From Gautieria morchelliformis (lineage: Eukaryota > Basidiomycota > Agaricomycetes > Gomphales > Gomphaceae), in the NCBI GenBank assembly GCA_015179125.1, contig WHVA01000413.1, positions 39,418 to 103,417 on the forward strand: 64,000 nucleotides of DNA. The letters run 5' to 3'. Made by a program: the position numbers and the translations under genes. How positions within the stretch are numbered: the first letter of the stretch is position 1; the number at the start of each line of letters is the position of its first letter. The notes under the pieces were generated by a model, which saw only the letters and a list, made by a program, of their open reading frames with translations, was not told the origin of the DNA and searched no databases. This document shows positions 1 through 64,000 of this stretch, piece by piece.

Positions 1-113
1 GCCAGTACTGGTCCATGTGCAGCAGCCGGTGTCAAACCCGCAGCAAACTACTGTGCACTCACCAGGGGATTGATTTTCTTAAACGCCGGTGCTGCGCTTA
101 CAGCAGCTACCAT
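1..113 (-). CDS. Possible 5' end of a divergent gene (partial)
   Basis: A minus-strand ATG at 113 opens a 17-codon frame (MVAAVSAAPAFKKINPL) followed at once by GTGAGTG, a good fungal 5' splice site; a matching CAG acceptor lies close to the window edge. The short Ala/Lys-rich start and its head-to-head position with DPH5 (118 bp apart) suggest the first exon of a divergently transcribed gene that continues off the left edge. Too little is visible to name the product. It could also be chance. Confidence 0.3.
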
Positions 114-231
114 AGACTTGACTTAGATGTGGTGCCTTTACCATCATGGTTGACTGAACTTTCGGAACTAGGCTGGGCGGGTCGGGCCAATGTTCTGGCT
201 CCACTTTCAACCTGTACTAAGCTCAAAAGCA

Positions 232-1318
232 ATGTTTTTTGTTGTAGGCTTAGGTCTCAGCGATGAAAAGGATATCACAGTGAGAGGCCTGGAGGTTATT
301 CACATGTTGTCTGTGCAGGTTTCCCGCCGCTGAATTCTCCACAGGCAGTCAAACGATCTGCTCGGGTATATCTCGAATCCTACACTAGCATACTAATGGT
401 ACAAAAAGAAAAACTTGTATGTATGCCCAACCCTTCGTCACACCGTCAAGTTTATTTCTACTCTGTAAGGAAGCCTACTATGAGAGAGAGTTGATCCTCG
501 CAGATCGTGATCTTGTGGAGACAGACAGCGATGCTATCCTACAAGATGCCGCAAGGGTCGATGTGTCCTTACTTGTGGTGGGTGATCCTTTTGGGTGAGT
601 GTTTTTTCTGAGACACACTGAACACAATCGCATGACATCGCCATGGCCATTGAAGTGCGACCACTCACACAGACATACTACTCCGTGCCCGTGCACTGAA
701 CATCCCCACTCGCGTGATCCACAATGCCTCTATCATGAATGCCGTGGGGGCCTGTGGCCTCCAGCTTTATAATTTCGGCCAGACCGTTTCTTTGCCGTTC
801 TTTACGGACAACTGGAAGCCGGACAGTTGGTATGAGAGAATCGCTGAGAATTCTAAACTTGGGATGCATACACTGGTCTTGCTCGACATTAAAGTTAAAG
901 AGCAGAGTGAAGAGAATTTGGCGAGGTAAGGTCGGTCACCGAGAACTCACTGAGAGGCTCATTCCGTTACAGAGGAAGAAAAATATACGAACCCCCACGG
1001 TACATGTCTGTCCCTGTTGCGGTGGAGCAACTCCTTGAAACGGAATCTGGTCGAATGAATGGCATGCTCTCCCCACATGATACGCTGGCGATTGCACTTT
1101 CGCGAGTCGGTGGTGGTGATGAGCAGCGGATTGTGGCGGGTACCCTGCAGGAGCTGCACGATGCTGATGAACGCGTGTTTGGGGAGCCACTACATAGCCT
1201 GGTAATTGTCGGCAAACGACTTCATCACTTGGAAGTCGAGTTCGCGCAAGTCTACGCGCAAAGTCATGATACATGGAGAGATGTCGCGCGGAGGGTCTAT
1301 GGTTGTAGCATGGACTGA
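232..1318 (+). CDS. DPH5: Diphthine methyl ester synthase (Dph5)
   Basis: SAM-dependent methyltransferase that methylates the modified histidine of translation elongation factor 2 during diphthamide synthesis in the cytosol. Five exons can be read (232-294, 345-416, 470-594, 656-925, 973-1318), summing to 291 codons plus stop, the usual family length. The start [16 protein letters not shown], the internal VVGDPFGATTHTD loop, [33 protein letters not shown] and the C-terminal [15 protein letters not shown] segment ([11 protein letters not shown]) match the Dph5 family along its whole length. All introns are GT-AG and about 47-61 bp. The gene is convergent with ERV2, stop to stop, 172 bp apart. 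Identity is secure from motif order; exon edges were placed by keeping the family sequence in frame. Confidence 0.93.
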
Positions 1319-1490
1319 GGTTGGAAAGGGGAAAGCATCATCGACCATTAAAAGATCAGTATCGTGCAGGCGAATGTCCTTGTCGATGTGAAAATCTGAC
1401 AGAATACAGTCTAACGGGATAGCAATATTAGAGTCAGGGCAACAATTATAAGCAGAGTTAGCTGAGGCCAGTCAAGAACTGGACGCTCTA
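1319..1490. other. Convergent intergenic spacer DPH5/ERV2
   Basis: 172 bp between two stop codons that face each other. It presumably carries both 3' UTRs. No other feature was seen. Confidence 0.6.
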
Positions 1491-2386
1491 TCATCCACCC
1501 TGAATGAGATCAATACCCGTTTCCTCATCAGTTCTTGACTTTGCCTTGGTATCGAGTGGATTATCGCCACATCCACAGTCGTAGGTACCATCAAGATTTG
1601 CACAGTCGAAGAGAGGCTTCTGAAGACGCTCGTTGACCTGGTTGTGTAGATAGCATAGCCAGAGAGAGGCTGCCTTGCGAGACGAGGTCTTACGCGTTCA
1701 CTTGTCAGCATCATCAATAGTCGACTGCGACTTCAATGTCACACGAACTTGTGGAGGATACTTCTTGAGTAATAGCTGGAACTCTGCAGCACATTCGCCT
1801 TTTATGTAAGGCCAAAGTTAACGAGCTGGTCATCGCAATTCATACCGAATGGCTCTCACCACAGGGATACAATCGGGCGGAAAGCTGGAAGTACGTTGCA
1901 AGTGCTAATCGCTGGTCTTCCGTTGGGTTCTACAATTGAGGATAGGCATCAGTCTATAAAGCAGACAGGTCAAGCTGAAGAGGTAGCCACATCAGGATAT
2001 CTCAACGTCATGGTATGTCTAAGCGATCTGTTAGAATGATATCTATCCGACAAAGGAAGTAACGCACAATAACTTCCAAGTCGCACGACCTAGTGCAGCC
2101 CTAGTTATGCGAAGGGTGGGCTGTTGACCATCTCTCAACGTAAAACGCTCTCTCACTTTGCGGTCTCGTTTCCAAGCTTGCCCATAATCACTCCACCATC
2201 TACACCCTGGTATGGGACTTTCGCTGTCACCTCATCGTGTATCTCTACACCCCCCTCCCCAAAAAAGTGGCCAGACCAAGGATCCTTGTAAGCCAAGATA
2301 GGTCGCCGCAAAATAAAAAGTGATGAAAAAGAAACAAGCACAACAACGAGTATGAGGAAGGATTTAGAGAATCGCGAGACTTGCAT
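1491..2386 (-). CDS. ERV2: ERV/ALR FAD-linked sulfhydryl oxidase (Erv2-like, ER)
   Basis: FAD-dependent thiol oxidase that makes disulfides for protein folding. Exon 1 (2386-2157) encodes a short basic N-terminus and a hydrophobic stretch (about residues 9-26) followed by luminal sequence, the signal-anchor layout of yeast Erv2 rather than mitochondrial Erv1. It ends in GNETAK. Small downstream exons then give ALGRATWKLL, HTMTLRYPD, an exon ending YPCG, one starting ECAAEF and LLLKKYPPQ, and finally TSSRKAASLWLCYLHNQVN with DCANLDGTYDCGCGD near the C-terminus. The redox pair CGEC is split between two exons, and the FAD-binding HxxxN (HNQVN) is present. The stop TGA lies at 1493-1491. The frame is invisible to a plain ORF scan because exons are only 30-230 bp. 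A 339-bp gap separates it from the end of the NARS gene upstream. Confidence 0.88.
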
Positions 2387-2725
2387 CTATATCGTCGACG
2401 GAGTTTCAAAACACTGACGATGCTTCGGAAGATCATTGAGTACATATAAAATGAAGAATGAAGAGAAGCTGAAGCTTGAAGGAAAGAAACAACACCATAA
2501 ACAAAGCGAAACAGATTGATGATAGCTTCAGACAGTTATGCATAGTAATTTAACGAGGTCATCTCGATCACGCACATGTCTCCGCAATTATCAATAACAG
2601 ATGGGTAGACAGTGATTTCGAGTGAATCTAATTTTGTGACATTAGGGTATGTATTCGGTGCAGCAATCCACATTCTCCCGGTAACAAGAACGCCTTCACA
2701 TTTTGTGCAAATCATAAAAGGACCG
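2387..2725. other. Intergenic, ERV2 promoter and NARS 3' region
   Basis: 339 bp between two genes transcribed in the same (minus) direction. It should hold the ERV2 promoter and the NARS 3' UTR. No further gene or clear motif was recognised. Confidence 0.5.
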
Positions 2726-4956
2726 TTATGGTGTCGCACGTGCTGGCCATCTGGACAGAGTAGTTCCATTGAGTGTACCATTAGCGGAGACCAAGAGGAA
2801 AGCAAACCTAGGATACAACGAACATTCTCTGAGGGAGCACAGTCGTCAGTCGTGGGAGGTATATAACAAACCAAATTGGAATACATGCCTCACTGTATGT
2901 CTATTGGCGAGCCATGCAAGAAAGCGCTGCGGAGCAATCGTATCAGTAACAGTAGAAGGTAAAGGCGTGGAGTACATGCCTCTACTCCCAAACCATAGCC
3001 GCCGTGTTCACATGTACCGTACTTGCGCTGGTCCGTGAACCAATAATAAGGGGTAGGGTCGATTCCCACTCTCTTGTAGCCCGCCAATAACTCATCCATG
3101 TCGGCAATTCTCATCGAGCCCCCTATTATATCTCCCAGTTAGCGACGACGACGCCAATCGTCTGAACACATACCAACGATCTCCCCTACATTGGGCATGA
3201 GCAAATCACAACTTTCGGTATATACAAGTCCTCCTTCCCCTGTACCAGGCATAGACTTCATATAGAAAGCCTTCAGCTCCTTCGGGAACCCGTACAAAAA
3301 TACAGGCTGGCCAATGATATCTGTCATCTGCCGCTCCGCGGCTTCAGCAATGTCGTCTCCAAGGACATGATCGACCATGACGGCATTTCCTTCCTTGTCC
3401 TTGACAACATTACCTTCTGCATCTTCTGAAGGCCGCTTTATGCCTCGATCAACTAGCCAAGCAATTGCAGACGTATATGACATGCGGAGGAACGGGCGCT
3501 GCGGGGCCTTGAAAGCAGGGTTGAGCTGTTTGATCAGAGCAAATGCGACTGGGGAATCTAGAAGACGTTGCACGCTCTCGCAAATCTTTGACAATTTATC
3601 AGCGGAAAGATTGGCTAAGTGTGCGACCGACGTACTATTGCTTCTATGTGATCCATTAGTTCGTCGAAGGTTACGAAAGCGAGTTCACCTTCGAGGTGAG
3701 TATACTCGCTAAGGTGCCGTCGAGTGTGGCTGTGGGCAGAATAGTTCACCGTCAGTTCAAGAGGTTGGTTGCAACCCGTACTCACCTATTCTCAGCCCTG
3801 AAACTCTCTTGAACACAGAAGACATCGCCCAAGGAGGGCAGACAGGTTTCGAGATAAAGTTGGGAGCTTTGTGTCAAATACGCCGGCTGTCCGTAGTAAT
3901 CGAGCTTGAAAAGTGTTGCGCCTCCCTCCACCGATGTCTGGACAAGGCATGGTGGCGTTACCTCTAGCAAATCGTGAGCCATAAGGGAGTCGCGGAAGGC
4001 CTGGAGAAGCAGAGATCGGAGGCGCAGAACATTAGAAGCGGTTTCACCGCGAAGAACTAGATGTCGTAAATCCGCCTGTATGGAAGGATCGCTTTTCTAG
4101 GGTAACTGAGTAAAAGAAACCTTGCATAGATCGATTACAATATACCTCATTCACTCTGTTGGTAAACGCGTCTGGGCCACCAGGAGAAGGTCCCAATACA
4201 CGCCAGTAATCTGCACTTAATTCGTGGCCTCCAGGAGCCGTCTTACCCTTTGGCACTTCCTGCAATAGACCTGTCACCTCGACAGTTGCCTCAGTGCTCA
4301 GTGTTAACGCATCGTAAGTTTGTGTCTACAATCCACCGAAAATCAAGCACTTTATGTACGACGAATGTGTTTAAGTCTCACCAGGACTCCAGACAGTACG
4401 ACCTGCAGATAACCAGTGCCGTCGCGAAGGTCAAGGAAGATAATATCTTTCTGGTCACGCAAGCGGTGCACCCATCCTGATACACGAACACGTTTCAATC
4501 GAAGGGGTTCTAAGTTCGTAATTTTGGCCTATATGAATGTTCATAATGTGTCCGTGACATGAAAGGCTTTCACGTCACCTTGATAGGCGTGGCGAGAGCT
4601 GGATCCTCCTTGAGAACGACCTGCTTGCTATCTTCCAGTTTCCTGTGCAAACGCTCAGCCTCAGCACCTTTTTCTTGCTCCTCCTTTAACCGTTGCTCTT
4701 GTGCCTTCTTGGCTTTCTTGGAGAGCCCGTCTGCGTTCTTCTTGGCCTTTTTAAGACCGGACGGGGAAATCTCTACATAGTCAGCCTCTGGTTTTGAGCG
4801 AATGAGGACAATGGGCGGTTTTGATTGATCAGTGGCAAAGATGGCGTAGGCAGCCGTCTGGTAAGGTTTGTGGAGTGTGCCGTTTCCCGTGGTATCAGAG
4901 CCAGTCGACTCGTCCACGTACACCGTAGACGACTCGATGGACGATGAAGCCGACAT
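2726..4956 (-). CDS. DED81: Cytosolic asparaginyl-tRNA synthetase
   Basis: Class II aminoacyl-tRNA synthetase that charges tRNA-Asn in the cytosol. The first exon (4956-~4570) begins [19 protein letters not shown] and carries the long Lys/Glu-rich helix typical of the eukaryotic N-terminal extension ([20 protein letters not shown]). Later exons give the anticodon/catalytic junction, [19 protein letters not shown], motif 2 (ESFRAENR then [16 protein letters not shown]), an exon ending [35 protein letters not shown] and motif 3 ([15 protein letters not shown]). The last small exons end [14 protein letters not shown] with TAA at 2728-2726, the usual C-terminus of fungal enzymes. At least seven introns split it. 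A head-to-head gap of 194 bp separates it from the SulP transporter. Confidence 0.92.
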
Positions 4957-5150
4957 CTTCTAGAATATATGTTAGCGTGTATAGTGTTCACGACACAGAC
5001 GGTGGGAAGATATGGAGAAAGTCTAAACAGACAGAGTACTACAATGTGACTCGATTACTGGCGGTTTCCCAATTTGGACACTGCATTTTATAAGTAACCG
5101 GCCTAAGTAATAGGCGCAACGCGTGGCTTCAACCAGTACACTGTGGTACT

Positions 5151-8100
5151 ATGGCAAGCAATAGTAGTCTTGCTGCAACCCCGCCTTCGCGGAGGAGTAC
5201 CGTGATCAAGCTCGACATTTCTCACTCTCGGGCTTCGTCTATCAGAGGGTTAGACACGCTCGTTTCGGACGTCGAGCATGGCGAAACAGGTGTGTCCACT
5301 TCTGGCATCCGGTTGCACTGCGTTCACCTTTCTCTAGATCGTGTAATCTCTTCGAACGAGCATCAGTATACCACATGGGAAAAGCTTAAGCTTCGCAGCG
5401 GGTATTATTTGCCTGGTACGAGCTGTTTCGCATGTTTGATCTGTACACGTGCTTATGGTCTCCACAGCTACGAGTTGGATACCGAACTACTCTTTGTCAT
5501 TGCAAGCATCTATTCGCATGTTTCAAGATTATGTAGGCTGATTCCCTTCATCTATAGATTAGGCGGGGATGCCTTGGCGGGCATAACTGTCGCGTGCCTT
5601 CTCGTGCCACAATGTGAGCCTAGGCCACATTCGATCGCCTCGTTTGTCTGAAACGTACCAGCTATATCCTACGCAACCTCTCTGGCGAAGCTCAGTCCTG
5701 TGTCCGGCCTTTTTTCATCTGTAATCCCAGGAATTGTCTACAGCCTTCTTGGGTCCTCACGGCAGCTTAATGTTGGTGCGCATCGTCTTTAATTACACCA
5801 CCTCATGTATGGGCTTGTGACGCTTAATTGCTCGCTCCCCTAGCCCCTGAAGCCGCACTGTCTCTGCTCGTCGGCCAAGCGGTACAGGATATATTGATCC
5901 ATCCAGTTGCTGATACAGATGGCTTCCTGTCATCCCTTGGGAAAAATCATCCGGAGAAACTGGCGGCGGCAGTAGCCACAATCATTACTTTTCAAGTATG
6001 TGCTAATGTCACGGGGCGTCCTATCATTTATCGATCCCTGTATCGCACTGGTACAGGCTGGCTTGATGACATTTATTTTGGGAATCTTCCGACTAGGCTT
6101 CATGGATGTTATTTTAAGTCGTGCATTGCTGAGAGGCTTTATCACAGCTGTAGTGCGTCTCGTTTCCTGTCAGTCACACCTCCCTCGTTCGGGGCTTACA
6201 TTATCTCTCTCTCCATAGGCCGTCGTCATCGTTATGTACGTTCATTAAATCCAGTCCTACGGCATTGGTCTAATCGGCATGATCCTTTTCAGCGAGCAGT
6301 GTATACCCATATTTGGACTATCGGATCTGGAGGCCTCTCCTCCATCTGGCGAACCCCCACATACGACCCTGGACAAAGCCGTATTCTTGGTTCGATACAT
6401 AATCATACAACCACAGGCACATTGGTTCACTGCCACCGTTGGGTTGGGGACATTAGCTTCCCTTCTGATCGTGCGAGGAATCAAACGTGTTGTTGGCAAG
6501 CGTTGGAGTTGGGTTAAGTGGTTCCCTGAAGTATTGATGGCGGTGATACTCTCTACTGGTAAGTGTCGCCTAATCTATGTAAGAGCTCTCATTATGCGCT
6601 GTCTTTCAGCATTGAGTGATTCCTTCGATTGGGAGAAAGATGGTGTCAAGGTCTTGGGTCGTGTGAAACCACTCACAGACTCCGACCTTTTCGCCTTTCC
6701 TCTCCACAGCTTAAACTACAATCTTTTCAAACGGACCGCATCTACCGCTATGTACGTCCAATGTCCACACTTATGGATCATTCGCTCATCACATTCATGG
6801 AACTGCTTCGGATCGTTTGACTGCCAACGTAGCCTGATATCCGTCATTGGCTTCCTGGATTCTATTGCAGCTGCGAAGCAGAATTCAATGCGATTTGGAC
6901 ACTCCATTAGTCCAAACAGAGAGCTAGTCGCTCTTGGTGAGACAGCTTAAGAGTTTGGACACAACCACTCAACCATTGATGTATGGTCATTTTCAGGTGC
7001 CGGAAACTTGGTCGCGTCATTCGTTCCCAGCACACTACCTGCCTATGGGTCTATAACTCGGTGGGTTTTAGTCATATAATGCTGCACGGCGCAGCAATTT
7101 CTCGGGAGGAGATTCTAGCTGTGGTCTGACGACTTCAGTACATAGTTCTCGGCTCAATGGCGATTGCGGCGGTCGAACCCAAATGGCATCCATCATTTGC
7201 TCGGCCCTCGTGCTCGTCTCGACTTTCTTTTTTCTTCCTATGTTGTATTACCTGCCGAAAGCTGTGTTATCTGCAATGTATGTGGGGCATTTTCTTTCCC
7301 AGTGGAATGATGTTGAAGCATCCATCAAACAGTGTATGCCTCATAGTTTGGGGTCTACTCACTGAAGCCCCCCACGACATTATGTACTATATACGGTGGG
7401 TTTATGATTCACTCGACTATCTAACTGGAGGAAATGTTGATAATGATACTACGCAGCATGGGGGCTTGGATAGAATTATCTCTCATGGCTCTTACGCTAA
7501 TACTCACCCTTATCTGGAGTGTGGAGGTTGGCGTACTAGCCAGCATTGCACTATCCCTAATTCTCGTCGTAAAGAAGAGCTCACAGACTCGAATGTCTAT
7601 CCTCGTACGTCTAGTTTACTCCCTTTTTCGCGATTCCTCAAATAATATGTGGACTTCGAGGGTCGTATGCCAAACACCGATCAATGGAAACCTGTCAATG
7701 AGAACCCCGAGGCGATTGAGCCTTTACCTGGGGTCTTGATTGTACGTGTTAGGGAGAGCCTCGACTTCGGTGAGTTGCCATCTGCAGGTTTCACTCCTCA
7801 AATTGACTAATCTCGGCCTAAGCCAATAGCGCTCAAATGAAGGGTAAATAATGAGAGTAGAAGTGTATGCAAGTGCTGACGCTTGATGCCAGAGCGATTG
7901 AGACGACTTGAGCTTTATGGGGTTGAGCATAGGCACCCTTCAGAAGCCCCCACTCGGGCGCACGCTCAGCTATTGGTGTTCCACTTAGCGGACATGGAGA
8001 CCTGTGATACAGCGTGAGTCGCTGCACTTGCACGTATGCGGGACAGGCTAATAAGGAGAATGGGCAGTGCAACACAGATATTTTACGAGCTTCTGGAGGC

Positions 8101-8318
8101 ATACAAGGTATGCTTGCTGGCTCGCGTCTTACACGATTTGCTAACTTGATCACCACCAGGCTCGTGGTGTAGGTCTGTTTATAACACACCTTAGGGCGAA
8201 ACCGCGGGCGATGTTTGAGAAGGCAGGCGTGATCGCCTTGATCGGTGAGGATGCGATCTTCGATAACGTTACATCTGCCATGCAGCACATTGAGATTGTC
8301 GAGATGGAAAATGAGTGA
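5151..8318 (+). CDS. SulP/SLC26 anion (sulfate) transporter with STAS domain
   Basis: Multi-pass membrane permease of the SulP family, likely for sulfate or a related anion. The hydrophilic N-terminus MASNSSLAATPPSRRSTVIK is followed by the SulP entry segment (PFIYRLGGDALAGITVACLLVPQ), the signature ISYATSLAKLSPV and ending with QLNVGPEAALSLLVGQAV, then a long series of membrane helices through GWIELSLMALTLILTLIWSVEVG. The cytosolic C-terminus has a STAS domain (start near RMPNTDQWKPVNENPEA, with PGVLIVRVRESLDFG) and ends FDNVTSAMQHIEIVEMENE at TGA 8316-8318. Many short introns break it; exons were linked by family order. The P-rich entry loop resembles the YPR003C-type fungal members more than Sul1/Sul2, but substrate cannot be told from sequence. 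Confidence 0.87.
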
Positions 8319-8482
8319 GAGGGTGTCATTGGGAAGCATGGTGGCGTATCTTGATCGGACGTCAAATTTCTTGGTTTCTGTCATTGCTCCTAATTAAAAA
8401 TAGACTTGTTAGACTGTCGGATCTGCTGTTTGCCGGTGGCTTGCTGTAACTTTAGTATATACGCACTTACACTGAAACCACG

Positions 8483-9625
8483 ATGCGGAAGGTGCTGATG
8501 CTTCATGGGTTTGTCAACACCAAATACAGCTGTGTGCATGCTAATGATACATATCTATTACTTAGGTTCTCGCAGAACGCATCCATATTTCGCAAAAGAG
8601 TGGGTCACGCCCTGGATGGTTGTACGAAGGCATGATCGTAACTACTAAGCTAGATGAGCGTGATCCGCAAAGCTTGCGAAGGCCATGTAGAGTTCGGTGC
8701 GTTACTCTACCGCATGCATTACTAGCATTCTGAATCCATCACTTGCAGTGTTTGTTGACGCTCCACATGATCTCGTTCCCGTGGATCTTCCTGGTCACGC
8801 CCTTGAGTGGCTTCAAGCAGCAGAAGCAAACGCTACAACCAAGGACGACTCCCTAACCCCAAGGGCTTGGTGGAGGGCCAATGACGAGAAAACAGTTTGT
8901 AATGGTCTCCAGGAAAGCTTATTACTGCTCAGAGAAATATTACGAGAAACAACTTTCCAGGTACGGGCAACGTTTATACCCTCACCACTAGATTATCAAT
9001 ACGTATGCATAGGGTGTTCTGGGGTTCAGCCAAGGTGCAGCGATGGCAGCTGTTTTGGCGGCTGTCGTAAGTCGTAACTTTACTTGTACAGTTATAAAAT
9101 ATCACCTTACTCGTCATTGCTGTCAGTTAGAGAAACCCGAGTTGTATGAGCCATTCATGATCGGTGGCAAAGCTGTTCACCCAAAGCTGTGTGTCCCTTA
9201 TAGTTATACCACGTTGTTCCACGCCACGCTGACACCGGAAGCAGAGATTTCTTCATCCCAATATCTGGATTCATGCCTTCGGATCCTCTGCTGGAACACA
9301 TCTTATCCAGGACATCCACTAAACTCACCACCCCTTCCCTTCACGTTGTTGGTGACACTGACGTGATCGTTGCCCCCGAGCGCTCTCAGTTACTGATCAG
9401 TGTCTGCGATCAGGAAGTGGCAAGGGTGGAAAGACACGAAGGGGGTTCGTATGAAGAACCTAAACATTTTATAGATACTTGCCCACTGATCTGTAATTTC
9501 TTCCAGGACACTTTGTACCTTCCAAGGCCAACTGGCGAAGGTTTTTACAAGAATATCTCGTCAGGGGGCCTGATGCGCAAATTGGGTCACCTTCAGGTTT
9601 TGCACCCGTGACACCTGCTTTTTAG
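8483..9625 (+). CDS. FSH1: FSH1-type serine hydrolase
   Basis: Alpha/beta hydrolase of the fungal FSH family (homologous to human OVCA2), a likely cytosolic serine esterase of unknown natural substrate. The start MRKVLMLHG is the family beta-1/oxyanion segment. Small exons give SQNASIFRKR and IRKACEGHVEF, then FVDAPHDLVPVDLPG, the nucleophile elbow GFSQGAAMAAVLAAV (Ser), IPSDPLLEHIL, the acid segment HVVGDTDVIV (Asp), and EGGHFVPSK (His), ending GFAPVTPAF with TAG at 9623-9625. The complete triad is therefore present. About six introns are implied. Confidence 0.88.
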
Positions 9626-10508
9626 ATTCAACGAGATACTGTACAGTTAGATATTAGATCTTGATATTTGATAGGTCATGTAGTTGTAATACGGTATTTA
9701 TCGTCAGTCAACGTTGATTTTTGTCGTGAGGGTATACGGGTATTTGCAGGATGTTCAGCCAGCACTGGAGGCATAGAAAGGTTTCACCATCGCTGAGGAA
9801 AACCACAGAAAACCGGTTGAAATGTATTGGCGAGGCTCTGTGTCTTACCATCCGTATGATTTCACATCCAAGACCGGAACTTAGAAACTGAGCTTTCATG
9901 GGGCATCCCACTGAGCCAGGCCCCTTTCCCACCCCAATTTCAGTTTATCCACTCCAATTCAGTCTGCTACTTACTCAACATGCCATTGCATACGCATGCT
10001 TGGTCTGGAGGTACTAGAGACACTCAAATTGTCGCCACAGTCGAAGTGCAGATGTGGATAGTAGTGGAACGAGGGACTTCGAGGGTTTGCTGAGACGGGT
10101 CAGCCGTGAAATGGTGGTGGTGGGGGGGTTGGTTCGGAGGAGGCGGGTTGGTTTGTTGGCTGGTCGGCTGGTCAGAAAAATAAATAGTAAGATTGCTTAT
10201 CGTATACAGTACAGTGATGTATATGCTATTGTTTGCCATGGTCGCATCACTGGAGCCACATGCATAGGGAGGGTTATTGTTCTAACATCGCCGAAGGGTC
10301 AGGAGAGCAAGGACAAATCTCATAAAGGCTCTTTTCTGAGGGATACAGACGTAAGCTTGAGTCCGAGCGACGGAGGGATGCAAATTATATGAAATGTCGA
10401 GTCCTCACCAGCAAGACCGAAAAAAAAACCCGTATTTTGAAAAGTCACTGTTATTAGTTTGCATGAGATACCAGCTCGAGGCACGATGTGAATCACGGTG
10501 ACACACAT
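9626..10508. other. Intergenic region, no gene supported
   Basis: 883 bp between FSH1 and the end of the lactamase-fold gene. A G-rich tract near 10,115-10,165 (GGTGGTGGTGGGGGGG followed by GGTTGG repeats) is the only striking feature. Short open frames here have no coding character. Confidence 0.5.
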
Positions 10509-11420
10509 CTACGTAGGTCGGATTTCACCTGGAAATACGCTTGTGTCCTTGTTTTCTTCATACCACCCCAAATCGTGGGCCAGCACGACAACCACCTCAG
10601 GATTCTCACGCAGACGCCTGATTCTAGAAATGTGCTCCCTGGCCAACTCAACGTTGGTATGCATACATGTAAGACCACCAGTCGCAGGGTGCGGGAAAAA
10701 TCCAATTTCCTTCTCTCCGGTTAGTAACCGAGCGTCGTGTGCGCTGTCCCCTGCGAGGTAAAGCCATGACTTCTCTGCAGATGTGCGCACGAGGAGGTTG
10801 AGATGTCCTTCGAGATGACCTGGTGCATCGATCAGGTAGACACTTCCATCCCCAAAGAAATCGTGTGCCCGAGTGAATGGGCCTAGGGGTAACCAGTCAT
10901 CAGGAGATATGAAGGTGGTGCGATTTTTCGGTAATAGATCCTTTGCAAATCGGGCCTCGAGGGCCGGCTCAGAGTCTTTGTGAGAGTATCCTTTTGCAAG
11001 AAGAGCTTCGGCACCACTGCCCACTATAAAGTGGGAGGTGGGAAAGAGGTCCGGGTTACCGATATGATCCCAGTGTACGTGGGAAAGAATAATCAAGTCA
11101 ATGTTTTCTGCCTCCAAGCCCCCACGACGTAGCGAATCGACAACGTCAACTGGGACCTTGACTTTGAACAGTGCTCTGATAGCCTCTTGAATACTCGGAG
11201 GATAATTTTCCCAGTCTTTCCGGGCCCCCAGATCGAAAATGATCTTCTTGTCGTTTTGTGAGTGACGGAGGAGGAATGCCATAGCTGGGACCACGCTTGA
11301 CTTTGTTGGGGAGCCACCTTGGACTACCAGATTCTCGAAGAGATTGACATGTCCTCCTTCGAGGACCGAAGCATGAACGTATGACTGCGATGGTTTTGGG
11401 GATGGTAAATCAGAGGCCAT
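10509..11420 (-). CDS. Metallo-beta-lactamase-fold hydrolase (lactonase-like)
   Basis: Single-exon 303-aa protein. The zinc motif HVHWDH lies at residues 114-119 (H114, H116, D118, H119), preceded by LIILS; later metal ligands are plausible in IDAPGHLEGHLNL (His) and YLAGDSAHD (Asp), with a final His in VVVLAHDLGWYE. This order fits the AHL-lactonase/glyoxalase II group of the metallo-beta-lactamase superfamily, which opens lactone rings or thioesters. The true first ATG is at 11420; the frame is open five codons further but begins with TTG. It is the only host gene in the block that is clearly intronless. Natural substrate is unknown. Confidence 0.85.
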   Translation of the reverse strand: MASDLPSPKPSQSYVHASVLEGGHVNLFENLVVQGGSPTKSSVVPAMAFLLRHSQNDKKIIFDLGARKDWENYPPSIQEAIRALFKVKVPVDVVDSLRRGGLEAENIDLIILSHVHWDHIGNPDLFPTSHFIVGSGAEALLAKGYSHKDSEPALEARFAKDLLPKNRTTFISPDDWLPLGPFTRAHDFFGDGSVYLIDAPGHLEGHLNLLVRTSAEKSWLYLAGDSAHDARLLTGEKEIGFFPHPATGGLTCMHTNVELAREHISRIRRLRENPEVVVVLAHDLGWYEENKDTSVFPGEIRPT

Positions 11421-11796
11421 CGACAAATAAGTCAAGAGTGTCTACTGTACCACTCAGATCGGATATGCTATTTAGCAGTCAGAGCAAGCGCCTTTCTCTT
11501 TACACATGCTGCGAACTGACCTGGTCACGTCATCTTCGGGAGGTATATGGGTGCTGCCGCTTTGAGGCTGTTTCGACGGAGTTGTCGGATACTTGACAGC
11601 TGCTTGGTGATGGAATGCCTAAGCTGCAGCTGCGCTCACCGCGAAGAAGAATCTGCGTATCCATAGCCTAGTAATTTCCGGAAGCGGCGCAATGAGATTC
11701 GTGGCGTTCTCGTCTCTACATGGGGCGTGACAGTGAGGGTGACAATTCGTTGCAACCAACGGGGGTGCATCCTGGTGACCACGTATATATCTCAAA
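11421..11796. other. Intergenic region upstream of lactamase-fold gene
   Basis: 376 bp that should include the promoter of the lactamase-fold gene (minus strand). Nothing else was recognised. Confidence 0.4.
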
Positions 11797-12195
11797 ATGC
11801 GTATAGCAATTACCGACCTTCTACATCGTGGCACCGTTCTGGTGCGTGAACTGTCCAGTAGCGCGGTGTCCCTGACCCCGACACCATCGGCAGACCCTCG
11901 TTGGATTAACTGGATATGGCGTGTTCTTAAGTTTCTCTGTACACCATGAAACCTTGGAAAAGGGCAAAGGTGAGCCGCAGTATTACCTTCGCGACAGGAG
12001 ACAATAACGGTTCTTTTGCAAGCGGTATGAGGTTACGTTCTGTTGTGACATCCTAGTTGTGAGGACTTGACACAGATAATGGCTCAACGCGAAGCGGCAA
12101 TGCAGAAGGATAAGGAAGAGGCCATGAAAGAGGAAGCCCTTGCTAGGGCCGCTCAGGATATCGTCGGATCAAGGTCGTCCGCAGATAAACCATAA
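11797..12195 (+). CDS. Possible small unidentified multi-exon gene
   Basis: The last exon reads in frame as EDLTQIMAQREAAMQKDKEE then AMKEEALARAAQDIVGSRSS and stops at TAA 12193-12195, a strongly helical, charged tail that looks coding. Upstream, an ATG at 11797 opens MRIAITDLLHRGTVLVRELS with PRWINWIWRVLK, which could be a mitochondrial targeting segment or membrane entry. Between them are several possible GT-AG pairs but no single path was convincing. I do not recognise the family. It may be a small mitochondrial protein; start, exons and even reality as one gene are uncertain. Confidence 0.35.
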
Positions 12196-12365
12196 CAACT
12201 CTTCGGATTCACTGCAGTCAATGGTGCCGTACCTTGATGGACGGCTCAGACCTTTCTGGCAGTCTCTGACTCTACCACTGCATTGCACGACACTGAGGCG
12301 CTCTTAAACAGTTGAAATAGTATGCTTCACTCTTAACCCGAATAATCGTACAGAAAGAGGTTGAT

Positions 12366-13915
12366 TCAATACGAGAGTGACCGTCCTCTAATATATGCAG
12401 AACTAGGCGACGACCCTGTAAATTCTCGAGGTGGAGATGGTCGCGGACTCGGTAACTCCCTCGCACTTGGTATACTCCGCATCTTTTCCGTCGCAGATTC
12501 ACCACGTTCCCGGTCAAATGGTGAAAACTCTTTTGGGGGTTCCACAGGTGAAAGTGATTTTGGTGGAGAAGGAAGGCGGCTTTGTGGTGGTCCTTCCTGG
12601 CCAAGGTGATCTGGTTCTTGACGTCGTCTGGCAATCGCAGCATCCCAGTATCCACGTAAAATGGGGTGGGACTGTAACTGCTTGTCTATGATTAGGTTTT
12701 CCATCTCTGTCGTTAATGCTGCAATAGTACTGTCAGATGGGACAAAGGGGGGCTCTGAGTTGGCAGATCCATCATGGGAAGACGAAGCTGCATTAAGCGA
12801 GGAAGGGAGAGCGGCTGCACCATGCATTGATCTAAGCTCCGCAGACAGCATTCGCGAAACTGCAATGCGTAAGGTCAGGAATATGCCGACGTACTGTGAA
12901 ACGTCTCACCTTCACGGTCTGCCACGGTGGCTAGAAAAGCCAACTTATCGACGATGGGCTTGACCGCACTCATCTCGAGTTCCGAGGTGTGCAGAGAATC
13001 TCTTGACGCAGGGAGAAGTACCGGCATGACTCTTGATATAGCAATCGAAAGACTCATATATAACTGATGCAAGAATAGGGTGTGTTGATAGGGAACTCGT
13101 TTGCGAAACAACGTGGAAAGGGGGAAAAAAGAGTAGTTGCCCAGCGCATCACCTGTTGGAGAATTGACAATAAGGGAGAACTCGAGAAAGAAGAGCGTGC
13201 ATAGTAAGACGTTGCGCCACTTCAGCAGTTGCACATCAGGTAACCAACCACGGTAAAAAAGAATGGAAACATACATATGCACCAGAATTAGCGGCCCCAA
13301 GAGCAGACCAAACAAGAAGGAATCCCACTGTTCCAATGTAGAAACCGCTGGAAGCAATGATGCCATGTCTCAAGTATTCCCGAGAAGTAGTACAATCTGT
13401 CCAACTCATGGCATCCGGGCCAAACCTGATGCATGGATCTAACGACATAAATGCTGATTTGTAAGCTTCACGCACCTATCATAGGCGAAACGTTTCACAG
13501 GGTGGTTGAGTGCCTCATACGCATCCCTGACAGCGATAAAGAGAGGCGCGCCCTGCGGTCCTACTCGGTCGGGGTGGTTCTTTCGTGCAAATGTCCTAAA
13601 CGCCAGCTTCATAACCTGGTCATCTGCATCGGGACCAACACCAAGAATCTCATAGAAGTTTGATGGCATTGCCAAGCAAGAGTGAACCGTGGTCGTGACC
13701 AGATATGATAACATGACGAAGGCGTAGCAATACCGCCACTGGTACAGAGCCTGAGGAGATCCCCTGAGGGGAGGCGCGTAGTTTGGTTTGAAATAGGAAA
13801 CGATACGGTTATAAAGAACGACCGTGATCCCTGTTGCCCAATTAGGGAGGAAAAACCATCCAGCGTATATGAGGATGGTCCTCGACATAGGTGACAGGGA
13901 GAGAATCTGGAGCAT
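12366..13915 (-). CDS. Multi-pass J-domain (DnaJ-like) membrane protein
   Basis: Hsp70 co-chaperone of a membrane-bound type. The N-terminus has two hydrophobic segments (about residues 12-37 and 63-83), followed by a J domain (NFYEILGVGPDADD, HPD at residues 114-116, FIAVRDAYEALNHP). Further exons encode membrane helices (GFYIGTVGFLLVWSALG; NVLLCTLFFLEFSLIV; LYMSLSIAISRVM) and the tail (MLSAELRSMHGAAALPSSLN through a Pro/Ser-rich end, stop at 12366). Introns of about 36-55 bp link the parts; one has donor GTGCGTGAAG after FAYDR, another donor GTGAGACG after VADRE. The intact HPD predicts it can stimulate an Hsp70, probably at the ER, though the compartment is inferred only from the membrane helices. 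Confidence 0.8.
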
Positions 13916-13952
13916 GGCGAGTCACGGCACTGGGACACCTATCCCTGGAAGA

Positions 13953-14508
13953 ATGAAGGCAATTAGTACGTCTGTTTCGTCCGGACAGGATGACTGGATA
14001 AAATTCAGGGAGAAAGTTGATATCATGTCCCTGCGCCATGTCATGCCAGCGGTCGAGACCTCCGTCGTGCTACAAAGTAATGTAGGCTCGTAACCACACG
14101 TCCGAGCGTCGATCTCTTGCTCGGACGCTTGAAACGAGCCACTTCCTTATGCCGTCGGAATATGAACCACATCTAGTGACCGCTCACTATAGTGTAAACT
14201 TGGCTAGGAGAGCTTGGCTAGAATGGAACGGCTTTGCGGCAACCCAGAAGACCGCAAGTGCAGTCAACGGGTTCGCCAATGAGGAGGCTGTAGACTCTGT
14301 CCTTTACCGGCGCACCTTGGACGTTACGGAGAGCCAGTCGTTTGAAAGTCAAATAGTTATAAATCCTGCCTTACAATGTTCCACGTTTATTTCCGGTGGA
14401 AACACTGAGGAAAGGATTGTTGATGGACGACGGGAGGTCAAGACAATGGCAATGACAAGAGGCACAGGGTCGACCCTTTTACTAGAGCATCATAATGGAC
14501 CAGAATGA
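13953..14508 (+). CDS. Weakly supported hypothetical gene
   Basis: Two open stretches look mildly coding: SVSSGQDDWIKFREKVDIMS with LRHVMPAVETSVVLQSN before a GTAGGCTCG donor, then a frame through AWLEWNGFAATQ and ESQIVINPALQCSTFISGG to TGA at 14508. A single intron would join them. There is no recognisable family, and the first exon sits head-to-head against the J-protein start with almost no promoter room. It may instead be intergenic sequence. Confidence 0.22.
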
Positions 14509-14755
14509 ATATGGCACTTACCTGCAGCTACTTGGTTGTTCGCCACACGGCTTCACGAACAAAACGTGACGTTGTGACGCGGTAACCCACACCATGATCA
14601 CGTGGCCGCTAGCAAAAAGCGTTAAATTATAGACGACATGCAGCTGGGTGGTTCCTATTACAACAAGAATTGAAATGTACAGTATCGTATCATTATATCA
14701 TTTCGACCGCGTCTGCATCTAAAGCTGAATGGGCTGACGAGTCCCACTGTGGGTT

Positions 14756-17700
14756 TCACAACCGCCATGTTGAAAACCAATCCCACTCCCTGCTGACGAA
14801 AGCGAGCATATAATCTGCGACTGTTCCCTCTTCTTCTGTCTCCTCTTCGGGGACCGTCGCCGCCGATATCTCTGTCTCAAGAGTGGGGCCATCCTCTGCT
14901 TCGGCGGCAAAATCAGCACGATCTTCCACTTCCTTGACTGCTTCCTCCCGTGCTGCTACGCGAGCGGCATAGGCGTCCTCCTTATCTTCGAATTCCCCCA
15001 ATGCCTTTCCGAATGCCTCATCATCAATAAGAAGACTACGCCAATCGAATTCTCCCTGTTGTATCACGATATTGTCGAGCGAACGCTTTTGGTTTGCTTT
15101 GCGCAACATGCTCTCCTCAACGGTATGCTCTGAAATAAAGCGATATATGTGGACGTCACGGATCTGGCCAATGCGGTGTGCGCTGTTATATATCGTCAGC
15201 AAACACCAAACATCACTGCGCGAAAAAATCGTCCTGACCGATCTTCGCATTGTCGATCCATCTGAGGATTGAAGTCACTGTCATAGAATATTACTGTGTC
15301 TGCACCAGTTAAGCTTGAAATGGCAATCAGGCTATTGTGTAAAAAAATCATGGGAAGACTGCGCACTTGATCCCGACACCACCAGAGCGCGATGAAGCAA
15401 TGAAGGCAAACACCCTGGCATCAGTATTAAACCGTTCGGTTATATATTGCCTATCCTCAATTTTTGTCGCGCCATCGAGGCGTAAATACCGGTAACCATG
15501 AAAGTTCAAAAATATTTCGAGTATGTCCAGAACTTTGGTCATCTGCGTGAAAATAAGCACCCGATGTCCCCCAGCTTCACGCATTCGTAACAGTGAGGCA
15601 AGTTCCTGTAGCTTTCCACAATCGTATTGGACGAGGGATGCGTCGGGAAAGGCTATTTGCAGTTTAACGCTTGTGCGATGGAGAATAGCGTTCAGGTCCG
15701 GACATAGTCGCTGAGCGCGAAAGATCAGGCTCTCCATGCCCGATAACGCTATAGATGGCATGTCTCGAGCCACGACCGGGGGAGTGATGAAGGCAAATCT
15801 GTTGATACAACCCTCTAGATCTGCTTCTCTTTGTATATAAGACTTGACCAATGTCGGAATTATTGAAGACAAATCCATGTGATTTGTGCGACAAAAATTA
15901 ACTTCCGACAAGGGAATCAAAGGAGTGTATAGACGCTGAACCACTGATATCGTCTCAGAACCATAAACAGGTGAGGCAGCACATCGAAGTCGATTGGTAT
16001 AAGAAATCTGTGTCCACTGTTGAAGCGCGGCCAATTGTCGTTGGTATGCGATATGACGCTTAAAGCCCTGGATGGTTCTGGTGTCGACGGGTGGAGGTTC
16101 CCCAGGGAGCTCGGCAACAAAGGGTAAACATGACGAAGCGTCCAAGCTAAGGGTGGATCGTGCCTGTATCATGGATCTACCTTGGTGATGGATGAAAACC
16201 AGACCCAATAAGTCAAGGTTCAATTTGTCGCCCGGATCTTTAAGAGATCGACGTCGAATGAGGAGCTCCTTGATCTCGAAGTCTGCAATGGCCGACCGTG
16301 TCATTGCGAAAGAGGTGACTATAGGCCGGACTTCGAATAGATCCGGATGGTTGCAAACTTTTCGCAGTTGCATAAGAATATTAGCCACTTTGTGATACAC
16401 GCCAGACGCAAGTGCATCTTGCGTCTGCGCTCGAGACATAAACTCGTCGTAGAGGAAACGCTGGCGTTTGGAAAGGCGGCAGATCACAAGGTGTTCAAAC
16501 TTGCTTGGCAATTCCTTTTCAACATCAGCTTTCAGACGCCGTAAAAGGTATGGCCGAAGGACGGTGTGAAGTTTCCGTACACGTTCTTGTGTCTCTTCGT
16601 CCATGACAGTGCCTTGCTCAATGGCTTTCTCCAAGGGGTCTGTCAGCAGCATTAGTCAAACAACAAGAGGGTATGATGAAAATGCATACTGGAAAACCAA
16701 TCTCCGAATTCTTTCAAATTAGCGAAGTTCGTTCCCGACATCAGGAACTGAAGAAGTGCCCAGAGCTCTGTCAGATTGTTTTGTAATGGTGTCCCAGTTA
16801 AAAGGAGCCGTCGAAAGGAACGAAACATTAAGAGAATGTTCCATCGCTGCGACTTGAAATTCTTTATCATATGCGCCTCGTCCAGGATCATGTAATACCA
16901 TGCCTTACGCTTGAATATGTGGGCATCTCGACTGGCGAGTGTGTACGACGTGACACAGACATTGAAAGTGTGTTTGTTATTCCATCCCACCCGAAGCTCC
17001 TTTCGACGCTTGGTGCTACCATGGTATGGAAGAATCTTGAAACCAGGGAGGAACTTCTTGAATTCCATCTCCCAATTTAGCAACACGCTTGTAGGGACTA
17101 CGATGAGATGAGGACCCCAAATTCCACGATCACAAGCGAGATGAGCCAGTAAAGATATAGCCTGAATGGTTTTGCTGTACGAACCGGATTCAGTGGCAAT
17201 GAGGGAAATACTAAATTCGTATCTCACCCTAAGCCCATCTCATCAGCAAGTATACCATTGAGATTATTGATGTGGAGACTAGCCAACCACTCAAGCCCAG
17301 CCTGCTGGTAAGGGCGAAGATTACCTCGCAATAAAAATGGTGCGGTAATTTTAGAACTAGGATCCCAGTCAACAGACGTTGCTGCGAAATCTACCAAATG
17401 AGAAGCAACAGGCAACTCTGCAATTACTTCTTCATACGCATCTGGGGAAGCTGCGGTGTTAACAGCTTCGGCTTCCCCTTGATCCAATGGCTGTTCTGGT
17501 AAATCATGTTCGGAAGGCACGGTGACTAAGTCTGGGTCTCTGTTGTCCATTCCAACGTCAGGGCCAGCATCGATGTTCCATTCATTCCTATTCTCAGAGT
17601 GTTTTAAATCCTCTGTATCATCACCTGCGGCGTCTGGAAGGGTGGCTCTCATAGGCAAGAGAGCGAGAGTCACAGATTTGGAGGCCTCGTTAACATCCGC

Positions 17701-20364
17701 AGGAGTAGACTGAGGTCCATTAGCCGCTCGTGCGTGGTCGCCACTTACGTCGACATCTCCCGGCACAAGAGGTGTTGCCGCATCTCGCTGAGTGACAACG
17801 CCATTCGACAATCGGATGGCAATAGGTTGACGACCATTGGGCTGCGCTGAATTGCCTCCCTGGATGGTAAGGGGAGATTGCTCGTCAAATGTCGGTGCAG
17901 ACACATACGTTTCTGGGAAGTTGGGAGGTGTAGTGGGTTCCGGAGAGGAAGGGTCAAGCCAAGGCAAATCGTCAGAAGGGGGAAGGGAGGGTGGAGACTG
18001 TGTGCGGGATGCGCGCCGAGAGTGTTCGGATGCTGATTCTCTGTACCCTTTTGTGGGGGGGACGCTTGGCGTGGAGGCTGCGTTGACAACCTCATGAGCG
18101 GAGACCGATGGGTTAGGGCTTCCCGGCGTCGAACTAACGGTGGTGTCAAGCGGCTCTGACAGCTGTCCACGCGATGGGAAGTCCTCGTCAGTATCCATCG
18201 TCGTAGGCTGTTCCGAAAGGACGGTCTTGGCGCCAATCTGCGCACGTTCTTGTACGGAAATTTCTGACGCTGTTGTTGACAGCGAGAGAGCTACATCCTC
18301 GGTTAAAACAGGTGTGGACACATCGGACATGGATCCATCAGTACCACGGGGTGATGGAGCCTCAGAAACAACTACGTCGTCCTCGTGTGTCATTGACGCA
18401 AATTCGACTTCGCTACTTGGCCCTCTGCTTTCTACAGAACTCCGCGCGTCTGTACCTAGAAGGAGGGAAACGTCGGCGTCAGGTTCTGCATCATCTTCTG
18501 ATCCCCAGGTGTCTGTCGCAACGTCCGGGTCCTCCAATGTATCAACATCTTCGGCCTCCGACTCATCACTATCACTCCAATCTTTGGCGCTGCCAGACCT
18601 CGATCGCGCCCTGCTCAGGTCTATATGCTGGGCTTCTAATATAACACCTGATTGGTCCAGTATTGCGTCAAGATGCTTCCGACCAAGCCGTACTTCCTCT
18701 GCCTCAAGTAGAGCACGATTTTGTTCGCGAACAGCCTAGAAATCGGTCAAAAACCAGTTTGAAACGCTGCTATAGACGAATTAGAAACGAACCATGACGG
18801 CCCTTTTCCACTGCTTTTCGACCTCCTTGGCTGTGAATTTTGCAAGACTTTTCATACGAAGGGATTCAGCTTTCCGCAATTTCTCCTCCGTTCCCTCCTT
18901 GTTTCCGTGCCATGCCATAACCAGCTTTGCAAGCTTTTTGGCTGTACTTCTCTTTATGGAGTATTCAGCGGACACTGAACGTGCTCTATGAGTCGCGGCA
19001 GAGACGAGATGATCGTAATGGTCCTCTCTCCGTATTGGCTCAACCTGGTCTGCTTCGGGGACAGCAAAACTTGAAATCCCATCGGCATTGTCAAAAAAAT
19101 CTGGAATGTCGAGCATTAGACGACCCTCCTTCTTCAACTCCCGTATCCGAGCTCTCGTCTTTGCTTCTGCGAGAGACATCTGTTCTAGTTTCTCATGCGG
19201 TACGTAGGCGTCATCTTCTAACGACGAGTACGATTGAACGTAGCTTTGGATTGATGAACCGTATCGCGGACGAGGGGGTACTTGCGATGGATGTGTATAG
19301 ATAGCTGGAGGTGGACGTTGAAACAGTCGTACGCGTTTAATAGTGAGCTTGGGTTGGGGATGTGGCTCAGGTTCAGAAGAAATCGATTCCCCATCCTGGT
19401 CGCCAATAGTGGATAGATGTGGGTCCTTTCGATCGTGCTGGAGAGACAAGGAGTTGGGCCTCTTGCGTTTGGAACTGCGGGAAACACTCGAGGTCAAAGG
19501 AATGCCAGGCGTTGAAGTATCTGGGGTGGGAGGCACCAGACCGTCCTTGGCTCTTCGAGGATGGGAACCTCGCTTCGATGGTGATGGGGGAGGTGGAAAC
19601 ATTCCTTCGGTTGGAGGTTCTGAAGCCTGCAATTCAGCCACTTCTCTGGCCTTTCCCTTGCCTTTCGAGACAGAGGAAGACCAATCAATGACTGATACCG
19701 ATTTTATTGGCGACTTCTTTTTTCCAACGGGTGAACTATTTAGAGTCCGTGGTGCCACTTTGGGCATTTGCTTTGCTTTGGCTGGCTGCGTCGACGGGCC
19801 TGCAGAGATTGTAGCAGCGAGTGAAACGCGAAGTTCTGTTGTGGCACGACGCGTTTTACGAGGGGAAGACCCAGAGGCGGCAGCAGATTTGGAGATAAGG
19901 TCATGGGGTGCTTTATACTACGAGCAGAACACTCAGTGAGCGGCCACAAAAAACTGTGCACCCATACCTCAAGGAAGACTTGACTATTGTCTTCCCTTGC
20001 AATCTGGAGCCCTTTCTGTCAGACTACAGCCCATACATCATTTCAGTGACAACGCGCCTTGGGATCATAGCCGAGTAGCGTCACAAATTTGTCCAGGTGA
20101 AAGGCCTCGCGCACCTAACACAAATAACAGACAATATCAACACGTTCCTTAACAACCTCCTGAGCTAAAGAAACATACAAGGTCATCGTGCAGCACCATT
20201 AGCTTATCTAGATCGACTTGACGGGTACATAGCAAATCTGCTCTCCGCGCCATGATACGCTCGTCCTGCATCTCCTCTCTGCCATCTGAATTTTGAACTT
20301 CATCCTCTTCTGGGTCGGCCGTACCTTTGAAGGATGTGTTCCGGCTCTTTTTTGGACTGGGCAT
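14756..20364 (-). CDS. SWR1: SWR1 chromatin-remodelling ATPase
   Basis: Catalytic subunit of the SWR1 complex, which exchanges H2A for H2A.Z in nucleosomes in the nucleus. The first in-frame ATG is at 20364 ([14 protein letters not shown]); the frame is open upstream but without ATG. Early exons give [19 protein letters not shown] and [16 protein letters not shown]. The HSA domain ([14 protein letters not shown] ... [15 protein letters not shown]) ends near 18,790, followed by an acidic Ser/Glu-rich linker. The Snf2 ATPase begins at [15 protein letters not shown] with the Walker A split by an intron ([16 protein letters not shown]), LDEAHMIKN as motif II near 16,870 and [17 protein letters not shown] long Ino80/Swr1-type insertion precedes the helicase C lobe ([38 protein letters not shown] near 15,185). 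It ends [18 protein letters not shown]. No frameshift was seen. Confidence 0.92.
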
Positions 20365-21123
20365 AAGGACACTAGTTTGAATCAACTCTGTTTCCTGGCG
20401 GCAAAACGGACAATCTTGTCCGTTTTTCGACGATCTTTCGAGGTTGTTGAAGGAAACTGTTCTTTCAAATGTATCCCAGATGTTGAGCGAGTTCCGAGTG
20501 AGTTCGCAGATGCCTAGCCGTGGTGGTCGAGAGTAGACCTCGCATCGTCGCGCCTTGGGTGTCCATGCGATTTGTTTGTCCTTGTGGGGGAGACTGACCG
20601 CCCATCTCACCCTCAAACCTACGACTACTCGATTGGAAGCTTATAATCATAAATACTTGCATTCAAACAATATAGAAGACGATGCAGCTGCTAGTCAACG
20701 GTTACAACGGCTTTGGGAGTGTATAGGCTTAACGCCTGCGCATGGTGAACATACATGTCTACCGCAGGAGTACCAGTATGCGGTATTATAAGAACAGTAC
20801 GTATACGGATGGCAGCGCCCTGAAGGCATTCGAAACAAAGACGAAGAAGCGAGATACAGAGCGGTAGCTGGCACACAGGACAGAAAGAGAGACACGACAG
20901 CGGTAATGAATGTCTCGAAAGACTATGTGGGAGGGTATGCAATATCTATTGTGAAGTCCCTGCACATGTTGAAGAGAATGAATGAGCCATGGTAGTGAGA
21001 ATAATCCGGGATGGGTACGCAAGCAGCAGGTAAATCTGGAGTGCATGTTAAAACCGTGAAACATCTCGACAGCTGAATTAAACATCACCAACGATGCAAT
21101 TACGTGGCAAATCCAGGAAGATG
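20365..21123. other. Intergenic, SWR1 promoter region
   Basis: 759 bp between the SWR1 start and the end of the homeodomain gene (both minus strand). Part of it, to about 20616, is open in the SWR1 frame but lacks an ATG. An upstream non-coding exon is possible. No other gene is supported. Confidence 0.4.
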
Positions 21124-22516
21124 TCACATGAAACCTTTGGGTAGGTCTGGAAGTCCGAGGTCCTTCAGCTCTTTGTTGGGAACCATACCAAAATTTCTTA
21201 AGAGGCCCCTCTCCAATGCTGCAAGCAACTCTTCTGATCTTTCCTTACATAGCTTAAACCGTTTAATGGCGTTTTCCGGTGTGGTGCGGTCAACAGTGGC
21301 AGTGCGAGATAGCTTTGAAATGTCCACGAGAATTTTCTTGGGGAGAAAGCCTGGGGGTGAGATGACCGTGGGGGTGATCAGAGAGTAAGGCATGTGGGTT
21401 TGGTGAGAAGAGGAGTCTGCAGACACGGTCCGAGCCAATTCCTTTGTGAAATTACTGGAAAAAGAAATTTCGCCAGGGCTGGAAAGGTGAGTATGAACGA
21501 ACAAACGAGATGATTTATGCAGTAAGGGTGAAATTGGCGAAAGTGGCTGGTCCTCAGGACGTGGAAGGTTATCGAACACGAATGGCTCAACGTTGGGCGT
21601 CGATGGCACCGAATTTACATGGTTGATGCCTTCCTGTAATAATGCTTTAAGCTCACCAGGCGAAAGCTGAGATTGGAGTAAGCCGAGCAAAGCCCGACGA
21701 TCGCGAGGCAGCTGCCACGTTTCAGACGACGACCTAGGAGGTGGACCTCGGATTTGATTGTAAGCTCCAGGATGCAACTTGGGGGAAATGCAAGGTTCAG
21801 GCTTCAGGCTGTGTGGTTTAAGTACCGGAGAAAGAAATTCAGGCGTTAAATAGGATTCATCGTCAAGCGTATCTTCCTCGTCAGATTCATCTGCGTCACC
21901 TGTGGGAGCATCCTGGTGTATCGCACATTTGGAAGGGGATTGCAAGCTTGTATTATGATCGCTCTGCATTTGCACTTGGTGGTATTTGACAAAACGGTGC
22001 GCGTCCTCGAGAGTCACGTTAGCTAGCAGGGGGCTTTGAACCCATACCGTGAGCAATTCTGGGGAAGGATCAGGATTTTCTCCAACAAGGATTTTCAGAT
22101 GATCAAGTTCGGTATTGGTGAGTGTCGGAAATACTGCAGAAAGACCTGCTGGTCAACACCAGCAGTGTCTGAACATCTAAGTTCGCTCACAGATTCCCAT
22201 ACCAATACGCCTGTGCGGGAGAGTCACAGGGGCTCCCTCTAATCTGCGTCTACGCTGGGAAAACCACCTATTTAGCTGTCTCAAAGTGATTCCCACGGGG
22301 TCTATTCGACTCTTAATTTCATGCAGGATTTCTCCCAAAGTGACGGCCTTGGGCTTGCCCATAGCGGCATACCATTCTATGTCGAAGGTAGGCAATTTGA
22401 GCGCAACCAAAAGATAATATATGCAACATACTTTCCAGGCATTTCTTGACATCTGGCCTAATCCGTTTCACATGTTTTGAAGCTGAACACGATGGTTGAG
22501 ATGCAATGTCCTCCAT
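21124..22516 (-). CDS. Atypical homeodomain protein
   Basis: Putative DNA-binding transcription factor. Exon 1 (22516-22432) encodes MEDIASQPSCSASKHVKRIR ending KKCLEK; a 54-bp intron (GTATGT to ATAG) joins WYAAMGKPKAVTLGEILHEI and DPVGITLRQLNRWFSQRRRR. This spells a helix-turn-helix with the recognition helix LRQLNRWFSQRRRRL, close to the WFxNxR core of homeodomains but with Gln in place of the invariant Asn. A third exon begins TNTELDHLKILVGENPDPSP and runs to the stop at 21124 with a long Ser/Pro-rich region and a C-terminal helix (FKLCKERSEELLAALERGLL). It is divergent from SFC1. No match to the HD1/HD2 mating-type proteins is obvious, and target genes are unknown. Confidence 0.65.
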
Positions 22517-23261
22517 TGCTACGTTTTCGCGTATGGGCTTTAAAAAACAAGGTTGTCAGACACTTGGCCACGACAGAAGTGATAAATGGCCTGTTAATCT
22601 ACTCACAGCATGTACCGGGGAATTCTTGCTACAAGGACAGGGAAAGGGGACTCGAAAGGGGACTTGATTATATATAAGTATAAGGCGGTAATGTCACGGC
22701 GAGGGTCACAGCTTGGTTCCAGAAGACAGTGCCCTCTCAACGCTGACCCCATGAGGCTGTACGCCGTGCACTTGCATGAGTTGCAGGTGCCGCGTGCCAG
22801 AGTTGAAGCTAAATCTGGAGGAACAGTTGGCTGATATCTACGTAATGACGCAACAAGGCAGGTCGAGGATCTCTCAGCCTGATATAATGCGAACACTATG
22901 TAAGTTGAAGTGTGGTTCACATACTGGGGATTCACCAAGTACATGAGTTCATCCAAGTGACATGAGTGTAGCTGATGACGTAATTGTCCTAAGGATATTT
23001 CGGAGGTCCGCTCCAGTCACGGTGATCCGGCTGTCACGTGGCCTTACTGGATTCACGTGAAAATGACTGTGGCGTCGCTACCGGACACCCATCGGCAGCG
23101 GTTCCCCACCTCACTAAAGATGATATTAGTTACTGAATGAAGAGACACAGTAATATTCACCGAAAAGTCTCAGAAAAATACACATGTTTTGGTAAGCCAT
23201 ATGACTCATCACTTGAGCAACTGATATTGTTAACACTAAATCCTTTCCGTCATCACAGAAT
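22517..23261. other. Divergent promoter region, homeodomain gene/SFC1
   Basis: 745 bp between two gene starts that face away from each other. No ORF has coding character. It presumably contains both promoters and possible 5' UTR introns. Confidence 0.4.
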
Positions 23262-24539
23262 ATGTCAAAGACCAGCCAGAAGCAACCTGTTGGGTTTGCG
23301 ACCCATATCGTAGCTGGTGGTCTGGCGGGAGCTATGGAGGCGGTTAGACTTCTTGCTTTCGGTGAAGGCAGCCAGCCGTACTTATTCAACACCATGCGCA
23401 GTTGTGTTGCCAGCCTCTCGATACAATCAAAGTGCGCATGCAACTCTCCAAATCTGGTGTTGCCCCAGGAGTAAGATTATCAGACATACTGGCTTGCTAT
23501 GAATGAAATTCATTGACTCTGGACTGTCACAGACGAAGCCTCGAGGCTTCATCGCAACCGGTGTATCAATAGTGCAACGAGAAACCCCCCTGGCGCTCTA
23601 TAAGGGCCTTGGTGCCGTCTTAGCGGGAATCGTACCGAAGATGGCTATCAGGTTCGCGAGTTTCGAGACATATAAAACATGGCTTGCAAACAAGGAGACG
23701 GGGCAGACTAGTGTGGGCGCAATATTCTTTGGTAGGGCCTTCCCCTTCAACATATGTCCAACTGATGACATGTTTCTGGGATATCATGCAGCGGGGCTGG
23801 CAGCAGGTACCACCGAAGCGGTTGCAGTCGTGACCCCTATGGAAGTCGTCAAGATCCGTCTGCAAGCACAATCTCACTCACTCGCTGATCCTCTCGAAGT
23901 TCCCCGTTACCGTAATGCAGCACATGCGGTCTATACCATCGTCAGAGAGGAGGGTTTCGGAACACTGTACAGGGGAGTGAGTCTTACAGCACTGAGGCAA
24001 GCAAGCAACCAAGGTTTGCGGTATGTCAACGATTAAAAGCTGTAGCTGACGGACTGGTTATCAAAGGCGCAAATTTTACTGCATATCAAGAGCTGAAAAA
24101 GGTGGCACATAGACTTCAGCCTGACCTCGTAGATCTACCATCTTATCAGCACATGTTCATTGGTCTTATTTCGGGAGCCATGGGGCCATTCTCAAACGCA
24201 CCTATAGACACTATTAAAACCCGTGAGTCATGAGAGTTGTGGTAAAGTCCTTAAAGAGCATATAACGTCACTGACAATGTCCTCTGGAATCTTTTTCAAT
24301 GCCGATCAGGTCTCCAAAAGTCTTCTGCAGCGGAAGGGGAGTCAGCCTGGACTCGTATAACCCTCATTGGGAAAGAAATGTGGCGCCAAGAGGGTGTCAG
24401 ATCATTCTACAAAGGCATAACACCTCGTGTCCTGCGCGTCGCCCCTGGTCAGGCTATTGTATTCGCCGTCTATGAACGCGTCAGGAGAGTCATTGAGAAC
24501 ATGAAGGAAAGGACGACGGACGACTCATATACAGAATGA
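23262..24539 (+). CDS. SFC1: Mitochondrial succinate/fumarate carrier (Sfc1/Acr1)
   Basis: Inner-membrane carrier that exchanges cytosolic succinate for mitochondrial fumarate, linking the glyoxylate cycle to gluconeogenesis. The start MSKTSQKQPVGFATHIVAGG is followed across introns by the first carrier signature (CCQPLDTIKVRMQLSKSG), KPRGFIATGVSIVQRETP, LYKGLGAVLAGIVPKMAIRF, the second repeat (AGLAAGTTEAVAVVTPMEVV, KIRLQAQSHSLADPLEVP) and the third (GPFSNAPIDTIKT, FYKGITPRVLRVAPGQAIVF), ending at TGA 24537-24539. ATPMEVVKIRLQAQ-type and GPFSNAPIDTIKT motifs point to Sfc1 rather than the citrate carrier. Three-fold carrier repeat is complete. Confidence 0.9.
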
Positions 24540-24727
24540 TTCCACAAATACGTATCCAAATCTATAGCTAGTCACTTTATATCATCGCTGTCCGCTGACG
24601 CTATTGGAGCACGTAGAAATTGAGCCGGGCGGCTTATGTAATCATCAAAGCAGCGTCTCCTACCTTGACACTTCAGCTGCAAGTAAAGTCATCATCTTTG
24701 CGTAGTCATTGGAGGTCGACGTCCAAT

Positions 24728-25697
24728 ATGAATTTGTTTCGACTACTAGGTGCGTGGCTCACTATTCATATATTAGACATTGCTTGACTCATGTTTGGCC
24801 AGGGGACTTATCACACCTTGCCTCTATTTTCATCCTATTGCGCAAGATCCAGGTATCAAGATCATGTCGAGGTACAGCTTCTCCATCTCAGCACTGAGTC
24901 TTGTGCTGAACGTGCACCAAGGCATCTCTTTCAAAACACAAGCCCTTTACGTAGGAGTGTTCGTAGCCCGCTACCTTGATCTTTTCACTGGGGACTTCGT
25001 ATCGCTTTATAACACTGTAATGAAGCTCTTCTTCATTGGAAGCAGTGGATATATTCTCTATCTTATGAAAATGCGCTATAAGTGCGTTCAGTCATTTGCC
25101 ACGCCGTGCCACGTCTTGATTTTTGTATCTCCCGGATGTCCAGACCAACGAACGACCCTTCTATCGACACTTTCAGGCTCGAATATTTGCTTGGGCCGTG
25201 TGCAGTTTTGGCTCTCATACTCAACTATAAATTTACAGTCATCGAAGTAGGCTCATTGGATATGACGTGTGCTAGCATTGACGAGTATCGTAGATCCTAT
25301 GGGCTTTCTCCATTTACCTAGAAGCTGTGGCAATCTTACCTCAGCTCTTCATGTTGCAACGGACCGGTGAAGCTGAGGCTATTACAACACATTACCTTGC
25401 TGCTCTTGGTGCTTATCGTGGGCTCTACATTCCCAACTGGATATACCGGTGAGTGCAACAGTTCTTGACCTCGTTGGGATGGAAATATGATATTGAGGCT
25501 TGGGACAGGTATTTCACAGAAGGAAGTGTTGATCCAATAGCTGTTGTAGCGGGACTCGTACAGACAGCGCTGTATCTTGACTTCTTCTACATCTACTTCA
25601 CTAGGTAAGTGTGAGCCATGCTGATAGTTGTCTGAGACTAACGCATGCCACTGGGAGAAGAGTACTGCAAGGACAAAAATTCGAGTTGCCAGCATGA
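24728..25697 (+). CDS. ERD2: ER lumen protein-retaining receptor (KDEL/HDEL receptor)
   Basis: Seven-helix Golgi/ER receptor that returns escaped ER-resident proteins bearing HDEL-type tails. Exon 1 is MNLFRLLG; later exons give [60 protein letters not shown], the [20 protein letters not shown] segment, [20 protein letters not shown] and [20 protein letters not shown]. The last exons end [18 protein letters not shown], the conserved lysine-containing tail needed for retrieval. Stop at 25695-25697. Every helix of the family is present. Confidence 0.93.
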
Positions 25698-26109
25698 TCC
25701 ATTCTAATAATAGGAGTAGCTGGATGAACTTATTTACCATCGCGTGCGTTTCAGCATTTGCACTGAGTCACGTTATGGGGAGGGCCAAGTTTCTGTGTAG
25801 CTTAAGCGTACTGTGTGCTTGGAAAAGGAACAAGCACATTACGACATGAGATGCAAGCTTGATTGACCTTATTCGATAATTATTCGTGCCTTTTCGAAGA
25901 CTTTTGAGGGGTGATATGGGCGCCCAAGTGGTGCCTTGTGGGTCACCAAACTGTGGCTTTGCTTTTTGACTGGTCACCCCGCTGTTCATACCACTACTGC
26001 ATAGTTCGATATATCCTCACGTATAACATCGGTGGGCCCGTCTCTAATAGGTCCTAATGCCAGAGTTTCGTTTTGTTTCTAAACGACGATATCTCAGCTA
26101 CTAGGTGAC
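25698..26109. other. Intergenic, ERD2 3' and KAP104 promoter
   Basis: 412 bp between two plus-strand genes. No coding signal. Presumed ERD2 3' UTR and KAP104 promoter. Confidence 0.4.
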
Positions 26110-29100
26110 ATGATGTCTGGTTGGTCACCCCAACCCGCCGGGCTACAAGAGGTCCTCGAGACACTGCACAATTCAACGCGTACCAATGAGCCTGAAGTGC
26201 AAAAGGCTATCACGATTGTAATCAAACCTACTGTGTCGTCGCGCATTCTGCGCGCTGAGCGCCATTATTTCACAGAAACTCGAACAATTCACCAAAGTGC
26301 CGGACTACGTCGGTTATCTAGCACATATCATTGCCAACATGACCCAAGAAAGCAAGCATATGCGAGAAATTTCAGGTTATCTCCTCAAGAACAATGCATG
26401 CCTTCTTACTAGAGCCCCACCAGAGGTCGCCACATTCGCTAAAGGAGCCGTTCTACAAGCTTTCCGGGACCCTGAAGTTCGAAAAGTAGCGGGGGAAATT
26501 ATCATTTCGTTCTTGCGCGTTTTGGACCCAAAGAACTGGACGGAGGCGCTGAGAATTTTATTTCATGTCTTGGATTCTCCACATCTGGACGAGCAAGAGG
26601 TGAGTCCGCTTGTTGAACCCGAAGACAAGGTGATTTAAACAATAGGGTAGAGCGCTTTCGATGCCTTAGAAAAAGCGTGTCAAGATTTTCCACGTAAGTT
26701 AGATGTTGACATGGACGGTGCGCGCCCTCTCGATTTCATGGTTCCTAAATTCCTTGCGTTCTCCGAACATCCTTCGGCCAAAATACGATCACACGCTATC
26801 GCCTCTCTCTCTCAACTCATACACATACAGTCACAGTCCCTCTTCGCACACATGGACAATTTCATTGCTTGTCTATTCAAACAAGCCTCGGACGACAATG
26901 CCACAGTTAGACGCAATGTTTGCCAAGCATTGGTCTTACTTCTTGCCTTCCGTGCAGATAAACTTGTGCCAGAGATGCCTAACGTGGCCGAATACATGCT
27001 CTACTCGACGCAGGACAAGAACGAGGACGTTGCTCTTGAAGCGTGCGACTTCTGGCTGACATTCGCAGAAGAACCTGACCTCGAGAACTACCTTCGTCCT
27101 TTACTCCCAAAAGTGGCATTTGCGCTACTGGAATGTATGGTGTACTCCGAAAACGACTTAGACTGGGCTATTGCGGATGAGGACGATGGACACATCCCGG
27201 ACAAAGAAAGTGACATCAAGCCGAAGCATTATGATGCGAAAGAGCATGGTCTAGAACGGACAACTGATCTTAGCAATTCCGGTACCAATGGGACAAGGCA
27301 CGGCGCTCTAGCAGGAGATAACGGAGACGACCTTGGGGATGATTTTGATGATGATGATGTGGACGACTTTGACGATGAAATAGGCACTGAATGGAACGTG
27401 CGGAAATGTGCCGCCGCTGCCTTTGATGTGTTGGCGACACGTTTCAACGGCGAGCTGATGGATGTCTCCCTACCGGCGCTAAAAGAGAAGCTATGGAGCC
27501 AGGACTGGTTGCAACGAGAATGTGGTATTCTAGCGCTGGGCGCGATGGCGGAGGGTGAGTGGACTTCCAGCTAGATGCACTCGATCGCTGACACAGGCTA
27601 GGATGCATTGAGGCCATCGTTCCAAATCTGCCAGTGCTGGTACCATACTTAATTAATATGTTGAATGATCCTAAAGTATGTCTGTTTGGTCTCGGTTGTA
27701 TATATCACTCAGACAGATTGGCCGCAGCCCCTTGTTCGTTCTATAACTTGCTGGACATTGGGAAGATATGCGAGCTGGATAGCTCAAGTCACTTCCGAAG
27801 AACATCGCGCCACATACTTCGTACCTACCATGGAAGGGGTGCGTCTCATGGTTCACCTCTGACTTGGATGGTGATTGAACGATTACTCAGTTGCTGAGAA
27901 TGGTACTGGATAATCACAAAAGAGTGCAAGAGGCTGGGTGCAGTGCCTTCTCCACTCTGGAAGAAGAAGCCCAAGCCGAACTCGAGCCTTTCCTTGATCC
28001 TGTACTGCGCAATCTTGTGTTTGCGTTCGACAAGTATCAAGCCAAAAATTTACTTATCTTGTATGATGCTGTGGGTACTCTTGCGGACGCTGTTGGTCGG
28101 GCTCTGTCGAATCCGGCCTATGTCGAGATCCTAATGCCTCCTTTGATCAAACGATGGGGTAAGTTGAAAGATGATCCGGAGGATCTTGTACCTCTCCTTG
28201 AGGTGAGTCAAAGTTAGGTCTATTTCATCGATTGTACCTATAGCCATCCCTTTTAGTGTCTTGCGTCGGTGACGGTTGCAATGGGGCCTGCGTTTTATCC
28301 CTACGCCAGTCCGATCTATGAGCGGTGTTGCAGCATAGTGCAGCAACAGCTTCTGCAGTATCAGGCGTACCAGCAGAATCCCGAAATGGAGGAACCGGAT
28401 AAGGATTTTCTTGTCGTAACAATAGATCTTTTGAGCGGCATGGTCCAAGGACTCGGCATGCAAATGAAGACACTATTGGAGAACAGCAACCCTCCGCTTT
28501 TCAGTCTCATCAGTATTTGCTTGAAAGTGAGCTGTGTTCAGTCGCCATATGCATGAGACTGGTCTGAACCATTTGTCCTAGCATCCACAGCCCAGTGTCC
28601 GACAATCGTCGTATGCTCTGGTTGGTGACATGGCAGTCAAATGTTTCGAACTTCTGCGGCCATTTATGCCTCAAATCATGCCCGAACTTGTCGCACAGCT
28701 TTATCCGGAACCGAAGCCCGAAGAAGTCAGTGCCTGCAACAACGCGGCTTGGTCTGTCGGAGAGGTCGCACTTCGCTACGGTGTTGGTTTGTATAGCTCA
28801 CTATCTTTATGATGCTTTCGTCGTTCATTCAGCCTTCCAGATCCCGAGTTTGCGCAGTGGGTACCTGGCTTGGTCCATCATCTAATCCCATGTCTATTGC
28901 ACGCCAAAGCACCCCGCAGTCTGCATGAAAATGCTGCCGTTACGCTCGGACGGATAGGACTCATCCAGCCTACTATGCTTGCTCCTCAACTGGAAGTTTT
29001 TGCTGAACAATGGTATGCCTCCTCCCCCCTTTGTTTTTCAATGTCTAATGGGGAACCCACTGGTCGTTGCAGGTGTCAAGCTCTGTTTGAGATACGGGAC

Positions 29101-29459
29101 AACGAAGAGAAGGATTCTGCCTTTAGAGGTTTTTGCACTCTCGTCCAGGTCAACCCCCAGGGAATTGCTAAGGCACAAACCACCTAATCTCCTTGATATC
29201 TTCCTTTAACGTCACTCTTACAGAGCTTCTTCTGGTTCTGCAACGCTATCGCACAGTGGGGAAACCCAACACCAGAGCTGAATGACATGTTCAAATCCGT
29301 ACGCTTAGTTGGGTCCCATATGCTACCCGTCATCTGATCTATTTCGTCTTACAGATTTTGACTGGTTTGAAAGAAATGAGCGGTCCTCAGTGGAATTCCC
29401 AATTCGGCTCTTTCCCACCGCAAGTTCAGGACCGGTTAAGGGAACGGTACAATCTATAA
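26110..29459 (+). CDS. KAP104: Transportin / karyopherin beta-2 (Kap104)
   Basis: Nuclear import receptor for PY-NLS cargo such as hnRNP-type RNA-binding proteins. Tandem ATGs at 26110 and 26113 start [24 protein letters not shown] repeats follow through [20 protein letters not shown], an exon starting [40 protein letters not shown] and the large exon from 26,711. The acidic H8 loop is visible ([20 protein letters not shown]) just before [19 protein letters not shown], as expected for transportin. Later exons give [20 protein letters not shown] ([20 protein letters not shown]), [17 protein letters not shown] and a C-terminus [18 protein letters not shown] with TAA at 29457-29459. About ten introns; no lesion found. 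Confidence 0.93.
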
Positions 29460-29627
29460 GTATATTAGTGTGGAGGACTTGTTCATACATGGGATTATCT
29501 TCAATTCTAGTTCGTTTTCATACGTAATAGACCCTGATCTTATTTGTGAACCTAGTAAGGAGGGAACGGCTCCAGAGACTCGTAAGCGCAATCATGTCTG
29601 ATACTAACCTTGACCAGAAGGCATAAC

Positions 29628-29700
29628 GCCCGCTTAGCACAGCGGTAGTTGCGCTCCGCTCGTAACGGAGAGGTCGGTTGTTCGAATCAGCCAGTGGGCA
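29628..29700 (+). tRNA. tRNA-Thr, anticodon CGU
   Basis: 73-nt cloverleaf: acceptor arm GCCCGCT (29628-29634) pairs with AGTGGGC with one G-U, a three-pair D stem around AGCGGTA, a five-pair anticodon stem CTCCG/CGGAG with loop CTCGTAA (anticodon CGT at 29661-29663), a variable region AGGTC and a T arm GGTTG-TTCGAAT-CAGCC with one G-U. There is no intron. It decodes ACG. It sits about 170 bp downstream of KAP104 and is the last conserved host gene before the repeat-filled half. Confidence 0.9.
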
Positions 29701-30075
29701 AATATTTATGTTGCAGTACATTCATCATTTTTGACCCCTGAACTCGGTGCAACTGATTTCAGTGCCCCGACGAGCCGCCTTCCTGGTCCTTAGTATACGG
29801 GGACTCTAAATTACTGAGTTGCTTGCTGGGTGACGCTGAAGCCTGAAAAGCATTGATCGGATGGGGGAAAATCTGCTCCCTCAAAAAATGCCCAGAGCAG
29901 ATAAGTGATAAACCCCCAGATGAGAACAGACTGCGAGCGCTGGCATGTACCGTTTTGAGTAGCTCAATCTGCGGTAGTCTGCATAGATCTGTGAAAATAG
30001 AGAGTATATGTTACCAATAATTATTAGGTTGGAATATTCTGGCGTAGCTAAAAATTACTGACTCAGCGTGAGAAT
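29701..30075. other. Intergenic region after the tRNA
   Basis: 375 bp without coding character or recognisable repeat. Confidence 0.4.
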
Positions 30076-30782
30076 TTGCTATCTCAGAACGTGTCCACTG
30101 ACGTCCACCATGGCCGCGCTCCCAACGCTCCAGGGCCGACAAGTCTCCCCATGGACCCCATCCCTCCGGCTTCATTCTACAGTATGACAACCGTCTCGTC
30201 TACAGCCTCAGACGTGCTCCTTGGTGACTCAACCAACACGTCACGTCCACCCAGCACGGCACCATCTTCTCAGCCAGTCGCTCTCCCTTCAGGACCCCCT
30301 TAGGCTCCACGCGTTCCAAGGTGTGGAAACCAAGGGAGGAGTTTTCTACGAAGGATCTGGATTGATGTTAATCCCTACATGGCTCTGCACAACAAGGTAG
30401 GTGAATGGTGGAAGGCAGTCGCCACAATGGTCCAGAAAGAGAGGCTCTGCTTGAACCGAGAAGCAGAGACCTTGAAGAACAAGGTGACATCGCTCCTGGG
30501 ATGGGTAGAGGTAAGCTGCTGTGTAAATGTTCTATGATTGCATGCGAACTGACCCATATGCCTTTGGAAGGGGGGAAAAAAACCTCAGCTCGCTCACCAC
30601 TTGCCAAGGAGCTGGAGTGTGATCCTCCTGCATTTGCCTCCCTGTCCGGCAAACTCGACATGATCCAGCACCTCAAAAGACATGCGAGGGGGACCCGTGA
30701 GGAGGAGAAGGAGCAGACCAAAGAGGTAAGTGTGATGGTGATCAATATATTATAGGACTCACATGTCCCAGGTCCAGAATGC
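30076..30782 (+). pseudogene. Broken gene fragment truncated by a retroelement
   Basis: An open frame from about 30,076 (Ser/Pro/Thr-rich, with TAG at 30301-30303) is followed by a coding-like segment reading NPYMALHNKVGEWWKAVATM and ERLCLNREAETLKNKVTSLL, a GTAAGC donor, then a second exon with KELECDPPAFASLSGKLDMI and a Glu/Lys-rich end at a clean GTAAGTGTG donor (30726). The next acceptor (CCCAG near 30,770) is followed after only 11 bases by the LTR-T start at 30783. The gene thus appears to have been cut by the insertion. The family is not recognised, and the N-terminal part may not belong to it. Confidence 0.35.
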
Positions 30783-31753
30783 TGTCAAGATTGATTTTTA
30801 GGCGTTAATATCATGTATTAGTGAACACAGTGAATGCCCGAATAACTTGTGCAAAGAGATGTGCCGTTTGGCAAATAAGGTGAACCAATAAATGTCCAGA
30901 AGATAAGAGGGCTGCCTGAACTGAGCTTGCCCTATCTACAGTCATAGCAAAATAGCCCATGGCACTTGATGATGTAACGTGCAAGGTGTTGTCAAGATTG
31001 GTTTTTAGGCGTTAATATCGTGTATTAGTGAACACAGCGAATGCCCGAATAACTTGTGCGAATAAGTATGCCGTTTGGCGAATAGATGAACCGATGAATG
31101 TTCACAAGGTAAGAGGGTTGCCCGAATGGGGCTCGCCCTATCTACAGTCCTAGCGAAATAGCCCGTGGCACTTGACGATGTAACGTGCAAGGTGTCACGG
31201 AAGGGTTGTCTAAGTAGCGACAATCCCTTTGCTGGCGAAGGTGCTCCTTCGGAGCCCTTCGCCAACAGCACAGAAAATGGTTCGAAGGCTAAGGTAACGA
31301 AGATGAAGTATGTGAACTCACCAGTGATGCCTAAGTCCTCTGCTGGTCGAAGATAGAAATCTCCAAGAGAAGGCTCAAGACGATGATCACAGCGAGGTCA
31401 AGTTTGTGTCAAGATTGGATTTTGGGCGTTAATATCGCATGTTAGTGGCGAATGCCCGAACAGCGTGTGCGATCTAGCGAATCGCCCAGCGAACAGTACC
31501 GAAGAGGTAAGGTTTAAGAAGTAAGAGGGTTACTCGAAAGGAATTCGCCCTGATCTACAGTCATAGCGAAATAGCCCGTGGCACTTGACGATGTAACGTG
31601 CAAGGTGTCACGGAAAGGTTGTCTAAGTAGCAACAATCCTTTCGCCGGCGAAGGCACTCCTTCGGAGCCCTTCGCTGACAGCACAGAAAATAACTCAAAG
31701 GCTAAGGTAACAAAGATGAAGTATGAGAACTCACCAGTGATGCCTAAGTCCTC

Positions 31754-32154
31754 TGTTGGGTGCATTTATGCTCCTGCACCAAAATCAAGCATAATATATT
31801 CAATTTACTGTATGGTGTTTCAATCTCTTCTCATATTGTTCTTGTACCATGCATTCATTTCTCTGTTTATTTTCGAAATTTTCCAGTCACTCTCTACCTC
31901 TCCATTCCATTTTGTTATTTCTATTTTCACAAGCGGCTGCACCCAGCGGAGTCTGAAATGACTTGAGGCAAGTAAATTAGTCTAGTGTTCCTTCGATTTA
32001 TTGACCTAGAAATCCTCTGTAGTGAATTAATTTCTAGGTAGTGTATAATATATTTATAGTGACAACTAAATTCACTGAGAGAGTGAATTAATTTCTAGTC
32101 TATTCTTTTGAGCAACAAGTCCATACCTACTGCCTATAATTCCTGTCCTCTACA
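31754..32154 (+). mobile_element. Solo copia-family LTR
   Basis: 401-bp relative of the LTRs of the complete copia element (same start TGTTGGGTGCATTTATGC, then diverged and shorter). It ends TCCTCTACA and is bounded by TCCTC (31749-31753, 32155-32159). It lies inside LTR-T copy 3. Confidence 0.85.
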
Positions 32155-32792
32155 TCCTCTTCTGGTCAAAGATAGAAACCTACAGGAGAAGGCTCAAGAC
32201 GATGGTCACAGCGAGGTCAAGTTTGCACAAGATGGACGTATGATAATTAAACTGGAGAATATACATGCGAATGTAGACTACTTATACCGAATGCTCATAT
32301 GGTGCTAGCGAATAGGAAAGAGGCCGTCTGGAGTCAGGGTTGGATAGGGGTGTGCGGTCAGGATACATAATAGATGAAATAGACATACAATAGAATCGAA
32401 GAGGGGTGCGAACATGAAACGACAGAGGGGAAAGAGGGCGAAGGCCCCTATGTACGAAAACACGCCTTGGTACCTGCATATACACTACCCTGCACGGACT
32501 CTTCGTCTGCTGGGTTGATCCCACATGACCTACGGGTAGGATGCCCCGCGAATGCATTCTGGCCATAGGAACACCCAAAGGGGGTTGAGTTGAGAAGATG
32601 ATGGGACCAGTGATGAACCATCAATCCAGGTAAAGGATGTTGATCGTGTTTGGTGGCATGGCTACTGGCGAATGGTGCGAGTAGCGAATGGTCATTTGGT
32701 GAAGGTGGCGAATAGTGAATGGAGCAGGGATTGAATGGAGCGAAGCCGAGCGAACATGGAAGAGTGGTGGTGAAAGGGAAAACAGGGATAGC

Positions 32793-33280
32793 TGTTGGGT
32801 GCATTTATGCTCCTGCACCAAAATCAAGCATAATATATTCAATTTATTGTGTAATGTTTCAATATTTTCTCATACTGTTCTTGTACTATGCATCCACTTC
32901 TCTGCTTATTTTCGAAATTTTCTAGTCACTCCCTATCTCTCCATTCCATTCTGTTATTTCTATTTTCATAGGCGGCTGCACCCAGCGGAGTTTGAAATGA
33001 CTTCGACGCGCGAGCCCTTGGGCGCTAAAGGGCCGGGTGCAAGTATATGCCTTCTGAGACAGGATTACACTCCTCTCTCAGTGACAATAAATTCACTGAG
33101 AGAGGCGAGTAGTATCTTTCATATTTACATAGCATGTTGACTGAAAATCATGTAGTATATTTGATTCTAGGTATTGTATTAATATATCAGTGACAATAAA
33201 TTCACTGAGAGAGTATATTTGATTCTAGCTTTCTAAGAACTCTACCGAACCTTCCCTGCCATAGCCCCTAGTTGCTAACA
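32793..33280 (+). repeat. Copia 5' LTR
   Basis: 488 bp, TG...CA. It contains a perfect 13-bp inverted repeat (CCTCTCTCAGTGA / TCACTGAGAGAGG, loop of 8) at 33072-33105 and a second partial copy of the same unit about 110 bp downstream. Confidence 0.93.
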
Positions 33281-33294
33281 AGGGTTATGGGCCC
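33281..33294 (+). promoter_or_regulatory. Copia primer-binding site (half initiator tRNA-Met)
   Basis: AGGGTTATGGGCCC directly after the 5' LTR. It is complementary, with at most one mismatch to the yeast tRNA as I remember it, to the anticodon stem-loop of initiator tRNA-Met, as in Drosophila copia, rather than to a tRNA 3' end. The ATG within it is also the first ATG of the polyprotein. Confidence 0.75.
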
Positions 33295-36200
33295 CGCAGA
33301 CACTTCGCAGAAGCTTTTGGGTGTGGAGAAGCTTGCAACAGATGGAAGTAATTGGCCTCTGTGGCGAGCTACTCTCACAAGTTATTTTGAGTCCAAAAAT
33401 CTACTCAGGCATATAGAAGGGAGAGCCATTCGACCTCCTGATCCTCCAGTCATGCCCCCAGGCCATATTCTCACAGAAGCTGAGGAAACTCAGATTGAGA
33501 AGGCTGAGGAGAAGCTGGAAAAGTATCTTGCCAGAGAAGGACAGGCCAAAACCCAAATAATCGTCTCAGTGTCAGAGTCACTAGCTCTGATGCTACAGAA
33601 GAGACATACAGCAAAAGAAGTCTGGGATGCATTGGTCAATGAGATGACCAAAAAGCCCAAGATGGTCCTCACCAACCTACAGAGACAGCTTCGCAGTATG
33701 AGGTGTCCTGAGGATGGAGACTTGAGAGATCACTTGGACAAGGCCCAAGACCTCTATGCTCGTCTCAATGAGATGGGAGCCAGAATTTCTGAAGGAGAGT
33801 TCACCGACATCATCCTTGCATCACTTCCACCCTCCTATGAGGCAGTTATGAATGCCCTTACCACGTCGCTCGAAGAATGTGGAATGCCCTTAGTGCCTGA
33901 TGATATTATCAGAGTACTAAAGGCTCAATATGACAGGAGAAAGACCCTCAATATTTCACAAGAAGAGCAGGCATTTATTGGTTCATCTACGAAAGGGCAG
34001 AAGGGCCGGAAAGACCCGAAGGTGCTTGCATGCACTAATTGCCACAAGCCTGGACATGCTATAGAAAGTTGCTGGGCTAAAGGAGGTGGTAAAGAAGGCC
34101 AGGGGCCACGTCAGAAGAAGAAAGCGAAAGCCAAAAAGAAGAAGGGCAAAGCCAAGGCGAATGTTGCCGAAGAAGTGTCCTCTGAGGAGGATGAGAGTGG
34201 CAGTCCAGCCGCTTTCGCCAACTTCGACTGCTCTAATTTGAGTAGTTTATCTCTGGACACTGTTGTTATCCTCGACACTGGAACGACCGCACATATGACC
34301 CCTCACAAGAATTTATTGAGGGATTACAGTCCATTCTCACAGCCGCGCACAATTCGTGCAGCCAACAAAGGCACTTTTGATGCCTTCGGTTCAGGCTCAC
34401 TCGTGCTATCTAACAAGGTTGGAGATAAGACTGTGAACATTACATTGAAGGATACGTTCTACGCGCCAAAAATGGCTGTTACCCTCATCTCGATCGGCCG
34501 GTGCGATGATGCAGGCTATAACACACAAATAGCTGATCAGAAATGCACAATATCCAATCGTAAAGGCAGGATATTGATGCAAGCACCGAAGCTGAATGGC
34601 TTATATCGATTTGATTTACAACACACAAGTGCCGAAGCGCATGTATGCGCATCAGCCATGGAGATACATCAAAAAATGGGGCACATTTCACAAAAGTCCC
34701 TACAGCACTTGCTCAACCGTGGCATGATATTAGGCATTGAATTGAGCTCAAAAGGTGACAAGGTTGTTTGCGATGCGTGCATTCAGGCGAAGATTGCACG
34801 TAAATCACTTCCTCAGGAACCCAGAAGCCGATCATCAAAATTCGGTGACAGAATTTATTCTGATGTCTGGGGACCAGCGAGACACTCCACAATTGACAAG
34901 AAATCCTATTATGTGTCTTTCATCGACGACTACTCAAGAGAATCGGTTATCTATTTGATGGCAAACAAATCGGAAGCATTTTCAAAATACAAACTCTACG
35001 AGGCCTTGATGCTTCGACAGAGGAATATGCACATCAAAGCACTTGTTTCCGACAGAGGGGGCGAATACACAAGCTCAGAATTTGAACAGCATTTGGCCAA
35101 GCAAGGCACGAAGCATCGGTTAACCGTGCACGACACCCCAGAGTCAAATGGTGTTGCTGAACGTTTAAACCGAACTCTAGTTGAAAGAGCTCGTGCCATG
35201 CTATTGGAATCAAGTCTTCCTAAGACTCTATGGGGGCATGCAATTTTGCACGCCAACTATCTTAGGAATCGGACACATACAAGAGCTTTGCCAGACAAAA
35301 CCCCTTTTGAAATGATCCATCACGAGAAACCGAACCTGAAAGACATGCACGTGTGGGGAATTGAAGTCTATGTTAAAGTCAAAGAGGGAAACAAACTAGC
35401 AGCCCGTGCCAAAAGAGCTCGGTGGATAGGAATCTCTGGACAGAGCCATGGTCACTGCATCTACTGGCCTGACTCTCAGAAGGTTTCTGTCGAGCGGAAT
35501 GTTATATTTGACTCAGAGATGAAGGGGGGCAAAGCTCCAATCATTTCTATTGAAGAGTCACAGCTACCTACATCCAGAAAAATGGTACAGGCCATCTTGG
35601 CGCCAGCACCTATGCCTAGCCGCTTAGTCAGCGAAGAGGCAAAGATCGAGGAAATTGATGATGATGAACCAGAGGAACATCTGAAAGAGCTGCAACCCAG
35701 TCAGACTGTTGATGCCAGACCTAAAGAAGCTGCTCCAACAAGGAGAAGCGAGAGAATCCGTCAGCAGCAGGTGCAGCCGGCCCCAAGTGGTCCCGTAACA
35801 AGATCTCAAACCAAGAGACATGCTGGTGCAGATATCACTACACTAGCTTACGAGGACATTGAGGACCATCAAGACAAATTATTCGAACAAGATTTATCCT
35901 CTGTCACTGACGGCATCAGTGATTATAACCTTGCCATCAGTACACTTTCGACCTCCGATCAAAACAAAGATAATGTGCTGCCGGATTTAAATCAGACCGA
36001 GCCTAGCAATGCAGATGAAGCCTTAAATGATCCTATGTGGAAAGCATCGATGGATAAAGAGTATAAGGTGCTACTCGACAAAGGTGTATGGGAAGTGGTT
36101 AAACCACCTCCTGGGGCAAATATTGTCGGAAATAGATGGGTATTCCTCTGGAAACGCAATCCAGAAGGTGAACCCATCACACCTAGATCGAGGATGGTCG

Positions 36201-37537
36201 CCCAAGGCTTTACACAAAGTTTTGGAGTTGACTACAATGAAACCTATGCACCTGTTGCTCGGATGACTTCCTTACGGATTATATGTGCCATTGCTGCCAG
36301 GAATAACTGGCCTATTCACCAAATGGATGTGGACAGTGCGTATTTGAATGCTACACTACCAGAACCTATTTACATGAGACAGCCGTATGGATATGAGACC
36401 GGAGACAAAGATGATGTCCTCCTGCTGAAGAAAGCACTTTACGGCCTCAAACAATCTGGAAGGGAATGGTACAAACGTCTGAGTGGTGAATTTCTCAAGT
36501 TAGGATTCACTAAATCAGCTTCGGATGGAGCTGTATTTTGCAGACGTGGACCGAGAGGGCATGCGATTATTGCGACGGCAGTAGACGACCTCACTATCAC
36601 AGCTGAGAGTCAACCAATCCTCGATGGGGTAAAGCATGATCTTGCCCAGATCTTCAGTATGAAAGATCTAGGCGAGATTCATTGGCTTTTGAACCTCAAA
36701 ATCGAAAGAGATTGGAATAACAAATCGATTGCAATATCACAAGCTGCATACATCCAAAAAATCATCAAAAAATTCAATCTGGATGATGCCAAAACATTTT
36801 CCACGCCTCTCGACCCAGCCGTTAAATTATCCAGAGACCAATGCCCTTCTACAGATGAAGACAAACAGAAGATGTCAAGAATTCCATACAGACAAACGAT
36901 AGGATCATTGATGTGGGCAGCAGTAGCCACTCGACCGGACATTGCGTTCGCAGTGTCATTACTTTCTCAATTCCTCGAAAACCCAGGTCCAACACATTGG
37001 CATGCAGTCAAACGTGTCTTTAAATATCTAAAAGGCACGATGGACTACAAATTGACACTTGGGAAAAATCGAGACGGCCTCATTGGGTATTCAGATGCGG
37101 ATTGGGCTTCTCAAGAGCACAGGCACTCATACTCGGCTTATATTTTTCAGATTGATGGAGGGACAGTATCATGGAGTTGTCAAAAACAATCCATAGTAGC
37201 CCTATCATCAACTGAAGCCGAATTCGTTGCTCTGACTCATGCGAGCAAAGAAGCCTTATGGATGCGCCACTTTATTTCTGAAGTATTCCAACCGCTGAAT
37301 TGTCCCATCAAACTTTATTCAGACAATCAATCAGCCATTGCCATCGTCTATGGCACTCAACAACACACGAGGACCAAGCATTTCGACATTAGATTATATT
37401 TCATCCGAGATATAGTCGAAGATGAAGAAATTAAGCTTGTGTACCTACCAACGGAACACATGCTAGCCGATCTTCTCACTAAAGGACTTCCTAGTCCTAG
37501 AGTGAGAATCCTCAACGAGAAAATCGGAATATATTAA
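33287..37537 (+). CDS. Copia Gag-Pol polyprotein
   Basis: 1,416-aa single frame from the first ATG at 33287 (MGPADTSQKLLGVEKLATDG) to TAA 37535-37537. The order is copia-type: Gag with a zinc knuckle CTNCHKPGHAIESC (34031-34072), Lys-rich linker, aspartic protease ILDTGTTAHMTP (near 34,270), integrase HHCC (HQKMGH ... CDACIQAK, 34,670-34,785) and catalytic core (DVWGPARH, SDRGGEY, PESNGVAERLNRTL), then reverse transcriptase (FTQSFGVDYNETYAPVARM, QMDVDSAYLNATLPEPIYM, active-site box AVDDLTI near 36,585) and RNase H (YSDADWAS, LSSTEAEFVAL, YSDNQSAI). Gag and Pol are one frame with no frameshift signal. The box reads AVDD, where Ty1/copia enzymes usually have YVDD. Confidence 0.95.
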   Translation: MGPADTSQKLLGVEKLATDGSNWPLWRATLTSYFESKNLLRHIEGRAIRPPDPPVMPPGHILTEAEETQIEKAEEKLEKYLAREGQAKTQIIVSVSESLALMLQKRHTAKEVWDALVNEMTKKPKMVLTNLQRQLRSMRCPEDGDLRDHLDKAQDLYARLNEMGARISEGEFTDIILASLPPSYEAVMNALTTSLEECGMPLVPDDIIRVLKAQYDRRKTLNISQEEQAFIGSSTKGQKGRKDPKVLACTNCHKPGHAIESCWAKGGGKEGQGPRQKKKAKAKKKKGKAKANVAEEVSSEEDESGSPAAFANFDCSNLSSLSLDTVVILDTGTTAHMTPHKNLLRDYSPFSQPRTIRAANKGTFDAFGSGSLVLSNKVGDKTVNITLKDTFYAPKMAVTLISIGRCDDAGYNTQIADQKCTISNRKGRILMQAPKLNGLYRFDLQHTSAEAHVCASAMEIHQKMGHISQKSLQHLLNRGMILGIELSSKGDKVVCDACIQAKIARKSLPQEPRSRSSKFGDRIYSDVWGPARHSTIDKKSYYVSFIDDYSRESVIYLMANKSEAFSKYKLYEALMLRQRNMHIKALVSDRGGEYTSSEFEQHLAKQGTKHRLTVHDTPESNGVAERLNRTLVERARAMLLESSLPKTLWGHAILHANYLRNRTHTRALPDKTPFEMIHHEKPNLKDMHVWGIEVYVKVKEGNKLAARAKRARWIGISGQSHGHCIYWPDSQKVSVERNVIFDSEMKGGKAPIISIEESQLPTSRKMVQAILAPAPMPSRLVSEEAKIEEIDDDEPEEHLKELQPSQTVDARPKEAAPTRRSERIRQQQVQPAPSGPVTRSQTKRHAGADITTLAYEDIEDHQDKLFEQDLSSVTDGISDYNLAISTLSTSDQNKDNVLPDLNQTEPSNADEALNDPMWKASMDKEYKVLLDKGVWEVVKPPPGANIVGNRWVFLWKRNPEGEPITPRSRMVAQGFTQSFGVDYNETYAPVARMTSLRIICAIAARNNWPIHQMDVDSAYLNATLPEPIYMRQPYGYETGDKDDVLLLKKALYGLKQSGREWYKRLSGEFLKLGFTKSASDGAVFCRRGPRGHAIIATAVDDLTITAESQPILDGVKHDLAQIFSMKDLGEIHWLLNLKIERDWNNKSIAISQAAYIQKIIKKFNLDDAKTFSTPLDPAVKLSRDQCPSTDEDKQKMSRIPYRQTIGSLMWAAVATRPDIAFAVSLLSQFLENPGPTHWHAVKRVFKYLKGTMDYKLTLGKNRDGLIGYSDADWASQEHRHSYSAYIFQIDGGTVSWSCQKQSIVALSSTEAEFVALTHASKEALWMRHFISEVFQPLNCPIKLYSDNQSAIAIVYGTQQHTRTKHFDIRLYFIRDIVEDEEIKLVYLPTEHMLADLLTKGLPSPRVRILNEKIGIY

Positions 37538-37550
37538 GCTTGAGGGGGCG

Positions 37551-38038
37551 TGTTGGGTGCATTTATGCTCCTGCACCAAAATCAAGCATAATATATTCAA
37601 TTTATTGTGTAATGTTTCAATATTTTCTCATACTGTTCTTGTACTATGCATCCACTTCTCTGCTTATTTTCGAAATTTTCTAGTCACTCCCTATCTCTCC
37701 ATTCCATTCTGTTATTTCTATTTTCATAGGCGGCTGCACCCAGCGGAGTTTGAAATGACTTCGACGCGCGAGCCCTTGGGCGCTAAAGGGCCGGGTGCAA
37801 GTATATGCCTTCTGAGACAGGATTACACTCCTCTCTCAGTGACAATAAATTCACTGAGAGAGGCGAGTAGTATCTTTCATATTTACATAGCATGTTGACT
37901 GAAAATCATGTAGTATATTTGATTCTAGGTATTGTATTAATATATCAGTGACAATAAATTCACTGAGAGAGTATATTTGATTCTAGCTTTCTAAGAACTC
38001 TACCGAACCTTCCCTGCCATAGCCCCTAGTTGCTAACA
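37551..38038 (+). repeat. Copia 3' LTR
   Basis: 488 bp, read as identical to the 5' LTR, preceded by TTGAGGGGGCG (polypurine tract). No difference was seen in the portions compared base by base. Confidence 0.93.
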
Positions 38039-39250
38039 ATAGCCTGCAGTGGTACGAGTCCCATTGATTCCAACCTGCACGGAGGCTGCAACTGACACTA
38101 TCCGAATGCATCCTAAGCATGTGGGTCTGTCATGGAGTGGGAGTTTAACAGATGATGGGTTCTATGATGGATGAGGGCCCCAACACTTGGCGTCCTGGCA
38201 GGAATGATGCGAATAGCGAATGCGAAAGCAGTATGGCGATGAATATTTTGGCAAGATATTTGCTGGTTCGGGAAGCCGTTCGCTGGTTCAGGAGGTCATT
38301 CGCTGTGTGCTGAGAAATGATTCGCAGAATAAACGAATCATGACAGTTTGCACAAGATGGACGACGTATGATAATTGAACTGGGGAATATACATGCGAAT
38401 GTAAACTACTTATATCGAATGCTTGTAAGGTATCAGCGAATAGGAAAGAGGCCATCACGAGTCAGGATTGGATAGGGGTGCGCAGTCATGATACAACATA
38501 GATGAAATAAACATACAATAGAATGAGAGAAGAGGGAGAACATGAAACGATGGAGGGTGAAGGTGGCGAAGACACCTGTGTACGAAATCATGTCTTGGGG
38601 CCCGCATATACACTGCCCTGCACAGGTTCTTCATCTACTGGGTTGATCCCACACGACCCATGGGTAGGACATCCCGCGAACGCACCCTGCTCATATGAAC
38701 ACCAAAAGGGGGTTGGATCGAGAAGCTGATGGAGTTACTGCCGAGCCATTCTGCCAGATAGGGATGTCGATCGTGATTTGATGGTGTGCCTGTTGGCGAA
38801 TGATGTGAGCAGCAAATGGTCATTCAGCGAAATGTGAGGAAGGGCCAACGGAGATGTCATAGGGCAGGAGTGGTCGAGGTGGAGGGCGAAGCCAAGCGAA
38901 CACGGAGGAGGAGTAGTGAAAGGGGAAATGGGGATAACAAGGTGCAGGAAATACACAGGTCATGACAATCCAATTACCAGAACACCATCGGAAGAGGGTC
39001 GCGCAGAGGAGGTGGTAGACCCAGCGATGACTGCCGAGTCAGTCCAAAGACGTCGATCATGCGTTTGACGGCGTGGCTATGGTAATTGGCACGAACAGTG
39101 AGAATTGGTTGCCGAACATGACAATGGCGATCGGAACGAACACGAAGGTGGAGTGAGAAAATAGGAAAACTGAGCATCTGAGTATGGGAAATAAACGCGT
39201 CATGACAGGTGTCACGGAAAGGTTGTTTAAGTAGCAACAATCCTTTTGCC

Positions 39251-39748
39251 TATAAGGGCAACCTAGGCAGATGCTCTACACTCAAGCGGCGAACTGGCGA
39301 AGGGGGATCCAAAGTAAGATAGAGAACTATATACAGGACACAGACATACCTGGCGAAGGGGGATCCAAAGAGAAAACTCTAAGGAACCCCTTCGCCACCT
39401 AACTATGACTATAAGTAAACTTGGGCATGCTAGCCCGATTACTGAATGCCCAAGTTACATAAGCAATCACGCCAGTGATAACAGGGCTGGACAGATAAGG
39501 AAGGAATGATGTCGGAAGGGGCTGGAACAGGAAGGGAAATAAACGGAACATAAGACAGAAGGATGCCGAAGGCTAGGAGAAGTTCAGGGGCCACCAACAA
39601 CATGCATGCAATAATGTGCACTGCGATAATGCATGCTGCGATAAAGCATGCGATAATGCATGTGATAATGCGCACTGCGATAAAGCATGCGATAATGTGT
39701 GCGATAATGCGCACTGCAATAATGCATGCGATTGGTGTTCCCTTGACA
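39251..39748 (-). repeat. GypA 3' LTR
   Basis: 498 bp. On the minus strand it reads TGTCAAGGGAACACC, a tandem array of GCATGCTTTATCGCAGTG-like units, TATA, the predicted RNA start, two copies of CTTTGGATCCCCCTTCGCCAG-type repeat, and CCCTTATA. A polypurine tract GAGGGGGGG precedes it. Confidence 0.85.
39294..39349 (-). other. Predicted 56-nt intron in GypA LTR leader
   Basis: Donor GTATGT at 39349 and acceptor CGCCAG at 39294, each preceded by a copy of the same direct repeat (TTTGGATCCCCCTTCGCCAG). A branch-like CTTAC lies near the 3' end. Its length and signals match host introns. See the findings. Confidence 0.45.
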
Positions 39749-39789
39749 TCACCCCCCCTCTAGAATGCAGCGACCCGACGCATGAAGTC

Positions 39790-40820
39790 TGTCATGACCT
39801 GTCTATTTCTCTTACCCCACTGTCTCTATGTTCCCTCTTGTCACTCCCTAGCATCTTCACCAGAGTTCGCCGCACCCACCGACCACTCCCCCTCTACGTC
39901 CACTCTACCCGCTGTTCGTCCCATTCTCCGAACCGCTATTCGCTGCTCGCGCATTTCGCCAGCAGGCACGCCATCAAATATGATCGATACCATTCACCCG
40001 GCATGATGGTTCATCATTAACCCCATCATCTTCTTAATCCAACCCCATTGGGTGTTCGTATGGCCAAAGTGTGTTCGCAGGATGTCCCTTCCATAGGTCG
40101 TGTGGGATCAACCCAGTAGACGAAGAGTCCGTGCAGGGTAGCATGTATGCGGGTCCCAAGACATGGTTTTGTCCATAAGTGCCTTCGCCACCTTTATTCT
40201 CCATCGTTTCATGTTCGCATTCTTCCCTCACTCTGTTGTATGTTTATTCCATCTACTTAGTATCATGACTGTGCACCCCTATCCGACCCTGACTCATGAC
40301 GGCCCCTTTCCTATTCGCTAATACCTTACGAGCATTCGATATAAGTAGTTTGCATTCGCATGTATATTCCCCAGTTCAATTATCATATGTCGTCCATCTT
40401 GTGCAAACTTGACCTCGCTGCGATCATTGTCTTGAGCCTTCTCTTGGAGATTTCTATCTTCGACTAGCAGAGGACTTAGGCATCACTGGTGAGTTCTCAT
40501 ACTTCATCTTCGTTACCTTAGCCTTCGAACTATTTTCTGCGCTGTTGGCGAAGGGCTCCGAAGGAGAACCTTCGCCGGCGAAGGGATTGTCGCTACTTAG
40601 ACAGCCCTTCCATGACACCTTGCACATTGTATCGTCAAGTGCCACGGGCCATTTCGCTATGACTGTAGATAGGGTGAGCCCTGTTCGGGCAACCCTCCTA
40701 TCTTGTGAACACTCATTGGTTCACGTATTCGCTGAACGGCATACTTATTCGCACAAGTCATTCGGGCATTCGCTGTGTTCACTAATACACGATATTAACG
40801 CCTAAAAACCAATCTTGACA
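39790..40820 (-). mobile_element. LTR-T copy 4 (solo, shortened)
   Basis: 1,031-bp T-family LTR in minus orientation between the GypA pol end and its 3' LTR, with duplication AAGTC (39785-39789, 40821-40825). It is about 540 bp shorter than copy 5, so it carries an internal deletion. Confidence 0.87.
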
Positions 40821-41279
40821 AAGTCCCACAAGTGGAACAGGGATGCGATTCTGAAAGGTGACAGCCTCAAAGGAGCGAATGCGACGAGGGGCACCCGGAT
40901 GGGAACAGTAGAAGTTGGCAATGAGGTCAGGAGCTTGGACATCGCCCTCATTTTCCCAAGAATTCTCTTCATAGCCATACCCCTTCCACTTGATGAGGAA
41001 CTGGAGGCGATTTGCTCGCATGCGACCGTCTAACACCTGTTTGACTTCAAAGTGCTCATCACCCTCTCTAAGGATGGGTGGAGGTGGTGGGGATGGTCGC
41101 CGACCCGGGATTGGATCGGATGGGGAAGGAGTGAGCTTAATGACAGGGAAAACGGGGTGGAGGCGACTCAGAGACCTCGGGAGGCAGAGACGGTAGGCTT
41201 GTGCCCAACTTGGCGTTCGACAATGTAGGGGCCAAGTTGCCGATGAACTAGCTTTTTCGACGGACGGGTGGTGTGTATA

Positions 41280-42846
41280 TGTCATGATTTGTTTATTGTG
41301 CGAATCTTTCCTCAACCAGCGAACGGCTTCCCGACCCAGTGAATATCTTGCCAAAATATTCATCGCCATACTGCTTTCGCATTCGCTATTCGTATCATTC
41401 CTTCCAGGACGCCAGGTGTTGGGGCCCTCATCCATCATAGAACCCATCATCTGTTAAACTCCCACTCCATGACAGACCCACATGCTCAGGATGCATTCGG
41501 ATAGTGTCAGTTGCAGCCTCTGTGCAGGTTGGACTCAATGGGACTCGTACCACTGCAGGGCAGGACGAATTAGCTTCGCTGAAGTTTTGACTACACAGTT
41601 GTCATGACCCATTCATTTCTTGTATCAAGCTATCCCTGTTTTCCCTTTCACCACTCTTCCATGTTCGCTCGGCTTCGCTCCATTCACCCCTTGCTTGATT
41701 CACTATTCGCCACATTCGCCAAATGGCCATTCGCTACTTGCATCATTCGCCAGTAGCCATGCCATCAAACACGATCGACATCCTTTACCTGGATTGATGG
41801 TTCATCACTGGTCCTATCATGAATTGCAAGGAGGTGCAGGCTGTCATGACTCATTTATTTCTTGTACCCAGCTATCCCTGTTGTCCCTTTCACCACTCTT
41901 CCATGTTCGCTCGTCTTCGCTCCATTCACTCCTCGCTCCATTCACTATTCGCCACATTCACCATATGACCATTCGCTACTCGCATCATTCACCAGCAGGC
42001 ACGCCATCAAACAGGATCGACATCCTTTACCCGGGTTGATGGTTCATCACTGGTCCCATCATCTTCTCAACTCAACCCCCTTTGGGTGTTCCTATGGCCA
42101 GAATGCATTCGCGGGGCATCCTACCCGTAGGTCATGTGGGATCAACCCAGCAGACGAAGAGTCCGTGCAGGGTAGTGTATATGCAGGTACCAAGGCGTGT
42201 TTTCGTACATAGGGGCCTTCGCCCTCTTTCCCCTCTGTCGTTTCATGTTCGCACCCCTCTTCGATTCTATTGTATGTCTATTTCATCTATTATGTATCCT
42301 GACTGTGCACCCCTATCCAATCCTGACTCCAGACGTCCTCTTTCCTATTTGCTAGCACCATATGAGCATTCGGTATAGTAGTCTACATTCGCATGTATAT
42401 TCTCCAGTTTAATTATCATACGTCCATCTTGTGCAAACTTGACCTCGCTGTGACCATCGTCTTGAGCCTTCTCCTGTAGGTTTCTATCTTCGACCAGAAG
42501 AGGACTTAGGCATCACTGGTGAGTTCTCATACTTCATCTTTGTTACCCTAGCCTTTGAGTTATTTTCTGTGCTGTCAGCGAAGGGCTCCGAAGGAGTGCC
42601 TTCGCCGGCGAAAGGATTGTTGCTACTTAGACAACCTTTCCGTGACACCTTGCACGTTACATCGTCAAGTGCCATGGGCTATTTCGCTATGACTGTAGAT
42701 CAGGGCGAATTCCTTTCGAGTAACCCTCTTACTTCTTAACCCTTACCTCTTCGGTACTGTTCGCTGGGCGATTCGCTAGATCGCACACGCTATTCGGGCA
42801 TTCGCCACTAACATGCGATATTAACGCCCAAAATCCAATCTTGACA
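41280..42846 (-). mobile_element. LTR-T copy 5, longest copy (1,567 bp)
   Basis: On the minus strand it starts TGTCAAGATTGGATTTTGGG and ends AACAAATCATGACA; the duplication is GTATA (41275-41279, 42847-42851). It interrupts GypA pol exactly between YLDASDI and HTTRPS, and GypB shows the uninterrupted form. It contains an internal tandem duplication of about 240 bp (units from about 41,603 and 41,850), each unit carrying an extra GTCATGAC, the terminal motif. No protein domain is present. Confidence 0.9.
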
Positions 42847-43565
42847 GTATATCACTTGCATCAAGGTAAACCTTGTCACCCGGCGAAAATGTAGGTGCTG
42901 GCTTGCGTCGGCGATTATAGTATGTCGCCATATCCTCCTTCGACTTTGCCAGTGCCGACTTCGCTTCTGACAGTGACTCCTCCATGCGTTGCTTGAATTC
43001 ATTGACAGACTCAAGGTTCGATGGGGGTTGATGCAGTTCGAAGCCCATTCGTGGGTGCCGCCCAGTGTCCAGCATGAAGGGCAATTGATGAGTGGAAGCA
43101 CGCACATGGTTGTTGTACTGGAACTCAGCCATGGGCAAGAGGTCGTCCCAGTCGTCTTGTCGCTCATTGACAAAGAGTCGAAGGTACTGCTCTAGCTCTT
43201 GATTGAGTTGCTCCGTCTGTCCATCAGTCTGCGGGTGGTACACTGTGGAGGCTGCGATGTGAATTCCCAGCAGACGATAAAGCTCCCAAGTGAATTCGCG
43301 CACGAACTGGACCCAACAATCTGACACCACTGTTCGTGGGAGGCCATGCAGCTTCCAGACATGGTGTAGGAAAAGTCGCGCTGCTCCAGCTGCAGTGATT
43401 GTGGTGTTGGTGGGGATGAAGTGTGCCCACTTGGAGATGGAATCCACTACATTCATCACAGCATCATAGCCATGTGCATCAGGCAGTTTCACAATGAAGT
43501 CAACACTGATTGTGTCCCGGCGTGCTTCAGGGACAGGGAGAAGATGGAGTTCACCGAGGGGTGGC

Positions 43566-44055
43566 TGTCAGGGGACACCCTGTTTTCCATTTCCAGTTCC
43601 GACACCACACCCAGTTCCAACACCATTTCCAACTCCAGTTCCGGTTCCGATTCCATCTCCGCCTCTGCTTTCGGAAATGATTCCGCTTCTGGGAGAACTT
43701 CCACCAGTTCTGTTCACCTTGCCAGTTCCACTCCAATTTCCGACTTCCGCTCTCAGAACAGTGTCGGAAATCAAGCGACTCGCGTAATAGGTGGCATCAG
43801 GGGTCAATCAAGGGTCAGGGAGGTCAGGGGGATGCAGGGTTGATGGTGGGTGCCAAGTGTTGTCCCTGGCTGTGCAGCGTAGTATAATATGGGCTCGCTG
43901 AGATTGGGGGTCCTTAGACTTTTCTCTTTGGATTTCCCCTTGTCAGGTGAGAATCCCCTCTCTTGTGTACTCTGTTCATTTATACATACTTTGGATTTCC
44001 CCTTGTCAGTTGTGTGGTAGTGTGATCTCCACAACCAGCCAGGGTTGCCCTTACA
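43566..44055 (+). mobile_element. Solo GypB-family LTR inside GypA integrase
   Basis: 490 bp, plus orientation, TGTCAGGGGACACCC to TTGCCCTTACA, with duplication GTGGC (43561-43565, 44056-44060). It shows that the B family moved after GypA was in place. It retains the TATA/start/intron layout of the family. Confidence 0.9.
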
Positions 44056-46766
44056 GTGGCTGCCTTCGTGCCTTTGTTTGCAGGCACAAATCACATGTTT
44101 TGGAGTACTCGCCAACATACCGCGACATATGGGGCCACCAGTAATTTCATGAGACAAGTTCAAGGGTCTTCCATCACCCAGGATGGCCAGCGACCCGCGA
44201 ATTGTGGTGCTGGGTGACAATGTGTCGCCTGAGGTCCTGGACATCTGGAACATAAACTTTACCTCGGAATGTGAGCAACCCATCCGTCTCAGCCCACTCT
44301 GCAGACACCAGCACTTTCCCACCTGACTCTCGCAGCTTCTTTACCGCCCCTGCGACCTCATCCTCCAGTGACCCATCTCCAAATGCCTTCTTCACGTCGC
44401 GAACAATCCCACGTTCTCCCCCCCACCAGGGTGAGCCCCTCCAGGGTGCAAACAATGAACAGCTCTGGGTGTAGGAGTGTCATATCGCTGTTGTCACCTG
44501 ATCCTGACCCATGGTCTGAGCGCCGTGACAGTGCATCCGACTTGCCCATTGTGACACCAGGCTGATGGTGAAGCTCGAAATCAAAACACGACAACTAGAG
44601 GGACCATCTAGCCTGCCTGCGATTAAGCTTCTTTGCAGTGCGAAAATACTCCAGGTTCTTGTGGTCAGTCCATATTTCAATGCGATGCTTAGTGCCTTCA
44701 AGGAAATGTTGCCATTCCTCTAGGGCACGAATAATCGCCAGCATCTCCTTGTCATGAATCTCATAATTTCGCTCCACAGGAGTGAGACTCTTGGAGTAAA
44801 ACGCAATGGGATGCCATTTGTCGTCATCTGGAGATCGCTGGGACAGGACTGCACCAGTGGTGACATCTGAACTGTCAGCCTCCACCCGGTATGGTTGATT
44901 GTCATCTGCAAAGTGCAGGATCGGCGTTGATGTGAATCACCACTTTAGTCCATCAAATGCCTGCTGTTCGCGATCACCCCACGACCATTGTATGTCCTTC
45001 TTGGTGAGCTTGAACAGGGGTCGTGCATGATGTGAGAAGCCCTCGACAAACTGGCGATAAAAGTTGGCAAATCCCAGGAAGGCCTGCCCCTCTTTGCGAT
45101 TTACTGGGGTTGGCCAGTCCATGACACCTGCGACCTTGACGGGGTCCATCTCCACCTTCCCATGTGACACAATGAGCCCAAGGTACTCAATCTTCGTTTG
45201 CTCAAATTTGCATTTCTCAGGGCAAAGATAGAGCCTGTGCTGTCCTAGGCGCTCAAGGACTATTCACAGAAGTCGGTGATGCTCCTCAAGGGTGTCAGTG
45301 AAGAGCAGGATGTCATCCAGGTACACACACACATGCCCTTCCATGATGAGGTCTTGGAAGATATCATTCATCATGGTTTGGAATGTCACAGGACTGTTTG
45401 TGAGCCCAAAAAACATGATGAGGCGTTCAAAGAGGCCGCGATTAGTGTGGAATGCAGCCTTCCACTCATCGCCATCCTTTATCTGCGCATTGTTGAAACC
45501 CCATCGCACACCTAGCTTGGTGAAGTATTTTGCTCCACGAAGCTGCGCGATGAGCTTGGAAATGATGGGAAGGGGGTAGCGGTTCTTCACTGTCATGGCA
45601 TTGAGCACGCGATAATCCTGGACCAGTCGCAGTGACCCATCCTTCTTCTTGATGAAGAACACTGGGCTGGCCATAGGCGATTTCGAGGGGCGAATGCCAC
45701 CAGTGCGCAGGTTTTCCTGCAGGAATTCATCCAGCTGCAACTGTTCACTGGGGGCAAGTGGGTAAACCTTGCATGCAGATGGCTTGGCTCCCGGCTCAAG
45801 CTCAATCGCATGGTCCCATGTCCTGCGTTCGGGAAGTGAATCAAAGGACTCTTTAGTGAAAAACATTCTTGAAGTCACGGAGGTACGGAGGGATGAGTTC
45901 CTTTTCCACTGGGGGTACACTGTGAAGGGCCTTTTCTGCTAGCTACTGCGAAGTGGTTGTGGTGGCTGCGATAATGGGTACAGGTACATTGGGCATGGAC
46001 ACAGTCGCAAACAGGTGGTCGCCTGGCTCCAGAAGGGGCTCAATGTCACCTGGCTCATCTTCTTCGGTGTCACTCTCTTCCTCTTCCACAATCTGGGGCA
46101 GAGGGCCCATGTGGCATGCACGTATCCTCGCCTCCTCTTTCCGCTCTTCCCGCAGTGTCGCTCTGCAGGTGTGACACTGTGCAGGGCATCGACTCAGTGT
46201 CACCTCCTGCATTCGCCAGTTAACCTCTGGGTTGTGCTCCCGGAGCCATGGATAGCCAAGGATCATCTTGTGCTTCCCAAGGTTCGTAACGGCAAAGACA
46301 GCACATTCGGAGTGGTTGCGGAATCGCAGGATGACATCAACAACATTGCGAATTGCTCCACCCTCATTTGGGGTGCCATCAACATTGTACACAGGGGCAG
46401 GGCGTGTCAGTGATCACATGGTTAACTTCTCAGTGGCGACAAATTCACTGTCGATGAACAACCCAGTTGCACCACTGTCAAGGAGCACAGTCACTCCTTT
46501 GACCTCAGCTGTGTCTGTTGTCTGGATCTCTACCTTGAGGTTCAGCGAATTTGGAGAGGGAACAGATGCGACCATGAAGTGCTTGGGAAGGGCTTGCTCC
46601 CAACGCTTCAATCGTGGTGAAGGACCTTTTAGAATGTCGTCGGTTGATGTGTCTTTATCACTTGCTGCGCGTGACCCAGTTTCCAGCACGTGAATTGTAT
46701 CTTCAGTATCTGGGGCTATTGACAGGGCAGCAAAGCGATTGGACAGGGCCAGCGAGGGAACATCTC

Positions 46767-47876
46767 TCACTTGCTGCGTGACACAAAATCCTCCATGTCA
46801 TCCTTCTCGACCTCTTCCTCAGCGACATCTCGCACATCTGCAGCGACCATCCAGTGCTCCAGCAGCTCCTCACACTCATCAGCTGTCATGTAGCAGACAT
46901 TGTAGGCCTGGGGGTATTCTCGTGCGAAATGTCTGACCTTCCCGCAGTGCCGACAGGTGAGTGGCTGTGGGAATCGCTTTTTTGTGGCGTCCATCCATCG
47001 GAGTGGGTCCAGTGGCAGTTGGAAGGGGTGTGGGCACTGGCATTATCGCTGGCCTTGAAGGGAGTTGACTGGTGAACCTGGTATATGATTCACCTGCCTT
47101 GCGAAAAATTGGCGGTGGGGGAGGGCCACCGTTTGTCACCTAGGTCCCTGGAACGCTTCGCTGGCCGCACGTGTGAGTGCAACTGTTCTCGCCGCTCCAT
47201 ACCATGCAGAAGGGTCATCGTCCTTTGGCCTGCCATCCAACATCAATGCAATGTGACTCTGGATCGCAGGTTCGAGACCTTGACGGAACTTCATCACAAT
47301 TGATCTCCCATCTGTGTATTCAGCCTTCTCAACCAGCTCTTTGAACTCATCGATGTATTCGTCAACTGAACGCTTGCCCTGGTGGTACTTGCGCGATTCC
47401 AGTTGATTCATTGCATCGGTGGCCCCATGTAGGGGATATAACTGCTGGAGAAATGCTTCAATGAAATCCTTCCAGGTCATGTAGAGCGGCGTGCCATGCT
47501 TTGCTTCATGAGTGAATGTGCGAGTGGCAAAAGTCGCAGCCCTCCCTGTTTTCATGAAGGACATCTCCCAAAGGATCTGTGACTGCTTGTCCGGGAAGTC
47601 GCTCGCACACACACCCAGGTAGAGGCTGCATGACTGGATGAAGTTGTGACCATTTGCACGATCGCCATCGTACTCGGAAGGCTTTGCTGGCTCAGCTGTT
47701 CACTTTGAGGAGGTGCGAATGCGACTAGGGAGTCCAGCCATCAGCCCAGTGGTCGTAGCCTGCAGGGTATTCAACCTCGTCTCCAGATCTTGTTTTTCCT
47801 GCCTCTCTCTCATCAACTCTTGCTCTATCACCGCCAAGCGGTCTAAAACTTCAGCAGCAGATGGCAAGTTGTCCAT
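46767..47876 (-). pseudogene. GypA Gag, broken
   Basis: ATG at 47876 (MDNLPSAAEVLDRLAVIEQE, coiled coil), an in-frame TGA after RIRTSSK, then the gypsy capsid region (SQILWEMSFMKTGRAATFAT, TWKDFIEAFLQQLYPLHGAT, YHQGKRSVDEYIDEFKELVE) and a CCHC-like knuckle CRHCGKVRHFAREYPQA in which the last Cys has become Tyr. It ends DMEDFVSRSK with TGA at 46769-46767, overlapping the pol frame by one base. Confidence 0.85.
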
Positions 47877-47982
47877 GGTAAGTGTTAGAGGGTGTCGGGG
47901 TATGAGAAGGGATTGCTAAAATCACTGCTTTCGAAGGGTGTTCGATTCGAAGTCAGGCGATTTCGCAACCGGTGCTCTAGAG

Positions 47983-47990
47983 AGAGTTTT
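47983..47990 (-). promoter_or_regulatory. GypA predicted self-primer binding site
   Basis: On the minus strand AAAACTCT lies four bases after the 5' LTR end. It is complementary to AGAGTTTT at the predicted RNA 5' end within the LTR. There is no tRNA 3'-end-type TGG site here. Confidence 0.5.
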
Positions 47991-48088
47991 ATACTATAAG
48001 GGCAACCTAGGCAGACACTCTACACTCAAGCGGCGAACTGGCAAAGGGGATCCAAAGTAAGATAGAGAACTATATACAGGACACAGAC

Positions 48089-49534
48089 TGTTTTGGAACC
48101 CTTCAAGACTTTGGTGTTATTGCTAACACTTCAATCTATCAGAACGTGTCGTTTATGAGACTCAAAGAATATTAAACAATGCTGCACACAACTCCGGAAA
48201 TAATTTAATATTTGTACCTTGGTTGCAATCCGCGTAAAAACTAGTCCAAGTTAATACGGATGCAAGGCAATACATTTCTTAGCAGCACTGAACAATAAAC
48301 TAAAAGAATGTAGGTTCAAGGACACTATCGGGGTCCAAGCATATTCCAAAATATAAAGGAATGTACTTAGCAGGCGAGTTTATAAATGGACTGCCCTGAT
48401 AATCTACCAGCGCACAGCAATAAAACGAGGGATGAATGAGTTTTAGAAGTGACTTGTGAAAGTCTCTAATCAGGAAAATCGACTGATCAGATCGTCTCGG
48501 GTATTGGAGTGCGAATGGCAAGACTATCAATTGACAGACTCACTCTGTAGAATTACACCTGGGGATTAGTCTAGGTGGCTAAGCAGAAAAGTATCTACTT
48601 AACAAGGAATTAGACACTAAAGTAAGTGAATAACCCTAGCTGGGATTAGCAGCTTAGTAAGATGCAAGTCACATGAGGTCACGTGGATAGAAGATGTTAG
48701 ATTGCTAGAATGATGATTCAAGGAGGTCAGAATGGCCTCCTTTTATATTGTAAATACACAGGATTACATAAAATGGGGTTCTTCTATCTATTAGGTGAGT
48801 GATGTCATAAGTAAATATTTGCACTGCTGAAACACACCCTCGTAACTATTGCGGCGTGTTTGTGCAAAGAAATTGGAAATAGATAGCCAATCACCTTCCC
48901 TGGTTTGCACAGCCTTACACAGCCTTTCACAGCCTTGCACTGCCCTGCACAGCCCTACACAGCCGCTATGACATCAAGGGGCCTATTTGGTGTCGTAGCG
49001 TTGCGTTTGGAGGACCCTTCATCCAATAGGCTTTATCAAACCTGCACCCTAGTTTTGGCTTTGTACATCTTTGTGTGACTTTGTACGCAGCCTTGCACAG
49101 CCATGGTTGCTATGATGCAAGTCATGTGCGAGCTGGGTTTGAATTGCACAGGCTTGTGTAAGCGGTAGAGGACACATTCAGACTCAGTGGCTGAGTTTGA
49201 GTGAGCCAAGGTACCGGAGTTGTAGGTGCTTGAGTGCCTGCAACTCCGAGTTTACGGTTCGTGGGAAGCTCTGGTCGGAGTTTTAAACTGAGTGGCTGTG
49301 GCAGAGTTGTGGACGTGCGTGGGTTCATAACTCTGCCTGATAGAATAAGGAGTTTTTGAGCCAGGGAAGCCAAGTTAAATGGCGAAAAAATAAGAGGAAA
49401 TTCAAGGAATATTTGAATAGAATTCTCCCAACAATAGCCACGTTTATTAGCTACTATCAGCTGGGAAAACAGGGTTTTAAAGTGATTTTAATCCTTTTTT
49501 CGCGAGGCTTTTCATTAGCAACGGTTCCCACACA
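48089..49534. mobile_element. Solo LTR of a fourth family (LTR-C)
   Basis: 1,446 bp beginning TGTTTTGGAACCC and ending GGTTCCCACACA, with duplication CAGAC (48084-48088, 49535-49539), inserted in the GypA 5' LTR. No long frame is present. A cluster of CACAGCC units spaced by 2-5 bases lies at about 48,905-48,965. Orientation is not determined. Confidence 0.75.
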
Positions 49535-49797
49535 CAGACATACCTGGTGAAGGGGGATCCAAAGAGAAAACTCTAAGGAACCCCTTCGCCACCTAACTAC
49601 GACTATAAGTAAACTCGGGCATGCTAGCCCGATCACTGAATGCCCAAGTTACATAAGCAATCACGCCAGCGATAACAGGGCTGGACAGATAAGGAAGGAA
49701 TGATGTCGGAAGGGGCCGGAACAGGAAGGGAAATAAACGGAACACAAGACAGAAGGATGCCAAAGGCTAGGAGAAGTTCAGGGGCCACCAACAACAT

Positions 49798-49993
49798 GCA
49801 TGCAATAATGCGCACTGCGATAATGCATGCTGCGATAAAGCATGCGATAATGCGCACTGCGATAAAGCATGCGATAATGTGCACTGCGATAAAGCATGCG
49901 ATAATGCGTGTGATAATGTGCACTGCGATAAAGCATGCGATAATGCGTGTGATAATGCGCACTGCGATAAAGCATGCGATAATGCATGCGATT
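49798..49993. repeat. Tandem repeat array in GypA 5' LTR
   Basis: Imperfect units of about 25-30 bp built from ATAATGCGCACTGCGATAAA and GCATGCG. The same array at about 39,604-39,733 in the 3' LTR has fewer units. Confidence 0.8.
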
Positions 49994-50426
49994 GGTGTTC
50001 CCTTGACATTGCCGGCAAAGGTGCTCCTTCAGAGCCCTTCACCGACAGCGCAGATAATAATACGAAGACTAAGGTAACGAAGATGAAGTATGAAAACTCA
50101 CCAGTGGTGCTTAAGTCCTCCTCTGGTCGAAGATAGGAATCTACAGGAGAGGGCTCAAGACGATGATCACAGTGAGGTCAAGTTTTGCACAAGATAGACA
50201 TATGATAATTGAACTGGAGAGTATACATGTGAATGTAGACTACTTGTACCGAATGCCCATATGGTATCAGTGAATAGGAAAGAGGCCGTCATGAGTCAGG
50301 GTTGGGTAGGGGTGCGCAGTCAGGATAAGTTTCAGATCGTGGGGTACTGTAAGGTTGTTGGCTTATTACTTGTGTTATCACAAGGTAGTAGAACTTGACC
50401 AGACTATGGTGATTCTAATACGACAT

Positions 50427-50464
50427 AGTGATGGTTACAGGTAAAGTGATGGTTACAGGTAAAG
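50427..50464 (+). repeat. 18-bp direct tandem repeat
   Basis: GTGATGGTTACAGGTAAA occurs twice in a row downstream of the element X gene. Confidence 0.85.
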
Positions 50465-50619
50465 TTAAGCTGGGGAATCCCGGGGGATTCCCACGCAAGA
50501 ACTATACAGTGGGTCCACAAGGACCCACTGGCGCTATGTAAGCTACCAGCTATTATGTGTTGCCTCGCGGAAACACAGGTAAATACCTATATTTACACCC
50601 TCCCCCACTATAGAGAACT

Positions 50620-52641
50620 CTAGTCTCCATAGATGTCATCATCGAGGTCTTTATCCTCGGGTGACGGAGTGTCGTCCATTGGGACGTCCTCGTATGGAGC
50701 CGGCAGGGGCCGGGGGTCCACGTGCATTGCATCTGCATGAGTGGATGTAGATGGGCCGGGTCCGGCTCGGGGTTGGTACGGACCTGTTTCAAGAGATGGG
50801 TCAAGTCCCATCTCCTGGATGAAGGCGGCCTCCATGGCCGGATCAGGCTGCGGATCCGGGGGGCGGGACGCGAGCAGCTCCTTGTTGAGCTGTTCTGAAG
50901 TGCTTGCAGCCGCTTTCTTGCGGGCGCACTGGGACAACTTCAGTCCCTGTTTATGCCACCGCTGCCCCATGCGTGCAGTGGTGTTCACGACTTCCTTGTC
51001 ACGAAGTCCCTGGAAGTATCCCTTGATCCAAGGGATATGTTCATGGTTTACGCCGGCATGAAGGGCTAGCCATGACACGAGCTCCTTCAGTGGGATCTTG
51101 TGCGCAAGTCTGTTCCTGAGCGGGAACGTCCCAGTGATCAAAGCCCGCAGGGTGTCTGCAGTGGGCGATGGGATCGTGACGTCGGTCACGAGGTCGAGCC
51201 ATTGGCCTGGTGTACCAAACAAGTCGCTTAAACGCGACTTGAGAGGGGATCGTGGCTTGCCCTTGGGGGCCAGGATCCGCACCCACATCCAGATATCGAT
51301 ATCTGTTGTGTTGAGCCCACCCTCCACATCATTGTGGATGGCGGGAGGGACTCCTTCAGCGTTGGACCGCCACCCGTTAAGCACCGTGACGATATCGTCA
51401 GGTGTGCTGTCCAAAATGTTGATATAGTTTGGACAGGGCTTACGGGGGCCCTCCTCATGGAGGCGCCGGAACACCGTGTTCATTTCCGGCATGTGCTGGT
51501 CGACCAGAGTGTCCCTAGTGAGCAGGAGGAGGTCTAAGAACCTCTGCTCGCTGATCGGGCAGACGTGGTACCACTCGGCAACCCGAGGGACTGATCTGCC
51601 TAGGGGCTGCGGCAAGCGGCCTGTCACGCAGATCGGTGGATCTCCGTGTCTCAACGGCTCCCCTTCCCCTGGGTAGCGTTGCACAACTCCCGACCCCAGC
51701 GGCGGTAGCACAACATGAGGCCCAATGTATTGGGCCTGAGTGGTGGTTAGTGCTTGTTGTAGCTGGGGGTCATCAATGCCATGCGCCGACGACTCTGCTA
51801 GATACCTGTCCTTGATGCGTTCTAGTTCATCCGCCAGTCCGTTTTCCATGACTGGTGGTGGGAGGTATGTTCTGCATTTCCGTTTGGAAATGCGTTCAGG
51901 CCGATCTGGGTCATAATCGTCCCAGATCGACATGTCCGACAGCCACCCGGCCGGGATGTCGGTGTCGTACGACTTGAATGGCGCCATTGCAGTCAACAGC
52001 GTGGTGACTGTCGCTGTCCTGGATGCCACTCGGGCGTCCGTGACGGGTGCCGCGCTGGGCTCCGTGATTCGGTTGGCCAGCACCGGACCTGTTGAGAGGG
52101 GCGGGGCCCCTGGGGCTAGTGTTGCCCCCTTTTCACGCGATGGCAATGGAGCCATCAGGCCAGAGGATGGGCCGGCCACAGGCTGAGCCTTTGGCCGTGG
52201 CAGGGCGGGACACGTCTACCTGGCTCCTTCAAGTTGTTGTTTCAACTCGTGGATTTTGTCGTCCCGGCGTGAGACTCGCTCACGCTCGGAGATGAGGTCC
52301 TGCTTGAGGTGCTCAATCTCTGCCTGAGCATCCTCAACTGCCATCCGCCTGGCCCCTTTGGTGATCCAGGGCCAGGCGTCCTCAACGGCATAGGCGATGT
52401 CATCATCTAGCATCTGTATCTTACCAGAGTTGGATGACTCCACTAGGTGTGTTGCGTATGATTCGCAACATTCGCATTTATCTGAGTGGATAATAGCGAG
52501 GCCGTCATTCCACGACGCTATCTCCAGTTTTCGGGAGCTAGTTTTTTTCGAAAAGATCGCAACGGCCCCCTTCTTTGGGGCCACTGGTCGTGGTGTGGAC
52601 GTTGATGGCTCAACATCCATGACTTCTTTGATGCCATCCAT
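50620..52641 (-). pseudogene. Unrecognised ~670-codon gene of element X, with in-frame TAG
   Basis: One frame from ATG 52641 to a stop at 50620. The N-terminal 141 codons contain a Cys cluster (SDKCECCESYATHLVESSNS) and a coiled coil (AEIEHLKQDLISERERVSRR), then TAG (52218-52216) and the same frame continues for about 530 codons: a Pro-rich linker, RVAEWYHVCPISEQRFLDLL, TRDTLVDQHMPEMNTVFRRL, HEHIPWIKGYFQGLRDKEV and an acidic Pro-rich tail ending DKDLDDDIYGD. No intron of normal length removes the stop, so it is either a nonsense mutation or a read-through site. I do not recognise the family; it may be a structural or Gag-like protein of an unknown element. Codon use is constrained by the hairpins that cover it. 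Confidence 0.6.
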
Positions 52642-52685
52642 CTTCGTTAGAAGATGGTGGTGGTCGCTTCTTAAGAAGTGAAGCG

Positions 52686-52930
52686 CCCTCGGAGAGATCC
52701 GAGGTGAAAATTTATAGCGCCGTGGCTTGGCGCATCACGTGATCACACGTGACCAATGCGTCCTAATGCCGTTTAGGCAGGTCACGCGGTTTGGCCACGC
52801 CTCGAAGCTCTAGATAGGTATCTAGGGCCTCGAGGTCCTTACACGATGACATGGGCTCCCATGTCATGTCTCCTAGAGTCCATCTGACTTGGAACTCTAG
52901 GTCCTTTGAGTTTATCCATCAATGGGATAA
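52686..52930. repeat. Dense stem-loop array upstream of the X gene
   Basis: Consecutive inverted repeats: CCTCGG/CCGAGG (52686-52703), TCACGTG/CACGTGA (52735-52752), a nested CCTCGA...CTAGATA/TATCTAG...TCGAGG (52800-52835), ATGACATGGG/CCCATGTCAT (52846-52867), CCTAGAGT/ACTCTAGG (52872-52901) and TTATCC/GGATAA (52912-52930). Little unpaired sequence lies between the last four. Confidence 0.85.
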
Positions 52931-52979
52931 GACTGTAAGGGCAACCCTGGCTAGTTGTGGAGATCACACTACCACACAA

Positions 52980-53042
52980 CTGACAAGGGGAAATCCAAAG
53001 TCTGTATAAATGAACAGAGCATACAAGAGAGGGGATTCTCAC
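52980..53042 (-). other. Predicted 63-nt intron in GypB LTR leader
   Basis: Donor GTGAGA at 53042 and acceptor CTTGTCAG at 52980, each preceded by the same direct repeat. It is conserved in length in the solo LTR at 43566-44055. Confidence 0.45.
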
Positions 53043-53100
53043 CTGACAAGGGGAAATCCAAAGAGAAAAGTCTAAGGACCCCCAATGTCAGCGAGCCCGT

Positions 53101-53106
53101 ATTATA
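53101..53106 (-). promoter_or_regulatory. GypB TATA box
   Basis: TATAAT on the minus strand, 33 nt upstream of the predicted start opposite 53073. The same spacing is seen in the GypB 5' LTR (58818-58813 to 58785) and in GypA (49607-49602 to 49574). Confidence 0.55.
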
Positions 53107-53396
53107 CTACGCTGCGCAGCCAGGGACAACACTTGGCACCCGCCATCAACCCTGCACCTCCCTGACCCTTGATCGACCCTTGATGTCACCTATTACGCGA
53201 GTCGCTTGATTTCCGACACTGTTCCGAGGGTGGAACTCGGAAATTGGAGTGGAACTGGGAAGGCGAACAGAACTGGTGGAAGTTCTCCCAGAAGCGGAAT
53301 CATTTCCGAGAGCGGAGGCGGAGATGGAATCGGAATCGGAAGCGTCTTCGGAAATGGAGTCGGAACTGGAAATGGAAAACAGGGTGTCCCCTGACA

Positions 53397-56300
53397 TCAC
53401 CCCCTCTCTAGCGTGCTGCGTCCTCGAAGCACGAGACACGAGGGATTGAAATGCCAACGAGCGGATCCGGCGAGGGGCACCGGGATGTGTCCTATAGAAC
53501 TCCCCGAGCTTGTCCGGGGCGGAAACATCTTGCTCCGGGACCCACGAATTCTCTTCGTACCCATACCCTTCCCATTTCACGAGGAATTGGAGTCGTCCTC
53601 GCACAAACCGGCTGTCCAGGATCCGTTCCACCACATAGTGCTCCTCCCCATCTACAATCTCTGGCAGAGGTGGCGGATGAGCCTTCCGACCTGGAATTGG
53701 GTCCTCAAGCATAGGGAGTAACTTCACCACGTTGAAGACGGGGTGGAGGCGGGACATGGACATCGGAAGTCGCAGGCGGTATGCATTCCGTCCAACCCTC
53801 CGCGTCACTGTGAAGGGCCCAAGGTAGCGGTGGGCAAGCTTCTGTGAAGGGCGTGTGGTGCGGATGTCACTTGCATCTAGATACACCTTGTCTCCAACTT
53901 GGTACTCCGGGGCAGGAACCCGGCGTTGGTTGTAGTACCTCGCCATGTCATCCTTGGCCTTTGCAAGGGCCGACTTGGCTTCCGAAAGGGTGGAGTCCAT
54001 GCGGTCTCGGAACTCATTGACCGTCTCGAGTCGGGACTCAGCCTGGCGTGGTTCGAAGCCCATCCGCGGGTGTCGTCCGGAGTCGAGCATGAAGGGAGTC
54101 TGTTGTGTGGCGGAATGGACATGGTTGTTGTATTGGAATTCCGCCAGCGGAAGTAATTCATCCCAGTCGTCCTGCCTCTCATTGACAAAGAGGCGGAGAT
54201 ATTGCTCCAACTCCTGATTGACCCGTTCCGTCTGTCCGTCACCCTGCGGATGGTACGCCGTGGTGGTAGCTAGCTTTATGCCGAGCAGGTGGTAGAGCTC
54301 CCGAGTCAGTTCCGCGACAAACTGCGGACCTCGGTCGGAAACCACTTGCTTCGGGAGCCCATGCAACTTCCAGACATGGGCAAGGAACAGGCGGGCCGCT
54401 CCGAGGGCTGTGATCGTCGTGTGCGTCGGAATGAAGTGGGACACCTTGCTTACCGAATCCACGACGTTCATGATCGCGTCGTAGCCATGAGACTCTGGGA
54501 GTTCAACAATGAAGTCGACGCTGATGGTGTCCCAGCGGGATTCGGGAATCGGGAGCGGAACAAGTTCTCCGACGGGTGGATGTCGTTGCGCTTTGGTTCG
54601 GAGACAAAGGTCACATGTCTTCACGTACTGTCCAATGTAGCGGGACATCTGAGGCCACCAGTAATTCCGAGCCACTAACTCCAGCGTCTTCCACCTGCCA
54701 GCATGCCCAGCGACCCGTGTGTCATGGTGCTGGGACACGATGCGGCGGCGGAGGTCCGCCCCATCTGGAACGTAGACCTTGCCTCTGAAGTGGAGCAGCC
54801 CATCCCGTTCCGACCATTCCGCTGCCCGTACAGACCGTGAGTGCCCTTTCCGAAGTTCCTCCACTGCCTTCACCACCGACTCCTCCTTCTCTCCATTCCG
54901 ATACTGTCTCCGGATGTCCCGGAGCATTTCCGCTTCCGCTCCAACTGCAGTCACTCCTTCTAGGGCGCGGATTGCAAAGAGACTTGGGCGGAGCAGTGTC
55001 ATATCCGCATTGTCTCCGCTTCCGCTTCCATGATCCGCACGGCGGGATAGGGCATCGGGCTTGCCCATGGTGCGGCCGGGGCGGTGGTGGAGCATGAAGT
55101 CAAACCGGGACAGGTGTAGGGACCACCGTGCTTGTCGTCGGTTCAACTTCTTAGACGTGCGGAAATACTCAAGGTTCTTGTGGTCTGTCCAGATCTCAAA
55201 TGGGCATAGAGCACCCTCAAGGAAGTGTCGCCACTCCTCCAGCGCTCGGATGATTGCCAGCATCTCCTTGTCATGGATCTCGTAGTTCCGCTCGACCGGA
55301 CTGAGACTCTTAGAGAAGAAGGCAATCGGATGCCACCCCCCGCCTTCTTCCGATGACTGTTGCGACAAGACCGCTCCGGTAGCTGCGTCGGAAGAATCCG
55401 CCTCCACTCGGTAAGGGCGAGAGTCGTCGGGAAAGATCAGGACCGGGGCGGAAGTGATCAGCTCTTTGAGTTTGTCAAAGGAGGCCCGTTCCGGCTCTCC
55501 CCACCGCCATCCAACCTCCTTCTTGGTGAGGTCGAAGAGGGCACGGGCGTGGCAGGAGAAGTCCTTGATGAACCGCCGGTAGAAATTGACAAACCCAATG
55601 AAGGACTGGACTTCCTTCTTGTTCCGCGGCACCGGCCAATCCGACACACCGGAAACCTTGACGGGGTCCATTTCCACCTTTCCTTCCGACACGATCACCC
55701 CAAGATACTCTATCCGCGTCCGCTCAAATTCGCACTTTTCCGGCTTGAGACACAGGTTGTACTCCCGGAGTCGTTCCAGCACTCTCCGCACGACTTCCCG
55801 ATGTTCGGACATTGTTTTTGTGAAGATGAGGATGTCATCGAGGTAGACGCAGACAACCCCTTCTGCTATCATGTCACGGAAATGTCATTCATCATTGTCT
55901 GGAACGTGGCAGGACTGTTGGTGAGGCCAAAGAACATGACCTGTGGCTCAAAGAGTCCTCGGTTGGTGCGGAATGCGGCCTTCCACTCATCTCCCTCCCG
56001 GATCCGGACATTATTGAAGCCCCAGCGGACATCCAGCTTGGTGAAGTACTTCGCCCCGCGGAGTTGTGTGATCAATTCGGAAATGAGCGGAATGGGGTAC
56101 CGGTTCTTGATCGTGATCGCATTCAAGGCCCGGTAATCCTGCACAAGTCTGAGCGAGCCGTCCTTCTTCTTGATGAAGAACACCGGAGATGCCATGGGTG
56201 ACTTGGAGGGGCGGATCCTCCCTGTACGGAGATTTTCCGCAAGGAATGCATCGAGCTCTACCTGCTCCTTGGGTGACAGCGGGTAGACCTTGCAGTTGGT

Positions 56301-57299
56301 GGGATTCGACCCAGGCTCCAACTCGATGGCATGGTCCCACAGTTTCCGCGGAGGCAGGGCATCAAACGACTCCTTGGAGAAGACGTCCTCAAACTCCCGC
56401 AGGTACTCCGGAATTTCCGCCTCCACTCTATCATACCTCTTAGAGGCTTCAGCAAGGCGTTGCGAAATATTTCCGGTGGCGCGGATGTGTTCCGCCTCCG
56501 GCGGAAGGTTTACGTACAGCAAGCGCTCCCCTTCCGTCAGAGCGTCTTCCAGGCCGAGTCGGATGGCGTCGGAATCGGACTTGGAAGGGGGATCCGGGTC
56601 AATTCCGTTCCGAGTCTTCTTCTGCAAGCAGGATGGGGCCGGAACGACATGTCTGTATGAGCCGTTCGGTCTTCCGCTGCTCCTGGTGCTCCTTCCGCGC
56701 TTCCGACCGACACATGTGACACTTGGCTGGACATCGACTCATCAGTACCTTCCGAGTCTGCCAATTGATCTCTGGGTTGTGCTCTTGAAGCCAGGTAAAC
56801 CCAAGGATGATGTCTTGCTTCCCCAGGCTGGTGACAGCGAAGGAAGTGCGTTCCGAGTGTCCATCGTAGCGGAGAATTGTGTCCACTATCTCCGTGATGG
56901 ACCCTGCCTCATTGGGGCTTCCATCCACATTGAACACCGGGATTGCACGTTGCAACTTCCGCGTGGTCAGTCGGTTCCGTTCCACATAGTCCCGGTCCAT
57001 AAACTGACCAGTGGCCCCGCAATCGACAAGGGCGGGTCCGGATTTGACTTCCGCCGTATCTGTCGTCTGGATCTCTACCTTAATGACTAGTGACTTGGGC
57101 CAGGGGTGGCAGCAACGACATAGCGCTTCGGAAGGCGTCTCTCCCAAGGGCGGATGCGGGATAGACGGGGTGTCGGATTTGGCTTTTGTGTGACTTTATC
57201 CGGTGGGTCTGTATGAAGTGAGGGGAGTCGGGGCTTTTCATTCTCTACTTCAAGACAGGCAAACCGGTTATGTACAGGCAGCAGGGGCACACATCTCAC
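53397..57299 (-). pseudogene. GypB Pol, broken by a single-base frameshift in RT
   Basis: Protease-like LVDCGATGQFMDRDY (near 57,025), RT (DYRALNAITIKNRYPIPLIS, MFFGLTNSPATFQTMMNDI), then a one-base loss in a run of T about 55,880 shifts the frame before CVYLDDILIF. From there 900 codons stay open: RNase H (FFSKSLSPVERNYEIHDKEM, WTDHKNLEYFR), integrase HHCC and core (CDLCLRTKAQRHPPVGELVP, DTISVDFIVELPESHGYDAI, VVSDRGPQFVAELTRELYHL), and a chromodomain (LQFLVKWEGYGYEENSWVPE). A further shift lies near 56,600. GypB is younger or better kept than GypA. Confidence 0.88.
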
Positions 57300-58465
57300 C
57301 CGCTGCGCGTCACAAAATCCGACGCATCTTCCGCTTCCGATGCGCCATGTTCCGCATTTTCGGAAACTCCTTCCGCAGTAGGCACTCTGCTTATGTCCGC
57401 AAGTGCGAGGAACTCTGGAAGGCGCTCGAGTTTCTCCTCTGTGGTCATAAGCCGGATGTCAAATGCTTGGGGGCACTCGCGGGCATAGTGGCCTGGTTGT
57501 TGACATCGGAAGCAGGTGATAGTTCCGCGGCCTTCTCCGCGCATGCGGTCAACATCCATCGGGGCAGGGCCACTCTTCGAGGGAGGAGGGCTATGGTTCC
57601 TAATAGGAGCGGGCGGAGAAAGCGTCGGAAATACTTTCCGCATGGGAATGAATGCGCTTCCGGATTTTGGCACAGGTGGAGTAGGACGAGTGGAACTGCG
57701 CGTCATATTCCGGCTCGTCTCCACGAAGGCCTCATTTGCTTCCCTGTTCCGGGACACCCTCTGTGCAGCTTGGTACCACCCTTCCGGGTCATCAAAGTCC
57801 GGAGCTCCATCCCCAAGCAGCGCAACTTGGTTCTGGAGTGTCGGATCGAGTCCTCGTCGGAATTTGATGACGATCGTCTTGTCGTCATCATACTCCGCAA
57901 GGTCGATGAGCTCCTGGAAGCGATCGATATAGTCATCGACCGGATCCTTGGCCTGGTACCAGCTGGTCCCCTCGAGCTTCGTAAGGGCTGTGAGCTGCTC
58001 ATTTTTGGGCAGAACTGGTCGGAAAATGTTTTCTCGAAGGCGTCCCAGTCCGGAAGTGTTCCCCTTGCCCTTTGCTTCATGTCGGATCACCTTGTTTGCA
58101 AAACGGGATGCGCGGTCCGATTGAAAAAGGACAATGCCAGTGAATCCGAGCCTGGTCGTTCGGAAAGAGGTCTCCGACAATTGCGAAGTAGATGCTGCAT
58201 GTGTTGAAGAATGCGCGTCCCTTCTCCCGATCTCCGTCAAAGTCCGCCGGAGTTGCGGGTTTGACCTTTGCTAACTTCGCGGACATCTCTCTTCCGCTAG
58301 TTCCGCTTTTCCGAAATCCGGATCATCCAGCATTTCATTTCCACCACCTTGTGGAATATCTAACTTAGCCAAAATCGCTTGTAAGGCTGTTTCAATCGCG
58401 TCGGTCTTCATCCGGTTCCGCGTCAATTCCTCCTCCATATTCCGAAGACGATCGTCCGGATCCAT
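57296..58465 (-). pseudogene. GypB Gag, frameshifted
   Basis: ATG at 58465 (MDPDDRLRNMEEELTRNRMK), then frameshifts near 58,280 and 58,120, a capsid region (DPVDDYIDRFQELIDLAEYD, KFRRGLDPTLQNQVALLGDG) and an intact zinc knuckle CFRCQQPGHYARECPQAF. It ends DASDFVTRSG with TGA at 57298-57296 overlapping the pol frame, as in GypA. Confidence 0.85.
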
Positions 58466-58634
58466 GTGGAAGGAGAAATATGGGACGGGATTTCCGGGGT
58501 TGGGAGCTCGACGTAAGAAGAGGGCTGTCGTACGCTGTGTGTGCGGAAGAGGTTGCGATCTCCGAGTCGCTGTCTCCGATTCCGAACGCACCTATGGCGA
58601 ATGCAACGCAGTACGACCCCGGTCCTCTAGGGAG

Positions 58635-58644
58635 AGACTTTTCT
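58635..58644 (-). promoter_or_regulatory. GypB predicted self-primer binding site
   Basis: AGAAAAGTCT on the minus strand, two bases after the 5' LTR. It is a perfect 10-base complement of AGACTTTTCT at the predicted RNA start in the LTR (opposite 58785-58776 and 53073-53064). Confidence 0.55.
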
Positions 58645-58646
58645 GC

Positions 58647-59130
58647 TGTAAGGGCAACCCTGGCTAGTTGTGGAGATCACACTACCACACAACTGACAAG
58701 GGGAAATCCAAAGTTGTATAAATGAACAGAGCATACAAGAGAGGGGATTCTCACCTGACAAGGGGAAATCCAAAGAGAAAAGTCTAAGGACCCCCAATGT
58801 CAGCGAGCCCGTATTATACGCTGTGCAGCCAGGGACAATGCTTGGCACCCGCCATCAACCCTGCATCTCCCTGACACCCTGACCCTTGATCAACCCTTGA
58901 TGCCACCTATTACGCGAGTCGCTTGATTTCTGACACTGTTCCGAGGTGGAAGTCGGAAATTGGAGTGGAACTGGCAAGGTGAGCAGAACTGGTGGAAGTT
59001 CTCCCAGAAGCGTAATCATTTCTGAAAGCGGAGGCGGAGATGGAATCGGAACCGGAAGCGGAGTCGGAAATGGAGTCGGAACTGGGTGTGGTGTCGGAAC
59101 TGGAAATGGAAAACAGGGTGTCCCCTGACA
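58647..59130 (-). repeat. GypB 5' LTR
   Basis: 484 bp, similar to the 3' LTR but with an additional CGGAA-type tandem segment. It interrupts the LINE reading frame after YYLAIASQECSTPL. Confidence 0.88.
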
Positions 59131-61698
59131 TCAGCGGCGTAGAGCATTCTTGGGATGCGATGGCCAGGTAGTATCTTCTCATGTACTTAGCTGTCACACC
59201 TTTTGTCGGCTTCATGAGCCTCCTGTATTGTGCGATGTACATCTCGCCGCCCTTCTTGAGCACGTAATTGACGTGCTCTTTGAAACGCAGTTCCTGGTCA
59301 ATGATTACCCCCAGGAACTTGTGGTGGCTACGGGCTTGATGACTTGCTGTCCTATCATGATGGACGGCCTGGTTATCGGTCTGTTTTCCTTGGGCTTTCC
59401 TGGGTCGCACTCTCGCCTTCTGGTGAGTCCCATAAGCCCGAACTTGTCCACCGCGAACATGCACTGGTGCTGTTCGGCCCAGTCGCTGGCTCCGTCATTT
59501 CTGCACATGATGCCCTTTAACTTGTCAAAAGCCTCTTGTAGATCTTTCCCTTCCGCTATCAGCGTGGTATCATCTACGAAACCGACACAATCTTCCCCGT
59601 TCTTCCGTTTGACCGTTTGAGTAGATCTGCATTATAGAATTGGTATGCTATGGCTGAGATTGGGCATCCCTGGTCCATCCCTCGGCCTACAAGCCTGGCT
59701 GGGGCGCTGAATTTGTCGAAACTTATTGTGCTCTCCCTGCCTTCCACTCTTCTTCGTATCCACTTGGTGTATTCTTGTGTATTTCCCTGCGATGCATATT
59801 GTGTGTCAGTCGGTCTAATATGACGCTGGGGAAAGCCCCCTTGATATCCAAGAACAACAGGCCAATTACCCTTCCCTTTCTCCAAGCATCCTTGGTTGTG
59901 GCAATGGTGTAGTGGAGAGTGTCGGTGGTGGTGCGTCCCGGCCTGCAGCCAAAATGGTTCTCTGGGAGCAGGTGGTGCCGTTCTGTCATTTTGATGATAT
60001 CTTCAGCTATGCAGGCTGAGATGACTTTCCCTAATGTATCTAGCAATGCTATGGGGCGGTATGACCCTGGCAGCGTGTAGTCGCTTTTTCCTGGCTTGCA
60101 AAGCACTCGGGTGACTGAGTTTCTCCATTCTGCCGGGTAGATGTCGAGCTCGAACGTGGCACGATATAGCGGTCCTATATAAGGTAGCAGCGTGTCAACA
60201 CACTGTTTATTAACACATTGGGAATACCGTTCGCCCCGGGGGCCTTAATTGGATTGAGCTTTTCTACCGCTCTCTTTATCTGTTCATCTGTTATCGGTGC
60301 GTAGTCGAAAGCCGGCTGTGGGTACTGATAGCCCTCTGTACTGCCTCAGCATCCACTCTTGCCTCTGGGAAAAGCGTGCTGAAGAGCATGTCCGCCTTCT
60401 GCTTGTTTGTGTCTGCCACCCATTTGGACCCATCTTCCCTTTTGTCTGTGAGGGTTGGAATGCGTGTCCGCGCTCCGTCAGTTGGGTCTGCTGAGGCGTA
60501 TTTGTGAGCCGTCCACACCGTCTTCTGATCCACCTCCAGGAACACTTCCCAGTGATGCTGCTTCGCTTTTTCTATCTTGCTCGTGTATTGGCTCCTCGCT
60601 CTTCTATAGTCCTCATGTACCCTGTCTGCTGGGTCGTGTCGCTTGGAGTACGCTTTCCTTCCCAGCCTCCTAGTGTCCGCCCTGGCTTTGGTCAGTTCCA
60701 GCGACCACCAGCGTTTCATGTACGGAGATGACTTAGTTTTGGGCACTAGTTCCTCTACCGTCTCCAATATGACTCCCGTGAGCATCTCAAGGCTTCTTTG
60801 GAAGTGCGCCTTGTCCCCTGGTGTTGGGTCGCTGATCCTATTTTTCAGGCGCGCCTCGAGCTCCTTGTTGAACTCCTTCCAGTCGGTCTATCTAAAATTG
60901 GATTTGGGAGCAAACTCGACCCTTCTGAGTGAGATGTCTATCGTCGTGTCGACCGGGAAGTGGTCGCTTCTGGCTGGTCGGTCTTCTGGAACTGTCATGC
61001 AGCTGATGATTTGTTCTAGCATTTCTGTGGAGATAAACACATTGTCAGTTCGCATGTGGTTCCCAGTAGTCATGGCTCTTAGCTCTTAGCGTTGGTATTT
61101 CTTTCGGCAAAGCCCTCTGCATGTCGTGGTCTGCGATCGCGTTTAGTAGCAGCTGCGCTTCGTCTAGGTTGTTGCGGGTACACAGGTGTGAGTTTCTGTT
61201 CTCGTCCCACATCGGGTGATGCCAGTTGAAGTCGCCCAACCATACGCTCCCACATATGTCATCGCTCTGCCCCTGTCCTTCTTTCTCCATGGTTCGTATA
61301 TGTCTCTGTAAATCTCTTATGCTGTCAGAGTGGGTACAGTCACAATATATGTTGTATATTAGCACGTTACTGGCGCTGGTTCTTATTCTAACTGCTGTGA
61401 CGTCTGGCGTTCCTACGTCCACGGCCGCCCAATCATTTGTGATTGTATCCTTGTTGATGAGTATCATGGACCTCGTTCGTTTGGCCCTGTCCTTGAAAAG
61501 CGTGTTGGGGTATATCGTGTACCAGTGCGAGGTAGCCCTGGAGTTTCCGAGAAAGTCAATGTACGGCTCTTGTATCGCTATTATATCATATTTGCTAGGG
61601 TGGCACTTAGCTAGGAGGTCTGCGGTCGCCGTGAGCGACTTGTTTACGTTCTGTTGTCTGACCCGCAAGTATTTTCTGAGTGTGTCGTCTTCACTCAT
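59131..61698 (-). pseudogene. LINE ORF2 (endonuclease-reverse transcriptase), 3'-truncated
   Basis: ATG at 61698 (MSEDDTLRKYLRVRQQNVNK) opens an APE-type endonuclease (IIAIQEPYIDFLG, VWLGDFNWHHPMWDENRNSH, RSDHFPV). RT follows (YRPIALLDTLGKVIS, LLFLDIKGAFPSVI, GMDQGCPISAIAYQFYNADL, VDDTTLIAEG) and a post-RT region HKFLGVIIDQELRFKEHVNY. Frameshifts near 61,060, 60,250 and 59,600 and a stop near 60,890 break it. The C-terminal part after QECSTPL is missing, replaced by GypB. Confidence 0.85.
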
Positions 61699-63384
61699 CC
61701 CCGATATAAGTCCGTGTCGTTGTCCTCTCGCTGTTGTCCTTCTGGTGGCTCTCCCCCTATGCCGTACTCATCCAAGCGTGCCTGTCGTCCCTCTCCACTT
61801 GCCCAGCCGGCGTCGCGATGTCCTCTTGGCGGGTTGCCTCCTCTGTTTCCCTCACGCTGCCCCCTCCCCCCTCTAACTACATTCCACTCCCCGCATTGTT
61901 GCATTTCTGCATTCTGTCTCCTGATTGCGTCCTGCTCGTTAAATTTCCTAAGGAGCTCGCCCGCGTCTTCGACCTGCCTCCCATCTCCTTGCTGCTCCCA
62001 GGTCCAGGGGCTGTCTCCAGGGAAATATTTGTATGTGTGTTCCGCGTCTGTTCTTTCTATCGCTTGGCATGCCGCTTTGAACGCAGGGCAAGTCCGGTCC
62101 CAGGACGCGTGCCCATGTTCATCGCAGTTCACGTACTTGAACTTGCTCGGGTCTGTTTCCTCGCATTGTGCTGTCCTGTGGGGTTTGCCACATGTGCCGC
62201 ACTTCTCCATCTCCGTGCACTCGGCAGCCATATGCCTGGCATTGTGCTTCTGACATTTCAGGCACCGTCGGGGTTCCTTTTTCATTCTCCTTGCCCAGGT
62301 ACGCTTGCCCGCTATTATCATTCCGTCTCTGATACTCTGATTTGCTGCCTCTGTGGTCGCGAACTTCGCTATGATATGCGCCGACCTTTGTCCCTCTGTT
62401 CTCCGGTGTACCGGCTTGATCCATCTTGTCGATATGAGAGTGCTGTCCGGCAGCATCGAGTCGCGCTCGATCTTTCGAAGTTCGGCGAGGGCATCTGGTG
62501 TATGGGTGAGCGGCACTACTCTACTATGACTGATACCGCCCTGTCTTTGATGACCGCTCTCCCGCTGAACTTTTGTAGAAATTCCCCTTTGTGAGCTTGT
62601 ATCCACGTCGCCGTGTCTGCCGTGCGCAGCTCAAAGACTATCCCTCCGTTGGCTAGTTTCTTGGCCCCCACGAAATACACCCCGTTGTTGTCATCCGTCC
62701 GATCGAGCTGGTCTGCGGCTTCGTTGGCTTTCGCCACGAGTTCCTGTTCCGAGAGAGTAGCAAGTGCGTTTTGTTCGGCTCTCGGGTCGTTGTCGATCAG
62801 GATCTGACGTTGACGTGCTTTTGCCCTGGCCAGGTTGTTGGGGTGTGATAGTGGGACATTGCCCCTCAGCGCCGCTGCGTACGTCGTCCTTGGTGCCCCT
62901 CTTCCGATCTCTCCCTCCTCCCCCCTTTGAGCTCTGTTCTCCTCCTCCATTCGCCTAGCCACTTCCTTCAGCACCTCCCGAGCAAACTCCGTTAAGTTCC
63001 TCGCCGTCTCCGTCGCTGCTTCTACGTTGTCTATGGTCGGTCTCAATTTTTCTTCGACGTAGTGTTGGGTCGCCTCCCCGACCCCTTTGGCCGTCTCGTC
63101 CATCATTAGCACTGCTACTGACCTTATGCCTTCCTGTAGAGTTTTCCCTGTCGTACTGTGTGCCAGCGACACAGTATGTAGCTAAGCAGCCCTGTGGTTA
63201 GGTCGTCCTCCTTTGCGCAGAAACCGTGCTTGTCTAGGAAGCTGCGCGCTCCTTCCTAGGTCCGGACTGCCATGTATGGGTCCGCTATGAGTTCTGCCCT
63301 GGACTTGCTGCCACCCTGTTGGTTGTTGGCCCGCGTTCTGTGTTGAGACGCAGTGTGCGTCGGTGGGTCTGCGCTCGGTGGCAT
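61695..63384 (-). pseudogene. LINE ORF1 (Gag-like, three zinc knuckles)
   Basis: ATG at 63384 (MPPSADPPTHTASQHRTRAN), an in-frame TAG after MAVRT, a frameshift near 63,165 (SYILCR / SLAHSTTGKTL) and another near 62,560. The middle is helical (EAANQSIRDGMIIAGKRTWA). Three CCHC-type knuckles are readable: CLKCQKHNARHMAAEC, CGTCGKPHRTAQC and a variant NCDEHGHASWDRTC. It ends TDLYRG with TGA at 61697-61695, overlapping the ORF2 ATG. Confidence 0.85.
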
Positions 63385-63725
63385 GCCCCTTTGGATCGCT
63401 TCTTTTTGTAGAAGCGTTTTTTAGAGTTGCTTTGGTGTGTCTATGATAGCGTTCGTCCTTTCTATCTAGTGTGTGTGTGTGAAAAAGTGTTTTGGTTTTG
63501 GGACGTTATGGTGGGCGTGAGAAAGTTTGTTCGCATATAAACTTGACGTCATGTAAGCGCACTTGGCACTCATTGACGACTTCGTGCGGTGTCAGCATAA
63601 CGACACATGAAAATCAACTGCGACAAAGCTCACTGATGGCTATTAAGATGAAGCAGATCCGGGGTATTGCTTATAAACAAGGGGACGACCAAGCGAGATA
63701 ACATGAGACATCTCCGCTGTCCAGC

Positions 63726-63912
63726 TCACTCGCCAGAGTTTGCATGTGTCGGTGATTCTAAAGCGACGTCGGATGATCTCAGCAGGCGTGCTGGCTCGTG
63801 TCAATGTTGCTGGATATAGCGACAGGGAACTTTCTGATTCTGGCGGCAAGTCCTGACGTGGGAAGAGGTCGTATGAAGAGACCTCGAATTTCGATAGGAA
63901 GCACAACGACAT
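63726..63912 (-). CDS. Possible first exon of a host gene
   Basis: ATG at 63912 gives MSLCFLSKFEVSSYDLFPRQ and continues through PAEIIRRRFRITDTCKLWR to a GTGAGC donor near 63,730. The composition resembles host exons, and the frame is clean. If real, the gene runs left into the LINE and was broken by it. Product unknown. Confidence 0.3.
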
Positions 63913-64000
63913 GGTACCCACCGATATCGTGCACTCAGTGTATCGGCTGTGACGCTGATGGTAGAGCTGTGCCCGGGTGGCCCGGGAAAGCCAAGGGCGA

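Follow-up and report, generated by a model that had tools for sequence, protein, structure and literature searches.

In the fungus Gautieria morchelliformis, a Ty3/Gypsy chromodomain LTR retrotransposon has a genome, comprising LTR, gag, pol, and a third open reading frame (ORF3), for which an extreme degree of genome-scale ordered structure is predicted. On balance, this structure has probably been retained through selection acting on the genome in its folded, single-stranded form, of which the genomic RNA is the likeliest. We infer such selection from an excess of hairpins over shuffled sequences, their extent from gag to the LTR, their presence in two diverged element families, and their loss under simulated drift. 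The window analyzed is a 64,000-nucleotide stretch of contig WHVA01000413.1, in which the element parts described below lie on the reverse strand.

A preliminary description of the window placed a hairpin-saturated gene at 50337..52933 and suggested an undescribed kind of element. The limits were essentially right, as the points where other copies cease matching set the edges of the element piece at 50348-52932. Matches to the segment in its own genome comprised 63 stretches, the window included, many of which end at query positions 2 and 2586. The kind of element, however, is a familiar one. Domain and structure matches identify the segment as the 3' end (chromodomain tail, ORF3, and 3' LTR) of a high-copy Ty3/Gypsy chromodomain LTR retrotransposon belonging to an old, decayed family. 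The window copy lacks the 5' part and is truncated at 52932, where the neighboring Gypsy element GypB starts; other copies continue upstream of this point into the chromodomain and integrase. Gag, protease (PR), reverse transcriptase-RNase H (RT-RH), and integrase (IN) are present upstream in copies elsewhere in the genome, and their order, gag-PR-RT-RH-IN, is a composite of several copies (PR-RT-RH-IN in L049, gag upstream in L058-L060). Profile matches to RVT_1 (E 2e-21), RT_RNaseH (E 1e-24), Integrase_H2C2, and SH3_Tf2-1 were above cut-off, and those to protease, rve, Ty3_capsid, and zf-CCHC were all below theirs. The solved structures nearest to the RT-RNase H were 4ol8 (E 9e-59), which we take to be the RT/RNase H of Ty3, and the Ty3-G Gag-Pol 7q5b (E 3e-58). 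The element thus resembles Ty3/Gypsy chromoviruses in its LTRs, gag with a CCHC-like knuckle, aspartic protease, integrase with an SH3-like tail, chromodomain, and an RT-RNase H that is closest to Ty3 among solved structures. It differs from them in its saturation with perfect hairpins and in having a further ORF downstream of pol, for which the database searched contained relatives in Gautieria alone.

The chromodomain end of pol (52763..52932; stop TAG 52765-52763) was delimited by comparing its frame with L048/L049 and L062, and is interrupted in the window copy by an in-frame TGA at 52921-52919. In L062, the match to Chromo PF00385 (E 1.4e-4, 22.2 bits) is slightly under the curated cut-off of 25.1, and its position after the integrase SH3-like domain is that expected for a chromovirus. 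ORF3 follows downstream of pol at 50620..52641. Its frame of 674 codons, stop included, agrees with the protein of about 670 residues first described, but is broken here by one in-frame TAG (52218-52216). As also described, the protein could be matched to no known family: ORF3 had no Pfam match over cut-off, and its homologues in the database searched were from Gautieria only. One stretch of ORF3 is coiled-coil-like, as judged by weak Pfam hits. The 3' LTR (TGTAAATA...CTTACA, 250 bp, 50348..50597) has ends of the TG...CA type (TGTAAA...CTTACA). The same sequence precedes gag at 42-273 of L058, the one copy in which a 5' LTR was found; it is 232 bp long there, and an 18-bp tandem duplication makes up the difference. 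We also considered a stand-alone unit with a 9-bp target duplication and rejected it: CTTACA forms the LTR terminus of the present element, and the sequence before 52932 is part of the neighboring Gypsy.

Screening of 50337-52933 for perfect stems with loops of 3-14 nt revealed 41 stems of at least 6 bp, compared to a mean of 6.4 (maximum 10) in 30 dinucleotide shuffles, and 21 stems of at least 7 bp, compared to 1.85 (maximum 6) in 100. At least 8, 9, and 10 bp were paired in 13, 6, and 2 stems, respectively, where dinucleotide shuffles gave means of 0.31, 0.05, and 0.02 and maxima of 3, 1, and 1. Within the frame 52641-50620, 8 stems of at least 8 bp were observed versus 0.37 ± 0.55 (maximum 2) in 60 codon-preserving shuffles. 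The initial claim of saturation (at least 28 stems, 14 of them of at least 8 bp) is therefore borne out against both kinds of control proposed with it, and simple composition or codon usage can be rejected as the cause. A known structured RNA family was also ruled out, as an Rfam search of 50300-53000 returned no match at E<=1. Tiles of 2597 bases that did not overlap the segment contained 0-3 stems of at least 8 bp, and the four that overlapped it, in part or nearly whole, contained 2, 9, 11, and 4. The coding regions tested from GypB, Copia, and LINE showed no excess of stems of at least 7 bp, in keeping with the first description.

Stems occur throughout the segment. The LTR contains a 10-bp hairpin with the sense loop TTGT (50507..50530) and an 8-bp hairpin with the sense loop CCCG (50473..50492), both with similar hairpins, matched by eye and not aligned, in a second, young element family. 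A 9-bp hairpin lies over the chromodomain codons TWEPMSS (52846..52867), beside an 8-bp stem with a 14-nt loop in the same domain (52872..52901). The 8-bp hairpin previously noted over the ORF3 start codon (52638..52657) is present, and the ORF3 start codon of the young family is also under a hairpin, of different sequence. Separate functions are possible for the hairpins over the ORF3 start and within the LTR. Within ORF3, stems of 10 bp with a 13-nt loop (52346..52378) and 9 bp with a 12-nt loop (51407..51436) are accompanied by a 9-bp hairpin with a 3-nt loop (51017..51037) and by 8-bp hairpins with loops of 4 nt (51874..51893 and 51718..51737) or 6 nt (51220..51241 and 50793..50814). In a further 9-bp stem (51902..51929), one pair varies between AT and GC on both sides across copies.

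The excess of hairpins runs from gag to the LTR and includes the gag, PR, RT-RH, and IN of other copies. In the four stretches tested, 22-32% of the sequence lies in perfect stem-loops of at least 6 bp, and stems of at least 7 bp far outnumber those in codon-preserving shuffles of the frame of L067 (27 versus 3.2), ORF3 of L062 (16 versus 2.4), IN-chromodomain (15 versus 1.8), and the old RT-RH (10 versus 1.1). The young family is largely open-reading, with an ORF3 about 40% identical to that of the old family and an integrase region about 76% identical in DNA, and both families are saturated with hairpins. Spacing was within the random range in all four stretches (CV 0.79-1.10), and no shared tetraloop motif was apparent by eye; of 34 tetraloops, 4 in sense and 2 in antisense were GNRA or UNCG. 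We accordingly rejected a series of packaging signals placed at regular intervals and sharing one loop. Of the stem registers, the one that sets wobble positions opposite each other was the least used (29 of 137 stems, counting copies of one family repeatedly), as would be expected if stems were built at synonymous sites.

The preliminary description also considered a mutational process that writes palindromes. Such a process, for example RT template switching or quasi-palindrome correction, would make selection unnecessary. In its favor, the stems are perfectly Watson-Crick with few G.U pairs and turn over between families. However, stem-bearing and stemless copies were a single substitution apart at 29 of 29 integrase, 54 of 61 young ORF3, and 86 of 99 old ORF3 loci; two substitutions separated them at 7 young and 12 old ORF3 loci, and three at one, although this smallest-difference measure misses old events masked by intermediate copies. 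Moreover, the most frequent loop length is 4 nt (34 of 103 loops), not the minimum of 3, and the Copia of L049 has no stems of at least 7 bp in 1950 bases. With no multi-base writing seen, we consider a palindrome-writing origin improbable.

Covariation between homologous copies, another expectation raised at the outset, was found between families in one direction and was near background within them. CpG decay accounts for many of the double changes in stems. When CpG sites were retained, compensated variable pairs amounted to 94/371 versus 605/4616 in controls (old family) and 27/223 versus 342/3762 (young family); with these sites removed, the excess shrank or vanished (10/151 versus 112/3484 in the old family and 4/81 versus 126/2592 in the young). 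Between families, about half of the integrase stems persist, a few with compensating changes. When young-family integrase stems of at least 6 bp present in at least 4 of 14 copies were examined in the old family, one of nine combinations of direction and stem length tried, 19 of 129 cells were unpaired where 42 were expected (0 of 1000 control draws were as low), and both-sided compensations numbered 6 versus 2.1 (p=0.015). Compensation was not significant for young stems of at least 8 bp (2 versus 0.7, p=0.17). In the reverse direction, old stems showed no excess of compensation in young copies (3 versus 2.4), nor were those shared by the two old copies significantly kept (unpaired 23 versus 27, p=0.17). 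The substitution rate was lower in stems (0.087 versus 0.133), but because stems were picked as perfect in one copy, which biases this rate, we do not take it as proof of constraint. A third-party test of stems of at least 7 bp gave 0.103 versus 0.147 in 20 old copies and 0.124 versus 0.151 in nine young copies, with young pair counts that took in badly aligned 5' columns. In six of those nine the values were only 0.087 versus 0.091, and for stems of at least 8 bp sites were hardly more conserved than others (0.085 versus 0.091).

Near-background covariation within families and the free decay of copies are compatible with hairpins being a passive relic, seeded in both families by one saturated ancestor and without upkeep. 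Drift, however, erases stems. In simulations, 12% change cut 27 stems to 8.5 and 24% cut them to 1.9; about 70% were lost once change reached 10-12%, and almost all at 24%. Yet both families are saturated despite divergence of about 24% in integrase DNA and 60% in ORF3 protein, and many of their stems are family-specific. These observations suggest that active lineages must have kept or rebuilt their hairpins, and make a passive relic very unlikely.

The predicted folding-energy excess of the element is 22-30%. Relative to codon shuffles, the sense excess was 22-27% (z -6 to -12) in 5 of 5 element coding sequences tested, compared to -1.4% for GypB and -7% for LINE. Scans of L059 in 350-nt fragments show a sharp rise where the element starts, and folding energy is well above order-shuffled controls over most of the element genome. 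Two tests each found a larger excess in the sense than in the antisense strand for 5 of 5 sequences; this bias may reflect A/C-rich composition, and is also seen, more weakly, in GypB and Copia. In a stem-fixed test of L071, the strands differed by only 0.1 kcal.

A single-stranded DNA phase, the third possibility first raised, would place selection on minus-strand cDNA or on both strands, keeping only perfect Watson-Crick stems, for example for guidance of strand transfer, protection of cDNA, or prevention of autointegration. The antisense strand is indeed 15-21% better folded than codon shuffles. Distinct family-level loci with single mismatches in otherwise good stems comprised 16 A.C, 5 G.U, and 40 others, superseding pooled counts (A.C 48, G.U 15) that repeat the same loci. 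A.C, which is G.T in the minus strand, thus exceeds G.U, and the lack of a sense-strand G.U preference among these loci counts against selection on sense RNA alone, which should favor G.U. Single stem changes, on the other hand, lean slightly the opposite way (G.U/A.C 291/275 versus control-pair means of 397/543), and, as the control ratio demonstrates, G-to-A bias is by itself enough to make A.C commoner. Together with the larger sense excess in 5 of 5 sequences, this makes a DNA-stage explanation the less likely one, though compatible with the missing G.U preference. A selected genome-wide RNA fold best fits the excess over shuffles, the gag-to-LTR extent, and the presence in two families more diverged than simulated drift would permit, with mixed evidence on the strand.

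If the RNA fold is selected, what matters would be how much local folding there is and not any individual stem, as proposed for GORS viruses. Individual hairpins would come and go through point substitutions, mostly at synonymous positions, with no fall in overall density. Ahead of packaging and reverse transcription, folding would compact the RNA and shield it from RNA surveillance or nucleases. In the available part of the GORS study (PMC7642675), such viruses combine high MFED (about 15% in SARS-CoV-2 and 23.4% in the highest vertebrate RNA virus of that study) with poor positional conservation of structure, and GORS is linked to persistence of RNA viruses. Like them, the Gautieria element has a high MFED and predicted structure throughout its genome, coding regions included, with many local stem-loops in succession and stem positions poorly conserved between relatives (PMC7642675). 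Unlike these viruses, it is an LTR retrotransposon with a DNA stage, its stems are unusually perfect, and its antisense strand is structured too. Its MFED of 22-30% stands against the 15% or so of SARS-CoV-2 and the vertebrate-virus maximum of 23.4%, a rough comparison across different fragment steps and shuffle programs.

Among LTR retrotransposons, the structure of Ty1 genomic RNA has reportedly been mapped by SHAPE. Ty3 genomic RNA, as mapped by SHAPE, likewise has structured regions dispersed over the genome, and neither 'MFED' nor 'covariation' occurs in the accessible text of that paper (PMC11381356). We found no report of dense perfect hairpins in Ty3 or Ty1 genomic RNA in the portions of these sources available, and none of GORS in a retrotransposon in the literature searched. 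An intact Copia of the same genome has ordered RNA and no perfect-hairpin excess, which hints at host RNA-surveillance pressure on retroelement RNA in this fungus. We tentatively raise the possibility that genome-scale ordered RNA structure can be selected for in retrotransposons as in viruses; the Gautieria chromovirus lineage would be an extreme, perfect-hairpin case. With many datable fossil copies, two diverged saturated families, and unstructured neighbors in one genome, this system would allow a test of what maintains such structure, where RNA surveillance, packaging, and DNA-stage roles could be separated by comparing lineages with and without it.

Perfect inverted repeats with loops of 3–14 nt (stems) were counted by script in the segment at 50337–52933, the minus-strand 3′ end of a retrotransposon. 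The segment contains 41 stems of at least 6 bp, where shuffles average 6.4; at least 7 bp is reached by 21 (1.85 in shuffles) and at least 8 bp by 13 (0.31 in shuffles), with six of at least 9 bp and two of at least 10 bp; same-size tiles of the window that do not overlap the segment have 0–3 stems of at least 8 bp each. These counts bear out the hairpin saturation reported in a preliminary description, which placed the limits of the segment almost exactly. Loop lengths peak at 4 nt (34 of 103), followed by 3 nt (17 of 103). Hairpin placement along the element is random.

The segment has at least 63 matching stretches in its own genome, itself included, at 76–100% identity (best 40 of 1253 first candidates scored), and 39 loci with such matches were fetched. 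Nineteen of the 21 copies whose match reaches 52932 run on upstream with a common coding sequence; the window copy is truncated at 52932, where it adjoins the Gypsy element GypB, and carries a TAG in the frame of ORF3 and a TGA in that of the chromodomain. The upstream part encodes retropepsin, RT-RNase H, integrase, and chromodomain (copies L048 and L049), with gag bearing a zinc-knuckle-like motif further upstream (L058–L060). RT, RNase H, and integrase zinc-binding and SH3-like domains score over Pfam cut-offs; protease, integrase core, chromodomain, Ty3-capsid, and CCHC matches fall under them. Among solved structures, the nearest relative of RT-RH is Ty3. The 3′ LTR (TGTAAATA...CTTACA; 50597–50348, minus strand) also precedes gag in L058. 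Given the domains upstream in other copies and an LTR at both ends, the element is a chromodomain LTR retrotransposon of the Ty3/Gypsy type, in which an additional ORF3 separates pol from the 3′ LTR. Its length of ~10 kb is summed from coordinates of several copies rather than read from one assembled element. GypB (53100–59130, minus strand), directly upstream, likewise ends in CTTACA; its LTRs are inferred at ~53100–53400 and 58910–59130 from repeated translated sequence, and the frames past it are LINE-like by eye. At L060 (344–1054), a 237-codon open frame, DDE transposase-like by eye, lies upstream of a copy lacking its 5′ end.

ORF3 matches no Pfam family over its cut-off and no solved structure below E 0.2, in keeping with its initial description as an unrecognised family. 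Protein searches, including one with an alignment of both families described below, recovered Gautieria proteins alone among the 8000 most word-sharing candidates scored each. In the old, decayed family, which includes the window copy, ORF3 is 61–84% identical to the window ORF and has many stops. A second, young group is 38–40% identical to it, and 18 of its 23 listed ORF3 matches lack an internal stop. DNA of one young member (L062) finds copies at 92–97% identity among the best 40 of 2389 candidates scored, and more divergent copies also exist. The hairpin noted over the ORF3 start codon is present, and the start codon of the other family also lies within one, of different sequence. Two LTR hairpins look similar between families, matched by eye only.

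The young family is also saturated. L062 (3.3 kb) has 27 stems of at least 7 bp versus 2.7 in shuffles, and nine young copies have 15–33 in 2.8–3.0 kb (15–33 in five with open frames of 682–716 codons, 15–20 in four with shorter frames). On the L062 contig, a different Gypsy upstream has few stems, and the count climbs at the start of the hairpin element.

Six ORF3 frames have 13–27 stems of at least 7 bp, against 1.5–3.2 after synonymous codon permutation; equivalent values are 15 against 1.8 for integrase-chromodomain and 10 against 1.1 for old RT-RH. In GypB, Copia, and LINE, such stems are no more numerous than under codon permutation, as first reported for their coding regions. Dinucleotide and synonymous codon controls rule out composition or coding as the source of the stems. 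Sense-strand folding energy in five element CDSs is 22–27% lower than in codon permutations (z −6 to −12), and antisense energy 15–21% lower; sense-strand control values are −1.4% (GypB) and −7% (LINE). Against dinucleotide shuffles of 350-nt fragments, the sense excess is 22–30% in five element sequences. In a coronavirus study, the comparable measure (MFED), obtained by similar but not identical methods, is 1.1% for unstructured viruses, 7.5–10.7% for HCV, and about 15% for SARS-CoV-2, with 23.4% the highest vertebrate virus value (PMC7642675). A folding-energy scan of locus L059 gives −6 to 1 ahead of the element and 10–42 from its start. Outside the element, positions 48301–50050 of the window have an excess of 12–42% on both strands, partly over tandem repeats; arrays at 49816–49992 and 39604–39732, near different elements, share similar TGCGATAATGCA-like units with periods of 12, 27, and 39.

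When young sequences were mutated at random with a bias to synonymous change, 27 stems fell to 16 at 5%, 8.5 at 12%, and 1.9 at 24% change. Integrase DNA differs by about 24% between the families and ORF3 protein by 60%, and both families are saturated despite such losses under drift; hairpins must therefore have been kept or regained in the lineages that remained active. Allowing a difference of one pair, about half of integrase stems of at least 6 bp are retained across families (9 and 11 of 21, 11 of 22, and 10 of 19, per comparison); some other stems are confined to one family. Retained examples include a hairpin over DYLMV(V/I) (GACTACC/GGTAGTC in young, GATTACC/GGTAATC in old) and another with AGTTCACG/CGTGAACT in young and AGTTCACA/TGTGAACT in old copy L048. 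Of 129 cells for young-stem pairs in the old family, 19 are unpaired versus 42 expected, a value that none of 1000 control draws reached; both-sided compensations number 6 versus 2.1 (p = 0.015). Going from old to young, the result is weaker (34 of 144 unpaired versus 47, p = 0.012; compensations 3 versus 2.4 expected), and it is not significant for stems shared by the two old copies (23 of 84 versus 27, p = 0.17). Within families the signal is weaker, and most differences appear to be post-insertion decay, chiefly at CpG. With CpG sites removed, compensated pairs in nine young copies are at background (4 of 81 variable pairs versus 126 of 2592 in controls), and in 24 old copies about twice background (10 of 151 versus 112 of 3484). 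These within-family data give no demonstration of ongoing compensation, the outcome to be expected were most copies dead.

Stem gain or loss is one substitution apart in 29 of 29, 54 of 61, and 86 of 99 loci. This speaks against palindromes being written from a template several bases at a time; a mutational process that writes palindromes had been suggested. Excess folding energy is greater in the sense than the antisense strand in five of five sequences against codon permutations, and again in five of five with perfect stems kept fixed, in L071 by only 0.1 kcal. On balance we favor, with some reserve, selection on folded genomic RNA; a role of the hairpins in cDNA or both strands is the less likely alternative. 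Single mismatches at distinct loci speak for the latter and against an RNA-only reading, since G.U (5) is not preferred over A.C (16; other, 40). Because control elements have a weaker sense bias of the same sign and some cross-family comparisons are not significant, we rate the RNA reading somewhat lower, and the DNA role somewhat higher, than we otherwise would.

The preliminary description knew of no fungal precedent for this architecture. The class of the element is a known one; searches of open-licence PMC papers turned up no LTR retrotransposon with whole-genome hairpin saturation of comparable degree. The intact Copia at 33272–37537 (plus strand, 1421 aa frame) has folding excesses of 14.8% (sense) and 7.5% (antisense) versus codon shuffles, and a related copy in L049 has no perfect-stem excess. 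Such ordered RNA without excess perfect stems suggests that retroelement RNA folding may be under wider pressure in Gautieria morchelliformis.
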